DNA of 64,000 nt from contig JAENZX010000001.1 in assembly GCA_016841045.1 (NCBI GenBank), positions 143,541 through 207,540 on the forward strand, given 5' to 3'. This document shows, one piece after another, positions 1 to 64,000 of the stretch. Made by a program: the position numbers and the translations under genes. The DNA comes from Thermincola carboxydiphila (lineage in GTDB: Bacteria; Bacillota; Thermincolia; Thermincolales; UBA2595). Position 1 is the first letter of the stretch; the number at the start of each line of letters is the position of its first letter. Under the pieces are notes generated by a model that saw nothing but the letters and a program-made list of their open reading frames with translations, searched no databases and was not told where the DNA came from.

Positions 1-597
1 TTCTGGGATATCCGCAAGGCGCGAGCGTAATTCATATCCGTCTGTCTTTCCACTGGCTCCAAAGCATCTGTCATAAATCACAGTCGGAATCGGTAATATC
101 CTGGAAACCCATTTTTCATCTAATGCATCTTCTTGCAGCATCCATCCTTTAACCTGACGATGTTCCCATAAGATATCTTCTAAGCTAAAGAAACAATAAA
201 TTGCGTTCAGTTCTTTACATGTTCTTATGTATTTATAAAAGTTCTTATTTTTACAAATACCCTGAGCTAAATTTTCAGTCTCCCAATTAGAAACAAAGAC
301 TCCAATTAAAGGTCCGAATATTATATTCTTCTGTCGTACTAATACCTGTATGTTTTTATTGTATGGTACAGAAAGTTGTTGAAGTATTTCGCTAGATACA
401 AGCAACTTTTTAAAAGGGCCTTCAGAAGGCTTCGTTTTTATATTTGAGAAAATAGCGGAAATACCGAAGCTTAAACATACACTAGAATGCTTAGCTAACT
501 CCGAGAGAGCCGACCTGTCTACTTTAACCGAACAAAAAGCTTGGGAATCGTCATTTTCCGATAGTACTTTTATTTCACCTTCTTTAATCCCGGTCAA
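1..597 (-). CDS. YheC/YheD family (ATP-grasp) spore-coat-associated protein, 3' part outside window
   Basis: An open frame of 199 codons runs off the left edge with no stop. It carries the family signatures GPLIGVFVSN (near residue 100) and PTVIYDRCFG (near 180). These match the N-terminal half of YheC/YheD endospore-coat proteins; the ATP-grasp part should lie beyond the edge. The codon just before the start is an in-frame TAA, so the TTG at 597 is the earliest possible start; a GGTGGTGG stretch lies 5 bases upstream. It is divergent from the related gene at 737, and the pair shares a 139-base intergenic region. The family name is secure; the substrate is unknown for the family as a whole. 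Confidence 0.8.
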   Translation of the reverse strand, partial: MTGIKEGEIKVLSENDDSQAFCSVKVDRSALSELAKHSSVCLSFGISAIFSNIKTKPSEGPFKKLLVSSEILQQLSVPYNKNIQVLVRQKNIIFGPLIGVFVSNWETENLAQGICKNKNFYKYIRTCKELNAIYCFFSLEDILWEHRQVKGWMLQEDALDEKWVSRILPIPTVIYDRCFGASGKTDGYELRSRLADIPE

Positions 598-736
598 TTA
601 AACCACCACCACTTTAGTTTAGAGGCATAGTTATCAGTAAGTCCTTTATTCTATCTTATGGAAATCTATTTACAAGGTGACACATCCTCTTTACTCGGTA
701 GAATATAATACACAAAAATTTAAGGAGAAATCTATC

Positions 737-2677
737 ATGATTAATGAATCGGGTCCGTTAATTGGGTATTTTATTTCAATAAATAAAATTAAAGAACTAA
801 AATCAGGAATCTTTGACTCTGTCTACGAAACAATTATGGACTGTACCAAAACTCTGGGTGGAAAAGCGTTTCTATTCTCAATTGATGACATTGATTGGTC
901 TAATGAGTTAGTAACCGGTTACACTTACAGTTCCAAAGATCCCGGGGTACTGCTATCTCATAAATACGCAATCCCCCGTGTCATTAATAACCGTTGTTTC
1001 GGATCTGGCAGTACAAACCAGATTAAACAACTTCTCTCAGGAATTAATTCAAAACAAAATATAATTGTACCCAGCCCAGGAATTCTTAAAACTCAAAATT
1101 GGACCAATTTACCGGCTTACAGGTCTAAACCCGCACAAATTTTGGGCTGTCCCATAAAAGCCAGGATCCTTATACAAAGGGATTATCGTGGCATATGGCA
1201 GCATTCAGCCGGGGTTATCAGTCTTAACTCGCAGAAAACCGGACAAAAGATAAGGGGCTATTTTAGAAACTACCCCCTAGACTGCGGCCTTCAGGAGGCT
1301 TTCCCGTCTGAACATCAAAAAGTCAAACTAGATCTGATTAAACAGGCTACTGAAGCAGCCGAGAAATTGGGCATGGGTTTACCAGCTCTGGCAGAACTTG
1401 AGGTTCGCTTTAACATAGACCGTGAAGGTTTTGGCCAGATTACAAAGGTATATGAAAGGCCACTGAAAAAATATGCAATTGGTTTTAAAGGGTCAACCTC
1501 AGCATATCTGGCTATCAACCGCCCATTGCATTACTGTTTTAAGTTGGCTGGATATCCTCTTAAGGAAGAACCCCGGCCAATGTTAACTCAGTCTGCTAAT
1601 AGTCCTCTAATCGGAATATTTGAAGAGTTATGGGAAATTGAGGATTTTAAATCACAAAGAGTAGGAACCTATCAACATCTTTTAGCCAGAGCAAGCGCTG
1701 AACTAGGCTGCATTACATACCATTTTTCAATAAATGAATTAAGAGGAACCAATTGTATTGAGGGATGGTATTACGATACTAAACAGGAAAAATGGCTTCA
1801 GAAAGAGTTTCCATGGCCGCAGGTTTTATATGATAGAGCCACTTTCCCTTACGCTTCACAAAGAGAAAAAGCAAAAGAATTCCGCCGAATTTTAAAGCGT
1901 TTTGGCAGGACAATATTTTTAAATACCAGGTCCGTCTTTGGAAAGGGTTATACAAGTGACATTCTGGGTAAAATGCCGTTTTTGAACAAATATCTGCCTT
2001 TTAATGTTGATAATCCCTCCCCTGAGACAGTAAAAAAACTTGTGCACAGGTATGGTTCAGTTTTTATAAAAACAGAACATGGTTCAAACCTTCAGGGGGT
2101 GCTTAAGGCAGCCCGCCAAAACCAAACTTACGTAATGTCCAGCCGGTATAACAATTTCACCTTTGCCAGCTTCAAAGAGCTTTGGTCAAAAATCCAGAGT
2201 ATAGTTGAAGACTACCCATTCGTAGCCCAGGAAGGCGTCAATGCGGCAATTTATCAGTCACAACCCCTCAATATTCGTACCATTGTTCAAAAAAACGGAG
2301 CCGGAATTTGGGAGGTAGCCCTCGTTAAGCCATGGATAGCTTCAGCACCCGAGGTTCGGGGTTGTCCACTGCAGTGGGCCAAAACTATGGTTGATATCTT
2401 TTCCTCTTCAGAAAAAGCTGCTTTAATTAACTCAGAGATATGCAACGTATCTCTTGCAGTTTGTAAGACTCTGGAGGCACATATAGGTCACTTGGGTGAA
2501 TTGGGCATTGATTTGGTAATAGATTCCTCTGGTCACCCCTGGGTTATTGAGGTTAACGGTAAAACCAATAAAACCTTTTTCCTACAGGATGAAAAACCTG
2601 GTGCTTGCTACAATCTTTACTATAACCCCATAGCCTATGCATGTTTTCTGGCAACAAACTACTCATATCATTCTTGA
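737..2677 (+). CDS. Double YheC/YheD-type protein (646 aa), one degenerate and one complete unit
   Basis: An ATG at 737 is preceded at 8 bases by AAGGAGA, so I prefer it to the in-frame ATG at 677, which has no ribosome site. The protein holds two family N-terminal signatures, GPLIGYFIS near residue 6 and SPLIGIFEE near 290. The second half is complete: the QVLYDRATFP signature, then an ATP-grasp-like region ending in LGIDLVIDSSGHPWVIEVN. The first half keeps the N-terminal block and a later block (ARILIQRD) but is too short for a whole ATP-grasp fold. It looks like a fusion of a shrunken unit and an intact unit. Family members are tied to spore coat assembly in bacilli; the role here is inferred from that only. 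It converges on kamA with a 14-base gap. Confidence 0.85.
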   Translation: MINESGPLIGYFISINKIKELKSGIFDSVYETIMDCTKTLGGKAFLFSIDDIDWSNELVTGYTYSSKDPGVLLSHKYAIPRVINNRCFGSGSTNQIKQLLSGINSKQNIIVPSPGILKTQNWTNLPAYRSKPAQILGCPIKARILIQRDYRGIWQHSAGVISLNSQKTGQKIRGYFRNYPLDCGLQEAFPSEHQKVKLDLIKQATEAAEKLGMGLPALAELEVRFNIDREGFGQITKVYERPLKKYAIGFKGSTSAYLAINRPLHYCFKLAGYPLKEEPRPMLTQSANSPLIGIFEELWEIEDFKSQRVGTYQHLLARASAELGCITYHFSINELRGTNCIEGWYYDTKQEKWLQKEFPWPQVLYDRATFPYASQREKAKEFRRILKRFGRTIFLNTRSVFGKGYTSDILGKMPFLNKYLPFNVDNPSPETVKKLVHRYGSVFIKTEHGSNLQGVLKAARQNQTYVMSSRYNNFTFASFKELWSKIQSIVEDYPFVAQEGVNAAIYQSQPLNIRTIVQKNGAGIWEVALVKPWIASAPEVRGCPLQWAKTMVDIFSSSEKAALINSEICNVSLAVCKTLEAHIGHLGELGIDLVIDSSGHPWVIEVNGKTNKTFFLQDEKPGACYNLYYNPIAYACFLATNYSYHS

Positions 2678-2691
2678 AGAACGTTTTTTAT

Positions 2692-3891
2692 TCAGCCCCT
2701 TGTCTTTGGATGCAGCAGTCCTGCCACGCCAGTCGGTGTCTTGTTATTTCCGGCAGTGCAGGTTTTACCTTTATAGACACTCAAATCTTCGGGCTCGGTA
2801 TATGTATACAGGTTCCCCTCAAAATTACGCAGAACAATTTTCCGGTCTGACCTACTGACTACATAATTAGGGAAAAGAGGAATTTTCCCTCCCCCGCCGG
2901 GAGCATCAATAACAAAAGTGGGGACCGCCAGCCCCGAGGTATGTCCTCTCAAGTTTTCGTATATTTCAATACCTTTCCCTACCGCCGTCCGAAAATGACC
3001 GGTACCAGCCGACAGGTCACATTGATAAATATAATAGGGACGTATCCTGTTTTTAACTAACCCCTGAACAAGTTCCTTCATAATATAAGGACTGTCGTTT
3101 ATCCCCTTTAACAAAACGGACTGGTTGCCAACCGGTATACCGGCATCAGCAAGGCGGGTACAGGCTTCAATACTTTCGGGCACAATTTCCCTAGGATGGT
3201 TAAAATGAGTGTTTAACCATAAAGGATGATACTTTTTAAGCATCTTACATAAACTTCGGGTAATCCTTTGGGGAAGTACCACCGGTATCCTGGAACCGAT
3301 TCTAATTATTTCAACATGTTTTATTGCTCTAAGGCGCATTAAGATATATTCTAACTTTTCATCCGGCAGAGTTAAGGGGTCCCCCCCTGAAACCAATACG
3401 TCTCTCACAGCTTTCCTGGAATTAATATATTCTATGGCCGGTTCTATATGTTTATATTGCAAAACCTGTTGACCTCTTTGGGCTATTCTTCGCCGCGTAC
3501 AGTGTCTGCAGTAAACAGCACACTGGTCCGTAACAAGAAACAGAATCCGGTCCGGGTACCGGTGTGTTATACCAGGTACAGGAGAATCCAAACTCTCATG
3601 TAAAGGGTCTTCCATATCGCAATCTCTAAAACTGATTTCCTGGATATCAGGGACCGCCTGCATGCGAATAGGGCAATCGGACTCGGAATCACTCATAATA
3701 CTCGCATAATGAGGTGTTATCGCCATTGGAAATATTTTCAGGCACTGTTCTATTTCCTGTTCTTCATTATCAGATAAAGTGACTACTTGCCTTAGCTGTG
3801 CGACAGTGGCTATACGGTTTTTCAACTGCCAGCGCCAGTTATTCCACTGTGAGTCAGTAGCATTAGCCCATATTGTGTTAAGCTTTCTCAT
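2692..3891 (-). CDS. kamA: Lysine 2,3-aminomutase (radical SAM/PLP)
   Basis: A 399-residue radical SAM enzyme. The iron-sulfur ligands are Cys124, Cys128 and Cys131 in CAVYCRHCTRRR. The SAM-binding SGGDPL follows at 168-173, and the PLP lysine is Lys336 in APGGGGK. Two aspartates that recognise the substrate side-chain amine in lysine aminomutase are present: Asp292 (QCDLS) and Asp329 (FVIDAPG). Known glutamate 2,3-aminomutases carry other residues there, so I call lysine specificity. It would make L-beta-lysine, used in lysine fermentation or as precursor of the osmolyte N-acetyl-beta-lysine. No ablB-like acetyltransferase or lysine-fermentation gene sits beside it. It stands alone, convergent with the gene on its downstream side. 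Confidence 0.9.
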   Translation of the reverse strand: MRKLNTIWANATDSQWNNWRWQLKNRIATVAQLRQVVTLSDNEEQEIEQCLKIFPMAITPHYASIMSDSESDCPIRMQAVPDIQEISFRDCDMEDPLHESLDSPVPGITHRYPDRILFLVTDQCAVYCRHCTRRRIAQRGQQVLQYKHIEPAIEYINSRKAVRDVLVSGGDPLTLPDEKLEYILMRLRAIKHVEIIRIGSRIPVVLPQRITRSLCKMLKKYHPLWLNTHFNHPREIVPESIEACTRLADAGIPVGNQSVLLKGINDSPYIMKELVQGLVKNRIRPYYIYQCDLSAGTGHFRTAVGKGIEIYENLRGHTSGLAVPTFVIDAPGGGGKIPLFPNYVVSRSDRKIVLRNFEGNLYTYTEPEDLSVYKGKTCTAGNNKTPTGVAGLLHPKTRG

Positions 3892-3990
3892 TTGGATAAC
3901 CTCGTTCTCTTAAATATCAATTATGTGGGTTTTTACATAATATTAAGATACTCATCAGAGTGTTAACCCAGAGAAAAATTTGCAGGAAAA

Positions 3991-4018
3991 CAAAAAAGGA
4001 AGACTTTGAATGTCTTCC
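3991..4018 (-). terminator. Rho-independent terminator of the small His-rich gene
   Basis: Read on the minus strand, stem GGAAGAC with loop ATTCAAA and GTCTTCC is followed by six T. It lies about 50 bases past the stop of the gene ending at 4066. Confidence 0.85.
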
Positions 4019-4065
4019 GTCAAACATGTAAGGGAGAAACTGTTATTAAACGGTTCGTTCTGCCT

Positions 4066-4338
4066 TTATTCAGATTCATTTTGGGTACACTGATGCCTAT
4101 GTCTGTGAACTGCCTGAAAATGCTTATGAAGCATAGCAAAAAATCCCCGATGACCAGAGTGGCCGTGACAATGGCTGAATCCTGCTGCCTTGGCCTTCTG
4201 GCGAAAGTTTCGGTAGGCCTCAAAAGCTTCCAGCCTGGTCTTCAACTTTTCTTTGTCTCCCTTAAAATGAAGCGCATACCCTTCTTCGGTTTCCTCCAGT
4301 GAAATTTCATACGGACATTCTGTTTGTTTGAAATGCAC
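4066..4338 (-). CDS. Small His-rich protein of unknown function (90 aa)
   Basis: The GTG start at 4338 has a strong AGGAGGGGAG ribosome site. A terminator follows the stop, so this looks like a real gene although I recognise no named family. The first 55 residues are acidic to mixed and look folded (CPYEISLEETEEGYALHF). The tail is crowded with histidines (HCHGHSGHRG, HRHRHQC), which suggests metal binding, but that is inference. It is probably the last gene of the operon that begins with the AbrB-like regulator and the UbiB-type kinase. Confidence 0.65.
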   Translation of the reverse strand: MHFKQTECPYEISLEETEEGYALHFKGDKEKLKTRLEAFEAYRNFRQKAKAAGFSHCHGHSGHRGFFAMLHKHFQAVHRHRHQCTQNESE

Positions 4339-4361
4339 TATTTATCTCCCCTCCTTTCGGG

Positions 4362-4511
4362 CTAAACTACATCCAGATTATTTAAAAACAAACTTCTCTG
4401 GCACCATCCCACTAGATTTCCTTCTTTGGCCGAAAACCACACTTCTATAATCTTGCCTTCTTTTACGGAGTATGAAATAAGCCAGCGTTTGTTCTTGATT
4501 TTTTTTTGCAC
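4362..4511 (-). CDS. Hypothetical 49-residue protein
   Basis: A frame open to 4550 could start earlier, but AAAGGAG lies 8 bases before the GTG at 4511, which gives a 49-residue basic protein (begins QKKIKNKRW after the start). It has no recognised domain. It sits between the kinase gene and the His-rich gene, in the same direction and with short gaps, as expected of an operon member. Confidence 0.5.
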   Translation of the reverse strand: MQKKIKNKRWLISYSVKEGKIIEVWFSAKEGNLVGWCQRSLFLNNLDVV

Positions 4512-4546
4512 AATTGTCACTCCTTTAGACCAATATATTGCTAGGA

Positions 4547-6244
4547 TCAAGGATGAAATTTTGGTTTTTTGAAACCTGAACCCATATTTCGCATACCTGT
4601 TGACCTGGGCCGTACTGTGCGGCGTCCCCCACGAAGTAACAATAATGCCGATATGCTGCCAAAACCAATTAATGCAATTCCAGGCTCATAAAAGGTACTT
4701 AATAATTGACTCCCGGCAATTACAAAGCCAACAGCCAGCACAGCAAAGACAATTCTGTTTGTCAGATAAACCTGCTGTTCAAAAAGCCTCTGCTCAAAGC
4801 TCCTGGTAAGATGTACCCGAATTTCTCCCGACTCTACCCCGTCAATAAACCGGTTTACCTTTTCAGGCATTTTGATAACTTCCAATAAGGTCTTTTTCGC
4901 CTGGTCATAAATCATGTTTCCATCGCCAATCCCTGCTTCAGGCTGGAGAACTTCTTCAATATAAGGAGTCACCGCCTGAAATAACTGAAACTCATCATCC
5001 AGACCGTTGCAGAGACCAAAGACAGTAATTAGCGCTTTCCCAAGGAACGTGGTCTGAGCCGGCAGCTGAAAGGGCTGTGAATATAATAATTCCCGCAACT
5101 CCAACGCCAACTCGTTAAAATCAACCTGCCCGATAGCGACGGTATCCCCATAAAAATTGCTGAGCATTATGCGGATACTTTTCAGCAAAATACTCCTGTC
5201 AACGTTTTGCCGAAGGAAACCAAGTCTATCAAAGGCTTCAATAATAGCAGCGGCATCTTTCTTAAAAATACCGACAGCAAGACTTACCATATTATCCTTC
5301 ATTGCTTCATCTACCCGGCCAATCATCCCAAAATCCAGGAGTACCATGGTCCCATCACTCCTGATAAGGATGTTGCCGGGGTGCGGGTCGGCATGGAAAA
5401 AGCCTTCTTCTAAAACCTGGCGTAAATAACTAGACAATAAAGTCTGAGCAATTTCTGCCTTATTAATCCCTTGCTCATCAAGGGAGTTGAAATCATTGAT
5501 TTTCACTCCCCTGATATATTCCATAGTTAAAACTTTTTGCGCCGTATAAGACCAGAATACACGTGGTATATGCAGCCTTTCATTATCAGAAAACATTTCC
5601 TGAAACTTTTCAGCATTATGAGCTTCTTTTAAATAATCCAGTTCATCTGAGACCGTTTCCCTGAACTCAGAATATACCTGGTTAAGGTCAACAAGATTTC
5701 TGATCCGGCGATACCTTTTGGCAAAGGCAATAATTAGTCTCAATGCTTCAAGATCAATTGCCACTGTTTCTTCAATACCCGGGCGGAGAACTTTTACTGC
5801 CACTTCCTGACCATCGGGCAGCCTGGCCCAGTGTACCTGTCCCAGAGATGCTGCCGCTATCGGCTGGCTGGAAAAAACAGCAAAAATCTCATCTACAGGT
5901 GCAGCCAGCTCTTGTTCAATACGTTGACGAATAATGCCTGTATCTAGCGGCTGTACCGCATCCTGCAGCCTTGACAATTGATCAGTATACTCTTTGGGAA
6001 GGATATCAACCCTTGAACTGAAAAACTGACCAAGCTTGATAAGCAGGCCTCCCATGTTAATAGCCGTATCCGTAAATCTTTCGGCCTGCTTTTTATACAA
6101 GAGGCTGTATTGCTTATCCATCTGCTCCTGTGATAAAACTTTTCTCTTCTTTCCCAACCACCAAAACTGGACTGCAAATGTAATAAAAAGGGTAAGGATG
6201 TCGCGAAATCTTTTATTAAAAATAAGCTTTAACAGTTCCCGCAT
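4547..6244 (-). CDS. ABC1/AarF/UbiB family atypical kinase
   Basis: A 565-residue UbiB-family protein. The family-specific KxGQ motif is at 70-73 (IKLGQFFSSR). An alanine-rich nucleotide loop follows (AAASLGQ, about 131-136), the ATP lysine is near 151, the catalytic loop is HADPHPGN at 284-291, and DFG is at 304-306. Two hydrophobic helices close the protein (about 500-550), as in membrane-anchored members. In proteobacteria these atypical kinases support ubiquinone synthesis or lipid homeostasis; in Firmicutes the substrate is not settled. AAAGGAG precedes the ATG. It follows the AbrB-like gene after 33 bases, so co-transcription is likely. Confidence 0.9.
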   Translation of the reverse strand: MRELLKLIFNKRFRDILTLFITFAVQFWWLGKKRKVLSQEQMDKQYSLLYKKQAERFTDTAINMGGLLIKLGQFFSSRVDILPKEYTDQLSRLQDAVQPLDTGIIRQRIEQELAAPVDEIFAVFSSQPIAAASLGQVHWARLPDGQEVAVKVLRPGIEETVAIDLEALRLIIAFAKRYRRIRNLVDLNQVYSEFRETVSDELDYLKEAHNAEKFQEMFSDNERLHIPRVFWSYTAQKVLTMEYIRGVKINDFNSLDEQGINKAEIAQTLLSSYLRQVLEEGFFHADPHPGNILIRSDGTMVLLDFGMIGRVDEAMKDNMVSLAVGIFKKDAAAIIEAFDRLGFLRQNVDRSILLKSIRIMLSNFYGDTVAIGQVDFNELALELRELLYSQPFQLPAQTTFLGKALITVFGLCNGLDDEFQLFQAVTPYIEEVLQPEAGIGDGNMIYDQAKKTLLEVIKMPEKVNRFIDGVESGEIRVHLTRSFEQRLFEQQVYLTNRIVFAVLAVGFVIAGSQLLSTFYEPGIALIGFGSISALLLLRGGRRTVRPRSTGMRNMGSGFKKPKFHP

Positions 6245-6277
6245 AGCTTGTCTCCTTTACCGTTAGTTATAACTAGT

Positions 6278-6574
6278 CTAAGAATCATCTCCATCTTCGG
6301 ATTTTTTTTCAGAGTTCCTTGCTTTTCTACCGTGACCTTTACTGACTCCTTTAAACATTTCTTCAAAAAAAGATGCCTTTTTAAACATCAGGTCTGCAAA
6401 TCTGGCCATAATTTCAGATTTAAAAATGATAACTACTCCCCTTTTGGGGTTGCCAAAAACTATTAACTTTTCACCCGGCTGTAACCCTACTTCCTCTCTT
6501 GCCTCAGCAGGTATCACAACCTGTCCTCTTTCACCCATTACTGTAGATCCATAACATTTACCATGATTCATCAT
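6278..6574 (-). CDS. AbrB/MazE/SpoVT-type DNA-binding protein
   Basis: 98 residues. The swapped-hairpin AbrB signature is clear: VMGERGQVVIPAEAREEVGL, then PGEKLIVFGN. The C-terminal part is basic and of low complexity. An AGAGGTGA ribosome site precedes the ATG pair at 6574. It is the first gene of the operon with the UbiB-like kinase, and an inverted repeat lies in its promoter region (6595-6608), so autoregulation is plausible. The target genes are unknown. Confidence 0.85.
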   Translation of the reverse strand: MMNHGKCYGSTVMGERGQVVIPAEAREEVGLQPGEKLIVFGNPKRGVVIIFKSEIMARFADLMFKKASFFEEMFKGVSKGHGRKARNSEKKSEDGDDS

Positions 6575-6594
6575 TTTCGATCACCTCTAATAAG

Positions 6595-6608
6595 TATGAT
6601 AAATCATA
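6595..6608. promoter_or_regulatory. Candidate operator of the AbrB-like gene
   Basis: The inverted repeat TATGAT-AA-ATCATA lies 21 bases before the AbrB-like start codon in an AT-rich stretch. Its position suits autoregulation; no binding is shown. Confidence 0.35.
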
Positions 6609-6686
6609 TTATTCATACCTACAATACATAACATCCCTTGTTGGGACATGTAATTATTACCATTGATTAAAGAACCTTCAGACAAA

Positions 6687-6721
6687 ACAAAAAGGGGCCC
6701 ATGTTGTACTTATGGACCCCT
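6687..6721 (-). terminator. Terminator of the MacAB/TolC-like operon
   Basis: On the minus strand, a GC-rich stem AGGGGTCCAT / ATGGGCCCCT (one mismatch) runs into TTTTTG. It lies just past the stop of the TolC-like gene. Confidence 0.85.
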
Positions 6722-6733
6722 GTATGACTTTAT

Positions 6734-7933
6734 TTACTTTGACACAACCACAATTGTTTTCAACTTATTTTTTACTATCGAATAATTATAAACTGACTGG
6801 ACGTACTTGGCCTCTGCATCTGCCAAATCAACAGCAGCACTAAGAACGTCCGCAAAGGTTCCTACACGGATTTCATAACGGCGTTCTGCCAGGCTGTGGT
6901 TTTCTTTAGCTTGTTCCAGACTTTTGGCAGATAATTGGACAACCTCATCTGCCTTTTGAACCTGAAACAGAGTAGAAATTACTTCAGCCTTTATATTCTG
7001 TTCCTGCTGCAAAACATCCAGTTTTGCTTTCTCCAGTTCAATTTTTTGTTTTTTTGCAGAAAAGGTGTTAGGTGCCTGGTAGGCTACAACTAAATCATAA
7101 TTCATTTGAGCCATAGACTCTGAATTCCTGGCTCTTTTCATGTCCAGCCTGGTCTCTAAGGCCTGCTTCGTCAAATCCTCAGGTGTTGGAAGTGTTATTC
7201 TGTCATATTTAAGAACTTGAGCAAGTTGTAAATTTGTATTTACATCCAACCCCAGTGTTTTGTTTAGCACAACCTGAGCATTTTTCAAATCTCTCTGAGA
7301 ATTTGTCAAATCTGATTTGGCACTGGCCAGACTGATTTCAGCTTTATTAACTTCTGTCTTTATTGCACTCCCTGCCTTGAACTTTTTCTGTACCAGAGCC
7401 AACTGTTCCTGGGCTCTTTTGACTGAAGCTTCTTTTACCTGTACCAGGTTATCCGCCATCAAGACATCATAGTAATTCTCTTCAACGAGATTTTTTGTTT
7501 GCTCTATGGTAATTTCGTATGTTTGTTTAGCTATGTCTTCAGCTAGAACTTTCTGTTTTGTTGATACATATTTAGTTTGGGCAGTCTGCAGACTATTTAC
7601 CGAGTCTTCATCTATTTCACCGGCATTGTACCGAGCCTGTCTTGCATCAATGACTGCACTATCATAATCTAATTGTGCCTTTTTGAGGTCAATATTATTT
7701 TTAATAGCAAGCTCAAATGCTTCTTCCATCGTCAGAGACTTAACCTCTGCAGGTTTCTCTTTAACAGAGCTATCAGTGCTATTTTGAGAGGCAGTTTCCT
7801 GTGCTGCATCAGCAGCTTTTTGCGTTTCACCGGCAGTTTGCTGAGCTGTATCAGTAGTTTCTGCTCCAGAAGAACTTATACTGCCAAAAAGAAGAAGTAC
7901 GATAACAGATAGTGCTAGCAACTTTCTGGACAA
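6734..7933 (-). CDS. TolC-family efflux channel-like protein
   Basis: I place the start at the TTG at 7933, behind AAAGGGGGT. The longer frame (to 7981) has no ribosome site and would hide the signal peptide. The 399-residue protein opens with a signal peptide (SRKLLALSVIVLLLFGSISS). A Gln/Thr/Ala-rich linker and then the long amphipathic coiled-coil helices of the outer-membrane-efflux fold follow, in two repeats (LTMEEAFELAIKNNIDL and a later LEKAKLD block). It is the last gene of the adaptor-ATPase-permease operon. In Gram-negative cells such a protein spans the outer membrane. How the family works in Firmicutes without an outer membrane is unclear. Confidence 0.8.
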   Translation of the reverse strand: MSRKLLALSVIVLLLFGSISSSGAETTDTAQQTAGETQKAADAAQETASQNSTDSSVKEKPAEVKSLTMEEAFELAIKNNIDLKKAQLDYDSAVIDARQARYNAGEIDEDSVNSLQTAQTKYVSTKQKVLAEDIAKQTYEITIEQTKNLVEENYYDVLMADNLVQVKEASVKRAQEQLALVQKKFKAGSAIKTEVNKAEISLASAKSDLTNSQRDLKNAQVVLNKTLGLDVNTNLQLAQVLKYDRITLPTPEDLTKQALETRLDMKRARNSESMAQMNYDLVVAYQAPNTFSAKKQKIELEKAKLDVLQQEQNIKAEVISTLFQVQKADEVVQLSAKSLEQAKENHSLAERRYEIRVGTFADVLSAAVDLADAEAKYVQSVYNYSIVKNKLKTIVVVSK

Positions 7934-7958
7934 ATCATTACCCCCTTTAGGATGTATG

Positions 7959-9128
7959 TTATTCAAATCGCAGTGCATCAATTGGTTTCAGCCGGGCTGC
8001 TTTGTTAGCCGGGAACCAGCCAAAAAAGACACCGACCAGTACAGAGAAGCCAAAAGCCAGCAGCACAACTTGTGGGGAAATCACTGTCGAAATTTTCAGC
8101 AGTGATCCCAGTCCTTTGGAGCCTAAAAATCCTATCAAGATACCCAAAATACCGCCGATACTGCTTACAACAACAGCCTCCACCAGGAACTGACGCATAA
8201 TATCCCTGCGCTTCGCGCCTATTGCCTTTCTGATACCAATCTCCCTCGTTCTCTCTGTTACAGAAACCAACATGATATTCATAATACCAATTCCACCAAC
8301 CAAAAGTGATACTCCGGCGATTCCCCCTAACATTAAGGTCAGGGTTCCCGTTACCTGGTTCACGGTAGACAGCATTTCCGCCTGATTGAATACACGGTAG
8401 TTGTCTTCGTCTTTAAATTTTCTCAATAGAGCTGCTTCCAATTGCCGGACAACAGTATCAACATCTTCTTTGGTCTTTGCCTGAATAGAAATAGAACTGA
8501 TCTGAGGATTTGCCAAAAGGCGCATTGCAGTCGTAATTGGGATTAAGACTTTATCGTCGTTAGAGCCTCCCATGCTGGACCCTTTTTCCTCTAAAATTCC
8601 AATAACCTTAAATTTAACACCATTTATTTTTACTTCCTGATTTAGAGGATTTCCAAAACCAAAAAGTTCCCTGCTTACTTCACTGCCTAATAAAACCACT
8701 TTTTGACGGTATGTAATATCAATAGGCAGGAGAAATCTCCCCGAACTGGTTTTTTGATTACGAACTGTGGCGTACTTGTCATTGGTCCCTTCTAACGAGG
8801 TATCTACCGTTTTGGTTCCAAACTTGACCGTTACATTTCCTGATATTGTGGGAGCCGCACCGCTTACTCCGGTCCTATCACCCAGTTTGAGGGCTTCCTG
8901 GTAGTTTAAACCGCTTACCCCTCCTCTGCCTCTAATGCTGACAGATATCAAGTTGGAGCCCATGCTTTCAATCTGCCCAGTGACCTGCTTAGTAGACCCC
9001 TGACCTACAGAAACCAGAATTATAACTGTAGAAACACCAATAATTACCCCTAACATAGTCAGAAACGACCGCATTTTATTTCCTTTAATACCTGCTATGG
9101 CAAGTTTGACTGCCTGATTAAAATTCAT
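7959..9128 (-). CDS. MacB-type ABC transporter permease
   Basis: 389 residues. The N-terminal membrane helix (MRSFLTMLGVIIGVSTVIILVS) is followed by a large extracytoplasmic MacB periplasmic-core domain (about 45-250) and three C-terminal helices of the FtsX fold. The hallmark RTREIGIRKAIGAKRRDI lies before the last helices. It directly abuts the ATPase gene and overlaps no other gene. With the ATPase and adaptor it forms a mechanotransmission-type exporter for peptides, antibiotics or lipoproteins; the cargo cannot be read from sequence. Confidence 0.9.
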   Translation of the reverse strand: MNFNQAVKLAIAGIKGNKMRSFLTMLGVIIGVSTVIILVSVGQGSTKQVTGQIESMGSNLISVSIRGRGGVSGLNYQEALKLGDRTGVSGAAPTISGNVTVKFGTKTVDTSLEGTNDKYATVRNQKTSSGRFLLPIDITYRQKVVLLGSEVSRELFGFGNPLNQEVKINGVKFKVIGILEEKGSSMGGSNDDKVLIPITTAMRLLANPQISSISIQAKTKEDVDTVVRQLEAALLRKFKDEDNYRVFNQAEMLSTVNQVTGTLTLMLGGIAGVSLLVGGIGIMNIMLVSVTERTREIGIRKAIGAKRRDIMRQFLVEAVVVSSIGGILGILIGFLGSKGLGSLLKISTVISPQVVLLAFGFSVLVGVFFGWFPANKAARLKPIDALRFE

Positions 9129-9809
9129 CTAATCACCCGCCTTCGTATCACTGACAATCATGCCATCATGAATGCGAACCACCCTTTTAGCCTGTTTAGC
9201 TATATCCAAGTCATGAGTAATCAGAACAATTGTATGACCCAGTTCATTAAGCCGGTGAAGAATAGAAATTAATTCTTTTCCTGACTTGGAGTCAAGGGCG
9301 CCGGTTGGCTCATCTGCTAAAATGATAGGCGGCTCACCCGCTAAGGCCCTGGCAACAGCAACTCTTTGCTGCTGCCCTCCGGATAGCTGTGAAGGCAGGT
9401 GATCCATTCTGTCGTCCAATCCCACTAACGTTAGAAACTTGACTGCCTTTTGCCTGCGTTCATTAGTATTTACACCCCGGTAGATAAGCGGCAGTTCTAC
9501 ATTTTCCAGGGCATTTAATTTACTAAGAAGGTTAAAGGATTGAAATATGAAGCCAATCTTTGAATTTCTGATTTCGGCCAACTCATCCTCACTAAGACTG
9601 CTGGTTGAGTGATTATCTATAATTACTGAACCGGAAGTGGGCGTGTCGAGACAGCCAATCATATTCATTAATGTAGATTTACCTGATCCCGATGGTCCGA
9701 TTATCGCTACAAATTCCTGTGGCCGGATATGGAGTGAAACTTCTTTTAGGACTTGCAGCATTGTACTGCCGGTTTGGTAGACTTTTGACAGGTTCTTTAT
9801 TTGTATCAT
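9129..9809 (-). CDS. MacB/LolD-type ABC transporter ATPase
   Basis: I start at the ATG at 9809 behind GGGGAGGA, rather than the longer frame at 9857 that overlaps the adaptor gene. The 226-residue protein has Walker A GPSGSGKST, the Q-loop FQSFNLL, the ABC signature LSGGQQQRVAVARAL, Walker B ILADEPTGALD and the switch histidine in LITHD. The LDxxTSG and ALENVELPL features are typical of the LolD/MacB branch. It sits between adaptor and permease genes with almost no gaps. Confidence 0.92.
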   Translation of the reverse strand: MIQIKNLSKVYQTGSTMLQVLKEVSLHIRPQEFVAIIGPSGSGKSTLMNMIGCLDTPTSGSVIIDNHSTSSLSEDELAEIRNSKIGFIFQSFNLLSKLNALENVELPLIYRGVNTNERRQKAVKFLTLVGLDDRMDHLPSQLSGGQQQRVAVARALAGEPPIILADEPTGALDSKSGKELISILHRLNELGHTIVLITHDLDIAKQAKRVVRIHDGMIVSDTKAGD

Positions 9810-9834
9810 GCTATCCTCCCCATATTTTTTCGGA

Positions 9835-11646
9835 TTAACGTCCTCCGAAACCACCACTTCTGCTACTGCCGCCGCCGCTGCCGCTTCTTATAACTGCGCC
9901 TCCACCAGGTCTGTTACCTCCCCCAAAGCCGGGCATCATCCCGTTTGGTCTGGCTGAGTTAGCCTGCACACCGGGGAGAAGAATTTTATCCCCTTCCTGT
10001 AACCCTTCTGTTATTTCAGCGTAGCTCTCATTAGTCAACCCTACGCTGACCTGTTTCCGCCCCTGACGCTGCCCTGATCCTGCTGCACCTGCTGCACCCG
10101 CTGAGCCTTGTGTCCTCCCAGAGCTAGCTGGTACGGATGCACCCTCGGGAACCGGAGTAAGAACAAACTTTCTCTGGCCCATCTCCTGTAGGGCTTCTAT
10201 GGGTATCAGAACTACATCATCCTTTTGGGCAGTCACTATAGTGACGTTTGCAGTCATACCGCTCTTTAACAACTTTTTGGGGTTATCTATCAGGATAGTG
10301 ACCTCGAAAGAACCGACGTTATTTGTTACAACTCCTTCTTCCGCAATCTCCATTACCTTTCCGTTAAAATTTTGATCAGGCAGGGCATCAACTGTAATAT
10401 TGGCAGGCTGGCCAACTTTCACTTTGGCTATTTCTACCTCATCCACCGAAAATGATACCTCCATTTGATCCGTATTAATAATCTTTCCTAATGTGCCACT
10501 GGAAGCAGCAGCTGTGTTGGAAGAAGAACTTGACTTACTGTCCCCTATCTCATCTCCTTCCTTAATATCCATTCCAGATACAGTTCCATCAATGGGTGCT
10601 CTTACGGTCAAGTCATTTATTTGGTTCTTTAAGTCGGTTACATTAAGCTGCGCCTGTTCATAAGCTAACTGCTGGGTCTTCTGCTGGTTTTGGGCACTAT
10701 CACTGCTCAAAGAAAAGAGTTTTTCCCCTTTCTTGACAGCCTGACCCTCCTGGACATACACTTCTGAAACTGAACCAGCCAAAGTTGCTTTCATCTGTGT
10801 CTGGTCTATCCACTCCAAGGTGCTTACTGATAGTGCATCAACTTTTTTACCATCTATGGTCAGGGTTCCAAAAGCCTTTTGTCCGGATGATAGATTACCG
10901 ATAGCTGCCACTGCTACTTTAAGATAAACCCGGTTTTCTCCGTTATAACCCGCTACTGCCTGTCCGTTCTTTGCTAGAACCCGCCCATCTACCGTATCTC
11001 CCTGATCGGGTCGAAAAACCTCAACTTTTTGGTTTACGGTAACTTTTTGGGCAGTTAAGCTATCCACAGGCATATCGAATATAAGTTGGCTGTCATCCTG
11101 CAGAGTCGCCAAAACAGCGTTTTTCGAAACATCTTCACCTTTCTTGATATCCAAACTAACTATCCTGCCTGAAAAAGGAGCTGTGATAGTGTCATAAGCT
11201 AGTTGGTCTGCTGAATCAGACCGGTCTATGGCTGCTTTCTCCAAATCCAGTCGGGCGTTGGCCAATTGAAGTTTTAAGGTATCATTAGTCACTTCCATTA
11301 AAAGATCACCCTTTTTGACCTTATCACCGTTTTTAACATGTATTTTATTTACTGTACCGGAAACATTCTTTCCAATCTCCTCGGAAGCTACCGGAAGTAT
11401 AGTACCTGTACCTGTGACAGTCACCTCAATAGATCCTTTGGTGGCCACAGCCTCGGCAGTGCTTTGCCCGGCAGAGGGGTCGTCCTTTTGAGTAAACTTA
11501 TACCCTCCGTAGATGGCAATTAAAAGTACCAGAACTGAGATGACAACAGCCTTTTTGGAATTCTTAATTTTGCTGACCAAACTTAACACACCGGCCAACT
11601 TGCCGCTTCCGGGATTATTCATAACATTATTAATAGGCAGCTTCAA
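9835..11646 (-). CDS. HlyD/MacA-type adaptor with two tandem lipoyl modules
   Basis: The TTG start at 11646 follows AAGGAGGG. The 603-residue protein has an N-terminal membrane anchor (about 31-50). A first biotinyl-lipoyl/hairpin unit follows (GTVNKIHVKNGDKVKKGDLL; TITAPFSGRIVSLDIKKGED), then a second one (GSVSEVYVQEGQAVKKGEKL; TVRAPIDGTVSGMDIKEGDE), then beta-barrel and membrane-proximal domains. The tail is Gly/Ser/Arg-rich. Usual MacA proteins have one module in about 370-400 residues, so this one is enlarged by an internal duplication. It leads the export operon and should link permease and TolC-like protein. Confidence 0.87.
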   Translation of the reverse strand: MKLPINNVMNNPGSGKLAGVLSLVSKIKNSKKAVVISVLVLLIAIYGGYKFTQKDDPSAGQSTAEAVATKGSIEVTVTGTGTILPVASEEIGKNVSGTVNKIHVKNGDKVKKGDLLMEVTNDTLKLQLANARLDLEKAAIDRSDSADQLAYDTITAPFSGRIVSLDIKKGEDVSKNAVLATLQDDSQLIFDMPVDSLTAQKVTVNQKVEVFRPDQGDTVDGRVLAKNGQAVAGYNGENRVYLKVAVAAIGNLSSGQKAFGTLTIDGKKVDALSVSTLEWIDQTQMKATLAGSVSEVYVQEGQAVKKGEKLFSLSSDSAQNQQKTQQLAYEQAQLNVTDLKNQINDLTVRAPIDGTVSGMDIKEGDEIGDSKSSSSSNTAAASSGTLGKIINTDQMEVSFSVDEVEIAKVKVGQPANITVDALPDQNFNGKVMEIAEEGVVTNNVGSFEVTILIDNPKKLLKSGMTANVTIVTAQKDDVVLIPIEALQEMGQRKFVLTPVPEGASVPASSGRTQGSAGAAGAAGSGQRQGRKQVSVGLTNESYAEITEGLQEGDKILLPGVQANSARPNGMMPGFGGGNRPGGGAVIRSGSGGGSSRSGGFGGR

Positions 11647-11832
11647 TCTTAACCCTCCTTGCTAAAAAAATACCGATAACAAATAATGTAGTCTTTAGAG
11701 CCCTGTTCATATGTACTCTGACGCCCTCCCTATTCAGTTAAATTTATTAGATGATACCAGTCAATTATAAAAAACTTTTGTGTCCTTTATGTGAACATTT
11801 TTTGTATCTTGTATGATATTGCAGCCGGAACT

Positions 11833-11866
11833 ACAAAAAAAGACCCGGGAAGCGATTTCCCGAGTC
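11833..11866 (-). terminator. Terminator of the PrsA-like gene
   Basis: On the minus strand, stem GACTCGGGAA / TTCCCGGGTC (near-perfect) is followed by seven T. It lies 15-50 bases past the foldase stop and separates it from the export operon. Confidence 0.9.
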
Positions 11867-11881
11867 ATCGATAATACTTCA

Positions 11882-12784
11882 CTAGCCGGCTGCGCTGGGC
11901 TCCGTCAAAGAGTTCTTGATGTCATACTTCTTGTACAAATCCTGCAGCCAAGCACTGTATTCTGTTTGCAGTTTTTGCTCGAATAAGATATCAGAAATTT
12001 TGGCTTTGCTTTTTTCATAATTGGCTTCTTCTGCATTCTTTATCTCTGTTACCTTAATAATATGGTATCCGAATTGCGTCTTGACGGGTTCACTGATTTC
12101 TCCAGCCTTTAAGGCAAAAGCTGCCTCTTCAAATTCTTTGACCATCTGCCCAGTGCCAAAGAAGCCCAAGTCCCCCCCATTTTCTTTGGATCCCGTATCT
12201 TTGGAGTTATCTTTTGCTAACTTGGCAAAATCTTCACCTTTCGCCAACTTGTCTTTAATCTCATTGGCCTTTTCTTCTGTATCAACCAATATGTGGCTGG
12301 CCTTGACCTGCTTTTCCTGAGCAAATGTGGCCTTGTTTTCTTCAAAGTAATTCTTTATTTCATCTTCAGAAACTGAAATACGAGACTTAAGAAGCTTAGT
12401 TACTTTTACATTCACTACCAACTCCTTTTTAACCTCATCTAAAGTAAGCCCGTTCTGTGCCAGGACTTGGTTAAAAGCTTCCTCGCCTCCGTACTGTTCA
12501 TAATACTTGTTCAATTCATTTTGTATGTCTTTCTCAGAAACAGTAACCTTTTGCTTTTTAGCTTCCAGCTCAATAACCTTTTTCGAAATCAATGATTCCA
12601 ATGTCTGCTGGCCACTTTGTTTTAACATTGCATCATATAACTCATCTTTACTAATTTTCTCTCCATTCACACTGGCGACAACTTCTGAATTACCCTTCCA
12701 CTTAATGAGAACGAGAAGAGCTGCGACAATACATAAAATTGTTAAACCAACTATTAAGCTGCGCTTATTTATAAATTTATCCAC
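11882..12784 (-). CDS. PrsA/SurA-like parvulin peptidyl-prolyl isomerase
   Basis: 300 residues. A single N-terminal hydrophobic anchor (about 10-28) has no lipobox cysteine, unlike classical lipoprotein PrsA. A SurA-N-like helical region (VASVNGEKISKDELY) follows, then one parvulin domain (about 155-250): VKASHILVDTEEKA, GGDLGFFGTGQMVKEFEEAAF, FGYHIIKVTE. It would act outside the membrane on folding of secreted proteins. It lies downstream of the histidine kinase gene after 54 bases and could be expressed with the two-component system. The start is a GTG with a rather distant GGGAG. Confidence 0.88.
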   Translation of the reverse strand: MDKFINKRSLIVGLTILCIVAALLVLIKWKGNSEVVASVNGEKISKDELYDAMLKQSGQQTLESLISKKVIELEAKKQKVTVSEKDIQNELNKYYEQYGGEEAFNQVLAQNGLTLDEVKKELVVNVKVTKLLKSRISVSEDEIKNYFEENKATFAQEKQVKASHILVDTEEKANEIKDKLAKGEDFAKLAKDNSKDTGSKENGGDLGFFGTGQMVKEFEEAAFALKAGEISEPVKTQFGYHIIKVTEIKNAEEANYEKSKAKISDILFEQKLQTEYSAWLQDLYKKYDIKNSLTEPSAAG

Positions 12785-12838
12785 TTTGATTAATCACTCC
12801 CTACAAAAATTTTTCTAAAGTTTTCCGCATTAATTGTT

Positions 12839-14410
12839 CTAGAGCTTTGTCTCATTTATACCAGCAGCGCAATCTATTTCAAACCAGAACAAAACTCCGG
12901 TATCCCTGTTTTCTACGCCATAGGCATTCTCGTGCAGCTCCTGTATTGCCCGCACAACGGATAATCCTAATCCGGTCCCACCGTAATCACGGGTTCTTGC
13001 TTTGTCAACTTTATAAAAACTGGTCCATATCTTATCCAGTGATTCTTCAGGAATTGCTTTTCCTGAATTATAAACCGACACCCGGACTGTATTTTTATGG
13101 TTATTATTATGGTTCTTTACTGTTATTCGTATTAATTTATTATCGTCAATATGGTTTATAGCGTTGTTAAGATAATTGACCATTATCTGTTCTATTCTGA
13201 CAACGTCTCCATATACAAGTATCTTCTCTTCTTTATCAACAACCGTTTTAATATCCTTTTCCGCGAAAATTGGCCGATATTTTTCCAAAATGTAGTCTAC
13301 CAGAGAAGATATATCAAAATTCGATTTTTCCAGTCTAAAATATCCCGATTCTATCTGAGATAAATTCAGCAGATCTTTAACCAGCCTGTTCATTTTATCT
13401 GTCTCGTCCATGATAACATCACAATAAAAATTCCTGTTTTCTTCATCCTCATTTACATTTAGCTTCAACCCTTCTGCATAGCCCTGAATTAACGCAATCG
13501 GAGTCTTAAGCTCATGGGATACATTAGATATGAATTCTTTCCTCATTTCATCAATTCTTCGTTCGCGTTCAATGTCTTCCTTCAATTTGTCATTGGCTTC
13601 TTTCAATTCTGAAATTGCCTTATCCAACTGATCCGAAAGAGAGTTTATACTGCTTCCCAACTGCCCCACTTCATCGGTAGATACCACTGTGTACTTTTCA
13701 CTGAAGTCAAGCCCTGACATTTTTTGGGCTATTTGATTTAAGGCTAAAATGGGTCTGGTAAACCTGTTCGCATATATAAATACTACAATGCCTCCCAAAA
13801 TAACAGTAATAAGACCGGTAAACATAAAAAATCTGTTGGCAATTGCGGCATTTTCCCTTATAGCTGCAATAGGCGTACTCAATACTAATATTTCTCCATT
13901 ACTCAACTTTGAAACAAGAACCAGAAAATTTGTCTTTAGACGGGGATCTGTCATCATATCTGTAATGGATTCTCCCCGTTCCAGCTTTCCAAGCCTAAGT
14001 TCAATAGGGTAGCTTAAATGCATTCGGCTGTCAAAGGGTCGTCGTCCAAGATTAGGCCCGAAAATTCTCTCAGCATCCTGTTGGAACCTTCTTTCGTTTT
14101 CCGCTCCCTCTGTCCTTTGTCCGTTAAATATTCTGAAAGAAGAGTTATATTTGAGCTTATATTTAGGACTCAATATTGAGATATTTAATCCCCTGTTGCG
14201 TTCAAGATTGTCCAATTCCAGCGAAATTAAGTCAGGATTGCCATTATATATACTGTCTATAGTATTTTTACTTTCAGACAGCATTTCTTTCTTATGCCTA
14301 ATATAATATTTATCAAGAAACTGGGAGTTCATCAATAGCGAGAAGATAACAAAAAACAGTATTAGGCTGCTGACTACTACAAAAAGTCGGGTTCGCATAG
14401 ACATTTTCAT
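12839..14410 (-). CDS. Membrane sensor histidine kinase
   Basis: 523 residues. Transmembrane helix 1 is about 8-27, an extracytoplasmic sensor runs to about 190, and helix 2 is about 193-213. A HAMP linker follows, then a HisKA domain with His299 in SNVSHELKTP, and a HATPase domain with N box (NYLNNAINHI) and G boxes (DYGGTGLGLSVV). The extracellular part has no named domain and contains a basic QQDAERIFGPNLGRRPFD stretch. It overlaps the response-regulator stop by 4 bases. Its neighbours (PrsA, secreted repeat protein, efflux operon) suggest an envelope signal; the ligand is unknown. Confidence 0.92.
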   Translation of the reverse strand: MKMSMRTRLFVVVSSLILFFVIFSLLMNSQFLDKYYIRHKKEMLSESKNTIDSIYNGNPDLISLELDNLERNRGLNISILSPKYKLKYNSSFRIFNGQRTEGAENERRFQQDAERIFGPNLGRRPFDSRMHLSYPIELRLGKLERGESITDMMTDPRLKTNFLVLVSKLSNGEILVLSTPIAAIRENAAIANRFFMFTGLITVILGGIVVFIYANRFTRPILALNQIAQKMSGLDFSEKYTVVSTDEVGQLGSSINSLSDQLDKAISELKEANDKLKEDIERERRIDEMRKEFISNVSHELKTPIALIQGYAEGLKLNVNEDEENRNFYCDVIMDETDKMNRLVKDLLNLSQIESGYFRLEKSNFDISSLVDYILEKYRPIFAEKDIKTVVDKEEKILVYGDVVRIEQIMVNYLNNAINHIDDNKLIRITVKNHNNNHKNTVRVSVYNSGKAIPEESLDKIWTSFYKVDKARTRDYGGTGLGLSVVRAIQELHENAYGVENRDTGVLFWFEIDCAAGINETKL

Positions 14411-15081
14411 CTACTCACCTCAAATCTGTAGCCTAACCCCCTGACAGTTTGAATAAGCTCACCTTTTTCACCTAGTTTAAGCCTTAGCTTCTTAATATGA
14501 GTATCAACGGTTCTTGCATCACCAAAATAATCATAATCCCAAACTGCATTTAAAATCTGATCCCTGCTTAATGCTTTGCCGGCATTTTCAGATAAATACA
14601 ATAAGAGTTCGTATTCTTTGGGGCTCATATCCACATTGGTCCCGTCAACATATACATATCTCCCGTGGTCATCAATCTCTAAACCGTTAAAAGACTTAAG
14701 TCCCTTATTATCCTCGACCCGTCTAAGCAGGGCTTGTACCCTGGCAGCCAGTATTTTAAGGCTGAAGGGCTTGGAAATATACTCGTCTGCTCCAAGGTCG
14801 AACCCGAAGAGTTCATCGGCCTCTTCCCCTCTGGCAGTAAGCATAATGATAGGTACTTGGGAAGATTTCCTGATTTCCCGGCATACAGTCCATCCATCGT
14901 ACCCTGGCATCATGACATCTAATATGATTAACTCAAAATTTGGGGTTTCAGAAAATAGCTCCATGGCCTGACGTCCATCAGCAGCCTCAACAACTGAATA
15001 TCCTTCTTTTTTTAGGAAATCCCCTACCAGTTTCCTCATCCTGGCTTCATCGTCAGCTATTAAGATTTTCTTTGTACTCAT
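14407..15081 (-). CDS. OmpR/PhoB-family response regulator
   Basis: 224 residues from the ATG at 15081; an ATG at 15102 has no ribosome site. The receiver domain has the acidic pair near residues 10-12 (ADDE), phospho-acceptor Asp55 (LIILDVMMPG), the conserved Thr in MLTARG and Lys in YISKPFS. The C-terminal winged helix is of the OmpR type (ELLLYLSENAGKALSRDQIL; RTVDTHIKKLRLKL). It is paired with the overlapping histidine kinase. Likely targets include the adjacent secreted repeat protein and PrsA genes, by position only. Confidence 0.93.
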   Translation of the reverse strand: MSTKKILIADDEARMRKLVGDFLKKEGYSVVEAADGRQAMELFSETPNFELIILDVMMPGYDGWTVCREIRKSSQVPIIMLTARGEEADELFGFDLGADEYISKPFSLKILAARVQALLRRVEDNKGLKSFNGLEIDDHGRYVYVDGTNVDMSPKEYELLLYLSENAGKALSRDQILNAVWDYDYFGDARTVDTHIKKLRLKLGEKGELIQTVRGLGYRFEVSR

Positions 15082-15159
15082 ACTGCCACCGCCCGAGTTC
15101 ATCTATTTATATTTTATACTAAAACCGCATAAAAAAATATAACATAACAAACGGGGAAA

Positions 15160-15186
15160 GCTCCATAATGTATAACATTTATGGAG
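15160..15186 (-). terminator. Hairpin after the secreted repeat protein gene
   Basis: Stem GCTCCATAA(A)TG / CATTATGGAGC lies between the repeat-protein stop and the response-regulator start. The T tract behind it is poor (TTTCCCC), so it may be a partial terminator or a transcript-end stabiliser. Confidence 0.5.
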
Positions 15187-15218
15187 CAAAGCATAATAGC
15201 ATTTTTTAGGTTCTTCAG

Positions 15219-16211
15219 TTAGTTCCTTCCGCCTTTAAATTCCCCACCAAAACCGCCTTTAAATCCTTCAGGTCCTCCTCTAAACCCTCCTTTAATTCCT
15301 CCTGGGCCCCCTCTAAATCCTTTTTGCAGAGGAAGAACTTTTCCAATGGCATCAGCTTGTTCCTGGGTAATGGTTCCGTCTGATACCAGCTGACTTATAG
15401 GATTCTGGGCATCTTCAATCTTTTTCAGGATTTTATCAGATTGTTCCTGTGTGATAGTACCTTTGTCCACAAGGGCTTTGAGGTTGTCCGACATCCGCTG
15501 CTGTTGCTGCTGTTGTGCTGTTTCAATCATAGAAGCTTGTATTGCATCTACTTGTTCCTGGGTAATAACACCCTCTGAAACCAGCTGATCCAGAGGATTC
15601 TGCTTTTTGTCTTTATTGTCCTGCATATATTGACGAATTTCTTTTAAAGTCATGTTCTCCATTTTCTGTTTAAGCGCAGCATGTTCTTTTTCAACATCTT
15701 CGAACCGTTTTAAGATTTTGTCTGACTGTTCCTGGGTGATTATACCCTTTTCCACAACCACTTTCAGAGTGTCTGAGAGTTTTTTCTGCTTCTGCTTTTG
15801 TGCCATTTCCTGAGTTTTGGTTTGAATAGTGTCAGCCTGCTGCTGAGTTAAGATTTTATTTGTAACTAATTCATCTAACAACCCAGCTCCTCTTCTACGC
15901 ATTTCATCGGAAGTGTTGGTTTTTTTCTTATCCACATATGCTTTAATTTCATCCGCTTTAGACTGTGTGAGAGTTCCATCCTTTACTAGTTGATCAATGG
16001 TCGCTTGTGATATTATGCCTCTGCCGACCATGAAGCTTCCGCCCTTGCCGCCGCGATGCTTCATAATCTTTCCGAAGAACGGCATCTTACCCGCAAGGGT
16101 ATCAGAAACCGAACTGCCTGCATCACCTGCGATTGCCAGTCCCCCCGATAGCAGCAGTCCACCAACTAACACCCCGCTTAACGCTGTTACAAAAGTTTTT
16201 CTTTTAATCAT
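15219..16211 (-). CDS. Secreted TITQEQADAI-repeat protein with Gly-rich tail
   Basis: 330 residues. A signal-peptide-like N-terminus (about 1-28) is followed by about six helical units built on L(V)xxGxITQEQxDxI, for example at LVKDGTLTQSKADEI, VVEKGIITQEQSDKI and LVSDGTITQEQADAI. Gln-rich spacers separate some of them. The tail is Gly/Phe/Arg-rich (FRGGPGGIKGGFRGGPEG). It resembles DUF2680-type exported repeats found in clostridia, but I cannot name a function. It lies immediately upstream of the two-component genes, in the same direction, and may be a stress-induced envelope protein or feedback partner, as inference. Confidence 0.75.
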   Translation of the reverse strand: MIKRKTFVTALSGVLVGGLLLSGGLAIAGDAGSSVSDTLAGKMPFFGKIMKHRGGKGGSFMVGRGIISQATIDQLVKDGTLTQSKADEIKAYVDKKKTNTSDEMRRRGAGLLDELVTNKILTQQQADTIQTKTQEMAQKQKQKKLSDTLKVVVEKGIITQEQSDKILKRFEDVEKEHAALKQKMENMTLKEIRQYMQDNKDKKQNPLDQLVSEGVITQEQVDAIQASMIETAQQQQQQRMSDNLKALVDKGTITQEQSDKILKKIEDAQNPISQLVSDGTITQEQADAIGKVLPLQKGFRGGPGGIKGGFRGGPEGFKGGFGGEFKGGRN

Positions 16212-16320
16212 TCACATTGCCCCTTTCATTTCTTTTTATCTTTCGATGTGTTTAGTATATTCTGTTTTTGTGTACGTTTCGTGAACAGTAAGTGAATGTT
16301 TATACTTTTTATACTTAAAA

Positions 16321-16350
16321 GCAAAAACCGCAGGAAACTAAACTGCGGTT
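16321..16350 (-). terminator. Terminator of the PaaX-like gene
   Basis: On the minus strand, a perfect 8-base stem AACCGCAG / CTGCGGTT is followed by TTTTTGC, 16 bases past the PaaX-like stop. Confidence 0.8.
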
Positions 16351-16365
16351 AAAACACCAAATGCA

Positions 16366-17190
16366 TCATCCTTGTTCTATTATCTGTTTAATATAGGACA
16401 CAGCTCCCGGTAAATATTTACCACGAATTTTTTCAAATCTTTCAGCTGCCTCAATACCCATCCAATCTTTTGGTAGTATTTCCATTGGCAATTGGGCGTC
16501 TTCCTGAATAATCCCAAAGAGGCGGATACCAAACAAGTGTAGTACCGGAAGGCTCTGTCCCTGATTAACACTAGTGGAATCAAGGTCGCTAGCTGCCTTT
16601 TCCAACTCGTTAACATATTTTTCATAACTTCCGTTAATTTTTTCCGGATTCCATATGACACGTATCATTTCACCACAATTCGGTTTTGTCAGCTTACTAC
16701 GAAATAGATACATTTCTTCTGTTAGTTTTCCTGTACCGTCAATAGTTTGTGCTGTTATATCATAGGGTGAAATCCACAAATTCCTGTTCAAACTTCCAAA
16801 GCCCTGCTTTTTTAATAAAGCGATGATTTCTTCAATACTGTCTCCCCTAACATGTGCCAGAGTCCACATTTTATCCCAATTATTATACTGCCTTGGTATC
16901 CTGGCATGGAACTGCTGCATAGTCTCCCACCAGTAACTAAAATATTCTTCGGCACTGGAGGTTATCATGTAAAAGACTTCCCCCTGGCGCTTAACCTTGG
17001 TCAACACGCCATTACGCACTCCCCGTGAAAGACCCATCCTTATAGATGTTTCACTCTTGTCAAAGGGCTTTAGCATCTGCAGGATATTTTTAATTGTTAT
17101 TTCCTTTATTCCCATGGGAGTTAGAAAAACATTAAACAGAAACATCAGGATACTTGTAACACTGTCTGTCTTTTTAATCTGCAGATACAT
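16366..17190 (-). CDS. PaaX-family transcriptional regulator
   Basis: 274 residues. The N-terminal winged-helix part has the PaaX pattern (SETSIRMGLSRGVRNGVLTKVKRQG), then YFSYWWETM, then the central and C-terminal PaaX domains (WTLAHVRGDSIEEIIALLKKQGFGSLNRNLWISP). The type member represses phenylacetate genes and responds to phenylacetyl-CoA. No paa genes are present here, so another acyl-CoA is likely. The catabolic island starts only 1.6 kb away but carries its own sigma-54 signals. A GGGGTGGA ribosome site precedes the ATG. It is co-oriented with the DUF6064-like gene upstream. Confidence 0.85.
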   Translation of the reverse strand: MYLQIKKTDSVTSILMFLFNVFLTPMGIKEITIKNILQMLKPFDKSETSIRMGLSRGVRNGVLTKVKRQGEVFYMITSSAEEYFSYWWETMQQFHARIPRQYNNWDKMWTLAHVRGDSIEEIIALLKKQGFGSLNRNLWISPYDITAQTIDGTGKLTEEMYLFRSKLTKPNCGEMIRVIWNPEKINGSYEKYVNELEKAASDLDSTSVNQGQSLPVLHLFGIRLFGIIQEDAQLPMEILPKDWMGIEAAERFEKIRGKYLPGAVSYIKQIIEQG

Positions 17191-17220
17191 CTATCCACCC
17201 CTTAGCCTTGATAAGAGTTG

Positions 17221-17907
17221 TTATATTGCTTCCTTATCAGATTCTCCAATAAATGACTTTAAAGCTCTGTTATATTTATACCTACTAAATATTATCATAG
17301 TAAAGCTAATTATCCCTGCTGTCAACATCCCGATGTCCTCCCAGATACCTAAAGCCCAGCTGGCATTTGATCCAACCAAAGACCATAACAGCGGTATCCA
17401 AAGGACTGTAAAAGGAATATCTTCCTTTGCAAACACCAGTATCCCAAATATGAATATTGTCGTAGGACAGGGAGCTACACCCAGAAGGGGTGAATAAGGA
17501 TAACCATGCCCCAAAAGGTACCCAATCAATGGATAAATTGCTGCAGCATACAATACAATCATGCTCCCGACAATTGATTGTGGGACACTCTTTTTATTAA
17601 AGGTGATTTTATTTCTTAAGGTTCCATATATGAAGAACAAAATCCCCTGAACCAGAAACAATATAGCAAAAAGATAGGCTGCTTTGTTAATACGGCTAAA
17701 ATGCATCAGATGATAAGCAACACCATTCCAAATCCAAAAAATTGCGAGAATGGATGAAATAAACCTGTCTTTATTTTCCCTTTGGGAAAAGATAAAGACA
17801 GCTACCAATATTGCCAATATGTATGCTGCAAACTGCATCGGCCAGATAGATAGGTTATACTCCCTAAAAACACCAAGAAACTCATTAACAGTAAATGGCA
17901 AACTCAT
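17221..17907 (-). CDS. DUF6064-like multi-pass membrane protein
   Basis: I use the ATG at 17907, 6 bases behind AAGGAGG. The 228-residue protein has about seven transmembrane helices and the conserved-looking WPMQFAAYILA, WIWNGVAYHLMHFS and LLGVAPCPTTIFIFG blocks that I associate with DUF6064. The function is unknown. It sits 30 bases before the PaaX-like gene in the same direction. Confidence 0.7.
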   Translation of the reverse strand: MSLPFTVNEFLGVFREYNLSIWPMQFAAYILAILVAVFIFSQRENKDRFISSILAIFWIWNGVAYHLMHFSRINKAAYLFAILFLVQGILFFIYGTLRNKITFNKKSVPQSIVGSMIVLYAAAIYPLIGYLLGHGYPYSPLLGVAPCPTTIFIFGILVFAKEDIPFTVLWIPLLWSLVGSNASWALGIWEDIGMLTAGIISFTMIIFSRYKYNRALKSFIGESDKEAI

Positions 17908-18047
17908 GATTTGTGCCTCCTTGTTTTCTGCCCTTGGCGGGCTTAAATTTATATAACTTATTTTCATTAGTTATATTTTACGTTATAACACGTTAATTGT
18001 CAATTTTATTTTGTGTTATATATTAGTTTAAATAATCTAGTGACAGG

Positions 18048-18110
18048 CCTCGTATACGGCTCCTAATAAATCTCTTTCAACCCATTGGCTCGGCAGACAT
18101 GCCGGACGAA
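18048..18110 (-). mobile_element. Possible 3' scrap of a group II intron
   Basis: The minus strand reads GAGCCGTATACGAGG, which fits the 5' strand of group II intron domain V. The expected GAAA loop and returning GTACGGTTC strand are missing; the sequence changes to unrelated AT-rich DNA. No maturase gene is present. It could be chance, but the neighbouring recombinase fragment makes a mobile-element scar reasonable. Confidence 0.25.
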
Positions 18111-18120
18111 CAAGAAAATA

Positions 18121-18142
18121 AGCATCGTAAAAAACGATGCTG
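18121..18142 (-). terminator. Hairpin past the recombinase fragment
   Basis: Stem AGCATCGT / ACGATGCT with an A-rich (minus: T-rich) loop lies 27 bases past the stop at 18169. The following TTATTTTCTT is a modest T tract. Confidence 0.5.
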
Positions 18143-18168
18143 CTAAGTTCGATATCATTAAGGTGAAA

Positions 18169-18714
18169 TTAGTAATTTGGAGGCAAGTCGTAATTGTTAT
18201 TATGCATTTTCTCTAAAAGTAAAAGTATACTCTTGGCATCTTCACCGGTACAAAAAACTGCACCCACGGCTGTAACCACTACCATACAGGCGTTCGGATC
18301 TTCCTGGGCATCCTGCAATGCTTTAACCCATCCTTTGATCGGCATGAAAACATTATCCATTTTTTGTTGAAATTCTCTTTTTAAATCCGAAATCTTTAAT
18401 CCTTCCAATGGAATCTCGGAAACTTCTCCACGGCTCAGAAGGTACTGATAAAATTTTTTAATTGCTACCAAATGTATGTCTATCGAGCTGTCCTTAAGGC
18501 GTTCGTGCTCTCTTAAAGCGAATAAGTAATTTCGGATATCATCTTGTTTGATATATGCATAGGGCTTACCAACATAATTATGAAACTTACGCACCATGTT
18601 AATACAGAATTTAACTTTTGCCGGTGACATTTTGTAGCAGTTCATTAAATATTGGCTAAACTCTTCCATAATAGACTTCTTTCTCAGACATTCCAATTCA
18701 ATGAGCTTACTCAT
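18169..18714 (-). pseudogene. Tyrosine-recombinase N-domain fused to a crotonase-like fragment
   Basis: 181 residues from the ATG at 18714 behind AAGAAGG. Residues about 15-105 look like the SAM-like core-binding domain of phage-type integrases (EEFSQYLMNCYKMSPAK; VAIKKFYQYLLSRGEV). No catalytic domain with the Arg-His-Arg-Tyr set follows. Instead, residues about 126-165 (VKALQDAQEDPNACMVVVTA, then VGAVFCTGED) read like the start of an enoyl-CoA-hydratase fold. A short unrelated tail follows. I take it as a chimeric relic at the edge of the catabolic island. It is open and has a ribosome site, so a real small protein is not excluded. Confidence 0.6.
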
Positions 18715-18763
18715 ATAATTCACCTTCTTAACAAAAACCCTTAATACGAGGATGCGGAGTTTA

Positions 18764-18812
18764 AACGGACCCTCATCTGTTGCTTATGTAAAGCACGACA
18801 GGTGGGGTCCGC
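18764..18812 (-). terminator. Terminator of the bad operon
   Basis: A long hairpin on the minus strand (GCGGACCC...GGGTCCGT outer stem, with inner CACCTGT/ACAGATG and TGCTT/AAGCA pairing) ends in TTT. It starts just past the BadH-like stop. Confidence 0.7.
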
Positions 18813-18817
18813 CTATT

Positions 18818-19564
18818 TTAACCGAACATTGTCAATCCGCCACTTACGCTTATAGTTTGGCCTGTAATGAAGTTTGATAAATCGGAAGAAAAGAACACTG
18901 CCGCCCCTGCAACCTCTTCAGGCTTAGCAACCCGTTTTAGCGGAATTGCTTTTTCAAAAGCCTGGCGTATTTTTTCCGGCTGTCCCTGGTATAATGGTGT
19001 ATCTGTGGGACCGGGGCAAATACAGTTTACCAGAATGTTGTACCTGGCAACTTCACGGGCGAGTGATTTCGTAAAAGCAATAACTCCTCCCTTAGCACCT
19101 GAATATACCGTTTCTCCGCTACTACCGCCTCTGCCGGCATCACTGGCGATGTTGATAATCTTTCCACTGTTATTCTCCATCATACCGTCCAGTACAGCTC
19201 GTGAGCAGTAGATTACTGATTTATAGTTAATATCTATTACTTTATCCCAGTACTCTACCTGGTTTTTCCAGAAGGGTTCAATGACATCCCAGCCTACGCA
19301 GTTTATTAAAACATCGATGTTTCCCAGAGCTTCCTGGGTTTGCTTAACCATGGCATTTACCGAATCATAATTAGTTACATCTGTGGTAACAGCAGCACAT
19401 TTGCGACCAAGTTTTTCAATTTCTTCACAGGTCGCCTTCAGGGCTGCCTCGTTTAAGTCTGCTGCACCTACGTTGGCACCAAATGAAGCGCACATTAGGG
19501 CGATTGACTTACCAATACCTGAGCCTGCCCCGGTTACAATAACATTTTTACCATCTAAACGCAT
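18818..19564 (-). CDS. badH: 2-hydroxycyclohexanecarboxyl-CoA dehydrogenase-like SDR (BadH-like)
   Basis: 248 residues from the ATG at 19564 behind AAAGGAG; the longer frame to 19645 would overlap the gene upstream. It is a classical short-chain dehydrogenase: TGxxxGIG cofactor loop (VTGAGSGIGKSI), NCVGWD in place of NNAG, catalytic Ser and YxxxK (VYSGAKGG). The blocks IASDAGRGGSSGETVYSG, CPGPTDT and SVSGGLTM follow the BadH pattern of Rhodopseudomonas as I recall it. Reaction: 2-hydroxycyclohexane-1-carboxyl-CoA to the 2-keto form with NAD. It is third in the badI-badK-badH operon, and its order beside BadI supports the call. A generic 3-hydroxyacyl-CoA reductase remains possible. Confidence 0.8.
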   Translation of the reverse strand: MRLDGKNVIVTGAGSGIGKSIALMCASFGANVGAADLNEAALKATCEEIEKLGRKCAAVTTDVTNYDSVNAMVKQTQEALGNIDVLINCVGWDVIEPFWKNQVEYWDKVIDINYKSVIYCSRAVLDGMMENNSGKIINIASDAGRGGSSGETVYSGAKGGVIAFTKSLAREVARYNILVNCICPGPTDTPLYQGQPEKIRQAFEKAIPLKRVAKPEEVAGAAVFFSSDLSNFITGQTISVSGGLTMFG

Positions 19565-19583
19565 TTTGTTTTCCACTCCTTTG

Positions 19584-20375
19584 TTAAATACCTTTGAAGG
19601 CTGCCGGCCTTTTTTCAAGAAAAGCCTGTAAACCTTCTTCAGCATCCTCTGTAATAGACAACTCGCCTAACCCACGAACGTCGTACATTAAACTGGAATC
19701 TCTCTCCAATTCCATAGCAGCGTTTACACACTTTTTGATTTCCGCTACTGCTACCGGTGCCTGCTGAGCCAAATCCTTCGCCAGCTCCATGGCTGATTCC
19801 ATTAAGTTTTCTGTTGTACATATTTCTTCAACCAAACCTAAACTTAAAGCCTCCTGGGCTGAAAGGGCTTTGCCCTCAAGCATTAAACGGAGTGCCTTAG
19901 TTCTGCCAATTGCCCGTACAATTTTTTGGATGCCTCCTGCACCTGGCAGCAGACCAAGGTTTATCTCTGGCAATCCTATGGTAGCTTTTTCGGCTATAAA
20001 CCTAAAGTCACAAAAGAGCGCCAGTTCTGTGCCGCCTCCCATGGAGTGACCGTTAATAACTGCAATGGTCGGCTTAGGCATATCTTCCAGAATAGAATTA
20101 GCATACTGTAGTCTGCGACCATAATCCAACATTTTACCGATATCTTTTGTTTCTGTTATTCCCTTCATCATGGCAATGTCAGCGCCGGCTACAAAAACTT
20201 TTTGCGAACTTGTTATCACTACAACCCTTACTTCCGGATTATTTTTCAGATCCAGAAATGTCGCCACTAGTTCCATTGCCAATTCATTACTCAAGGCATT
20301 GACAGGAGGTCTGTTCATTGTTACTAATGCTATATGATCTTTAATGTCAACAGTTATTAATTCAAATGCTTTCAT
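19584..20375 (-). CDS. badK: Enoyl-CoA hydratase, probably cyclohex-1-enecarboxyl-CoA hydratase
   Basis: 263 residues from the ATG at 20375; the frame open to 20411 has no ribosome site. It is a crotonase fold with both catalytic glutamates: MGGGTELAL and IGLPEINLG. The oxyanion-hole stretch is VAGADIAMM. Hydration of cyclohex-1-enecarboxyl-CoA is assigned from position between BadI- and BadH-like genes; sequence alone supports only enoyl-CoA hydratase. Confidence 0.75.
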   Translation of the reverse strand: MKAFELITVDIKDHIALVTMNRPPVNALSNELAMELVATFLDLKNNPEVRVVVITSSQKVFVAGADIAMMKGITETKDIGKMLDYGRRLQYANSILEDMPKPTIAVINGHSMGGGTELALFCDFRFIAEKATIGLPEINLGLLPGAGGIQKIVRAIGRTKALRLMLEGKALSAQEALSLGLVEEICTTENLMESAMELAKDLAQQAPVAVAEIKKCVNAAMELERDSSLMYDVRGLGELSITEDAEEGLQAFLEKRPAAFKGI

Positions 20376-20431
20376 ATTGGGCCCCCCAATCTCATCAAAA
20401 AACATCCTCATTAAATTGTACCCGACCTTAT

Positions 20432-21232
20432 CTACTTTCTAAATTTACTAAAGTCAACAGGGCGCTTTTCTACAAACGCGTTGCGTCCTTCCATAGCTTC
20501 TTCAGTGTTGTAGAACATAGCCAAAGATCCCATAGCCATTTGGGTTATCCCTTCGATACTTGCGCTGTCTGCATTAAAGGAATATTTAAGCATTTTGAGG
20601 GCTGTAGGGCTTTTCTCCAGTATTTTCTGACACCAGGCATCTGCTTCTTTCATCAGCTCATCATGAGGTACCACTTTATTGACAAGTCCCATTTCTACTG
20701 CTTCCTGAGCCGAAAACTGCTCGCAAAGATACCAGATTTCCCGTGCTTTTTTGTCTCCCACAATTCGAGCTAGGTAGGCACTGCCAAAGCCGGCGTCAAA
20801 ACTGCCAACTTTTGGCCCTGCCTGCCCAAATCTGGCCTGGTCAGAAGCAATTGTTAAATCACATAGAACATGGAGCACATGTCCCCCACCAATGGCATAT
20901 CCATTGACCGCAGCTATAACAGGCTTCGGCATATGACGGATTACCGTATGCAGTCCTTCAACCTGCAGCCCAAGGCCATTTTCCAGACCTCCACCGGTAC
21001 CAGTGTAGCCGCTGCTGTCCCGGTCTTTTTGGTCTCCTCCCACACAAAATGCCTTGTCGCCAGCCCCGGTTAGGAGTACTACACCAATTGAATTGTCATC
21101 CCACGCATCATAAAAAGCATCAATCATTTCCCGAAGTGTTAATGAGCGGAAAGCGTTGTAGGCTTTAGGGCGGTTGATTGTTATTTTGGCAACCCCATTA
21201 TTCTTTTCATAAACAATATCCTGATAATTCAT
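20432..21232 (-). CDS. badI: 2-ketocyclohexanecarboxyl-CoA hydrolase-like ring-cleavage enzyme
   Basis: 266 residues behind AAAGGAGGAG. It belongs to the MenB/BadI branch of crotonases. The two hydratase glutamates are replaced ([26 protein letters not shown]), and the block [12 protein letters not shown] is typical of that branch. [17 protein letters not shown] and PHDEL also match BadI as I recall it. It would hydrolyse the ring of 2-ketocyclohexane-1-carboxyl-CoA to pimeloyl-CoA. MenB (naphthoate synthase) is the main alternative, but no menaquinone genes are near and a BadH-like gene is. It is first in its operon, about 140 bases from a sigma-54 promoter. A decayed second copy lies at 31201-31506. 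Confidence 0.82.
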
Positions 21233-21370
21233 TGAAACTCCTCCTTTAGTAAATTCCTAATTTCTCTTCCAATTAATGAACTTAATCTGCTTAATGATAC
21301 TTAACTGCACTTTCCTCCTCTCCTGGGTAGTCTTTTTTCACACTTTTTTGCAGGCCTTTTACAAATGTTA

Positions 21371-21390
21371 ATTGCAAATTTCATGCCAAC
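21371..21390 (-). promoter_or_regulatory. Sigma-54 promoter of badI-badK-badH
   Basis: The minus strand reads TTGGCATGAAATTTGCAAT: GG at -24, GC at -12, exactly 10 bases between. It matches the TGGCAY-N5-TTGCA consensus. Confidence 0.88.
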
Positions 21391-21470
21391 CTGAAGATTG
21401 AGAAAATAGGCCTATAATATGGGAAATACAACAGAATGCAATATTTCAATATGTATCTCTACAATTTCAA

Positions 21471-21486
21471 ATTGCATTTTTGCAAT
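21471..21486. promoter_or_regulatory. Activator-site palindrome 1
   Basis: ATTGCA-TTTT-TGCAAT, perfect arms. It lies about 85 bases upstream of the badI promoter and 165 upstream of the divergent plus-strand promoter, a usual range for sigma-54 enhancer sites. Confidence 0.7.
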
Positions 21487-21524
21487 TTGATGTTTATACA
21501 TATCGACATAAAAACAACTTAAAA

Positions 21525-21540
21525 ATTGCATTTTTGCAAT
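21525..21540. promoter_or_regulatory. Activator-site palindrome 2
   Basis: ATTGCA-TTTT-TGCAAT again, 54 bases centre to centre from copy 1, close to five helical turns. The two copies sit between divergent sigma-54 promoters and could serve both. The rest of the 21233-21745 gap holds no gene. Confidence 0.7.
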
Positions 21541-21648
21541 TTTTTGTGTTGGCATCGTCAATCATCTTGAATGACCTGTGCACTGTTTATGTTATAGCTC
21601 TATATTGTTCTCCCGAAAGCTACAAGAAAATTGACCTTTATCTTTAAG

Positions 21649-21667
21649 TTGGTACAGTTTTTGCAAT
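21649..21667 (+). promoter_or_regulatory. Sigma-54 promoter of the beta-oxidation operon
   Basis: TTGGTACAGTTTTTGCAAT: GG and GC with 10 bases between; the -24 box has TAC for CAC. It lies 80 bases before the acyl-CoA dehydrogenase start. Confidence 0.8.
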
Positions 21668-21745
21668 ATGTTTATTTTCAAGAGTGATTATATTGTGAAG
21701 ATTCCTGGTTGAAAAAGAAACTACCAAAAAAGGAGGGGCAAGAAA

Positions 21746-22903
21746 ATGGGAGAGTTAATTAGCCAAGAAGAAATTTATTTGATTCGTCAGGCAGTTCGGA
21801 ACTTTATAACTAAAGAAGTGGAACCGCTAGCTGCTCAAATGGAAGAAGAGGACCACATTCCCAGACAATTGCTTGATAAAGCGGCTGAAATTGGACTGTT
21901 TGGTCTGAGCAGTCCTCAGGAATACGGGGGCTTGGGTGCTGGAATGTTGGGTAAGGTTCTGATCTCTGAGGAAATAGGCCGGGGACCAAACTGCTTTGCG
22001 ACAACTATTGGATGTCATAATGGGATCGGCAGTGTAGGAATCGTTGAATTCGGTAATGAAGAGCAAAAGCAGCGTTACTTACCTAAAATGGCTGTCGGAA
22101 AATTGATTGGAGCTTTTGCCCTAACCGAAGCCTCAGCAGGGTCAGACCCTTCCGGTTTGAAAACAACAGCTGTCCTAAAAGGTGATAAATACATTCTGAA
22201 TGGCACGAAGTTGTTCGTTACCAACGGGGGTATTGCCGATGTATTCACGGTTATGGCTGTCACCGATAAAAGTAAAGGTTCCAAGGGAATTACCTCTTTT
22301 ATCGTCGAGAAAAATTTCCCTGGTTTTTCAATTGGCAAACTTGAAAAGAAGATGGGGCTGCATGGTAACACCACTACAGAACTAATTTTCGAAGACTGTG
22401 AAGTACCTGTGGAAAATGTCTTGGGAGAACCCGGCCAAGGGTATATTAACGCCCTGAAAGTTTTAGCAAACGGAAGAGCCGGTTTAGCCGCCCGTAATCT
22501 GGGGTCAAGCCAAAAACTTTTGGAGATAAGCACAAAATATGCTCAGCAAAGGGTTCAATTTGGAAAACCCATTTTTGACCAGCAAATCATTCAACATTAC
22601 CTAGCAAATATGGCCATTGAAATCGAGGCTCTGCGAAGTCTGACCTATGATGTTGCCTGCAAAGTGGATAGAGGCGAAAACGTAATAAAAGAGTCTTCCA
22701 TCGTCAAAGTATTTGGCTCAGAAGTTTATGGACGGGTAGCCGACCTTGCTGTCCAGATACATGGAGGAATGGGATACATGCGTGAATGCGAAGTCGAGCG
22801 CTATTACAGGGATGCCAGGATTATGCGAATTTATGAGGGTACATCAGAGATTCAGCGTAATATTATAGCTGCCCAACTCAAAAAGGAATTTCCACTAAAG
22901 TAA
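21746..22903 (+). CDS. Acyl-CoA dehydrogenase
   Basis: 385 residues behind AAGGAGG. It has a standard acyl-CoA dehydrogenase fold: ALTEASAGSDPSGLKT and FVTNGG for FAD and substrate, RVQFGKPIFDQQ, QIHGGMGYMRE and catalytic base Glu364 in RIYEGTSEIQ. This is the short/medium-chain type with the usual glutamate, unlike the second dehydrogenase at 26041. It leads a plus-strand operon with a hydratase and 3-hydroxyacyl-CoA dehydrogenase. A role in pimeloyl-CoA or glutaryl/butyryl-CoA oxidation is inferred from position. Electrons would go to an EtfAB not encoded here. Confidence 0.92.
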   Translation: MGELISQEEIYLIRQAVRNFITKEVEPLAAQMEEEDHIPRQLLDKAAEIGLFGLSSPQEYGGLGAGMLGKVLISEEIGRGPNCFATTIGCHNGIGSVGIVEFGNEEQKQRYLPKMAVGKLIGAFALTEASAGSDPSGLKTTAVLKGDKYILNGTKLFVTNGGIADVFTVMAVTDKSKGSKGITSFIVEKNFPGFSIGKLEKKMGLHGNTTTELIFEDCEVPVENVLGEPGQGYINALKVLANGRAGLAARNLGSSQKLLEISTKYAQQRVQFGKPIFDQQIIQHYLANMAIEIEALRSLTYDVACKVDRGENVIKESSIVKVFGSEVYGRVADLAVQIHGGMGYMRECEVERYYRDARIMRIYEGTSEIQRNIIAAQLKKEFPLK

Positions 22904-22945
22904 TACTTATTGTTTTTGTTACTTTAGTAAAAGGAGGCAATACCA

Positions 22946-23725
22946 ATGACATATAAGACCTTAATTGTCCAAATTGATAAAGGCATTGCGATAATCACTC
23001 TAAACCGGCCTGAAGTGTTAAACGCCTTAAACGACCAGGTTTTTAATGAACTGGCCGCAGCAGCAGATGAACTGGGCCGTGATAGCTCCGTCAGAGTTGT
23101 TATTATTACCGGTGGAGATAAAGTATTTGCTGCCGGGGTGGATATAGGAGAAAGGGTTACGGCCACTGCAGTTGATATGGCTACCAGTATTAAACCGTCT
23201 TCCCGGGCTTTCCAACTAATCGAAAATATTCCCAAACCAGTAATTGCCGCAGTCGCCGGTTATGCTCTGGGAGGCGGATTTGAACTGGCATTGGTGGCCG
23301 ACGTGCGAATTGCTGCTGAAAATGCTATGTTTGGCTTACCCGAAATAAAACTTGGGATTATTCCAGGCGCTGGGGGTACTCAACGTTTGCCCAGGTTAAT
23401 CGGCGCAGGAAAAGCCAAGGAAATGATTTTCAGTGGAGAATTTATTAACGCTGAGGAAGCCTTGAAAATAGGTCTCGTAAATAAAGTAGTTCCCTCGGAT
23501 CAACTATTTATTGAAGCCTTGAAATTTGCTGATTGTCTTACCAAACGTGGGGCTATAGCCTTACGTATGGCCAAGACAGCAATCAATGAGGGTCTACGCA
23601 TGGACCTGGAAGCCGGCTTGGAATATGAGCGGCAGTGTTATAGCGTATTGTATGCCACCGAGGATCAAAAAGAGGGAATGAAAGCCTTCAAAGAGAAACG
23701 GAAGCCACAATTTCAGGGCAAATAA
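22946..23725 (+). CDS. Enoyl-CoA hydratase (crotonase)
   Basis: 259 residues, AAGGAGG ribosome site. Both catalytic glutamates are present (LGGGFELALVAD; FGLPEIKLGIIPGAGGTQRL), with the oxyanion loop FAAGVDIGE. The FELA/GGTQRL form is that of crotonase from butyrate-type beta-oxidation. It follows the dehydrogenase after 42 bases and would hydrate 2-enoyl-CoA in the lower pathway. Confidence 0.9.
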   Translation: MTYKTLIVQIDKGIAIITLNRPEVLNALNDQVFNELAAAADELGRDSSVRVVIITGGDKVFAAGVDIGERVTATAVDMATSIKPSSRAFQLIENIPKPVIAAVAGYALGGGFELALVADVRIAAENAMFGLPEIKLGIIPGAGGTQRLPRLIGAGKAKEMIFSGEFINAEEALKIGLVNKVVPSDQLFIEALKFADCLTKRGAIALRMAKTAINEGLRMDLEAGLEYERQCYSVLYATEDQKEGMKAFKEKRKPQFQGK

Positions 23726-23769
23726 GCATTCAGGCCCTTAGGTATAAAAATACGAAACGGGAGGTTAGA

Positions 23770-24639
23770 ATGTTGAAAATAGATGACATTAAAAAAATTT
23801 GTGTTATAGGTGCAGGGAATATGGGTCACCAAATTTCTGTCTGTGCTGCACTGGCCGGATTCAATGTCACCTGCAACGACATAAGTCAGAATATGTTAGA
23901 TAATGCCAAAGATTTTGCCCAGACTTACCTGAAAGAAAGAGTTGCAAAAGGGAAACTAACTGAGGAGCAGGCAAATCTGGCCCTGGCGAGGTTAACTTTT
24001 ACTCAGGATCTGGAACAGGCTACCGGTGGTGCGGATTTTGTCATTGAAGCAGCAGTCGAAAACTTAGACATAAAACGTAAACTTTTTTCTGACCTGGACC
24101 GTATTGCTCCCCCCCATGCCATATTAACTACCAACAGTTCTTACATTGTCAGTTCAAGGATAGCTGATGCTACCAAACGTCCGGAAAAAGTATGCAATAT
24201 GCATTTTTTCAATCCCGCCCTCGTTATGAAATTAGTCGAAGTAGTTCAGAACCCTCATACTTCCGAAGAAACTATACAGTTGGCCATGGACCTTTGTCAA
24301 AAACTAGGTAAGATCGGAGTCAGGTTGAAAAAGGAAATTTACGGCTTTGTAGTTAACCGGGTCTTAACTGCCATTAAGAACGAAGCTCTGTTTTTAGCAG
24401 ACGCAGGGATTGCTACACCGGAAGAAATTGATACAGCTATTGTGAATGCCCTTGGCCATCCCATGGGTCCCTTCAAACTTATGGATCTGACCGGTATAGA
24501 TCTCGCATATCAAATCTGCATGGAAAGATATAAAGAAAGTCTAGACCCTAAAGACAAACCTTCCCCTTTATTGGTAGAAAAGTACGTCAAACAAGAATTT
24601 GGCAAAAAAACCAACAAAGGCTGGTACTCTTACGCTTAA
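23770..24639 (+). CDS. 3-hydroxyacyl-CoA dehydrogenase
   Basis: 289 residues, GGGAGG ribosome site. The NAD Rossmann motif is IGAGNMGHQISVCAA, the catalytic region NMHFFNPALVMKLVEVV, and the C-terminal domain has GFVVNRVLTAIKNEA and HPMGPFKLMDLTGID. The length and plan are those of Hbd/PaaH. It ends the plus-strand operon and is followed by a bidirectional terminator. Confidence 0.93.
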   Translation: MLKIDDIKKICVIGAGNMGHQISVCAALAGFNVTCNDISQNMLDNAKDFAQTYLKERVAKGKLTEEQANLALARLTFTQDLEQATGGADFVIEAAVENLDIKRKLFSDLDRIAPPHAILTTNSSYIVSSRIADATKRPEKVCNMHFFNPALVMKLVEVVQNPHTSEETIQLAMDLCQKLGKIGVRLKKEIYGFVVNRVLTAIKNEALFLADAGIATPEEIDTAIVNALGHPMGPFKLMDLTGIDLAYQICMERYKESLDPKDKPSPLLVEKYVKQEFGKKTNKGWYSYA

Positions 24640-24695
24640 TAAATTCTTACTGACACAAATGAGGTCGAGTTTAATAATCGAGGTCAATTAATAAC

Positions 24696-24724
24696 CATAA
24701 AAGCTGCCAGCATGGCAGCTTTTA
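24696..24724. terminator. Bidirectional terminator between convergent operons
   Basis: Perfect stem AAAAGCTGCC / GGCAGCTTTT with loop AGCAT; T tracts serve on both strands. It separates the plus-strand beta-oxidation operon from the minus-strand thiolase. Confidence 0.85.
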
Positions 24725-24761
24725 TATTGCCGAGTACTATGCCCTTACAGGGCTAAAGTAA

Positions 24762-24786
24762 GGGGGCGTCCATATTGAACCGCCCC
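24762..24786 (-). terminator. Second hairpin past the thiolase gene
   Basis: GGGGCG / CGCCCC stem 20 bases past the thiolase stop, without a good T tract; weak support. Confidence 0.35.
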
Positions 24787-24805
24787 ATAAACTATACCTA
24801 ACGAG

Positions 24806-25996
24806 TTAAGGTAACATTTCTATGATTGTGGCCATTCCCTGCCCGCCGCCTATACAAAGGGTCGCCATTGCATAGCGGGCTTTACGCCGTCGCGCTTCAT
24901 ACAGTAAGGTAGTCATCAGGCGTGCTCCTGTTGCTCCGACAGGATGGCCTAAAGAAATAGCGCCACCATTGACATTTACTTTATTTATATCCAGCCCCAA
25001 TTCACGTATAACAGCCAGGGACTGAGAGGCGAAGGCTTCATTTAATTCAATTAAATCAATATCACTCAATGTCAGGTTAGCTCTTTTTAAAGCTTTGCGT
25101 ACTGCCGGGACAGGGCCAATCCCCATTATTTGCGGAGGCACCCCAACTACCGCATCAGTAACTATACGGGCCATAGGCTTTACGGAAAGTTCCTTTGCCT
25201 TTTCGGCAGACATCAGAACTACGACCGATGCTGCATCGTTACGGCCACAAGAGTTACCGGCAGTCACAGTACCATCTTTTTTAAAGGATGGTTTCAAGGC
25301 AGCTAACTTCTCCATACTGGTATCCCGTGGTTGTTCGTCAGTATCAAAAATAATTGTTGCTTTACGAGTTTTTACCTCTACAGGTACAATTTCATCTTTA
25401 AATTTTCCCTCGGCAAAGGCCTTTGCATAACGCTGTTGGCTCTGTAAAGCAAAAGCATCCTGGTCTTTACGGGAAATTTCAAACTGTTCGGCTACGTTTT
25501 CCGCAGTATCTCCCATTGAGATGACTCCATAGATTGATTGGGGTTGGCCGCCAGGACCTGCTTCAGTTAAGGAATCTATTAATACTGCGTCACCTGCGCC
25601 ATACCCAAAACGTGCATTTCTCAGGTAATAAGGAGCCCTGCTAAGGCTTTCCGCCCCGCCGGCTACCACTACATCTGCCCGCCCGGTTTGGATTTCCTGG
25701 GTGCCGTTGCTGATAGCCTGCAGACCGGCAGCACATTGCCTGTGTACCGTGAAAGCCGCAGCCTCCTCAGAGATCCCAGCCAAAAGTGATGATACCCTGG
25801 CAATATTGGCCGACTCGGTGGTCTGACGTGACCAGCCCATAATAACTTCATCCACTACGTCGGGACTTACTCCTGCTCTATTAACCGCTTCTTTAATTGC
25901 CAACGCGCCCAATTCATAGGGAGGAATATCTTTAAGAGTACCGCCTATAGTTCCTATAGGTGTCCTAGCGGCACTTACAATTACTACCTCATTCAT
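24806..25996 (-). CDS. Acetyl-CoA acetyltransferase (thiolase)
   Basis: 396 residues. The nucleophile is Cys88 in [13 protein letters not shown], a variant of the usual VNKxCxSG. The C-terminal catalytic blocks are [13 protein letters not shown] and [20 protein letters not shown] and NEAFASQSL also fit. It follows the AliB-like gene after 44 bases and shares its sigma-54 promoter. It would cleave 3-ketoacyl-CoA made in the ring-cleavage or lower pathway. Confidence 0.92.
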
Positions 25997-26040
25997 TTCA
26001 TCTACCCCTTTTATAATTATTTTAACAGCATGAATCTCAA

Positions 26041-27189
26041 TTAAAAGGATACGAATTCCCGTCCAAACAACTCCCTACCGATAATCATTTTTTGGACCTG
26101 CATGGTGCCATCGCCAATTTGTAGGCCAATTACATCTCTAAGCCGCTGCTCAACCGGAAAATCAGTGGTATATCCGTAATGTCCGTGTAACAGCAGACAA
26201 TTGTGAATAGCGGCAGCTGCCGTCTCGGGGCCCAGCCACTTGCACATAGCTGCCTCCTTGGTGTGCGGTAATCCATTATCTCTAAGCCAGAGAGTACGGT
26301 AGCACAGCCAACGAATTATGTCAATTTTGGATATCCACTCCACAATCGGAAACGAGATACCTTGGTTCTGTGACAATGGCTTACCAAAGGCCTTTCGTTC
26401 CTTGACATAGTCAATAGTTTCATTGAGGGTTTGCTGAGCAGTTCCAACACACATTAGTCCAATTAGTGCCCGGCTGTAGTCAAAGCCTTGCATTACTTGA
26501 ATAAAACCGGTATCTTCATTACCAATTAGATTTTCGGCAGGAATCTCTACATCTTCCATAAACAGAGAGCCCCGTACAATAGCTTTTTCACCCATATCAT
26601 CATAAGGGAACCGGGAAATTCCAGGTAAATCCATTGGAACTAAAAATGCACTAATACCCTTCGCTCCCGCTGCGCTAGTTCTAGCAAAAACCACTGCCGC
26701 GTCGGAAGCCAATAATAAGCTGATTGACGACTTTTCACCATTTAAAATATATTTATCACCCTTGCGGACAGCCTTTGCTTTAAGAGCAGCCGCATCTGAG
26801 CCACAGTGCGGCTCGGTTAGGGCAATACTTAAGATTTTTTCACCTTCTGCCATCGGTCCCATCCATGTCCGCTTGACACTCTCCGTTGCAAACCTGTCCA
26901 AAATATCTCCTATCAAACATGTAAGAAGCACACCATAGCCACAGCTAAAATCACCCCGGGCCACTTCCTCTGCCATAAGACCAGCTGTTACACAATCGGT
27001 GGCTTGACCACCGTACTCTTGGGAAACGCGTAACCCCAGCAAGCCCAACTCTGCCATCTTCTGCCATTGTTCTCTGGGAAATTGTTCATTTTCATCCCAA
27101 TATCTGTACTTGGGTAACAATTCCTTAGTGGCAAATTTACGCACAGTTGCAACCATTGATTCTTGAACATCGGTAAGTTTAAACTCCAT
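26041..27189 (-). CDS. Acyl-CoA dehydrogenase, candidate cyclohexanecarboxyl-CoA dehydrogenase (AliB-like)
   Basis: 382 residues of the acyl-CoA dehydrogenase fold: ALTEPHCGSDAAALKAK, ERKAFGKPLSQNQ, LLHGHYGYTTDFPVEQRLRD. At the place of the usual base (YEGT) it has GDGT, so Asp360 replaces glutamate. The motif KSSISLLLASD also departs from the common W/FITN/S form. These differences fit a dehydrogenase for an unusual, perhaps cyclic, acyl group. Assignment as AliB comes from the badHIK context and is inference. It has its own sigma-54 promoter 63 bases upstream and leads the thiolase gene. Confidence 0.75.
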   Translation of the reverse strand: MEFKLTDVQESMVATVRKFATKELLPKYRYWDENEQFPREQWQKMAELGLLGLRVSQEYGGQATDCVTAGLMAEEVARGDFSCGYGVLLTCLIGDILDRFATESVKRTWMGPMAEGEKILSIALTEPHCGSDAAALKAKAVRKGDKYILNGEKSSISLLLASDAAVVFARTSAAGAKGISAFLVPMDLPGISRFPYDDMGEKAIVRGSLFMEDVEIPAENLIGNEDTGFIQVMQGFDYSRALIGLMCVGTAQQTLNETIDYVKERKAFGKPLSQNQGISFPIVEWISKIDIIRWLCYRTLWLRDNGLPHTKEAAMCKWLGPETAAAAIHNCLLLHGHYGYTTDFPVEQRLRDVIGLQIGDGTMQVQKMIIGRELFGREFVSF

Positions 27190-27250
27190 TATTATTCCTC
27201 CTTCAAATTTAAAATTATTTAATTATCAGAAAATCTCTTTCTAAAATACA

Positions 27251-27270
27251 AATGCAAATTTAATGCCAAT
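27251..27270 (-). promoter_or_regulatory. Sigma-54 promoter of the AliB-like/thiolase operon
   Basis: Minus strand ATTGGCATTAAATTTGCAT: GG-N10-GC with consensus -24 TGGCA and -12 TTGCA. Confidence 0.88.
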
Positions 27271-27329
27271 TACCCTTTAAAAATAGTTAAAAATAAAATT
27301 TCTGCATTAAACATATGAAGTCAAGCAAA

Positions 27330-27364
27330 ATAAAAAATCAGGAAAACTCTTAAAGTCTCCTTGA
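27330..27364 (-). terminator. Terminator of the gamma-carbonic-anhydrase-like gene
   Basis: Minus strand stem TCAAGGAGACT / AGTTTTCCTGA (with G-T pairs) followed by TTTTTTAT. It lies between activator site and promoter. Its sequence resembles the hairpins at 31772 and 35741. Confidence 0.75.
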
Positions 27365-27397
27365 TGGCGAAAAAAATAGGCACACCTACAATTTGTG

Positions 27398-27413
27398 ATT
27401 GCATTTTTGCAAT
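27398..27413. promoter_or_regulatory. Activator-site palindrome 3
   Basis: ATTGCA-TTTT-TGCAAT, about 130 bases upstream of the AliB-like promoter; same form as the pair at 21.5 kb. Confidence 0.7.
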
Positions 27414-27450
27414 TTTTGATACCCTGTAATTCAGGCATGCATTCAGTCAA

Positions 27451-27993
27451 TCAGGTCAGCTTTTTTAGAGTATCAAAACAGCGCTTGGGGAGGTTATGGT
27501 AGACTCCTGTACCCCATTTCAGACGTTCGGAAAGCTTATCAGAAACCTCTGAGATAACCTTGCCTGGCATACCCATTACCAGGCTTTTAGGGGGAATAAC
27601 TGTATTGGCAACTACCACTGTCCCCGCTCCCAGGCAAGAGCCTGCTCCAATAACGGCATCATCAAGGATAATCGCGTTGATACCTACAACTACATGTTCT
27701 TCAAGGATAGGGCCGTGAAGAACAGCGCCATGGCCTATATGGCTGTTAATGCCCAAAATTGCCTCTTTGTCAGGTGCGACGTGGATTACACAGTTTTCTT
27801 GAACATTGGAACCGTCACCGATTTTAATTGTTCCCCAGTCTCCCCGTATGCGGGCTCCAGGTCCTATGTAGCAGTTGGCACCTATAATCACATTGCCAAT
27901 GATGGTGGCTTCCGGGTGAACAAAAGTTGTGTGGGGTATTTCCGGCAGTTTCCCCTCAAATTCATATATAGCCAAATTAATCATCCCTTTCAT
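27451..27993 (-). CDS. Gamma-carbonic-anhydrase-like hexapeptide protein (PaaY/CaiE type)
   Basis: 180 residues with left-handed beta-helix hexapeptide repeats (ATIIGNVIIGANCYIGPGAR). The three histidine ligand positions of gamma-class enzymes are present: CVIHVAP, SHIGHG and GAVLHG. PaaY and CaiE members occur beside acyl-CoA catabolic genes, and PaaY is known as a thioesterase that relieves CoA traps. That role is plausible here; carbonic anhydrase activity is the alternative. It has its own sigma-54 promoter and terminator, so it is part of the same regulon. Confidence 0.85.
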   Translation of the reverse strand: MKGMINLAIYEFEGKLPEIPHTTFVHPEATIIGNVIIGANCYIGPGARIRGDWGTIKIGDGSNVQENCVIHVAPDKEAILGINSHIGHGAVLHGPILEEHVVVGINAIILDDAVIGAGSCLGAGTVVVANTVIPPKSLVMGMPGKVISEVSDKLSERLKWGTGVYHNLPKRCFDTLKKLT

Positions 27994-28068
27994 TTAATTT
28001 TCCTTAACTTTTTGACCACATTCTTCTTCACACTTTTTGGCACCGGCAAACCTCTCAATAAAGTATTA

Positions 28069-28088
28069 TTGCAAGTTTAGTGCCAAAA
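28069..28088 (-). promoter_or_regulatory. Sigma-54 promoter of the gamma-carbonic-anhydrase-like gene
   Basis: Minus strand TTTTGGCACTAAACTTGCAA: the -24 box TGGCAC and -12 box TTGCA are full consensus with GG-N10-GC. No palindrome was found directly upstream; the nearest activator site is on the other side of the gene. Confidence 0.9.
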
Positions 28089-28118
28089 CGATAAACTGTG
28101 ACCCGTTAATAAAATAGT

Positions 28119-28145
28119 AAAAGCCGCCATCAATGGCAGCTTTTG
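28119..28145 (-). terminator. Terminator of the sigma-54 activator gene
   Basis: Minus strand stem AAAAGCTGCCAT / ATGGCGGCTTTT followed by TACTATTTT, 25 bases past the activator stop. Confidence 0.85.
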
Positions 28146-28170
28146 CTTGGTTACAAGAACTAATTTAATA

Positions 28171-29184
28171 TTAATCTATGGAATAAAGTTTCTTAAGCTT
28201 CCGGCTTATGGTTGATTCATCAATTCCTAGGAAGGACGCTGCCTTTTTGGCAGTGCCAAACCTTTCAATGGCCATATTGATCATTTTCTTTTCAACTTCG
28301 TCAACTGCCTGTTTAAGCGGACCCAGTTTATGAACAGTCACTATCCCGTGTCCCTGTTGTTGCCAGCTGGAATTCAAGTATTGTCTCAGCAATATGTCGG
28401 CTGTAATATTTATGCCAAATTCAGGCATAACATACAGTCGTTCAACAGTGTTTTCCAGTTCACGTACGTTGCCAGGCCAGTCGTACGTTTGAAAAACCTT
28501 TACCACTTCTAAAGAACAATTGCGGTCAATTCCGTATTTTGCTTTGAATTTGCGTTTGAAATGACCGATTAATGGCATTATGTCTTCCCTACGGTCCTTT
28601 AAAGGCGGTATCCAAATAGGAACTACATTTAAGCGATAGTACAAGTCTTCCCTAAAGCTACCTTGTTTTACCATCTCTTTTAAATTCTTGTTAGTTGCTG
28701 CTATAACCCGAATATTGACGGTTCTCGTTACATTACCACCAATACGGACAACTTCACCATCCTGCAAGACACGTAATAGTTTAACCTGAAGATGAAGTGG
28801 CAGGTCACCAATTTCATCTAAAAGAATTGTGCCATTATGAGCCAATTCGAATTTGCCCAGCTTTCCACCCTTATTTGCCCCCGTAAAAGCGCCCTGCTCA
28901 TAACCAAAGAATTCCGATTCCAATAATGTTTCCGGAATTGCACCGCAATTTACTTTAACAAAAGGACCGTTTTTTACAGAACTGTTGTCATGGATTAATT
29001 TTGCCACAATTTCTTTACCGACGCCGGACTCGCCTAAAATCAATACAGTACAGTGCAGCGGAGCTATTTGGTTCCCCAGCCTGACAATATCTAACATTGC
29101 CTGTGATTTAGCAACTATACCTTTCTGACGCAGACCCAGAGAAGTTACTTTCGAATCTTCGTTTTTTGCATGTAAAATAGTCAT
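28171..29184 (-). CDS. Sigma-54-dependent activator without N-terminal sensor domain
   Basis: 337 residues from the ATG at 29184 behind GAGGTGG. The AAA+ domain begins near residue 24: Walker A GESGVGKE (51-58), the sigma-54 contact loop GAFTGA (98-103), Walker B LLDEIGD (121-127). A Fis-type helix-turn-helix closes the protein (KKAASFLGIDESTISRKLKK). Usual activators of this length class have 120-300 further N-terminal residues for PAS, GAF, receiver or V4R sensing; here about 24 remain. The six sigma-54 promoters around it make it the obvious regulator. How it senses substrate is open. It has no sigma-54 promoter of its own that I can see. Confidence 0.93.
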   Translation of the reverse strand: MTILHAKNEDSKVTSLGLRQKGIVAKSQAMLDIVRLGNQIAPLHCTVLILGESGVGKEIVAKLIHDNSSVKNGPFVKVNCGAIPETLLESEFFGYEQGAFTGANKGGKLGKFELAHNGTILLDEIGDLPLHLQVKLLRVLQDGEVVRIGGNVTRTVNIRVIAATNKNLKEMVKQGSFREDLYYRLNVVPIWIPPLKDRREDIMPLIGHFKRKFKAKYGIDRNCSLEVVKVFQTYDWPGNVRELENTVERLYVMPEFGINITADILLRQYLNSSWQQQGHGIVTVHKLGPLKQAVDEVEKKMINMAIERFGTAKKAASFLGIDESTISRKLKKLYSID

Positions 29185-29517
29185 GGCCCACCACCTCAGA
29201 ATATACAAATTATTTACCTTTAATATATATCATCGGAATAGTAAAAAGCACCAAATAACAGGCGAATGGTTAAAATGCTATCCTAATAAGTTGTTGACCA
29301 GGCTGAACAGTTTTATCTTCATTACTAGAAGGACGCGCATCATTATTCCGCTGCACGCACCTTATGGACCAGTTTCAGACATTATATATTTTGTGAAAGA
29401 TCAAAAAGCTCTATTTATCTGTTATATTTTTCAGTCAAACGGTTTTGTGCTGAATACAAAAAAAGCACCCCCTTTTGCAAATAAGGTAAAAAATAGAAGA
29501 GTGATATTGTTCCTTGG
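29185..29517. other. Intergenic stretch without recognised content
   Basis: The 333 bases hold the activator's upstream region and the trailer of the ligase gene. I see no convincing promoter, hairpin with T tract, palindrome or small gene. Confidence 0.5.
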
Positions 29518-31185
29518 CTACACCTCTTCTAACAAGCCCTTCCGATGGTCTTCCTCAACAATTTCGGCAACTTTATAGTGTATCTTCTTACCGGTGGCAG
29601 TAAAAGGCAGCTGCTCCATGAAACGATAATACCTGGGGCGTTTGAACCTGGCCAGCATGGGATGCTCCACGCAGAACTGATTCAGCTCCTGGGCAGTAAG
29701 TGAAGGATCTTTTTTAGTTACATAAGCAACAATGATCTGACCCCATTTTTCGTCCTTAAGACCCACTACCACTGAATCTTGTACTTTCGGGTTTTCGTTA
29801 ATCGCTTCTTCCACCTGGACAGGATATACATTCTCTCCACCTGAGATCAGCATATCGTCTTTTCTGCTCATGATAGTTACATACTCATCCTCGTCCCAGG
29901 TAGCCAGATCACCACTGTACACCCATCCCTTGTAAAAACGCTTTTTGGCCTGGTCCGGTTGATTCATATAGGTGAAAGAGGTTTTCCCGGCCGGCCTGAA
30001 GATTACCTCTCCTGCCTCCTGGTTATCCCTGGCCACGTAATCATCTGGTTCAGCCAATCGGTCACTGTACATTTTAACTACAGCCACATCATCATCTGTG
30101 ACCGCCCGGCCAGTGCTGCCTGCTTTTTGGGGCAGGTCATAAGGCCGTAGGAAAGTGTTCCAGAAAGTCTCAGTAGTTCCGTAACCATTAAAGATATTTT
30201 GGTTAAGCACTTTCTGATACCTGATACAAGCTTCTCTTTCCAACGGTGCGCCCATAGCAATAATACCCTTAAGAGTACTAAGGTCTCTGTGTTTTTGGAT
30301 TTGTACGTCGTGCAGCATTTTAAGCACCGCGGGAGCTCCAATGATAAATGTCAGAGCGTAGATCTGTATGTAGTCCAGGGCAAGGTCTGCATTGAAATTA
30401 CGCAGCGGAAGCAATTCGCCCCCTGCATAGAGAATGGGACACGGACCGCCTGCGTGCAAGCCCCCGGAGTGAAACCAGGGAGTCATGTTCATAGTCTTAT
30501 CCATAGGTGTCAGAGGGAAATGCATGATGGCATCATGAGCACACATGATTTCATTTATATTATTCTTTGGTACTGCCTTGGGCCTACCGGTAGTCCCTGA
30601 AGTATACAAACGAGTTACCTCATCATAGATATGAGCCTGATACATAACTGTTGGAGCCGTATCCGGCATCCCCCCAATATACTCCTCAAATCGTACTGCT
30701 CCAGGTATAGGACCGGTACAATTTGTATAATTGACCATAATCACTCTTTCAGGCTTGTGTTTGGCCATAACCAGTGCCTTTTCCACTATTTCGCTGTTCT
30801 CCGAGTCATAGACGAAGACCTTAGGCTTACTGTCATCGATGATAAAGGCGGTTTCGCCACAAGACAGGCGGAAATTAATCGGACAATTGATGGCACCTAT
30901 TTTCTGAGGTGCCAGGTACGTAAAGACAAACTCAGCACAGTTAAAAAGTTGATACATCACCAAGTCATTTTTCTGCACCCCATCGTTAACCAGGGCATTG
31001 GCCAGTTTGTTCACTGCCAGATCAAGTTCCGCATAGGTCCAGCTTTTTCCTCTGGTTGGGCAGGTTAAAGCATTTTTTCTGGCAAAACGGTGGGTATTGC
31101 GCAAAAACCCATTTATGTATGTAAACTGATGTTCAAAGGTGTCCTTAAACATGGTTACATCATAGGTGTAACTCACTTCCGACAT
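29518..31185 (-). CDS. Acyl-CoA ligase, candidate cyclohexanecarboxylate-CoA ligase
   Basis: 555 residues of the adenylate-forming class I family. The P-loop is YTSGTTGRPK (194-203). The adenine motif is GYGTTETFWN, the hinge region YSGDLATWDEDEYVTIMSRKDD, and the catalytic lysine lies in FTATGKKIHYK. The start has GAGGAGG, which overlaps the end of the badI relic just upstream. It is read from a sigma-54 promoter at 31673. Activation of cyclohexanecarboxylate (AliA role) is inferred from context. The other ligase at 32537 is an alternative for that step. Confidence 0.82.
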   Translation of the reverse strand: MSEVSYTYDVTMFKDTFEHQFTYINGFLRNTHRFARKNALTCPTRGKSWTYAELDLAVNKLANALVNDGVQKNDLVMYQLFNCAEFVFTYLAPQKIGAINCPINFRLSCGETAFIIDDSKPKVFVYDSENSEIVEKALVMAKHKPERVIMVNYTNCTGPIPGAVRFEEYIGGMPDTAPTVMYQAHIYDEVTRLYTSGTTGRPKAVPKNNINEIMCAHDAIMHFPLTPMDKTMNMTPWFHSGGLHAGGPCPILYAGGELLPLRNFNADLALDYIQIYALTFIIGAPAVLKMLHDVQIQKHRDLSTLKGIIAMGAPLEREACIRYQKVLNQNIFNGYGTTETFWNTFLRPYDLPQKAGSTGRAVTDDDVAVVKMYSDRLAEPDDYVARDNQEAGEVIFRPAGKTSFTYMNQPDQAKKRFYKGWVYSGDLATWDEDEYVTIMSRKDDMLISGGENVYPVQVEEAINENPKVQDSVVVGLKDEKWGQIIVAYVTKKDPSLTAQELNQFCVEHPMLARFKRPRYYRFMEQLPFTATGKKIHYKVAEIVEEDHRKGLLEEV

Positions 31186-31200
31186 ATTTATTTCCTCCTC

Positions 31201-31506
31201 TTATTTTCTATATTTACCGAAGTCTACCGGGCGCTTTTCGACAAAGGCATTGCGTCCTTCCATAACTTCTTCAGTATTGTAGAACATAGCCAATGACCCC
31301 ATGGCCATTTGCGTTATCCCTTCGATACTTGCGCTGTCTGCATTAAAAGAGTATTTAAGCATTTTAAGGGCTGTGGGGCTTTTCTAAAAAGCATCAATCA
31401 TTTCCCGTACTGTCAATGATCGGAATGCATTATAAGCTTTGGGGCGGTTGATTGTTATTTTGGCTATCCCATTATTCTTTTCATAGATAATATCTTGATA
31501 TTCCAT
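31201..31506 (-). pseudogene. badI relic with an exact 495-base internal deletion
   Basis: The ATG at 31506 has AAGGAGGGG and is followed by 40 codons nearly the same as the start of the BadI-like gene ([20 protein letters not shown]). Then a TAG stands at the junction. After it come the final 61 codons of the same gene, ending in PVDFGKYRK and TAA. The intact gene is 801 bases and the relic 306, so 495 bases are missing, between positions matching about 20616 and 21111 of the intact copy. The loss keeps frame, but the joined codon is a stop. It sits just before the ligase gene behind an intact sigma-54 promoter. Confidence 0.92.
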
Positions 31507-31672
31507 TGCAACCCCTCCTTAAATCCGTTCAGTCTGGGCATCTAGTATACTCTGCATTTAAATAACCCAAGTAATGAGATTTGGTTACGACGTCCCCCCT
31601 CGCTATAAAAGTCTATATTTTCCGAATCCTTCCTCACAAGTTTTTTGCCCTTAAGAACTTATAGGGATACTA

Positions 31673-31691
31673 ATGCAAAAATAATGCCAAC
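31673..31691 (-). promoter_or_regulatory. Sigma-54 promoter of badI relic and ligase
   Basis: Minus strand GTTGGCATTATTTTTGCAT: TGGCA and TTGCA with GG-N10-GC. It lies 167 bases before the relic start. Confidence 0.87.
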
Positions 31692-31771
31692 CCGAAAATT
31701 CAGCTATACGTTCATTAATTTTTAGATTAATTAATTTGCTACAGAATACGAACCAGACTTTATGAGCTCAT

Positions 31772-31810
31772 TAAAAAAAGACCTTGGAAGCTTCTTAAAC
31801 TCTCCCAAGT
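31772..31810 (-). terminator. Terminator past the MaoC gene, upstream of the ligase promoter
   Basis: Minus strand stem CTTGGGAG / CTTCCAAG (with pairs around TTTAAG) followed by TC and seven T. Similar in sequence to the hairpins at 27330 and 35741. Confidence 0.75.
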
Positions 31811-31951
31811 GTTGCATATTATTTGCCAAATGTATTAAATGTTTACTAAACGTATTAACGAAACAATTTACTAACTGAAATTCTGAGTCTCATAACTACT
31901 ATACCTGGTCATCAGCAGACCAAACCCCCATGAGCATAAACACAATTACTG

Positions 31952-31967
31952 GTTGCATTAATGCAAT
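31952..31967. promoter_or_regulatory. Activator-site palindrome 4
   Basis: GTTGCA-TTAA-TGCAAT, arms perfect over TTGCA. It is 260 bases upstream of the ligase promoter. The following TTTGATGTTT also follows copy 1. Confidence 0.65.
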
Positions 31968-32001
31968 TTGATGTTTGGAATTCCTAAAGTAAATTAATTA
32001 G

Positions 32002-32439
32002 CTATTTTCGTTTGAACAAAAGGGTCATACACCCTCCCCCTACCTTCTTTTCCCTTTGATTATGTATAAAAACGTCATAAACTACCACTCCACGTTCCGG
32101 ACTACTCGTTTCACGCAGTTCCGCTACTGTAAAATGCACATGGATAGTGTCTCCAAGGTTAACAGGAGCTAAATACTTCCATTCTAAACCCAGAAAGGCC
32201 CCGGCTGTCCCATCAAAATGCCCCAGACGCATCATAAGCCCCATGGCTACCGAAATTCCAAATAAACCATGAGCTATTCGCTGCCCAAAGCCACTTTCCC
32301 TGGCAAACTCACTATCTGTATGCAGTGGGTTGAAATCACCAGTAAGCCCGGCAAATTGTACAACGTCCGTTTCCGTAATTGTGCGGCCTGGACTAATGAA
32401 GCTTTGCCCTACGTTATAGTCCTCAAAATATAATCCCAT
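32002..32439 (-). CDS. MaoC-type (R)-specific enoyl-CoA hydratase
   Basis: 145 residues from the ATG at 32439 behind GGGGTGGAG. It has a hot-dog fold with the hydratase motif (AGLTGDFNPLHTDSEFA), in which the Asp/Asn and His are catalytic, followed by IAHGLFGISVA. It is the last gene of the permease-ligase-MaoC operon. The single hot-dog length fits PhaJ-like enzymes acting on short and medium chains. Confidence 0.88.
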   Translation of the reverse strand: MGLYFEDYNVGQSFISPGRTITETDVVQFAGLTGDFNPLHTDSEFARESGFGQRIAHGLFGISVAMGLMMRLGHFDGTAGAFLGLEWKYLAPVNLGDTIHVHFTVAELRETSSPERGVVVYDVFIHNQREKKVGGGCMTLLFKRK

Positions 32440-32536
32440 TTCTCCACCCCTTTCATTCAAAACCTGAATTTTTCAGAAGGCAACCAGCAGAAGCCCCAAT
32501 GAGCTTTAGCCAGTTGCCAATCAGAATATTTTACCC

Positions 32537-34057
32537 CTAATTCGATAAAACCTGTTCTCTTAGTTCCCTTCGCAATACTTTGCCGACTTTATTAGTTGGT
32601 AATTCGCTCCTAAATTCAACTCCCACAGGAACTTTGTAAGCTGAAAGTTTTTCCCTGCAAAACTGTAAAAGTTCCTGTTCTGAAACATCCCGGCCTTCTT
32701 TTAGAACTACAAAAGCCTTGGGCACCTCCCCTTTAACGCGGTCCGGTATTCCAACTACAGCCGCCATCATTACCTTGGGGTGTGAATAAAACACTTCTTC
32801 TATTTCTTGGGGAAACACATTCGCTCCGCCACGAATGATCAGGTCCTTTTTCCTGTCTACAAGGAACAAGTATCCATCTTGATCGACATATCCCAAGTCG
32901 CCGCTTACCCAGCCTGCTTCTGTAAAAGCCTTACTGCTGGTTTCCGAATCGCCCCAATACCCTTTAGCCATCATATCTGAAGATACTATTATTTCACCTA
33001 TTCCTCCTGTAGGACATTCCTTACCCTCATTGTCAACGACCTTCATTTTGACATCTCCAATAGGTAGGCCAACCGACCCAATTTTGGATACACCTAGCGG
33101 TGGGTTAGTTGTCACAAAACCACATAATTCCGTTGCGCCATAACCTTCTACAACTCTAGTATTAAAGGTTTGTTCAAACTTATTTAAAACATCGACAGGA
33201 CATTTAGCACCGGCAGCGAAACAAAGGGACGGGGTAAACCGGTGACGTTTCGGGTCAAAGCCCTCCAACAGGTATATAAACATGGTGGGGGTACCACCGA
33301 AATAAGTGGCTCCATATTTTGTTGCAACCTGAAGAACATTCTCGGTCTTCCAGCGTTCAAGCAATAATAATGTTCCACAGTTATATATTGTGCTTAACAT
33401 AAATACTGTGCGGCCGAAATTGTTGTATATCGGTAATACAACCAGCATATTTTCACTTTTAAACTGCAGTCCATGAGAAATGCTCATTTGGGTTATTCCA
33501 ACGTAAACACTTTTGTGCGTCTGCATGGTTCCTTTGGCAACACCGGTAGTACCTGATGTATATAATACTGTACATATATCATCCGGTGAGCACTTTACCA
33601 AGGTTAGGACTTCTGATGACTTGCTGATAAGTTCATTAAATGATAACGTTCCCGGAATTACCGCCTCGCTTTTGACAATTATGTACTTCAAACTTGGCAG
33701 CTCGTCACTAACCTGTTTATACATTTCATACCCTTTTTCATCAGTGATAAGACACCGTACCTCGGTATTGTTGATTATATACTTGATATCTTTACTCATT
33801 GCCATAGCATTGAAAGGTACTGATACAGCACCGATTTTTTGAATTGCCAGGTCACAAATCGCAATGGTTGGATTACTTGGGAAGAGATATGCAACCCTAT
33901 CACCTTTGGTAATACCCAACTCTAAAAATGCATTTCCCAGACTATTTGTCTGTCTGTCCATTTCTCTGTATGTAATCTCTGTGCCTTCATATATGATGAA
34001 CGGTTTATCATGAACTAAATTAATAGCACTGGCAAACATTTCAGCAACCGTTTGCAT
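32537..34057 (-). CDS. Acyl-CoA ligase (second, medium/long-chain type)
   Basis: 506 residues from the ATG at 34057 behind AAAGGAG; an open frame to 34141 would overlap the permease. P-loop YTSGTTGVAKGT, adenine motif EGYGATELCG, SGDLGYVDQDGYLFLVDRKKD hinge and C-terminal lysine in NKVGKVLRRELR are all canonical. It sits between a GntP-type permease and a MaoC hydratase. The three genes form an operon for uptake and activation of an organic acid, perhaps cyclohexanecarboxylate or a hydroxy acid. Substrate is not readable. Confidence 0.87.
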   Translation of the reverse strand: MQTVAEMFASAINLVHDKPFIIYEGTEITYREMDRQTNSLGNAFLELGITKGDRVAYLFPSNPTIAICDLAIQKIGAVSVPFNAMAMSKDIKYIINNTEVRCLITDEKGYEMYKQVSDELPSLKYIIVKSEAVIPGTLSFNELISKSSEVLTLVKCSPDDICTVLYTSGTTGVAKGTMQTHKSVYVGITQMSISHGLQFKSENMLVVLPIYNNFGRTVFMLSTIYNCGTLLLLERWKTENVLQVATKYGATYFGGTPTMFIYLLEGFDPKRHRFTPSLCFAAGAKCPVDVLNKFEQTFNTRVVEGYGATELCGFVTTNPPLGVSKIGSVGLPIGDVKMKVVDNEGKECPTGGIGEIIVSSDMMAKGYWGDSETSSKAFTEAGWVSGDLGYVDQDGYLFLVDRKKDLIIRGGANVFPQEIEEVFYSHPKVMMAAVVGIPDRVKGEVPKAFVVLKEGRDVSEQELLQFCREKLSAYKVPVGVEFRSELPTNKVGKVLRRELREQVLSN

Positions 34058-34127
34058 GTGATCACTCCTTTTCTTTTTTATTTTTTTAAAAAAATCATCA
34101 AGTATTACTTTCTTAGTCTTAATGGCC

Positions 34128-35522
34128 CTAAATGAAGCCAAATATGCTCTGCAGCAATATTAGTACAAATACAGTACCTGTTTTGATCAAGGTTACTGCA
34201 AAGATATCCTTATATGCCTGCTTGTGAGTAAGGCCCGCGATCCCTAACAAAGTGATAATTCCACCATTGTGAGGCAGAGTATCCATTCCGCCCGAAGCCA
34301 TAGCAGCAACGCGGTGTAATGTTTCCGGACTAAGGCCAACCTTGTTTCCCCACTCCAGATACTGTTTGCCAAACACCTCCAATGCAATGCTCATGCCACC
34401 TGAGGCAGACCCGGTAATCCCCGCAAGGACATTTACTGACACAGCTTCCGCGAGTAATGGACTTCCACCGCTGTTAATCCCACCTACAGTCTGGGCAATT
34501 TCCTTAAATGAAGGCAAGGACTTTACCACGTTTCCAAAACCAACCTCTGCTCCCGTATTCATTGTCGCTAGCAGGGACCCTAATGCGCCCGCATTTATTG
34601 CTTTATTAATATTTATTTTAATTCGATTGGGATTGAGGGCTAAGGCTAAAGCAATACCCAAGACTAGCGCAATAATCAAAGCCCAGTTGTTCATAGTACC
34701 AATAATGCCGGTTTCAGGAAGGTTATAAGGAGCCTTAGTAACCCAGGAAGAAATATCCCACTTTGGGAAAACAATCTTTTGTAAGATTAAGGTAGTAACG
34801 AGAACGGATGCTAAAGGCACCAATGATAGCCAGGCACTTGGCAGTTGTGCATTTGTATCAATCTCTGGCTCGTTCAGTGTATGCGCCCCATAGCCCTCCC
34901 CAGCTGAATTAGCCCGGCGTTTGCGCCAATCTAAATACAGCATGCCAGTTAAAAAAATGATTAGCGTTCCAAGTAATCCAAAAACAGGAGCGGCAAAAAG
35001 GTCGGTGTTAAAATACTTCATCGGTATTGAGTTTTGAATCTGGGGTGTTCCTGGCAGTGCATCCATTGCAAAGGAGAAGGCTCCTAAAGCAATCGTCCCC
35101 GGAAGTAGGCGTTTTGGAATATTAGCTTCTTTAAACAAAGAAGCTCCAAAAGGATAAACAGCAAAAGCCACAACAAAGACACTAACTCCTCCGTAGGTCA
35201 GGATGCCCGAGGCCAAAACGACAGCCAACAATGCCTGCCTGGAACCCAGCTTACTTACAATAGCTTTGGCAATTGACTGAGCAGCGCCTGACTCCTCCAT
35301 CGCCTTGCCAAAAACCGCACCCAACAGAAAGAAAGGAAAATATGCTTTAATAAAGTTAGCCATGCTGGGTAAAAAAACTTCAGTGTATGTAGGCATTATA
35401 GACATTCCTGCAAATAAAGCCGCCATAAGAGCAAACACCGGTGCAAAGAATATAACAGAATAACCACGATAAGCCATAAACATCAGAAGTCCCAGGGCCA
35501 ATAATATTCCTATTACTCCCAT
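34128..35522 (-). CDS. GntP-family organic-acid permease
   Basis: 464 residues, about 12-14 transmembrane helices. Family blocks: PFFLLGAVFGKAMEESGAA, YGGVSVFVVAFAVYPF, MDALPGTPQIQN, GSASGGMSIALE and MDTLPHNGG near the end. GntP relatives carry gluconate, 3-hydroxybutyrate and similar carboxylates. As first gene of a sigma-54-driven operon with an acyl-CoA ligase, it is the candidate importer of the island's substrate. The start ATG follows a GGAGG region. Confidence 0.88.
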   Translation of the reverse strand: MGVIGILLALGLLMFMAYRGYSVIFFAPVFALMAALFAGMSIMPTYTEVFLPSMANFIKAYFPFFLLGAVFGKAMEESGAAQSIAKAIVSKLGSRQALLAVVLASGILTYGGVSVFVVAFAVYPFGASLFKEANIPKRLLPGTIALGAFSFAMDALPGTPQIQNSIPMKYFNTDLFAAPVFGLLGTLIIFLTGMLYLDWRKRRANSAGEGYGAHTLNEPEIDTNAQLPSAWLSLVPLASVLVTTLILQKIVFPKWDISSWVTKAPYNLPETGIIGTMNNWALIIALVLGIALALALNPNRIKININKAINAGALGSLLATMNTGAEVGFGNVVKSLPSFKEIAQTVGGINSGGSPLLAEAVSVNVLAGITGSASGGMSIALEVFGKQYLEWGNKVGLSPETLHRVAAMASGGMDTLPHNGGIITLLGIAGLTHKQAYKDIFAVTLIKTGTVFVLILLQSIFGFI

Positions 35523-35698
35523 ACCGTATTCCCTCCTTATCCTCCTTATCGATTTTGTAAAATTTGAATACCCGTGTACAATGCTTCAACAATTCCGATT
35601 AACTGTTCCTATCACGCTGCCCTCCTCCCTTGCAAACAGGTCAAACTTTCGGCTTTCTTACTCATATTTTTAACCTACGGGACCCTTTAAGCAATGTT

Positions 35699-35718
35699 GT
35701 TGCAAGTTTAATGCCAAA
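35699..35718 (-). promoter_or_regulatory. Sigma-54 promoter of the permease operon
   Basis: Minus strand TTTGGCATTAAACTTGCAAC: GG-N10-GC with consensus boxes, nearly the same as the promoters at 27251 and 28069. Confidence 0.88.
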
Positions 35719-35740
35719 CCGTACAATTTAAGAAAGGCAG

Positions 35741-35800
35741 TTTTAAAAAAACAACCTGGAAAACTCTAAAAGTCTCCCAAGTGTCAAAAAAGAGGTTGTT
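35741..35800 (-). terminator. Nested hairpin upstream of the permease promoter
   Basis: Inner stem CTTGGGAGACT / AGTTTTCCAGG, then GTTGTTTTTTT on the minus strand. An outer AACAACCT / AGGTTGTT stem encloses it. Unlike the related hairpins at 27330 and 31772 it has no co-directional gene upstream before 36.8 kb. It may insulate the promoter or be inherited with a copied cassette. Confidence 0.6.
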
Positions 35801-35898
35801 TTCTTACACTAACCTAAAGCTTATTAGAATTTCCTTACAACCTCCTATTGATTAATCCACCGGATTCCGGCAGACAATATGATTATTCACAATTTTGA

Positions 35899-35914
35899 AT
35901 TGCATATTTGCAAT
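35899..35914. promoter_or_regulatory. Activator-site palindrome 5
   Basis: ATTGCA-TATT-TGCAAT, about 185 bases upstream of the permease promoter. The remainder of the 35523-36084 gap shows no gene. Confidence 0.7.
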
Positions 35915-36084
35915 TTACTAAAATCTGATAACAGCCATTATAGCCTGTAAGTAAGGCAAAAATACTCTTTTCAGCATCCGTTTAGAGATGCTTATTTTTC
36001 TAAATTAAAAGAAATACTAACAAAAAGGCTTTTCACCCTTATTAAATGTTAAATTACATTTCCCATTTTACAGGAGGTTCAATT

Positions 36085-36771
36085 ATGACACTCTGTCAAC
36101 TTTCCGAAGACATGAAGAATGATGTTCAGGCAAAGCTTGAAAATATCCGACAGCAGATTGACTCTATCCTTACAATGATGCGTGGTGGAGAAAAGTGCCT
36201 GCTTTGTGAAATAACTTCTGTGGTAGATTTGACTAATGAGTTGGAAGTATTAGCTTCATTCTATCATTTTCAATCGTCGCTGCTCCCCCATATAGAAGGC
36301 TTGGACGAAATCATAAAGGCTCTGGCCAAACTATCACATAACAATCACGGAGCACTGGTAGCAGTAGAAAGAAACGACAGTCTAGATTCATATGTCACGG
36401 CCTGCAATATTACCGGTGTACCAATCAATGCCGTGGTTTCGGCACCTCTTTTGGAGACAATTTTTTATCCGGGTAACCCTTTGCATGACGGAGCAGTGAT
36501 AGTCAGAAAAAATCAAATTGTATCTGCAGGCTGTTTACTTCCACTCTCTAATCAGAAATTTAATAAAGAGGGGAAAAAAATAGGGACTCGCCACCGCGCC
36601 GCTTTAGGTCTGAGTGAACTTACTGACGCGTTAGTGTTAACCGTCTCAGAAGAGACAGGGCAGGTATCCTTTGTCTTAACCGGTGTCATTCATCCAATCG
36701 AGGTTACATTATGCGCTCATGCAAATTCCCCCAATAAGGTAGAACCTCAAGTAACACTTACTGAAATATAA
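36085..36771 (+). CDS. Diadenylate cyclase, CdaS-like (sporulation type)
   Basis: 228 residues from the ATG at 36085 behind CAGGAGG; an ATG at 36046 has none. An N-terminal helical part (about 1-80) precedes the DAC domain, whose catalytic motifs are DGA (135-137) and RHR (169-171). The layout of a helical leader without membrane helices and a DAC domain near 80-215 fits CdaS/YojJ rather than membrane CdaA or DNA-binding DisA. It makes c-di-AMP from two ATP. In bacilli CdaS acts in germinating or sporulating cells; the same here is inference. Confidence 0.88.
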   Translation: MTLCQLSEDMKNDVQAKLENIRQQIDSILTMMRGGEKCLLCEITSVVDLTNELEVLASFYHFQSSLLPHIEGLDEIIKALAKLSHNNHGALVAVERNDSLDSYVTACNITGVPINAVVSAPLLETIFYPGNPLHDGAVIVRKNQIVSAGCLLPLSNQKFNKEGKKIGTRHRAALGLSELTDALVLTVSEETGQVSFVLTGVIHPIEVTLCAHANSPNKVEPQVTLTEI

Positions 36772-36772
36772 G

Positions 36773-36802
36773 CAAAAGCAGGGCTGAATCCCTGCTTTTC
36801 TC
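36773..36802 (+). terminator. Terminator of the diadenylate cyclase gene
   Basis: Perfect stem AAAGCAGGG / CCCTGCTTT, then TCTC, directly past the stop. Confidence 0.8.
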
Positions 36803-36811
36803 ATAGTAAAA

Positions 36812-36946
36812 TCATTTTTTGTTGCTGCTTTTCTTGCAGATTTTGATTGTATGTTTATTTTTATCTACATGAACCTTATCTTTAGCCGCTTTGCGCTGCT
36901 GTTTGCCCTTAAGGGTTAGCATTTGAAATAAGCAGTGGTATAACAA
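36812..36946 (-). CDS. Possible small basic protein (44 aa)
   Basis: A TTG at 36946 follows AGGAGGAGAGG, which lies right after the YitT stop. The 44 codons encode a very lysine-rich product (KGKQQRKAAKDKVHVDKNKH). No family is recognised. A good ribosome site and placement in the YitT transcript support it; the low complexity argues for caution. Confidence 0.4.
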   Translation of the reverse strand: MLYHCLFQMLTLKGKQQRKAAKDKVHVDKNKHTIKICKKSSNKK

Positions 36947-36958
36947 TAGCCTCTCCTC

Positions 36959-37819
36959 CTAGTGAATTGCTCTCTTTTTAAACCTGCCCCCCATAACCTC
37001 GTGAACATCACTAAAGGTTACAAAAGCACCAGGCTCAATCTCCTCTACAATAGATTTGAGCTTGGCTATCTCCAATCTTGTAACTACACAATATAAAACT
37101 CCCTTGGACTGTCCGGTATAAGCACCTTTACCCTCAAGCACAGTAACTCCGCGCCCTAGTCTTGCCATCAGCACTTCCGATATTTCTTCTGGCTGTTCTG
37201 ATACAATTATAACTGACTTGGATTCCTCCAAACCTTCTACTGTTATGTCGATAACCTTAAAAGCAATAAAGTAAGCTATAAGTGAGTACATTGCCTTATC
37301 CCAGCCAAAAACAAAACCGGCACTTGACAATATAAAAATGTTAAAGAATAACACTATCTCACCTATCGAGAACCCCGTTCTCTTATCCAATATGATTGCC
37401 ACAACCTCGGTGCCATCAAGTGAACCACCGTAGCGAATTATCAATCCCACTCCAATACCCACAGTAACTCCGCCAAAAACAGCAGCTAACAAGATATCTT
37501 TGGTTATACCTGTGATTGGATGGAGTATAGTAACACCAAGTGCCAGTGTAGTCACAGAAAACAGGGTAGAAATTACAAAGGTTTTACCAATTTGCTTATA
37601 ACCAACAATTAAGAACGGCAGGTTAAGAACAAAAATGAAGAGACCCAGCGGCAAGTTTGTTAAGTGGCTGGTAATAATGGAAATACCAACAATGCCCCCG
37701 TCAATAATATTATTTGGCACCAAAAAAATCTCCAGACCTATTGATGCAAGTATCGCACCAACAAAAAGAAAAAAGTACCTTTTTAATAATTTCCAGATGT
37801 TTTTACCCTTGGCTGGCAT
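36959..37819 (-). CDS. YitT-family membrane protein
   Basis: 286 residues, AGGGGG ribosome site. Five or six transmembrane helices with YitT blocks (NNIIDGGIVGISIITSHLT, GGSLDGTEVVAIIL), then a C-terminal DUF2179 cytosolic domain (KGAYTGQSKGVLYCVV; DVHEVMGGRFKKR). The family is widespread in Firmicutes and its transport role is unproven. It is convergent with the diadenylate cyclase gene. Confidence 0.9.
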   Translation of the reverse strand: MPAKGKNIWKLLKRYFFLFVGAILASIGLEIFLVPNNIIDGGIVGISIITSHLTNLPLGLFIFVLNLPFLIVGYKQIGKTFVISTLFSVTTLALGVTILHPITGITKDILLAAVFGGVTVGIGVGLIIRYGGSLDGTEVVAIILDKRTGFSIGEIVLFFNIFILSSAGFVFGWDKAMYSLIAYFIAFKVIDITVEGLEESKSVIIVSEQPEEISEVLMARLGRGVTVLEGKGAYTGQSKGVLYCVVTRLEIAKLKSIVEEIEPGAFVTFSDVHEVMGGRFKKRAIH

Positions 37820-37893
37820 TTGTTCCCCCTATTTAACGGACTTATCATAATTATACTATGAATTGCGTTTTTTCTCTATTCCATATACATTAC

Positions 37894-39024
37894 TCATGGT
37901 GACATTACTACTTTGATACAATTATCCTGCTTTTGATCGAATACTTCGTATCCTTTTTCACCATCATCCAGCCGAATCCGATGGGTAATAATATCTGTCG
38001 CATCAATTTTACCTTCCTGTATCCATCCTAAAAGATGGTCAGTATAAGCTGTCGCAGGACACTGGCCCATTTTAAGGGTTATATTACGGGCAAAAAAATC
38101 TCCTAATGGGAACTGGTTATACCTGAGTCCATAAACTCCAACGAGAGCAACATTGCCACACTTTCTTACCGCCTGTGAGGCCATCGTAATGGCAGACATA
38201 GAGCCGCCTTGAAGTAACAGGGCAGTTTCTACCATTTCAATTATATTCATTTTGCCATCCATACCAACACAATCAATTACTACATCAGTACCGCCCTTTG
38301 TAATTTCTTTAATATACCCTCCTGTATTTTCATGGTCCTGAAAATTTACGACTTCAACATTATTATATTTTTTGGCGTGTTCGAGCCGGTAACCGATATA
38401 ATCTACTGCAATAACCCGTTCAGCTCCAAGGAGCCATGCAAATTTCTGTGCCAGCAGACCTACAGGACCGCAGCCCAAAACTGTTACCGTTGAACCTTTT
38501 TTTACACCACCGATTAAATTTCCCCAATAGGCAGTAGGTAAAATATCTGTCAGGAACAGAACCTGTTCATCACTCAAATCTCCTGGAACCTTAAGAGGTC
38601 CTACATTAGCGTACGGCACCCGTAGATACTCTGCCTGGCCCCCCGCGTAACCGCCTAAGGTTTCACTGTAGCCAAAAATTGCTCCAATCTCCCCATGGGG
38701 ATTGGAATTGTTACACTGGCTGTAGAATTCATGGTCACAAAACCAACAGTGGCCACAGGCAACAGGAAAAGGCACAATTACACGGTCTCCCTTATTCAGG
38801 TTTTCAACTTCAGGTCCAACTTCCTCTACAATACCCATAGCCTCGTGGCCAAGAATAAAATTTTTAGGCATATTGGGGACCATTCCGTGAATAAGATGTA
38901 GGTCTGAGCCGCATATCGCCGTAGAAGTGACTTTTATTATAGCATCATCCGGCTTTTCTATCCGAGGGTCATTAACCTCTTTTACCTTTACATCTTTAAA
39001 CCCCTGAAATGTTAAGGCTTTCAT
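37894..39024 (-). CDS. Zinc-dependent alcohol dehydrogenase family protein
   Basis: 376 residues, GAGGAGG ribosome site. Catalytic zinc ligands Cys38, His60 and Glu61 (AICGSDLH; GHEAMG) and four structural-zinc cysteines at 90, 93, 96 and 104 are present. The NAD motif is VLGCGPVGLLA. The GGYAGGQAEYLRVP block and the long insert before the C-terminus resemble the glutathione-independent formaldehyde-dehydrogenase/threonine-dehydrogenase branch. The substrate is uncertain. It follows the DUF2512 gene after a 15-base gap. Confidence 0.88.
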   Translation of the reverse strand: MKALTFQGFKDVKVKEVNDPRIEKPDDAIIKVTSTAICGSDLHLIHGMVPNMPKNFILGHEAMGIVEEVGPEVENLNKGDRVIVPFPVACGHCWFCDHEFYSQCNNSNPHGEIGAIFGYSETLGGYAGGQAEYLRVPYANVGPLKVPGDLSDEQVLFLTDILPTAYWGNLIGGVKKGSTVTVLGCGPVGLLAQKFAWLLGAERVIAVDYIGYRLEHAKKYNNVEVVNFQDHENTGGYIKEITKGGTDVVIDCVGMDGKMNIIEMVETALLLQGGSMSAITMASQAVRKCGNVALVGVYGLRYNQFPLGDFFARNITLKMGQCPATAYTDHLLGWIQEGKIDATDIITHRIRLDDGEKGYEVFDQKQDNCIKVVMSP

Positions 39025-39039
39025 TTAAGTTCCTCCTCT

Positions 39040-39414
39040 CTAACCTCTGTCCCCAAATTTTGGTCCCATCGAATCAATACTTACAAGCCTTTTTAGATAC
39101 GGGTGATAAAACAATCCTTCTGCCAGTGCGACTGCCAATGCAGTGTAGATTAGAGCCCTATTGCTCACAGTTAAACCTACTAACTTTGAACTCCAAAGCA
39201 GTCCTACTGCTAATAAAACATCTGCAATGGTTGCTGTCACATTTCCTACTTGTGGTAATATGAAAAGATCGCCTATAACGTATGCTATTCCAATAAGCAA
39301 AAAAGTTAAAAATAATGCCGTCACCCATCCCTGTTCTCCTGCCAGGTAAAGAATTAAAAAAACAGGTAAAGCATTGACAATTATCTTCAATAATAATGTC
39401 TTTATATGCCCCAT
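39040..39414 (-). CDS. DUF2512 (YndM-like) membrane protein
   Basis: 124 residues from the ATG at 39414; a TTG at 39420 is closer to the GGAGG and also possible. Four transmembrane helices, with the DUF2512 feature IAYVIGDLFILPQVGN. The function is unknown; common in spore formers. Confidence 0.75.
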   Translation of the reverse strand: MGHIKTLLLKIIVNALPVFLILYLAGEQGWVTALFLTFLLIGIAYVIGDLFILPQVGNVTATIADVLLAVGLLWSSKLVGLTVSNRALIYTALAVALAEGLFYHPYLKRLVSIDSMGPKFGDRG

Positions 39415-39475
39415 TATCAACTCATCCTCCATTTGACTTCGTTTTTCGCTACATGAATCTGTACGTTCAATTATG

Positions 39476-39504
39476 CAAAAAAGAGGAACCTATTTATGTT
39501 CCTC
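39476..39504 (-). terminator. Terminator of the glutamate-synthase-like gene
   Basis: Minus strand perfect stem GAGGAAC / GTTCCTC followed by six T. Confidence 0.88.
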
Positions 39505-39506
39505 AA

Positions 39507-40976
39507 TTAAGCTTTTTCACTCCAGTTATCATCTGATATAAAATTGGCAGGTTCATCCCTTCCTGTTTCTTCAAGGACATTTTTCGTCCGGTAAGAATCA
39601 TATGCCATCGGCACCTGAACGCCTCTGGCAGTCAACTCATCAATGGCGAAAAGGTCTTCTTTACAGACCTGGTTAATGGAAGTTTTACCAAGTGCACGGA
39701 TACCTTCGATTATTTCTTCTTTACAGGACTGCAAATATTTCGCTAAACTTAGAGCTCCCTTATTGACATTAAACTGTTTTGCATATTTTCCGTCGTACCA
39801 GAGCAACTGGGTTGGAGGCTCATACGGAAGCGGACCCAGTACCTGTGTATGAGACACGGCAAAAAGACCTATAGCACCAATATAGGCCGCATCAGCTCCC
39901 AGCGCAATTACTTTCAGCACATCTCCGGGAGTCCTAATTTTACCTGAGGCTACAAGTGATACCTTGTCTCTTAAGTTGTTCTCCCTGAGATAATTGGCAG
40001 CCCGGGATATTGCAAAAACGGTGGGAACGCCAAAATCATCCTGCATTAGCGGTGACGAACCCTTAGTAGCTGCCTCTGCTCCATCCATGACAACAAAATC
40101 AATGCCGGCTTCAACTGCAACCTCGATATCTTTTTCCAGGTGTTTACCGGCTCCTAGTTTAGCTCCAATAGGAATATCCCCTGCTATTCTTTTCAGTTTT
40201 TTTACCAGTTGCAACAAATCTTTATGATTGTTCACTTCAGGCTGTCTGGAATGTGCTACAGCGTTCTGCCCCTTTTTCAGGGGAAAGGCTTTTTTAAGTG
40301 CGGCATCCATTTTATCAGCATACATTATATGGCCAACAGGTAAAGCACCCTGTCCGAATTGTATTTCAATGGCATCAGCTTTTCTTAATATTTCATTGGT
40401 CTTATTCCAAAAACCACGATTATATTGCAAGATATATTTTTTAGCAGCCTTTCTTTCAGCCGGCAGAAAAGGCCCTTCACCAGAATTAGTTGCAGTCCCG
40501 GCCATTGAGGCACCCTTTGCCAGCGCTACTTTGGCTTTGGCAGACAAGGCCTCGCCATAAGCCATACCAGAAATCATTATCGGTAAATCAATTTCCAGAG
40601 GACGTGAGCAGTGTTTGCCTATTACTACCTTTACGTCCACATCAGTTTCTAATGGTGTTGGCATTCTGTAGAGTTGAGCAATATTAAACATTAATTCGTT
40701 TAGACTGGGCATTTGTTTAGGAGAGCCTAGAGGCCGCTGGATGACTTGCCCTTCTTCAGAACGCAGGTTGGTTTCCTCAATTACCTGCGGCGTATATTTG
40801 CTGGTTGCCGAAACAAATTCCCATAGGTTTTCACCGTAAGGGTCAGTCATTATTCGCTTTACCGAATTGTCTATAGTGGTATTAAACAAAGACCTGGCCA
40901 TTAATTTCATTCCCTTGTAACCTAAAACCAGTCCCATACCTGATAATATAATTTTTGTTGAGGTTTTTTTATTCAT
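39507..40976 (-). CDS. FMN-binding glutamate-synthase-like protein
   Basis: 489 residues. After an N-terminal hydrophobic stretch (about 8-25), the glutamate-synthase central/FMN barrel follows: ISGMAYGEALSAKAKVALAKGA, TNSGEGPF, EIQFGQGALPVG, IGAKLGAG, FVVMDGAEAATKGSS, VSLVASGKIRTPGDVLKVIALGADAAYIG (read in blocks). The three clustered cysteines that bind 3Fe-4S in true glutamate synthase are absent, and so are the amidotransferase and GXGXG domains. It is therefore a stand-alone oxidoreductase of unknown substrate, perhaps membrane-attached. Confidence 0.82.
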   Translation of the reverse strand: MNKKTSTKIILSGMGLVLGYKGMKLMARSLFNTTIDNSVKRIMTDPYGENLWEFVSATSKYTPQVIEETNLRSEEGQVIQRPLGSPKQMPSLNELMFNIAQLYRMPTPLETDVDVKVVIGKHCSRPLEIDLPIMISGMAYGEALSAKAKVALAKGASMAGTATNSGEGPFLPAERKAAKKYILQYNRGFWNKTNEILRKADAIEIQFGQGALPVGHIMYADKMDAALKKAFPLKKGQNAVAHSRQPEVNNHKDLLQLVKKLKRIAGDIPIGAKLGAGKHLEKDIEVAVEAGIDFVVMDGAEAATKGSSPLMQDDFGVPTVFAISRAANYLRENNLRDKVSLVASGKIRTPGDVLKVIALGADAAYIGAIGLFAVSHTQVLGPLPYEPPTQLLWYDGKYAKQFNVNKGALSLAKYLQSCKEEIIEGIRALGKTSINQVCKEDLFAIDELTARGVQVPMAYDSYRTKNVLEETGRDEPANFISDDNWSEKA

Positions 40977-41136
40977 AATACCACCACTCTAGAGTTGCAC
41001 GTTTTTTAGAAACATAGGACAGTATACAGCGGTATTATTTGATTTTATTGCCGGTAATATTAAGCCAAATTATGGTACGACAGCATATTTTAAATTACCA
41101 AAGGTTCGGACGCGAAATTTAATTCATAAGGGCTTA

Positions 41137-41184
41137 TTTAAAAATCCCATTTTGAAACCCGGGTTTCAAAATGGGATTTTTAAA
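41137..41184. terminator. 48-base perfect palindrome, likely terminator of the hyf/arsR operon
   Basis: The two 24-base arms meet at CCCGGG with no loop (TTTAAAAATCCCATTTTG on the left). Either strand gives a strong stem ending in a T run. It lies 30 bases past the ArsR stop and 160 bases before the glutamate-synthase-like start. Confidence 0.75.
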
Positions 41185-41214
41185 GTTCTTTTTCAAAGCC
41201 ACATATCTGTATAT

Positions 41215-41556
41215 TTATTCGTTTTCAATCTGTTTGAGTAAATCAATAGCTTCAATTAAGTGATTATTGAAAATAGCTTTAGCCACATCCAATAATTCAA
41301 AAATTAAAGGATCCTTTACAGTGTACGTCACTTTATTCCCTTCTTTTGTACCAACAACAATATTTTTCGCCCTTAAAACCGATAGCTGCTGCGATACGGC
41401 AGAGTTCTCTATTTCAAAGATAGTGTTCAGTTCATTTACGTTTTTGTCTCCTTCACGCAGCGATTCCAGAATTTTTACCCGTAAAGGATGAGCAAGTGCC
41501 TTAAAAAACTCGGCTTTAAATCTTTGCAGTTCAGTGCTAATTGAATTCACCTCCAC
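41215..41556 (-). CDS. ArsR-family repressor
   Basis: 113 residues. The winged helix has the ArsR form (FFKALAHPLRVKILESLREG; SAVSQQLSVLRAKNIV; GNKVTYTVKD). It contains no cysteine at all, so thiol-based metal or sulfide sensing, as in ArsR, CadC or BigR, is unlikely. It starts 5 bases after the small-subunit gene and closes the membrane-complex operon. A perfect palindrome at the operon promoter (49111-49140) is its likely site. Confidence 0.88.
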   Translation of the reverse strand: MEVNSISTELQRFKAEFFKALAHPLRVKILESLREGDKNVNELNTIFEIENSAVSQQLSVLRAKNIVVGTKEGNKVTYTVKDPLIFELLDVAKAIFNNHLIEAIDLLKQIENE

Positions 41557-41561
41557 TTTGA

Positions 41562-42347
41562 TTAAATGGAATTCCTGGGGGGTATCCTTTCAATAGCCTT
41601 TAACAGCCCGTAAATTATAGCCTGTGGCCGGGGAGGACAACCAGGTATATATATATCAACCGGCAAAATTTTATCTACCCCTCCGATGGCAGCGTAGCTG
41701 CCCTGAAAAATCCCTCCACTACAGGCACAAGCCCCCATAGCCACCACCAGCTTTGGATCCGGGGTAGCTGTAAAAGTTTTTTTAAGTGCGGTTTCCAGAT
41801 GTTCTGTGACTGAACCGGTAACAAGCAGTAAATCTGCATGTCTTGGAGATGCTACAAAGTCAATGCCAAGTCTTTGTATATCATATACCGGATTTGTCAG
41901 GGCGTTTATTTCGAAGTCACAGCCATTACAGGAACCACTATCAACATGGCGAATATGCAGCGAACGCCTTAGTATATTTTCTGTTTTGCCCGCCAGTTTT
42001 CCTTTAAGCACATCTAAATCTTCATTAATTTCGTTAACCGCTACAGTCAACTTTTCTTTTTCCCTTACAGCTAATTCAAAGTCCATTGTATGTGATATCG
42101 AGTGCTCAGGGCAGTGTCTTTGACAAACTCCACAAAATAAACATTTATTATATTCGATAATTAATTTCCCGTCTTCTTTTTTTATTGCTTTAGTCGGACA
42201 AATTGTAGCACATTGCCCACACAGGCTGCAAGTTTGCAGATTAATAACAATTCTTCCTAAGAAGGCAGCCGGAGTATCTTCTTGTTCATAAGGATATTTT
42301 GTTGTCTTCTTCCCTGTTTTAATACTTTTTTTAAATAGGCTAAACAT
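41562..42347 (-). CDS. Ferredoxin-fused NuoB/HyfI-like small subunit
   Basis: 261 residues. The N-terminal part has two 4Fe-4S motifs (CSLCGQCATICP; CLFCGVCQRHCP), the job of HyfH/NuoI. After a helical linker comes the NuoB/hydrogenase small-subunit domain with all ligands of the proximal cluster: SCNGCDFE, GACACSGG and PGCPPRP. It would pass electrons to or from the large subunit on the cytoplasmic side. Confidence 0.9.
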   Translation of the reverse strand: MFSLFKKSIKTGKKTTKYPYEQEDTPAAFLGRIVINLQTCSLCGQCATICPTKAIKKEDGKLIIEYNKCLFCGVCQRHCPEHSISHTMDFELAVREKEKLTVAVNEINEDLDVLKGKLAGKTENILRRSLHIRHVDSGSCNGCDFEINALTNPVYDIQRLGIDFVASPRHADLLLVTGSVTEHLETALKKTFTATPDPKLVVAMGACACSGGIFQGSYAAIGGVDKILPVDIYIPGCPPRPQAIIYGLLKAIERIPPRNSI

Positions 42348-42355
42348 TTTTTCAC

Positions 42356-43960
42356 CTACCTACCCAAGCAGGAATAGAAAAGCTCAAAACTCTTATTAAT
42401 AAAAGGAAAATCCGGAACCATATTTCCTGGAACTGCTGCTTGAACGGCGGGCCAGTTAGTATAGGAGGCAGATCTTACCCTGTATCTGAATATGGTATTG
42501 CCTTGACCCGCCATAACCCAGTGAATGTTTTCTCCCCTGGGCGATTCGGTGTATCCCAAAGCATAACTTTGTGGTTTAATTGGCCCAAGGGCCGAGTTTA
42601 ATTTTCCTCCGGGGATTGCCGCCAAGGCTTGTGAAATTATGCCAAAAGACTCTTCAATTTCATCAATGCGAACTAACAATCTGGACTTTACATCTCCTGC
42701 AGTATAGCTGGGCACTTGGAACTCTGTATTACTATATGCCGCATAAGGATGATTCTTTCGGACATCCCTCCTGCTTCCCGAAGCCCTCCCCCCAGGCCCG
42801 ACTACATTCATTTTTAAAGCTATTTCAGGCGGAAGTACCCCGGTACCAATAAGACGCTCATTAAAAGAGTCGTTGTTAACTAGAATTTCTTTAAGTTCAC
42901 GAAAATCCCCCGCGACCGCAGTCAATGTTTCTCGTATCTGCATTGAGATTTCGTTATCGAGGTCCAACTGTACACCCCCGGGTACATTTATTCCCCGTAA
43001 GTATCGATTACCAGCAATGCGTTCATTAAGCTGCATCATTGTTTCTTTCAACCTGGAACCCTGACTGATTCCAAAGGTAAAACCAGTTCCGGCGCAAATA
43101 TTTCCTACGTCCCCTAAATGATTATAAAGCCTTTCCAGTTCAAGTATTATCGTCCTGATATACCTGGCCCTGTCAGGGATTTCAGTGCCCGCAAGTTTTT
43201 CAACAGCCTGACAATAAGAGGTAGAGTGAGAAAAGGAACATACCCCGCAAATACGCTCAACCAGGGGAAGTGCCTGATGAAAATTCATTTCTTCTGCCAG
43301 TTTTTCAATACCTCTGTGGGTATAAAAAAGCTTTGCCTCAAGATTTATAATATACTCTCCCTGAACACTGAATCTAAAATGTCCGGGTTCGATAATTCCT
43401 GCATGTATTGGACCCACCGGAACCTGAAATATGCCTTCACCCTTAACCTGCTTAAAAGGCAGTTCCTTATCTGTTCTAGGCAATTTCATTCCCTTGGGAA
43501 TGTCCTTTCTTAATGGGTGCACCTCTTTGGACCAAAAGTGTCGAACAAGGCGTTTGGGGTCAGGATGGCCGATGGGGTGTACACCCAGCATATCCTTGAC
43601 CTCCCTCTCATACCAATGAGCTGCGTGTATTGCCGGTGTTACGGATGGAAATGCGGGATTGTCTCGTTCTACACGTGTTGAAATTGTAATAAATAAATCT
43701 AAGTCATTTGATGCGAAAACATAGTATAACCCATAACATTCATCAATTTCCCGTTCATCGGTTCCGATCATATCCACCAGAGGAGCCTTCAGTGTCTGTT
43801 GTGTATAAAGGCAGGCGGAAACTAGGAGTTCTTTGGGAACAGTAACGATAATCTGGTTATCCATCAAAAACTCAAAATCAATCTGTTCACCAAACTTATT
43901 TCTGTACAAGGTCAAAAGCTTATTTCTATACAATTCCAATGAATTAATTACTTCTCTCAT
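42356..43960 (-). CDS. HyfG-like (NuoCD) catalytic subunit with incomplete nickel site
   Basis: 534 residues. A NuoC-like domain (about 1-165; HAAHWYEREVKDMLGVHP, PLRKD) is fused to the NuoD/hydrogenase large-subunit domain. The first nickel motif is intact: Cys238 and Cys241 in RICGVCSFSH. The second, usually DPCxxC, reads ELFYSC: Phe528 stands where the first cysteine should be and only Cys531 remains. The chain stops three residues later. So three of four nickel ligands are left. It may be an energy-converting complex that no longer works as a plain hydrogenase. Confidence 0.9.
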   Translation of the reverse strand: MREVINSLELYRNKLLTLYRNKFGEQIDFEFLMDNQIIVTVPKELLVSACLYTQQTLKAPLVDMIGTDEREIDECYGLYYVFASNDLDLFITISTRVERDNPAFPSVTPAIHAAHWYEREVKDMLGVHPIGHPDPKRLVRHFWSKEVHPLRKDIPKGMKLPRTDKELPFKQVKGEGIFQVPVGPIHAGIIEPGHFRFSVQGEYIINLEAKLFYTHRGIEKLAEEMNFHQALPLVERICGVCSFSHSTSYCQAVEKLAGTEIPDRARYIRTIILELERLYNHLGDVGNICAGTGFTFGISQGSRLKETMMQLNERIAGNRYLRGINVPGGVQLDLDNEISMQIRETLTAVAGDFRELKEILVNNDSFNERLIGTGVLPPEIALKMNVVGPGGRASGSRRDVRKNHPYAAYSNTEFQVPSYTAGDVKSRLLVRIDEIEESFGIISQALAAIPGGKLNSALGPIKPQSYALGYTESPRGENIHWVMAGQGNTIFRYRVRSASYTNWPAVQAAVPGNMVPDFPFINKSFELFYSCLGR

Positions 43961-43964
43961 ACGC

Positions 43965-45434
43965 CTATCCCCTTAACAACAATACTATCTGATCCAGAAC
44001 TTCCCGAAAATACGGCGGCACATATAATCCCATCGTTAAAATAAAAGCCAGGGGAACAGTCATGGCAGCTAAATTAGTTACGCTGGTTTCCCCGCTCTGG
44101 ATTTTGAGAGGTTTTTCACCAAAAGCCATCTTGGCAGCATGATAGAACATCCCTGTAAATATTAGTGCTAATAAACCTAAAAACAGCATACCCGCAATAA
44201 TCTTACCCTGAGAGAAACCTGCATTAGCGATAATAAACTCACTGGTGAAAATACTAAAAGGAGGCATTCCCGTAATTGCCAGAACCCCAATCATCAGCAT
44301 AGTTCCAGTGTATGGAATTGCTTCTAAAACACCTTTTATACGGGCCATTTTTTTCGTTTTATATTTTTGTGTAATATTACCTGCCACCATAAACATTAAC
44401 GACTTAGCCATAGCATGGTTAAATAAGTGCAGCAGAGCACCAAAGAGCCCCATTTCTCCACCTAAACCCACAGCAAAGGTTACAATCCCGATATGCTCTA
44501 CACTGGAATAAGCCAGCATACGTTTAAAATCATATTGTAAAATTATAAAGGGCACTGCTATCGCTATGGATATCAAGCCAAATATCATCAACAAGTTTGA
44601 GGAAAATCCGTTACCAACACTTTTATTTGCAATAATATGAAAACGCAAAATGGCATACAAGGTGGTATTCAGCAGGACTCCCGATAAAAGTGCACTTACC
44701 GGCGAGGGGGCCTGACTGTGGGCATCAGGTAACCATGTATGCATTGGGGCTAAACCGGCTTTGGTTCCAAAACCGATTAAGATAAAAATAAATGAGAGCT
44801 TAATTAATCGTGGGTTTAATTTCCCTGCAATTTCCTGTAAAGCAACCCAGTTTAAAGCATTACTTGACTGTCCTAACACACTCACAGATGAGTAATAGGC
44901 AAGAATTATTCCGAAAAGGGCAAAAGTAATACCCACCGTACAAATAATTACGTATTTCCATGCGGCTTCCAAAGAGGCTTCTTTATTATAGAACCCTACC
45001 AATAAAGCTGATGCTAGGGTCGTAGCTTCAATAGCCACCCACATTACACCGAGGTTGTTAACTATAGTGACTAAAAGCATAGTCGAAGTAAATAAATGCA
45101 GCAAAAAATAATACCATTTCATCTTACCTGCTTCTATACTTCCGTGCATCACTTCAACTTTCATGTAGTTTAGAGAATAAAGTGTTGAAATAAAACTGAT
45201 TATGGAAACAATCACGATAATGAAAGCACTAAGGATATCGATGTAAAAAATTCCGCTGGCGAAGCTGACCGGTCCATTGACAAAAACACTGACAGAGAGG
45301 TACAGACCTGTTACCATTGCAGCTAAAGAACCTAACAAGTTGATAGCTGAATGTAGTCTTTTATTAATAAATAGAAATAAACTCGCCGTAATTATGGGTA
45401 TTATAAGCAGAATTGCTGGCAGCATTATGTTCAT
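43965..45434 (-). CDS. HyfF-like proton-pumping subunit
   Basis: 489 residues, about 14 transmembrane helices of the NuoL/M/N antiporter family. FGTKAGLAPMHTWLPDAHSQAPSPVSALLSG holds the conserved lysine and histidines of the channel (written here in part). YSSVEHIG and LFNHAMAKSLMFMVAG also fit. It overlaps the HyfE-like gene by 4 bases. Confidence 0.92.
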   Translation of the reverse strand: MNIMLPAILLIIPIITASLFLFINKRLHSAINLLGSLAAMVTGLYLSVSVFVNGPVSFASGIFYIDILSAFIIVIVSIISFISTLYSLNYMKVEVMHGSIEAGKMKWYYFLLHLFTSTMLLVTIVNNLGVMWVAIEATTLASALLVGFYNKEASLEAAWKYVIICTVGITFALFGIILAYYSSVSVLGQSSNALNWVALQEIAGKLNPRLIKLSFIFILIGFGTKAGLAPMHTWLPDAHSQAPSPVSALLSGVLLNTTLYAILRFHIIANKSVGNGFSSNLLMIFGLISIAIAVPFIILQYDFKRMLAYSSVEHIGIVTFAVGLGGEMGLFGALLHLFNHAMAKSLMFMVAGNITQKYKTKKMARIKGVLEAIPYTGTMLMIGVLAITGMPPFSIFTSEFIIANAGFSQGKIIAGMLFLGLLALIFTGMFYHAAKMAFGEKPLKIQSGETSVTNLAAMTVPLAFILTMGLYVPPYFREVLDQIVLLLRG

Positions 45435-46093
45435 CCCTTCAAGTTATTTAATTTTGCAGTATTTATTGTGTCAAAAGTCTTGTTAATTCGATAAGCTAAG
45501 ATACCCATAATAATAACACCTACTAACAGGTCAAAAAACATACCCAGTTCCACCAAAAGCGGCATTCCGTAAGTTGTGGAAACAGTCATTAAATACAGCC
45601 CATTCTCCATTGTAATAATACCCACTACCTGCATAAGTGCTTTTTTCCGGGAAATCATTATAAACAAGCCAAGCAATACCAGACTGATTGCAATAGGTAA
45701 ACTATTCCTGGCCAAAGGGTTCTGTGATAACAAATCCGGTTCAGTTACATAGAAAGAAATAATCATAAGTATTATGGCAATAACAATATTAAGCCGGGTA
45801 CTGAAAAAAGATTCTACTCTATTTATGACTGATATCTTCCGTAATGTATAGAGCAGCACTGCTGGCACTAGAAAGCCTTTAACAAACAGGGTGATTGCTG
45901 CTGCAAAGTAAATATGTTTAATATTACTAACAAAAGCTACTAAGCCGGTAATACCTGACAACAGTATCGCCTGCAAGGATAGTAATATAAAAACATTACG
46001 AAGCCTGCGGCTGCATATAACAGAAAAGGTTATCGCCAAAGTAACAAAAGATAGCACATCTATTAGTTGGGAATACATATTACCGGTTGACAT
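45431..46093 (-). CDS. HyfE-like membrane subunit
   Basis: 220 residues, six or seven transmembrane helices. The HyfE/NuoK-like pattern is seen in VVGIITMENGLYL and in the glutamates in buried helices. Start and stop overlap or abut both neighbours. Confidence 0.87.
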   Translation of the reverse strand: MSTGNMYSQLIDVLSFVTLAITFSVICSRRLRNVFILLSLQAILLSGITGLVAFVSNIKHIYFAAAITLFVKGFLVPAVLLYTLRKISVINRVESFFSTRLNIVIAIILMIISFYVTEPDLLSQNPLARNSLPIAISLVLLGLFIMISRKKALMQVVGIITMENGLYLMTVSTTYGMPLLVELGMFFDLLVGVIIMGILAYRINKTFDTINTAKLNNLKG

Positions 46094-46097
46094 CAGA

Positions 46098-47039
46098 TCA
46101 CCCCTTAAGCAATAACTGCACCACGACCGCCAATCCTGCCAAAAAGAACGCTGTCATCAGCAGTCCCGGTACACGGAATATTCTCAGCTTATTGTTGGCT
46201 ATCTCTACCGTTGCAGTAATCAAAGCCAGGATAAATATTTTTACAATATAAATTAAACTGCCTGATAATAACCCAATATAATCGATTGACGGCAAGCCTC
46301 CCCAGGGTAAAAATACATTACCAAGCAGTGTCAAAATCAGCATTTGTTTTAGCATAGCGCTGTACTGCATTAGTGCAAGCGGCTTTCCTGAATACTCCAG
46401 CAGCATTCCTTCATGTACCATGGTGAGTTCTAAGTGTGTATCCGGATTGTCAATGGGTATCCTGCCTGTTTCTGCCAGAGACACTATAAACATCGCTATC
46501 ATGGCCAGGATATGTGAGGGGTTCATAAGACCAAGGCCTATCGAGGCCGTTGCTCCCGCTATCACAGAAAGATCAGTGGAATTAACCTTAAGAGCGATAG
46601 AAAATAACGCAAGAAACATTACAGGTTCCACCATGGCAGAGATAAACATTTCGCGGCTGCTGCCCATACCGCCAAAGGCACTTCCTGTATCTAAACCTGC
46701 GAGTGCCATATAGAAGCGGGCAAAAGCGAAGAGATAACACAGGAGAATGATATCGCCCGCAAAACTTATTGTCATATCCGGTGAAACTGAAGGAATGAGC
46801 AAAGCAGCGGCAGCAATAGATGCAAAGGTTAAGTATGGTGCAGACCAATACAACCAGGAGGCGTTATCAGAAATTACACTGTCCTTTTTTAAATATTTGA
46901 TTAAATTGTAATATGGTTGAAGCAGCCCCGGACCTTCCCGGTTCTGCCAAAAAGCTTTAGTTTTTCTGATAGTGCCCTCAACCAGAGGTGCTAACAATAA
47001 TAAAAGAATTAAGTGCAGTACTATATAAACGAATCCCAT
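46098..47039 (-). CDS. HyfC-like (NuoH) membrane subunit
   Basis: 313 residues with about eight transmembrane helices. The NuoH/HyfC blocks are clear: EGTIRKTKAFWQNREGPGLLQPYYNLIK, FGGMGSSREMFISAMVEPV, AETGRIPIDNPDTHLELTM (each seen in parts). This subunit joins the redox arm to the antiporter-like arm. Confidence 0.92.
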   Translation of the reverse strand: MGFVYIVLHLILLLLLAPLVEGTIRKTKAFWQNREGPGLLQPYYNLIKYLKKDSVISDNASWLYWSAPYLTFASIAAAALLIPSVSPDMTISFAGDIILLCYLFAFARFYMALAGLDTGSAFGGMGSSREMFISAMVEPVMFLALFSIALKVNSTDLSVIAGATASIGLGLMNPSHILAMIAMFIVSLAETGRIPIDNPDTHLELTMVHEGMLLEYSGKPLALMQYSAMLKQMLILTLLGNVFLPWGGLPSIDYIGLLSGSLIYIVKIFILALITATVEIANNKLRIFRVPGLLMTAFFLAGLAVVVQLLLKG

Positions 47040-47051
47040 CTTTACACCCCT

Positions 47052-49079
47052 TTATTTTGCGAAAATCAATAGTATTACCAAAGTAACAAAAATATAAGAT
47101 AAATAGGTGTGGATGCTGCCTGACTGGATTTTACGGACTTGGTTTGAACTCCGTAAAAACAAATCCATTAAAGGTTTGTACAGATAAGTTTCAAAACCGG
47201 GTTTGATGTTGGATTTAAATTTTATGATGCCGCCAAAATATGGAGCAACTATAAAACTGTTTTCCTTAACTCTGTGGGGCATAAGAATTGTTTTAAATAC
47301 TACTTCAAAGGGGTGGGAGAAACCAGTGGAGGTATACTCCATTTCCGGTGATAACGTCTCACCGCATGTCCATGTTTCACTGATTCTGGTTTTCGTTTTA
47401 CCTCCCAAAACTCTTGCCAGTATTAAAGCAGCGAAAATCAAAATAACCAAGAATCCCATAACCGCCAGAGGGGTAATCCCCCCAAGTCCTGTCCTGGCCC
47501 CTGTCATGAATATATCGGTCAAACCCCTTTGAGTAGACATCGAATATCCGGTAATTTTAAATGTTACAGGAGATAACACCTTGAACCCAAGGTACGGCAG
47601 CACCCCTAAAACCAAGCAAAAACAAGCGGATATCCCCATACCTGCCAACATGGACGCGGGAACTTCTTTAGCTTCTGCCGCCTGTTGGCTCCGCGGCACT
47701 GCCAGAAAAGTCAAGCCAAAAGCTTTTACAAAGGCTGCTGCAACCAAAGCACCGCTAAAAGCTAACACTGCCGCAACCAGGAATGCGACCAGTTTTAACG
47801 AAGTTAAAGGGACGCTAATACCCAAAACCAGTAAACTTTGTAAAAGCAGCCATTCACTAATAAAACCATTGAATGGCGGCAGAGCTGATATTGACATGGC
47901 CCCGATTAAGAAGAACAATGCGGTCCAAGGCATTCTTTTAATCAGCCCCCCCATCAAATCAATGTTTTTAGTGTGAGTGGCATATAATACGGCCCCTGCA
48001 CCCATGAATAATAAATTTTTAAATATGGAATGGTTTAATAAGTGAAACATTCCCGCTGTTAAAGCAATAGCCGCGTATTCCCCGTAACCATATCTTTTAA
48101 GAATGATGGTAATCCCCAGGCTCGCCAGAATAATTCCGATATTCTCAACACTACTGTATGCTAACAACTTTTTAAGGTCCCTTTCGACTAAAGCATAGAC
48201 AATTCCCACAAAGGCAGTAAAAGTTCCAATTAGCAATATAGTAATTCCCCACCAGGTATAGGATACAGCCAGAAAATCAAACAGGACTCTGATCAATCCG
48301 TAGATAGCGGTTTTAATCATAACCCCGGACATAAGGGCCGAAACATGGCTTGGTGCAACAGGGTGGGCTTTTGGTAACCATATATGAAGAGGCATTATAC
48401 CGGCTTTTGTGCCAAAACCAATCAAAGAAAAGATAAAAATAACATTCTGTACGTTTTTGGCCAAATTAGGTCCAACTGACTGGAAGTCGGAAAAGTTTAA
48501 TGATCCTGTATGCCGGTAAAGAATAAAAAACAGCACAAAAATAAAAACAGTCCCCAGGTGAGTCATGACTATGTATATAAAGCCTGCCCTTCTGACCCGC
48601 TCTTCCCGGTGATTGGTAATGACCAAAAAGTAGGATACAACAGACATTATCTCCCACACCAGTAAAAAGCCAAAAACATTATCAACAGTGACGACCAAAT
48701 ACATCGCCAAAACAAACAAATTGAAGACAGCTCCTAAAAAAGCTGCCTTTTTTGATTGGTATTCTTTTAAATATCCCAAAGAATAGATTGATACACTCAA
48801 CACAGAAAGAGAAATTACCAGCAGAAAAAAAGCTGATATGCTGTCTACCAGTATATTTAGAGAAGCCCAGGGAGTAACTTTAAAAAGGCTGATTGCCAAA
48901 TTATCGCCTTCCCTGAGAACAATTACCGCCAAAGCCAGCATAAATAAGGATCCGGCAAAAGATGCAATATGCGCAATAAACGTGCTTACCTTGAAATTCC
49001 GGCTTAATAAGCAGCTTAAAAGCCCACCTGTAAAAATGGTAAGAATTGAAGCATAAAATAGATTTTCTGAAATTATCAC
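47052..49079 (-). CDS. HyfB-like (NuoL) proton-pumping subunit
   Basis: I start at the GTG at 49079. An open frame to 49175 would run through the promoter, and an ATG at 49115 lies inside the operator. The 675-residue protein is NuoL-like: IGFGTKAGIMPLHIWLPKAH, SSVENIGIIL, MFHLLNHSIFKNLLFMGAG and WTCGETLSPEMEYTSTGFSHP near the C-terminus, the last typical of the HyfB branch. It is first in the operon. HyfA and HyfD counterparts are missing, so the complex has two antiporter-like subunits plus HyfC/E. Confidence 0.88.
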   Translation of the reverse strand: MIISENLFYASILTIFTGGLLSCLLSRNFKVSTFIAHIASFAGSLFMLALAVIVLREGDNLAISLFKVTPWASLNILVDSISAFFLLVISLSVLSVSIYSLGYLKEYQSKKAAFLGAVFNLFVLAMYLVVTVDNVFGFLLVWEIMSVVSYFLVITNHREERVRRAGFIYIVMTHLGTVFIFVLFFILYRHTGSLNFSDFQSVGPNLAKNVQNVIFIFSLIGFGTKAGIMPLHIWLPKAHPVAPSHVSALMSGVMIKTAIYGLIRVLFDFLAVSYTWWGITILLIGTFTAFVGIVYALVERDLKKLLAYSSVENIGIILASLGITIILKRYGYGEYAAIALTAGMFHLLNHSIFKNLLFMGAGAVLYATHTKNIDLMGGLIKRMPWTALFFLIGAMSISALPPFNGFISEWLLLQSLLVLGISVPLTSLKLVAFLVAAVLAFSGALVAAAFVKAFGLTFLAVPRSQQAAEAKEVPASMLAGMGISACFCLVLGVLPYLGFKVLSPVTFKITGYSMSTQRGLTDIFMTGARTGLGGITPLAVMGFLVILIFAALILARVLGGKTKTRISETWTCGETLSPEMEYTSTGFSHPFEVVFKTILMPHRVKENSFIVAPYFGGIIKFKSNIKPGFETYLYKPLMDLFLRSSNQVRKIQSGSIHTYLSYIFVTLVILLIFAK

Positions 49080-49110
49080 TGTGCCGCACCGCCATCTATC
49101 TTTTGTTTTA

Positions 49111-49140
49111 TTCATATATTCAAAAACTTGAATATATGAA
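49111..49140. promoter_or_regulatory. Operator palindrome, likely ArsR site
   Basis: TTCATATATTCAA-AAAC-TTGAATATATGAA on the plus strand, 13-base perfect arms. It lies immediately downstream of the -10 box, over the likely start of transcription. The TTCAA/TTGAA core is typical of ArsR-type operators. Confidence 0.75.
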
Positions 49141-49151
49141 ACTACAAAGAT

Positions 49152-49182
49152 AATCATAACATGACTATTCGGCAAATTTCAA
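49152..49182 (-). promoter_or_regulatory. Sigma-A promoter of the hyf-like operon
   Basis: Minus strand: TTGAAA (-35), 18-base spacer, TATGAT (-10). The operator palindrome follows. Confidence 0.7.
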
Positions 49183-49207
49183 CAATTTTTTTCAAGCAGC
49201 AAGGGAA

Positions 49208-49231
49208 AACAAAAACCCTCCGCTGGAGGGT
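49208..49231 (-). terminator. Terminator past the GLUG protein gene
   Basis: Minus strand ACCCTCC-AGC-GGAGGGT followed by TTTTG. The stretch from 49232 to 49529 has one copy of the CACAGAGG repeat and a loose GGGGAAG/CTTCCCC pair (49432-49481), but no gene. Confidence 0.75.
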
Positions 49232-49274
49232 GGTTGAGTTCAGAGATATATGGATAATCCGGGAAGGCTTTTTA

Positions 49275-49356
49275 AAAAAAAAGAAAAAAGATAACCACAG
49301 AGGTGAATTGATTCATTTACAGCAAAAGAGAGAGGACACGGAGGACACAGAGAGTT
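49275..49356 (+). repeat. CACAGAGG repeat, left copy
   Basis: An A-rich run, GATAACCACAGAGG, then a 29-base unrelated piece, then AGGACACGGAGGACACAGAG. The inverted right copy at 53036-53085 lacks the 29-base piece. Together they bracket the GLUG gene and its leader. Confidence 0.6.
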
Positions 49357-49529
49357 AAAGGTCTGTCAACTATTGGCCTTTTTATCAAATAGAGGCGGGT
49401 TGTCTTGAGGTAAATTAAGATTATATGATTAGGGGAAGCTCGTTTGTGGTGTTATACGTTATATAAAATACGACTTCCCCATAATTAAGTTTATCTGCTA
49501 GCTGAGCTTATTAAAAAAGCAAAAGGATT

Positions 49530-52340
49530 TTACGGCGTGTACCCAATAGAGGTATCAATTGTAATAGTCTTAGATGCCCCATCCCAACCAACTCCAACGT
49601 TAAAGGCCTGCATCACATCACGAAGTTTAAAATAATTGTTGCCACCAATCAAATATGCCGTCATTTTGACCTCTTTGCCGTCAATATAAATAATCGAGGT
49701 CGTAACGACTGCGGTTTTTGTTTTGCCATCTCCCCTGGTCATTTCACCGCCGCTAACAGTATAGGGCTTGTTGCTGAGCATATTAATGGCTTTCTTTTGG
49801 CCATCCCAGGTTACTTCAAATTGTTTTACAGTGCCATTTAAGACAAAGGCTAGATCCCTCAGCTTAAAATAGTTGTTGCCGTTAATAGTATATGCGTCAA
49901 AGTCTTGGGCAGCACTGTTGACCAAGACTTTAGAGGAAGTCGGAGCCGCAATAGTGGCAGACCGGGCAAGGGGCAAGCCTCTCAAAACAGGATAGGCCAT
50001 TCCTTGATCAAGTTGCCAGGTCTTATTAAAGTCAAAAGCGGGATAGGAGGCCTTTTGTTTTAGCTGTTGCGGGTTTAAGTATTTAGCCTTGAGAGTTGAA
50101 TCCTTAATAGTGCCGGCAGCCTTTACGGTTTTGATATGATAAAAACTGTTTAAGACCGAAGCTTCATCCAAATCACCGACAATAGCACCGACAATAGCAC
50201 CGGCAGTGTTTCCTTTGGTTGTTCCAACATTGATAGTATTATTTATTGTGCCACCAAGACCAGCTATCCCTACAATGCCACCAACACTTCTGCCCCTGGC
50301 TGTTCCGGCATTGATAGAATTAACTACTTTGCTACCACCAGTAAGACTCCCTACTATGCCCCCAACAGTATCACCGACTATATTACCCGAAAAATAGCAG
50401 CTGGAAGTATTAGACTTAAACGCATAACCAGTTCCAACAATTCCGCCTGAGTGACCGTTTGAAATAACTGTCGCTGAACTGAAACATTTATTTATAACAG
50501 CAGAGTTGGTGCCGGCAATACCACCTGCCATAGGTACAGTACCGCCCGCGAAAGAGGCAGAAACCTTACCCGTAAAATATGAATTTAAGATTCGGCCTTG
50601 AAGCTCATTACGCCCGGCTATACCCCCTGCTGTTGCTCCCGAATTTTCGTCACTATTAACAACCTGGATATCACCGTTCACCACTCCAAGATTTTTAATC
50701 ACACCATAATTGACGCCGAAAAGCCCGCCTATGCCTAACACCCGGTCATTGATACGAAGGTTTAAGATAGTATAACCATTTCCATCAAAAGTTCCGGCAA
50801 ATATGTCTTCATTGACATCAGATTTACTGCCTTTGCCTATGGGAACCCATCCATTACCGTTGTTATAAAACTCCCCGCCGAGTGCAAAATCAGCTGCACT
50901 AAATGTAATATTGTTGGTCATAACAAAATTGGCATTAGGATAGTATCGGACATTGTTCAGTTGTTTTTTTGTACTGACTTTAAAGGGGTTAGTTATGGTT
51001 CCGTTACCACCGGCAAAATCTGCAGCAGTGTCGGCAGCAGGGGATGGTAAAGCCCTCAGAATCGGAAAGGGATATTTATAGTCCGGGGACATAGTCCAAA
51101 CTCCGTTAAAGTCAAACCCCTTGTAGCTTGCCTGTTGCTGCATTTGGGCACCGGTTAAGGCTGTTACCTCATCTGCCTGAACTTCTATTGAAGTTTTCAG
51201 ATAGTAATTGTTTATTAATATGCAGCCTGGACTGCCGTATACAATCCCTTTGGAAGTTTCGGAAAATCTGCCGTAAACCGAACCAACATTATAGCAGTTG
51301 GAAACAGACCCGTTCTCACTGAAGAAGCCTGCAATTCCTCCGGCATAATATGATGACAAAACGGCGCCTGCATTGTAAGAGTCACTTACATTACCATCAT
51401 CTGCTATGATACCCCCCGCATGGGTTGTTGCCTTGATTGCACCGATATTATAGCTTTGAATGACTGACCCCCTTGTGGCAATGCCTGAGGCAAAAGCTCT
51501 TTCGCCATGGTAGAAGTTTCTGGAAACAGCAGTTATGGCACCTGTGTTATAGCTGTATCCTATTCTTGCATCATCTTTACTTCCTATGCCGCTGAAAGAA
51601 TAATAATCTCCTGCTATACCTGCGGCTCTGACATATGCTGCACTGCCGGTGATGCGCCCGGTATTGTTAGAGTACGTAATTTTACTTCCATTATCAACAG
51701 TCATTTCCCCTACAATACCGCCAAGAATTAAATTGGTATTCTTGCCAGATAATTTAACATTAAAATTTCCGATATTATTACTATTGGCAGTAAGGCTCTC
51801 CATGGCCTGCATGGCCGCTATACCACCGACATACATCGAAGAATCTGAGCCGTCTATATTAATGCTAACGTTACCTGCATTGTAGCAATTTTCGATGGTT
51901 CCGTAATTGACCGCAGAAATAAAGCCGGCATAGATTAAAACTCCTGTCGACGCTATATTTCCTGAAATTTTTGAGTCCTCAATGCCGAGATTTTTTATGG
52001 TACCTTGATTAATGCTAAAAAGTCCCACTTTTGCACTGGACGTCAGGTTAAAGTTAAGATTACGAATGACATGACCGTTGCCATCAAAGACTCCGGTAAA
52101 ACCATTCTTTTTAAAGCCGCTGGATTGATTTGAGCCTATAGGTTCCCAGTCACCGGAAATGGTTATGTCATTCATGAGCAAATAATTTCCGCTCAGATTC
52201 TGGGAAATAGCCGCTAAATCTGCCTGAGTGTATATGGGAATTGGGCTTTCAGCAGACGCTGCATTTGGCGCTGCTTGAAAAAGCAAAATCATAGTTAGTA
52301 CTAATAGAAACAATTTACTGACATAGCAGGACTTAGCCAT
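49530..52340 (-). CDS. Secreted GLUG-repeat protein with copper-amine-oxidase-N-like C-terminus
   Basis: 936 residues, GAGGAG ribosome site. A signal peptide (cleavage near APNAASAES) is followed by a long series of GLUG-type units (VGGIAG, GGIVGSLTGG, NNTINVGTTKGNTAGAIVG) in two blocks. Each block begins with a FDGNGHVIRNL or FDGNGYTILNL strand. The last 120 residues are two copies of the YxINGNNYFKLRDL module seen in copper-amine-oxidase-N/stalk domains, thought to bind the cell wall. It is likely an adhesive surface protein. It is transcribed alone, downstream of a structured leader. Confidence 0.88.
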   Translation of the reverse strand: MAKSCYVSKLFLLVLTMILLFQAAPNAASAESPIPIYTQADLAAISQNLSGNYLLMNDITISGDWEPIGSNQSSGFKKNGFTGVFDGNGHVIRNLNFNLTSSAKVGLFSINQGTIKNLGIEDSKISGNIASTGVLIYAGFISAVNYGTIENCYNAGNVSINIDGSDSSMYVGGIAAMQAMESLTANSNNIGNFNVKLSGKNTNLILGGIVGEMTVDNGSKITYSNNTGRITGSAAYVRAAGIAGDYYSFSGIGSKDDARIGYSYNTGAITAVSRNFYHGERAFASGIATRGSVIQSYNIGAIKATTHAGGIIADDGNVSDSYNAGAVLSSYYAGGIAGFFSENGSVSNCYNVGSVYGRFSETSKGIVYGSPGCILINNYYLKTSIEVQADEVTALTGAQMQQQASYKGFDFNGVWTMSPDYKYPFPILRALPSPAADTAADFAGGNGTITNPFKVSTKKQLNNVRYYPNANFVMTNNITFSAADFALGGEFYNNGNGWVPIGKGSKSDVNEDIFAGTFDGNGYTILNLRINDRVLGIGGLFGVNYGVIKNLGVVNGDIQVVNSDENSGATAGGIAGRNELQGRILNSYFTGKVSASFAGGTVPMAGGIAGTNSAVINKCFSSATVISNGHSGGIVGTGYAFKSNTSSCYFSGNIVGDTVGGIVGSLTGGSKVVNSINAGTARGRSVGGIVGIAGLGGTINNTINVGTTKGNTAGAIVGAIVGDLDEASVLNSFYHIKTVKAAGTIKDSTLKAKYLNPQQLKQKASYPAFDFNKTWQLDQGMAYPVLRGLPLARSATIAAPTSSKVLVNSAAQDFDAYTINGNNYFKLRDLAFVLNGTVKQFEVTWDGQKKAINMLSNKPYTVSGGEMTRGDGKTKTAVVTTSIIYIDGKEVKMTAYLIGGNNYFKLRDVMQAFNVGVGWDGASKTITIDTSIGYTP

Positions 52341-52367
52341 AGTATACTCCTCTCAAAAGATTAATAA

Positions 52368-52493
52368 TTAGGTCATAGTAGAATATAGCTGGAGCAAGAC
52401 AAATGCTTTTCCACCGGTAGCTGCGTATGCAACCGTCGATGTTAAGATTATTGCCAGCATAAAACCAATAATAATTCCTTTTAAAAGTTTCAT
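52368..52493 (-). CDS. Short signal-peptide ORF (41 aa), possibly a relic
   Basis: The ATG at 52493 follows GGGG weakly. The product is a clean signal peptide (LLKGIIIGFMLAIILTSTVAYA) and only about 17 further residues (TGGKAFVLLQLYSTMT). It lies between leader RNA and the GLUG gene. It may be the start of a lost surface protein or a small secreted peptide. Confidence 0.4.
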   Translation of the reverse strand: MKLLKGIIIGFMLAIILTSTVAYAATGGKAFVLLQLYSTMT

Positions 52494-52699
52494 CTCGAAC
52501 CCCAATTAGAATAAGGTTTTAGCTATTCCCCCCCCCTCTCTCACTTATATCATTTTTTCATGAATCAATGTAAAATTTCGCCAATAAATACTTTTTCCCT
52601 TCCTTTGGGAATATTTTATTACAAATTTCGACATTTTTTTAAATATTCATGCCCAAGAACTTCATAATAATAATCACTTTTACCTTAATAACTTACTAA

Positions 52700-52728
52700 C
52701 AAAAAAACTGCCACTTATTAGTGACAAT
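52700..52728 (-). terminator. Intrinsic terminator at the end of the leader RNA
   Basis: Minus strand TGTCACT-AATA-AGTGGCA (one G-T pair) followed by seven T. Confidence 0.8.
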
Positions 52729-52895
52729 TTTCTGCCAGAAACTCTTTCAGTTATTTTTCCCTAAGGATTTTCTTCGATACGGGAGACATGGGAGCGGGAG
52801 AACCAAGGTTATTAGCGATTTCCCGCTCCGCACAGCGGCTGATGCCGCCCAGGCGTAAACACAGCTTTGCTTTTCAACTTCCCCTAATAGACAAT
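52700..52895 (-). ncRNA. Unidentified structured leader RNA of the GLUG gene
   Basis: Between a sigma-A-like promoter and an intrinsic terminator lie about 195 bases without coding sense. It folds into GCGGC-ATCA-GCCGC (52835-52848) and a 9-base perfect stem GGAGCGGGA / TCCCGCTCC (52791-52829). GC content is high against AT-rich surroundings. The promoter-aptamer-terminator layout suggests a riboswitch or a small RNA. The core does not fit the c-di-GMP-I, c-di-AMP, SAM or cobalamin patterns that I know. Confidence 0.5.
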
Positions 52896-52901
52896 ATCCA
52901 C

Positions 52902-52930
52902 ATTATACCATAATTTCTGTTTCCCCTAAA
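52902..52930 (-). promoter_or_regulatory. Sigma-A-like promoter of the leader RNA
   Basis: Minus strand perfect TATAAT at 52907-52902, with a weak TTTAGG 17 bases upstream. Confidence 0.55.
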
Positions 52931-52947
52931 TAATTCCTTTTATTTAC

Positions 52948-52985
52948 GCAAAATCGGTATGGCTGACTGCTCACCATACCGATCT
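52948..52985 (-). terminator. Terminator of the sulfur operon
   Basis: Minus strand perfect stem ATCGGTATGG / CCATACCGAT followed by TTTTG, about 125 bases past the sat stop. Confidence 0.85.
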
Positions 52986-53035
52986 TATCCTTTAACCTCT
53001 TATTTTGGTATTTTCACCTAAAGTGAATCCCTGTT

Positions 53036-53085
53036 AATCTTTCTCTGTGTTCCTCTGTGTCCTCTGTGGTAATCTTTTTTTTCGT
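53036..53085 (-). repeat. CACAGAGG repeat, right copy (inverted)
   Basis: Minus strand reads an A-run, GATTACCACAGAGG, ACACAGAGGAACACAGAG. It is inverted relative to the copy at 49275. Confidence 0.6.
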
Positions 53086-53108
53086 CATACTTAGGGTCAC
53101 TCCCAAAT

Positions 53109-54266
53109 CTAACTGCTCTTTCTATAATAATTCATCAATACCTGGGCAATCTCTCTACGGGTAAATTCTTCCGGCGGAGTTTCCCCAGACGACAGCATCT
53201 CTCTTACCATGGTTCCACTTAAGAAAACATGATGCTCTTTGTCATGCGGACACGACTTGGCGCTTCCCATTCCGCCACAGACCTTGCAATAGAAGGTATG
53301 TTCAAAAAACAAAGGAGTTATCCCCAATTCCCCCGGCCTGAAATTGTCAAAAATCAGCTGGGCATCATAGGTGCCATAATAACTGCCCACACCTGCATGG
53401 TCACGTCCTACAATAAAATGTGTCGCCCCGTAATTTTTCCTCACTATTGCATGAAAGACTGCTTCCCTTGGTCCTGCATATCGCATGGCTGCAGGAAACG
53501 CAGACATAAAAGCTCTGTCAGGGGGAAAGTACTTTTCCAGGAGGATATTATAACATTCCACTCTTACAGGTACGGGGATATCATCATCTTTTGTCTCACC
53601 AACAAGGGGGTTTAAGAACAACCCATCGCAAATTTCCATAGCACATTTCTGTAAATATTCATGAGCCCTGTGAATTGGATTTCGAGTCTGAAAAGCAACT
53701 ATCCGTTTCCAACCTTTTTCCTCAAAAATGCGTCTGGTTTCAACGGGATTAAGATACATTTCAGGAAACAGCTTAGGTTCTGTTCTATTAATAAGACTTA
53801 TTTTACCGCCTAAAAGTTTGGCATCTCTCTGATAAACCCTTTTAACCCCTGGATGGGCTTCTTCTGTCGTCCTGTAAACCTTTTCTGCCTCCAGGGACTT
53901 GTCACCATCATAAATCTCTTCAACTTCTATCAGTCCCAGAAGGGTTTCATCTTCCGAATAAAGTCCGGCCCGCTCACCCAAGGTCAATTGTTCCGCCTCA
54001 TAGGGGGTTACCCCCAATACTATGGGAATTGTCCATACAGTCCCGTTTGATAAACGCATATTGTTTATAACGCTGTTATAGTCAGCTTTATTCATAAAAC
54101 CCTCAAGTGGGCTAAAAGCTCCATTGGCAATCAACTCAAGATCAGACACTTCCCACGCGTCTAATATTATCCTGGGCAGTGCTGCCGCCTCTTCAATTGC
54201 TTTTTGTCTGACTTCCCCCAAAAGCTGCCGGTCAATCAGAATTCCACCATGTGGCTCTATAGACAT
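53109..54266 (-). CDS. sat: Sulfate adenylyltransferase (ATP sulfurylase)
   Basis: 385 residues from the ATG at 54266 behind AAGGGAGAG. The HxxH motif is His199/His202 in [19 protein letters not shown] and the [11 protein letters not shown] end are standard. A zinc-type cysteine cluster ([20 protein letters not shown]) is present. It makes APS from sulfate and ATP. It lies downstream of aprBA in the same direction, separated by a large palindrome. Confidence 0.95.
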
Positions 54267-54421
54267 GCTTATCTCTCCCTTACTTATTTGTACTTTCTCG
54301 GAAATCCGAGATGCTTTATGTTCAAGGCTTCGCACCTTGGAGTATTTTGTTTTTCCTCCACTGTAAACACCATTGTTGCCGGGGTCACTCCGATAATGAG
54401 AGCTGGCAAGTGGGGCCGAAT

Positions 54422-54657
54422 GGCTCAGGAATATGGTGAGGTTTTGCGGAAGATTTTCCTTGCGCTGGCGTCGTGAGGAGTCTTACCGAAGCCTCCGCTA
54501 AGCGAAGCCGCGGACCGGAGCCACGGATGGCGGAGCCGCCACTGAGGTAGGACGCCGAATTGGCGGTTTAGTCCGCGGCTTCGCCAGGAGCGAGGTTAGA
54601 ATCCTCCGACGACGGCGCGGAAAATCTGGAGCAATACCTCTCCATATTCCGGTAGCT
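54422..54657. repeat. 236-base imperfect palindrome (MITE-like)
   Basis: Outer arms 54422-54459 and 54620-54657 share GGAATATGG-GAGG-TTTTGC-like blocks in inverse order. Middle arms 54460-54480 and 54601-54619 follow. The inner arms 54502-54515 and 54571-54584 are perfect (GCGAAGCCGCGGAC). The loop holds GGCGGAGCCGCC. GC content is far above its neighbours. Similarity may extend to about 54394 and 54678, into the 3' end of aprB. Confidence 0.75.
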
Positions 54658-54669
54658 ATTTCCGAGAGC

Positions 54670-54990
54670 TTACTCATTTATGGTAACTATATCAAATATC
54701 TCTTCGGAACCATCGGGTTTTGTAAGCCGCCATATAATTCTTCCCCCGATGGATTTTGCTTTTAGAGCAGAACCGCGCCCGCCAAGTTGGACCGGCAGCC
54801 GTATCTCAATAGCCTGCCGCGGACATTCCTTAATACAGGAAGCACAGTCCCAGCAATCCCATGGGTCTCTCACAGCACACTTATTTTCTATATCTTTATA
54901 TAAAAGGTCTCCTGGGCACACCTCACTGCACCTTGACTCCTTCAAAGCACCGCACCCGTTGCATAAAGACCTGTTTATGTATACACTCAC
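54670..54990 (-). CDS. aprB: APS reductase beta subunit (ferredoxin), short form
   Basis: 106 residues; the GTG start overlaps the aprA stop by 4 bases. Two 4Fe-4S sets are seen: C10-x2-C13...C21-x3-C25P and CWDCASCIKECP. AprB of dissimilatory sulfate reducers is about 140-170 residues with a C-terminal tail that wraps AprA; that tail is shortened here. This fits the assimilatory-type or ancestral AprB. Confidence 0.85.
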   Translation of the reverse strand: MSVYINRSLCNGCGALKESRCSEVCPGDLLYKDIENKCAVRDPWDCWDCASCIKECPRQAIEIRLPVQLGGRGSALKAKSIGGRIIWRLTKPDGSEEIFDIVTINE

Positions 54991-56729
54991 GATAGAACGC
55001 CTGCCTTTCCCGGCCGTTCTATAATCTTTATTAAGTCTTTTGAACTGTCATAAACTGAATTGACAAACTTGAACCACTGTTGATCATCCCGGCCCGGGTA
55101 GTCAGCCCGTTCCTGATAAGACCTCCATCTTGTTTCTTTTCTGTACAGCAGATGCTCGACCAAAACCCTTGCTACCAGAATCCTATCAATAACTTCATGG
55201 GCTTTCACCAGCTCATGCAGGTCTCTAGCCATTAACCTTCGCTCGACATCCTGCTGGAGAAGGACTAACATCTTTCTGGCTGCTATCAATTTGGGCTCAC
55301 ATAACTCGTAATTTGTTGATATCCCGCCGGCATATTCATCCATGATTTTTTGCAGCCTGTCTTCGTACTCGTCCGGATTAGCACCGGCAGTCCGGTAAAG
55401 TGGTCCAAATACCCTGGCAAGTTCCCTGTCTAAATTTTCATCACCACAAACTTCCGTTTCCGAATTGGTTTTAATCATTTTTATGTATTCCAGAGCAGTC
55501 TGAGCCGCTATCTCTCCCTCAGCAAAACACCCTGTTACGTATTTCTTGGGTGCCCCACCGGCCACGTCCCCGGCAGCAAACAGTCCCTTCACCGTACTTT
55601 CTCTATACTCATCTACCCAGTAACCGGCCTGTCCGTGTCCACCTACAATGTAGGGTTCAGAAGTACAAACTTCAACAGCTTTACCATTGGGTTCTGTTTC
55701 TTCGTCTGCCCATTTTAGTACCATTCCGGGAGACATATTAAGATAAGCCTCTTTTAGCCTCCTGTTTTCTGACTCAGGAAGGTGCGTGAAATCCAGATAA
55801 CAGGGCCCTCTCCCTGCTTTATTCTCTTCCACGACAGCATAGGTTCTCACCGGAGTAGAATTATTTTCATATCTTTTTTGATAGGCTTCACCCAAGGCAT
55901 TAATCTGTCGGGCACTTGCCCCTTGGGCGACAGTACCTGTGGGAGATATTACATCCTTTATTCTTAAAGCAATGAATCTCATTTCAAAGGTGGTCATCTC
56001 TGCACCAGCCCTAAGACCCATAGCCAATCCAGTTCCCACGTTAAAAGGACAATACCACATTTTATGTCTGGCTGAACTGCCGTTATTAGGCCTGTAGATT
56101 CCCGCCGCACCGCCTGAAGCACATATCACTGCTTTGGAGGAGATGATATAGAAGGTCTTTTCTCTGGCCGAAAAGGCAAAAACTCCTGCAACCCGGCCAT
56201 CTTTGACTATATAATTGGTTGCTGCAGTCCTATTTAATACTGTTACGCCCGACTCTTCCACTGCTTTTGCAATAATAGGTTTGATAGCCTCCCCAACAAT
56301 TTCAACATTTCTTTTCCCGCGGGCTTTATAGCGTCCGAATTCATCTTTGATAAAAGGTAATCCCCACGATTCCAGTTTCTCCGTGACCCGATTCAACCTC
56401 TGCCCAATTGTTAAGACCAAATCTTCTCTGACCAAACCAGCCGAATCCCTTTTTACGTATTCGAGATAACTCTGGGGGGTCTCACCCGGATTCAGGTATG
56501 CATTGATGGCATTAACGCCGGAAGCAAGACAACCGCTCCTTTTAATGTGAGCTTTCTCAATAACAAGGACACTGGTATTGGGACTTGCCTCTTTTGCGCT
56601 GACCGCCGCAAAACAACCTGCTGTTCCACCCCCGACTATGACGATATCGACATTGACCCTAACAATTTTAACTTCACTACGCAGTTTCTCAACACATTCT
56701 CTGGTTCCCTCAGCACCTGTCTCTATCAT
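54987..56729 (-). CDS. aprA: APS reductase alpha subunit
   Basis: 580 residues, AGAGGTG ribosome site. The FAD motif VGGGTAGCFAA is near 32-42. Family blocks include IKRSGCLASGVNAINAYL, ARHKMWYCPFNVGTG, EMRFIALRIKDV and VGGHGQAGYWVDE, which surround the APS pocket in known AprA. The usual dissimilatory enzyme is longer (about 610-660). No qmoABC or dsrAB is in the window. It would reduce APS to sulfite and AMP. It is co-transcribed with cysC upstream. Confidence 0.88.
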   Translation of the reverse strand: MIETGAEGTRECVEKLRSEVKIVRVNVDIVIVGGGTAGCFAAVSAKEASPNTSVLVIEKAHIKRSGCLASGVNAINAYLNPGETPQSYLEYVKRDSAGLVREDLVLTIGQRLNRVTEKLESWGLPFIKDEFGRYKARGKRNVEIVGEAIKPIIAKAVEESGVTVLNRTAATNYIVKDGRVAGVFAFSAREKTFYIISSKAVICASGGAAGIYRPNNGSSARHKMWYCPFNVGTGLAMGLRAGAEMTTFEMRFIALRIKDVISPTGTVAQGASARQINALGEAYQKRYENNSTPVRTYAVVEENKAGRGPCYLDFTHLPESENRRLKEAYLNMSPGMVLKWADEETEPNGKAVEVCTSEPYIVGGHGQAGYWVDEYRESTVKGLFAAGDVAGGAPKKYVTGCFAEGEIAAQTALEYIKMIKTNSETEVCGDENLDRELARVFGPLYRTAGANPDEYEDRLQKIMDEYAGGISTNYELCEPKLIAARKMLVLLQQDVERRLMARDLHELVKAHEVIDRILVARVLVEHLLYRKETRWRSYQERADYPGRDDQQWFKFVNSVYDSSKDLIKIIERPGKAGVLS

Positions 56730-56733
56730 TGGT

Positions 56734-57348
56734 TCACCTCTGTTGTACGATTCCCTTATTCATGAGATATTGAATAACCTTGTCTGCCGATTCTTCAAGA
56801 GTTTCTGCCGCTGTATGTATCACCAGTTCAGGATTGACAGGTTCTTCGTAAGGAGCGGATATTCCGGTGAATTCTTTGATTTCACCCGCCCTGGCCTTTT
56901 GATAAAGTCCTTTTACATCTCTTCTCTCACATTCTTCCAAAGGGCAGCTAACATAAATTTCGGTAAATTCGCCCTCCCTGAGAAGCTGCCTTACCATGTT
57001 ACGGTCAAATCTGTAAGGGGAAATAAATGCAGTAAGTGTTATTACCCCAGCATCAGCAAATAATTTGGCAACTTCACCAATCCTCCTGATGTTTTCCGAC
57101 CGGTCTTCGGGCGAAAACCCAAGATTCTTGTTTAATCCAAAACGAATGTTATCCCCATCCAGAACATAAGATAAACACCCTAAATGGTGGAGCTTCTTTT
57201 CAACTTCCCGAGCCAGTGTAGACTTTCCGGAACCTGATAATCCGGTGAACCATAAAACCGCTCCTTTTTGGTTCAACAGTTTCTCCCGGTCAGTCCTCGA
57301 AATATTACCCTCGTGCCAGACAATGTTCATCGCCTTTTGTAGAGTCAT
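56734..57348 (-). CDS. cysC: Adenylylsulfate kinase
   Basis: 204 residues. The P-loop is GLSGSGKST (36-44). LDGDNIRFGLNKNLGFSPEDRSENIRR contains the APS-binding residues (seen in parts), then FISPYRFDRN and EIYVSCPLEECERRDVKGLYQKA. It makes PAPS from APS. Its place between an importer gene and aprA is unusual, since AprBA consumes APS directly; PAPS may serve sulfation. Confidence 0.93.
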   Translation of the reverse strand: MTLQKAMNIVWHEGNISRTDREKLLNQKGAVLWFTGLSGSGKSTLAREVEKKLHHLGCLSYVLDGDNIRFGLNKNLGFSPEDRSENIRRIGEVAKLFADAGVITLTAFISPYRFDRNMVRQLLREGEFTEIYVSCPLEECERRDVKGLYQKARAGEIKEFTGISAPYEEPVNPELVIHTAAETLEESADKVIQYLMNKGIVQQR

Positions 57349-57363
57349 TTAGTTACCTCCTCT

Positions 57364-58158
57364 TTACGCTCTCGTCAGTCCCCACCTATGCCTTATGGCA
57401 TTTTCCAATTTGCCGAAAATAAGCTTATCAATTACAAGTCCGATTATCACAATCATAATCATTACCCCTACAACCTGATTCATGTCTGCTAGGTCTCTTC
57501 CTATTGTAAGAGCATAGCCCAGTCCATCTTTAGGTGACAGGAGTTCTCCCGCCATAAGGGCTCTCCAGGCAAAAGACCAGCCCTGCTTCATACCTGTTAC
57601 TATTGCCGGTAGAGCCGCAGGAAGAACTACGGTAGTGTATGCTTTTATTCCTTTTGCCCCCATCGTTTTAGCAGCCCGTAAATAAATTGGCGGCACATTT
57701 TTTACCCCTGAAACAACAGACATTGAAATCGAGAAAATTGAACCTATTGCAACCACAAAAATGATGGAATCTTCGCCAATACCAAACCAAAGGATTGCCA
57801 ATGGGAGCCAACAGATGCTGGGTAAAGTCTGCAGCCCTAACAAAAGCGGACTTAAAGTTTCGTCTAAGAATCTTATTCTGATTATTAGTAAGCCCAGTGA
57901 AAAGCCAAGGCTAAGGGAAATTAAATATCCGATTAATATCCTTTTAAGACTGATGCCTACTGCAATAAAATATGAGCTGTCACTAAATCCGGTTACTAGG
58001 TTTTCGGCAACTCCCAGAGGAGCTGGGAATGAATACTCGGGCCATAGTTTTAATCTAAAAAACATCTCCCATATTCCTACAAACACCAGATAAAATATGA
58101 TTTTCTTGGAGACACTGGCGACTGATACTTTTTTCCTCTGTTGCAACCTCTTTTCCAC
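57364..58158 (-). CDS. SsuC/TauC-like ABC permease
   Basis: 264 residues, six transmembrane helices, BPD-transport signature in KTMGAKGIKAYTTVVLPAALP. SFAWRALMAGELLSPKDGLGY is typical of the nitrate/sulfonate/taurine branch. In the same operon as sulfate activation genes, so import of sulfate or sulfonate is likely. Confidence 0.88.
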   Translation of the reverse strand: MEKRLQQRKKVSVASVSKKIIFYLVFVGIWEMFFRLKLWPEYSFPAPLGVAENLVTGFSDSSYFIAVGISLKRILIGYLISLSLGFSLGLLIIRIRFLDETLSPLLLGLQTLPSICWLPLAILWFGIGEDSIIFVVAIGSIFSISMSVVSGVKNVPPIYLRAAKTMGAKGIKAYTTVVLPAALPAIVTGMKQGWSFAWRALMAGELLSPKDGLGYALTIGRDLADMNQVVGVMIMIVIIGLVIDKLIFGKLENAIRHRWGLTRA

Positions 58159-58236
58159 CTCTTTTTTGCCGATCTGTCAGTAACCTAATATTGATAAACA
58201 GTCGGTCCTTTGCTCTATGGCCTTACAATGAGTTCA

Positions 58237-58267
58237 CAACCCCCTCTGAAAAATTAAGAGGGGGTTG
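58237..58267. other. Strong hairpin between ssuB- and ssuC-like genes
   Basis: CAACCCCCTCT / AGAGGGGGTTG, 11-base perfect stem with a 9-base loop. No T tract on the minus strand, so it may set transcript stability between importer genes rather than stop transcription. Confidence 0.6.
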
Positions 58268-58289
58268 CTTATTATAGCCGGATAAATGT

Positions 58290-59105
58290 TTAAACCGGAG
58301 TAGGTAGAAGCTTGCTTGATCGTGGAGACCAGTCACTGTCAAACTCACTCTTGGCAACCTTTTCAACTTCTTCACGTAACTCTGACATTATTTGATTGAC
58401 TACGCGGGCCAGTTCTAGACTCTCAATTTTTCTTGGTCTGGGAATCTCAACAATAAATTCTTTTTTAATCGTTCCTGGGTTAGCAGTCATTACGATTACC
58501 CTATCTGCCAAAAGAACTGCCTCTTCTACATTATGAGTGACAAATATTATGGTTTTTCGTGTTTCCGACCATATATGCTGAAGCTCGGAGTGAAGTATGT
58601 TCCTGGTTTGACCATCTAGGGCGGCAAATGGTTCATCCATAAGTAAAATATCAGAGTCCATAGCCAGCGCCCTGGCCAAGGCAACTCTCTGCCGCATTCC
58701 TCCCGATAATTCATGAGGATAAGATGATGCAAACTGAGTGAGGTGCACCATTTTAAGATATTTAATTGCTATCTCTCTTCTTTTCGGCTTTGTTATACCG
58801 GCAATCTTCATTCCATACTCAACATTGTCAATAACCTTTAACCACGGAAATAGTGCGGAATCCTGGAACATTACTACCCGGTCAGGGCCGGCATCAATGA
58901 TTTCCTGTCCGTCTTTCACCACACGCCCACCGGTGGACTTTTCCAAACCTGCGATAACGTTCAGTAAAGTTGATTTGCCACATCCTGAAGGGCCAACGAT
59001 GGAAACAAATTCACCTCTATTAACAGTGAGGTTTATATCTTGTAAAGTATTTGTGACCCTGGCATAAGAGGTAAATATTTTATTTACACTTTCGACTCTT
59101 AACAT
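58290..59105 (-). CDS. SsuB/TauB-like ABC ATPase
   Basis: 271 residues. Walker A GPSGCGKST, Q-loop FQDSALFPW, signature LSGGMRQRVALARAL, Walker B LLMDEPFAALD and switch FVTHN are all present. The FPWLKVIDNVEYGM form is that of nitrate/sulfonate/taurine ATPases. It follows the binding-protein gene after 13 bases. Confidence 0.92.
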   Translation of the reverse strand: MLRVESVNKIFTSYARVTNTLQDINLTVNRGEFVSIVGPSGCGKSTLLNVIAGLEKSTGGRVVKDGQEIIDAGPDRVVMFQDSALFPWLKVIDNVEYGMKIAGITKPKRREIAIKYLKMVHLTQFASSYPHELSGGMRQRVALARALAMDSDILLMDEPFAALDGQTRNILHSELQHIWSETRKTIIFVTHNVEEAVLLADRVIVMTANPGTIKKEFIVEIPRPRKIESLELARVVNQIMSELREEVEKVAKSEFDSDWSPRSSKLLPTPV

Positions 59106-59118
59106 TTGATTATCGGTT

Positions 59119-60177
59119 TTACTGCAGAATCTGCAAACCTTTCTTTTTTAAAACTTTATTAATCAAGGTCAGGTCTACTAAATTTGAAACATCCGGGTCA
59201 CCTTTGATGTATCCGTTCTTCAGAGAAATTTGAACAAATTCTTCTATCGATTCTTTTTCCGGGTTGTTTGTTATAGTTATCCGGCTGAGAGAACTGTTCA
59301 TTATATCATCCGGAAGGTTTTTCTTAGTTATTTTTTTCATCATACCATTGATAATATTTTTGCCATTATCTTTATCGTGGTTGATACGTTCTGTTATTTC
59401 AACGTGCGCCGCCAGCCACTTTTCCACTAAATCAGGATAATCATTTAAGAATTTTGTGCTGACCATTAAAACACATGTTGTATATTTGCCGCTACGCCAT
59501 ACTTCATGGGAATCAAGGACAACAGCAGCTGATGCCTGTTTTACCATTATTGAGCCCCATGGTTCCGGAACCAGTGCCGCATCGACTTCACCTTTTAAAA
59601 TTAATGTTAGGATGTCTGAATTTCCTGCTGGAATTATAGTAACTGTCCCTCCTTTTGCAGCATCTTTGAGATTTACTGAACCCAGAAGATTTCTCAATGA
59701 AATATCCTGTGTATTCCCTAATTGAGGAATAGCTACAATCTTACCATTCAAGTCCTTAGCAGTTTTAATATTGGCGTCCTTACGTGCTACAAGAACTGCC
59801 CCGGCGTCTGCCGCTCCGGCGATTACACGGAGTCCGCCCCTGGATCTCACAAAACCGTTAATTGCCGGTACCGGGCCAATGTAGCCAAGATCAATTTCTC
59901 CAGCTAATAATGCCTCTATTTCAGCAGGACCGGCATTAAAAATGCGTTCTGTTATTTTAACTTTATCTCCCATTGCCTTTTGAAATGTCCCGTCACTAAA
60001 TCCCACCAGAGCCTGGGCATGAGTCAGATTGGGAAAATAACCAACTCGTACAATGATATTGCCTTCTTTATCAACATTAGCACTTTGTCCCGACTGACTA
60101 CCACAACCCGGCACCAGTAGAAGTAATACAACAATTAAAGCGGTGCCCAACATGCTTAGTTTTATTTTGTTTTTCAC
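59119..60177 (-). CDS. SsuA/TauA-like substrate-binding lipoprotein
   Basis: 352 residues from the GTG at 60177 behind GGGAGG; a frame open to 60288 has no ribosome site and would bury the signal. A lipobox VPGC gives Cys25 as lipid anchor. The NMT1/SsuA fold follows: VRVGYFPNLTHAQALVG, GYIGPVPAINGFVRS, and AALVPEPWGSIM near the middle. It leads the importer and sulfate-activation operon. Sulfonate, taurine, nitrate or sulfate are the candidates; operon context favours sulfur. Confidence 0.9.
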   Translation of the reverse strand: MKNKIKLSMLGTALIVVLLLLVPGCGSQSGQSANVDKEGNIIVRVGYFPNLTHAQALVGFSDGTFQKAMGDKVKITERIFNAGPAEIEALLAGEIDLGYIGPVPAINGFVRSRGGLRVIAGAADAGAVLVARKDANIKTAKDLNGKIVAIPQLGNTQDISLRNLLGSVNLKDAAKGGTVTIIPAGNSDILTLILKGEVDAALVPEPWGSIMVKQASAAVVLDSHEVWRSGKYTTCVLMVSTKFLNDYPDLVEKWLAAHVEITERINHDKDNGKNIINGMMKKITKKNLPDDIMNSSLSRITITNNPEKESIEEFVQISLKNGYIKGDPDVSNLVDLTLINKVLKKKGLQILQ

Positions 60178-60403
60178 TACACAGCCTCCCATAAACAAAC
60201 GGAACCAAAAACTTGAATAGCTTTTTTGTATTTTGTATACATAAATTTGAGAAAAAAATAATTTTTGTATCCCACCTCCTATATACAAATTGGCTTCTGT
60301 AATAAGTGAGTCACTGGGATAAGTCTCCCGCTCTTTTTAATGGCTACACTTTAATATATATTTATACATGGAAAATGGTGTCGGTTACTTTAACAAAAAA
60401 ACA
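60178..60403. other. Upstream region of the sulfur operon
   Basis: AT-rich DNA. I looked for an S-box or other sulfur-linked riboswitch and saw none. A loose GAGCGGGAG/CTCCCGCTC-like pair near 60320-60335 is only half present. Confidence 0.4.
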
Positions 60404-60432
60404 TAAAAAAAAGAAGACAATCCTGCCTTCTT
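60404..60432 (-). terminator. Terminator of the ABC exporter operon
   Basis: Minus strand AAGAAG-GCAGGATTGT-CTTCTT with a run of T directly behind; short stem. Confidence 0.6.
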
Positions 60433-60472
60433 AGAAGTCATCATGTAATCAAGTTTATAGAGCCTGTAAAAA

Positions 60473-62362
60473 TTAAATAGCCTCGCTATCCGGATTTCTA
60501 CCCTGAAACTGGCTATAATACAAGCTGGCATAAAACCCACCCCTGGCCAGTAGTTCATTGTGAGTTCCCTGTTCAACAATACTGCCTTCGTTCATAACAA
60601 GAATCAAATCTGCATCACGAATTGTTGAAAGTCTATGGGCTATAACAAAACTCGTTTTCCCTTTCATAAGCTCTGTCATAGCTTTCTGGATATACAGCTC
60701 TGTCCTTGTGTCAACACTACTGGTAGCTTCATCCAGAATAAGCATAGCCGGGTCTGCCAGTATTGCCCGGGCAATAGTCAGAAGCTGTTTCTGCCCTTGC
60801 GAAATATTGGAAGCCTCCTCATTTAGTATAGTATTATACCCGTCCGGAAGGGTTCGAATGAAATGATCTGCATGAGCAGCTTTAGCAGCCTCAACAACTT
60901 CTTCATCTGTAGCGCCTAAGCGGCCATAAGCTATGTTATCTTTGATTGTTCCATTAAACAACCACGTATCCTGAAGAACCATACCAAACATACTGCGCAA
61001 GGCCCCACGCTGAATATCCCTAATGTCAACACCGTCAATGCTAATTTTCCCGTCATCGATTTCATAGAATCGCATCAGCAAATTCACCAGAGTAGTTTTA
61101 CCGGCACCGGTCGGACCAACAATGGCCACAGTCTGTCCCTGTCTTACATTGATATTTAGGTTCTTAATCAGCATAGTATGTTTATTATACCGGAATTTGA
61201 CGTTATGGAATCTAATATTTCCTTTGGGGAATTCAATGACCTTATTTTCATCAGTTTCCTTAATTTCTTCGGGTTCGTCCAAAAGTTCAAAAACACGCTC
61301 AGCAGACGCAACCAACGACTGAATAACGTTAGCCATACTTGCTGTTTGAGTAATTGGCCAGGCAAACTGTTTCGAATAAGTGATAAATGCCTGAATATCA
61401 CCTATTGTGATAGTGTTTTTAGTTACCATAACACCCCCGATTACACAGATAATCACATAACCGATATTACCGATAAAATTCATCATCGGCATTATTATTC
61501 CTGTGACAAATTGTGATTTCCACCCGGCATCATAAAGTCGCTGGTTAATCTCGTTAAAATTCTGAACAGATTCTTTCTCCCGTCCAAAGGCTTTCACTAT
61601 CTTATGACCAGTGAACATTTCTTCAACATGGCCGTTTAAATTTCCAAGCTCCTTCTGCTGAGCCGCAAAATATTTCTGTGAACGTTTGGCTACAGCCGCA
61701 GTCACCAGAAAAGACAAGGGCAGCGTTACCAAAGTGATAACCGTCATTAGTGGGCTGATAGTAAACATCATAATTACAATGCCAATGATTGTGATAAGGG
61801 ACGAAATTAGCTGTGTCATGCTTTGCTGTAATGTAGAAGCAATGTTGTCAATGTCGTTTGTAACACGACTTAAAATCTCCCCGTGAGTATGAGAATCATA
61901 GAATTTAAGTGGAAGCCGGGACAGCTTATCACTTACGTCTTTTCGTATGTCAAAAACCGTCCTCTGAGACACACCCACCATGGTAAATTGTTGTATATAC
62001 CTAAAAATCTCACTTATTACATAAATTACGGCTAAAATCATGATTATTTGCCATATATACTCAAAATCCACTCTGGCTCCAGGAACATGTCTTAATTTCA
62101 TTGTCATGGCTTCAAAGAGCTTAGTAGTGGCTTTTCCCAGGATTTTTGGACTGAGGATACTAAAAAATGTGCCCATAACTGCCGTTAGAAGAACTACAAC
62201 TAACTGTAATCTATAGGGTTTGAGATAGTGGAGAAACCTTATTAAAGTACCTTTAAAATTTTTTGCTTTTTTTATCGGTGTCGATAAACGCGGTCCGTTC
62301 CCATGGTTTCTGTGCCCATTTGATTCCTGGCTGGATTTCTGATCTCTATCCTGCTCACTCAT
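60473..62362 (-). CDS. ABC exporter half-transporter B (permease-ATPase fusion)
   Basis: 629 residues. The basic, hydrophilic N-terminus (about 1-45) precedes six transmembrane helices. The ATPase has GPTGAGKTT, VLQDTWLFNGTIKDNIAYG, ISQGQKQLLTIARA, LILDEATSSVD and AHRLS. The canonical glutamate after Walker B is present (DEATSSVD), so this is the consensus-site half. It overlaps the partner gene by 4 bases. Heterodimeric multidrug or lipid exporter of the BmrCD/TM287-288 type. Confidence 0.92.
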   Translation of the reverse strand: MSEQDRDQKSSQESNGHRNHGNGPRLSTPIKKAKNFKGTLIRFLHYLKPYRLQLVVVLLTAVMGTFFSILSPKILGKATTKLFEAMTMKLRHVPGARVDFEYIWQIIMILAVIYVISEIFRYIQQFTMVGVSQRTVFDIRKDVSDKLSRLPLKFYDSHTHGEILSRVTNDIDNIASTLQQSMTQLISSLITIIGIVIMMFTISPLMTVITLVTLPLSFLVTAAVAKRSQKYFAAQQKELGNLNGHVEEMFTGHKIVKAFGREKESVQNFNEINQRLYDAGWKSQFVTGIIMPMMNFIGNIGYVIICVIGGVMVTKNTITIGDIQAFITYSKQFAWPITQTASMANVIQSLVASAERVFELLDEPEEIKETDENKVIEFPKGNIRFHNVKFRYNKHTMLIKNLNINVRQGQTVAIVGPTGAGKTTLVNLLMRFYEIDDGKISIDGVDIRDIQRGALRSMFGMVLQDTWLFNGTIKDNIAYGRLGATDEEVVEAAKAAHADHFIRTLPDGYNTILNEEASNISQGQKQLLTIARAILADPAMLILDEATSSVDTRTELYIQKAMTELMKGKTSFVIAHRLSTIRDADLILVMNEGSIVEQGTHNELLARGGFYASLYYSQFQGRNPDSEAI

Positions 62363-64000
62363 GCTAATTCCTCCTCTGATAATTGTGAGGATACAATTTC
62401 ACGATAAACTTTGCAATTCTTCAGCAATTCCTGATGGGTACCAATACCCGCAATCTGACCTTGTTCCAGGACAATGATCTGGTCTGCATCCATAACCGTC
62501 CCGACTCTCTGAGAAACTATAAGCACAGTGGAATCCACTGTTTCCTTTTTCAAGGCTGCACGCAGCCGCGCATCCGTCTTGAAGTCCAGAGCTGAAAAAC
62601 TATCATCAAAAATATATATTTTTGGCCTTCTGACAAGTGCTCGGGCGATGGAAAGGCGCTGCTTCTGTCCACCCGAAACGTTTGTACCTCCCTGAGCAAT
62701 TGTGTAATCAAAGCCTTCTTTCATACCGGAAATAAACTCAGTTGCCTGGGCTACTTCGGCGGCATTCCTAACCTCCTCATCAGTAGCACCTTTTTTGCCA
62801 TACCGTATGTTATCTGCTACAGTACCTGTAAAAAGGACTCCCATTTGAGGAACTAAACCTATTTTAGCTCTTAAAGTTTCCTGTTTCATCTCCCGAACAT
62901 CAATACCATCAACTAAGATGCTGCCGCTGTCAACATCGAAGAAACGGGGAATAAGGCTGATCAGTGTTGATTTGCCAGAACCGGTGCCACCGATAATTCC
63001 TGTCACCTGTCCGGGCTCTGCCGTGAAGGAAATATTTCTAATAGCCGGTTCTTCTGCACCGGGATGACTAAAGGTAACATTCCTGAACTCAACAAGGCCT
63101 TTTGAACTCGCCGGGTACTTCACCACTTCTGCATCTTCTATTTCGGGAATAGTATCAAGTACTTCGTTAATTCTTAATGCCGAAGCCTCCGCACGTGGTA
63201 TCATAACAAGCATAAAAGAGAACATGCCCAGGGAGAACATTATCTGAATGGCATATTGAATAAATGCCATCATATCGCCGACTTGTATATCTCCGCGGTC
63301 TACACGAATAGCTCCAAACCAAAGAATGGCGATAGTTGTGAAGTTCATTATCAGCATCATTGCGGGAAACAATGTCGCCATAATCCGGTTGACTTTAATT
63401 GCTGTATCAGCCAGGTCCCGGTTTGCTTCACCAAAACGCATTTTTTCGTGCTCAGTGCGGTTAAAAGCCCGAATTACTCTAATACCGGTTAGATTTTCAC
63501 GTGTTACAAGATTTAATTTATCAACTTTGACCTGCATAGCCTTAAAGAGGGGTACACCCTTTCTTGCAACAAAATAAACACCACCGGCAAGAAACGGCAT
63601 TACAACAACAAGAATAAGTGAAAGCTTTGCATCCTTTGACACCGCCATTATAATACCACCTATACACATCATGGGTGCAGTGACCATCATTCGCATAATC
63701 GCCATTAATACTTGCTGAACCTGTGTAATATCGTTTGTGGTCCTGGTAATCAAAGAGGCTGTACCTATCTTATTAAATTCGTTAAGTGAATAACTTTCCA
63801 CTTGCGAGAAAACCTTACTTCGTACATCTTTACCAAAACCAGCCGCAACCTTTGAGGACCAAAAACCGGCCAAGATTACACATACAGCACTTCCTACAGC
63901 TATAAGCAGCATAATCGCACCAACTCTAATGATGTAATTGATATCACCATTAACTATACCGATATCAACGATATCTGACATAAGGGTCGGCAAATATAAC
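62359..64000 (-). CDS. ABC exporter half-transporter A, 5' end outside window
   Basis: The frame continues past the right edge (codons for LYLPTLMSDIV at the border are typical of helix 1). An internal TTG at 63993 is not the real start. Six-helix domain, then GGTGSGKST, LVPQMGVLFTGTVADNIRYG, VSGGQKQRLSIARAL, IFDDSFSALD. In the last motif an Asp follows Walker B Asp (DDSFSALD) instead of Glu, the degenerate-site mark of heterodimeric exporters. Confidence 0.92.
   Translation of the reverse strand, partial: LYLPTLMSDIVDIGIVNGDINYIIRVGAIMLLIAVGSAVCVILAGFWSSKVAAGFGKDVRSKVFSQVESYSLNEFNKIGTASLITRTTNDITQVQQVLMAIMRMMVTAPMMCIGGIIMAVSKDAKLSLILVVVMPFLAGGVYFVARKGVPLFKAMQVKVDKLNLVTRENLTGIRVIRAFNRTEHEKMRFGEANRDLADTAIKVNRIMATLFPAMMLIMNFTTIAILWFGAIRVDRGDIQVGDMMAFIQYAIQIMFSLGMFSFMLVMIPRAEASALRINEVLDTIPEIEDAEVVKYPASSKGLVEFRNVTFSHPGAEEPAIRNISFTAEPGQVTGIIGGTGSGKSTLISLIPRFFDVDSGSILVDGIDVREMKQETLRAKIGLVPQMGVLFTGTVADNIRYGKKGATDEEVRNAAEVAQATEFISGMKEGFDYTIAQGGTNVSGGQKQRLSIARALVRRPKIYIFDDSFSALDFKTDARLRAALKKETVDSTVLIVSQRVGTVMDADQIIVLEQGQIAGIGTHQELLKNCKVYREIVSSQLSEEELA

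Follow-up and report, generated by a model that had tools for sequence, protein, structure and literature searches.

The analyses presented here indicate that the hydrogenase-like operon of the window (the whole stretch of 64,000 nucleotides of Thermincola carboxydiphila DNA that was analysed) encodes a six-subunit complex that is very likely not a hydrogenase. It is probably a hydrogenase-derived ion pump, belonging to the Ehr and (probably) 4f branch, that lacks a [NiFe] centre, turns over no H2, is likely fed by ferredoxin and passes electrons to an acceptor other than protons. Considering that a metal ligand of the large subunit has been lost and that hyp maturation genes were not found in the genome, ion pumping is probably driven by a reaction other than the making or burning of hydrogen. 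The preliminary description had suggested that a different partner replaced H2; judged from sequence this is probably so, and the absence of HypA, HypD, HypE and HypF strengthens the suggestion.

The genes occupy the minus strand from 49175 to 41215 as an uninterrupted run of six subunit genes followed by an ArsR-family regulator; a plus-strand reading of 42356–43960 is full of stops and was rejected. The features are as follows.

47052..49175, minus strand: HyfB-like antiporter-type pumping subunit, GFGTKAG lysine kept (the annotated start may lie downstream of the TTG)
46098..47039, minus strand: HyfC/NuoH-like membrane anchor, 313 aa, EtGRiPiDNPdTH loop kept
45431..46093, minus strand: HyfE-like membrane subunit, 220 aa
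43965..45434, minus strand: HyfF-like antiporter-type pumping subunit, 489 aa, GFGTKAG lysine kept
42356..43960, minus strand: large (catalytic-type) subunit of the NuoC–NuoD/HycE type, 534 aa, with C238, C241, F528, C531 and G533
43238..43255, minus strand: intact N-terminal motif RICGVC, residues 236–241 of the large subunit
42356..42400, minus strand: altered C-terminal motif INKSFELFYSCLGR and stop, codons 521–535 (INKSFELCYxCxDR in four-Cys relatives)
41562..42347, minus strand: two-cluster ferredoxin domain (HyfH/HycF-like) fused to a NuoB-like small subunit (HyfI-like)
41215..41556, minus strand: ArsR/SmtB-family regulator, directly after the operon

All six subunits are intact, in agreement with the earlier view that the complex has two pumping subunits and is complete for ion pumping. 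The iron–sulfur ligands of the small subunit, also claimed earlier, are present as 12 cluster cysteines, among them two ferredoxin motifs of the form CxxCxxCxxxC, the first from C40 and the second from C69, and the proximal [4Fe-4S] ligands C140, C143, C207 and C237 in CxxC-type spacing; the proximal motif, GSCNGCD, is of the hydrogenase type. The retention of these cysteines and of both pump lysines favours a working ion pump. Genes for an NADH module (NuoEFG) do not occur within the run 41215–49175, and across 69 other loci no conserved extra electron-input enzyme adjoins the operon beyond the core subunits, while relatives of the ArsR/SmtB regulator lie near the operon in 8 of the 69. Just upstream, at 49530–52340 (minus strand), the window encodes a large exported protein with many GLUG-like repeats (assigned by eye); similar repeat proteins occur elsewhere in the genome, at the end of L144 and in L145 on contig C40.

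In particular, we have established that the large subunit carries three of the four metal-ligand cysteines by which a group 4 hydrogenase is recognized. Codons TGC and TGT specify C238 and C241, TTC specifies F528, TGC specifies C531 and GGT specifies residue 533; the alignment with E. coli HycE (7z0s_E, E 6e-112) places SLDPCYSCTDR over SFELFYSCLGR, so that Phe528 occupies the place of the first C-terminal cysteine. Codons and alignment thus uphold the original reading of an intact Cys238/241 pair, Phe528 for Cys and a retained Cys531. The residue lost is at the position of a terminal Ni ligand, which is selenocysteine in NiFeSe enzymes. The alteration of the site goes further than first described: D533G accompanies C528F, and the C-terminal DPCxxC is replaced by ELFYSC, with EL in place of DP throughout the branch. 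The protein terminates right after this motif, without a C-terminal extension, and the site residues Glu191 and Arg475 are still present. An AlphaFold2 model (mean pLDDT 87.9, pTM 0.91) has HycE (7z0s_E) as its top PDB match (TM 0.93, 38% identity); since residues 184–192 and 530–534 are poorly predicted, we make no claim on the geometry of the site.

Relatives were collected by a protein search of 61 genomes, a scan of a species-genome collection and a motif search of 398 genomes of the phylum, which gave about 100 usable large subunits. Two main types prevail, four-Cys proteins (RICGxC ... NKSFELCY[AS]CxDR) and 0-Cys proteins of the described Ehr type (RISGD ... NKSFNLSY[AS]GNDL). They have in common the signatures HAGIIEPGHFRF and PDFPLINKSF and the same operon make-up, and the family with the HAGIIEPGHFRF and INKSF signatures forms a single clade against DPC-type hydrogenases with 100/100 support, which confirms the kinship to Ehr complexes recognized in the preliminary description. 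The sequences closest to the window large subunit are of the four-Cys type (50–54% identity), and the same-family relatives G004 and G007 carry INKSFELCYSCFDR. Phe528 is found in none of 45 four-Cys relatives, all of which retain Cys528, and is likewise missing from the 24 further genomes of the phylum that yielded a match to INKS[FY]EL. At position 533, all 100 other sequences, whether four-Cys, 0-Cys or outgroup, carry D or E. Among the 79 positions invariant in the 45 four-Cys proteins, the window protein departs at four (A391G, L520F, C528F and D533G), three of which are within its last 15 residues, against a median of 0 among family members. Since the departures are few and focused on the metal site, the large subunit is constrained in general and altered at the site.

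Mixed ligand states are rare, comprising the window protein (Cys, Cys, Phe, Cys), L043 and L135. Apart from the 0-Cys proteins, which have Ser528, Cys528 is otherwise missing only in the 2-Cys relative L043:4406–5827 of Desulfosporosinus sp. UBA8487 (Ser, Cys, Ser, Cys; R475Q). In the latter, both terminal Ni-ligand positions are Ser, the second cysteines are retained and two near-site serines have changed too; it is nested within the four-Cys proteins with good support, and HypD is present in its genome. L135 (genome G326) is very divergent, with Cys, Asp, Cys, Cys, the motif RVCGSD and several altered conserved site residues.

The search for hyp genes advised in the preliminary description was made, as for NiFe-type genes, by profile search alone, with profiles for HypA, HypD, HypE and HypF (HypB and HypC were not profiled on their own). 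The window's genome, an assembly of 4.16 Mb in 75 contigs with a completeness rating of 100%, gave no match above the family cut-offs for any of these four, and HypD is present in each of nine further genomes from this family or order. In G004, where genes of the hyp stretches were named by eye and hypD, hypE and hypF by profile match, hypF-hypC-hypD-hypE are flanked by an aminotransferase gene on one side and by a small gene adjoining cobU on the other, and hypA-hypB come after a cytochrome b gene that belongs to an operon for a periplasmic hydrogenase-like enzyme. Both neighbourhoods are unbroken in the window's genome (contigs C2 and C18), with other genes in place of hyp: a reverse transcriptase gene, a gene of no recognized kind and a GmrSD gene at the hypFCDE site, and an MBOAT gene and a gene weakly similar to NonGDSL lipases at the hypAB site. 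Since both sites are continuous within contigs, the absence of hyp there has a cause other than a contig end, and an assembly gap was rejected as its cause at these two sites known from Thermincola; a translocated copy may reside in an assembly gap elsewhere. The occupants of the hypFCDE site (G000:C2, L185:12515–16108) resemble a small defence-type insertion, the GmrSD gene being of a restriction type.

A group-1-type hydrogenase that appears intact, all four ligands included, is encoded in the same genome close to a maturation protease gene (G000:C40, L144:4659–7942). It would be expected to be inert if Hyp proteins are lacking; either it is a relic after recent loss of hyp, or hyp genes lie in the unassembled part. 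On contig C18 (L146:8751–10094, minus strand) there is, additionally, a periplasmic group-1-type operon with a TAT small subunit, a large subunit and a cytochrome b, in which the large subunit is without the N-terminal ligand pair (QRTNGTD) and ends at RSF just before the expected DPCxxC. The corresponding motif is QRCSG[MI]D in its relatives L179:4754–6106, L180:4542–5897 and L181:4826–6178. Conservation of the operon in four genomes suggests that a second hydrogenase-like complex deprived of ligands is being maintained.

Considering how Phe528 arose, the preliminary description had spoken of an intermediate state, and a true evolutionary intermediate between four-Cys proteins and 0-Cys Ehr would be compatible with the weak backbone of the large-subunit tree (support for the window placement 52/54 and 47/75) and with an AU test that does not reject grouping of the window protein with 0-Cys Ehr (p 0.23). 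A second 0-Cys origin (L069/L075) appeared in the quick tree and was unsupported in the careful one, and the small-subunit tree, being too short, resolved nothing. In contrast, a best-score comparison for each subunit gives the highest scores against four-Cys loci for all six (569 versus 473 bits for the large subunit and 553 versus 431 for HyfF, with a negligible margin of 278 versus 276 for the small subunit), and Ehr proteins combine Ser528 with a retained Asp533, whereas the window protein has Phe528 and Gly533. We therefore regard an intermediate as improbable; since every subunit matches four-Cys relatives best, what was taken for an intermediate looks like a derived loss, and the cysteine loss is probably a separate event, for which the large-subunit tree alone is no proof. 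A still smaller chance is given to a [NiFe] site assembled with three cysteines and Phe528 in a (possibly slow) hydrogenase. The three remaining ligands, Glu191, Arg475 and the hydrogenase-type proximal motif would suit such an enzyme, and the intact-ligand hydrogenase and protease gene on C40 hint that maturation could exist; yet the terminal Ni ligand and Asp533 are both lost and the four Hyp proteins were not found.

A sequencing or assembly error at codon 528, which would make the complex an ordinary four-Cys member, is conceivable in that TTC and TGC are one base apart. The reading frame is intact, a second invariant residue adjoining the site has changed and the Hyp genes are missing independently; two separate changes beside the same site make a lone error unlikely, and we give this explanation very little weight. 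Decay of the operon towards a pseudogene, to which four changed invariant positions, where relatives have a median of 0, and the other ligand-deprived hydrogenase-like protein of the genome might point, is just as hard to accept, given six uninterrupted genes, the complete set of cluster cysteines and pump lysines, and departures that are concentrated at the metal site and not scattered.

The preferred reading, of a derived pump without a [NiFe] site, may extend beyond the window. Two sets of genomes, 35 and 56, were searched for HypD, and 26 and 26 of these were searched with PF00374 for large subunits of the NiFe type. Among genomes with a family protein, 38 have HypD together with another hydrogenase, and none has HypD without one, so that all 38 HypD-positive genomes carry another hydrogenase. 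Ten have neither, with an intact four-Cys form as the sole NiFe-type protein (G130, G360, G407, G399, G408, G409, G410, G413, G414 and G423); G130 is a complete single-contig chromosome, G407 is Sulfoacidibacillus thermotolerans and several of the ten are MAGs. Three lack HypD and have another hydrogenase (the window's genome, G400 and G401). The association of HypD with other hydrogenases gives a Fisher p of 2e-8, a value uncorrected for kinship, and many of the Hyp-less genomes compared are MAGs. HypE and HypF are also missing in G130 and G360. Hyp genes thus track other hydrogenases and not the four-Cys family protein, and, since intact four-Cys relatives also occur in HypD-less genomes, loss of the cysteine may be of less consequence than it looks. 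The four-Cys branch (probably HydDB group 4f) may thus work without a [NiFe] site. As strict conservation of the four cysteines holds for most relatives, those in Hyp-less hosts included, they must serve some role; that the whole four-Cys SFEL branch, whose members are annotated as hydrogenases, is Hyp-independent and non-[NiFe], its cysteine quartet holding another cofactor or supporting dithiol chemistry in a ferredoxin-driven pump, is an idea to which we give slightly less than an even chance. On this Hyp-independent reading, the window protein demonstrates that loss of a member of the quartet is possible. A literature search on Ehr and HypD found no open-access paper.

Described Ehr complexes (PMC6349859; PMC10284858) resemble the window complex in six-subunit make-up, in HAGIIEPGHFRF and INKSF and in an incomplete [NiFe] ligand set, and the window operon has the Ehr-type components, namely large and small subunits, a NuoH-like anchor and antiporter-like subunits. 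They differ in that their ligands are absent altogether (RISGD ... NKSFNLSYxG) with Asp533 kept, whereas the window protein keeps three cysteines and has lost Asp533. Four-Cys EhrL proteins, such as Desru_3264 of Desulfotomaculum ruminis (PMC3569383; likened by description, the sequence not being aligned), have INKSFELCYxCxDR and the same operon make-up, and differ in the two residues, Cys528 and Asp533, that are replaced in the window; the D. ruminis protein was proposed as a possible true hydrogenase (PMC3569383). The link of this branch, and of the window protein, to HydDB group 4f comes from the literature (PMC10284858) and is probably correct. Group 4f is labelled ‘putative formate-coupled’ in HydDB, the classifier of which was trained to exclude Ehr (PMC5037454); 4f sequences were dropped after checks in a survey of Clostridium (PMC9431212), and comammox Ehr is reported to be phylogenetically close to 4f (PMC10284858).

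By sequence and fold, HycE of E. coli hydrogenase-3 (formate hydrogenlyase) is the best solved structure for the window protein, from which it differs in its DPCYSCTDR motif, C-terminal extension, formate dehydrogenase partner and Hyp-dependent maturation. The MBS sulfane sulfur reductase of Pyrococcus furiosus, a ferredoxin-driven respiratory pump in which two ligands are left and are dispensable (PMC7684303), belongs to the same superfamily and has likewise lost part of its [NiFe] ligands. MbsL has two cysteines and the MBS proximal cluster three cysteine ligands, whereas the window complex has three cysteines, a hydrogenase-type proximal motif and no Mrp-type subunit set. Since the MBS proximal cluster is coordinated differently, its chemistry cannot be carried over directly to the window complex; a mechanism of the MBS type, with catalysis at a three-Cys proximal cluster, was rejected, the window motif being intact with four ligands. 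Respiratory complex I (NuoCD/NuoB) has fold, chamber and pump subunits in common with the window complex and differs in its NADH module NuoEFG, missing from the window operon, and in its cysteine-free NuoD, as opposed to the three cysteines here; a separate complex I NuoD is encoded in the window's genome (G000:C3). The M. tuberculosis Rv0082–Rv0087 genes, described as a putative [NiFe]-hydrogenase adjoining the regulator gene rv0081 (PMC6901956), may be a similar case, likened by description only.

We suggest that reduced ferredoxin is probably the donor, its electrons entering at the fused ferredoxin domain; they would cross the small-subunit [4Fe-4S] clusters and may exit to a small non-proton acceptor in the large-subunit chamber, at the former Ni site, a chamber that houses [NiFe] in HycE and the quinone headgroup in complex I. 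A quinone is our first guess at this acceptor and a tentative one. The redox reaction would then power the two antiporter-like subunits for ion pumping. As to the order of events, disappearance of the Hyp genes may have relaxed selection on vestigial ligands, after which Cys528 and Asp533 could have changed.

Finally, in surveys of genomes the presence of both CxxC motifs serves to identify group 4 enzymes as hydrogenases and to infer a metabolism of H2. If intact-looking four-Cys members indeed occur in hosts unable to build [NiFe], many such predictions would be wrong, and a widespread respiratory pump family would have a substrate other than the presumed H2. The window's genome, with other genes at its expected hyp sites and one ligand gone, is a natural experiment in the passage from hydrogenases to complex-I-like pumps.

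Elsewhere in the window, 36046–36771 (plus strand) encodes a diadenylate cyclase with a CdaS-type N-terminal domain (PF10372 and PF02457), outside the classic Bacillus setting.
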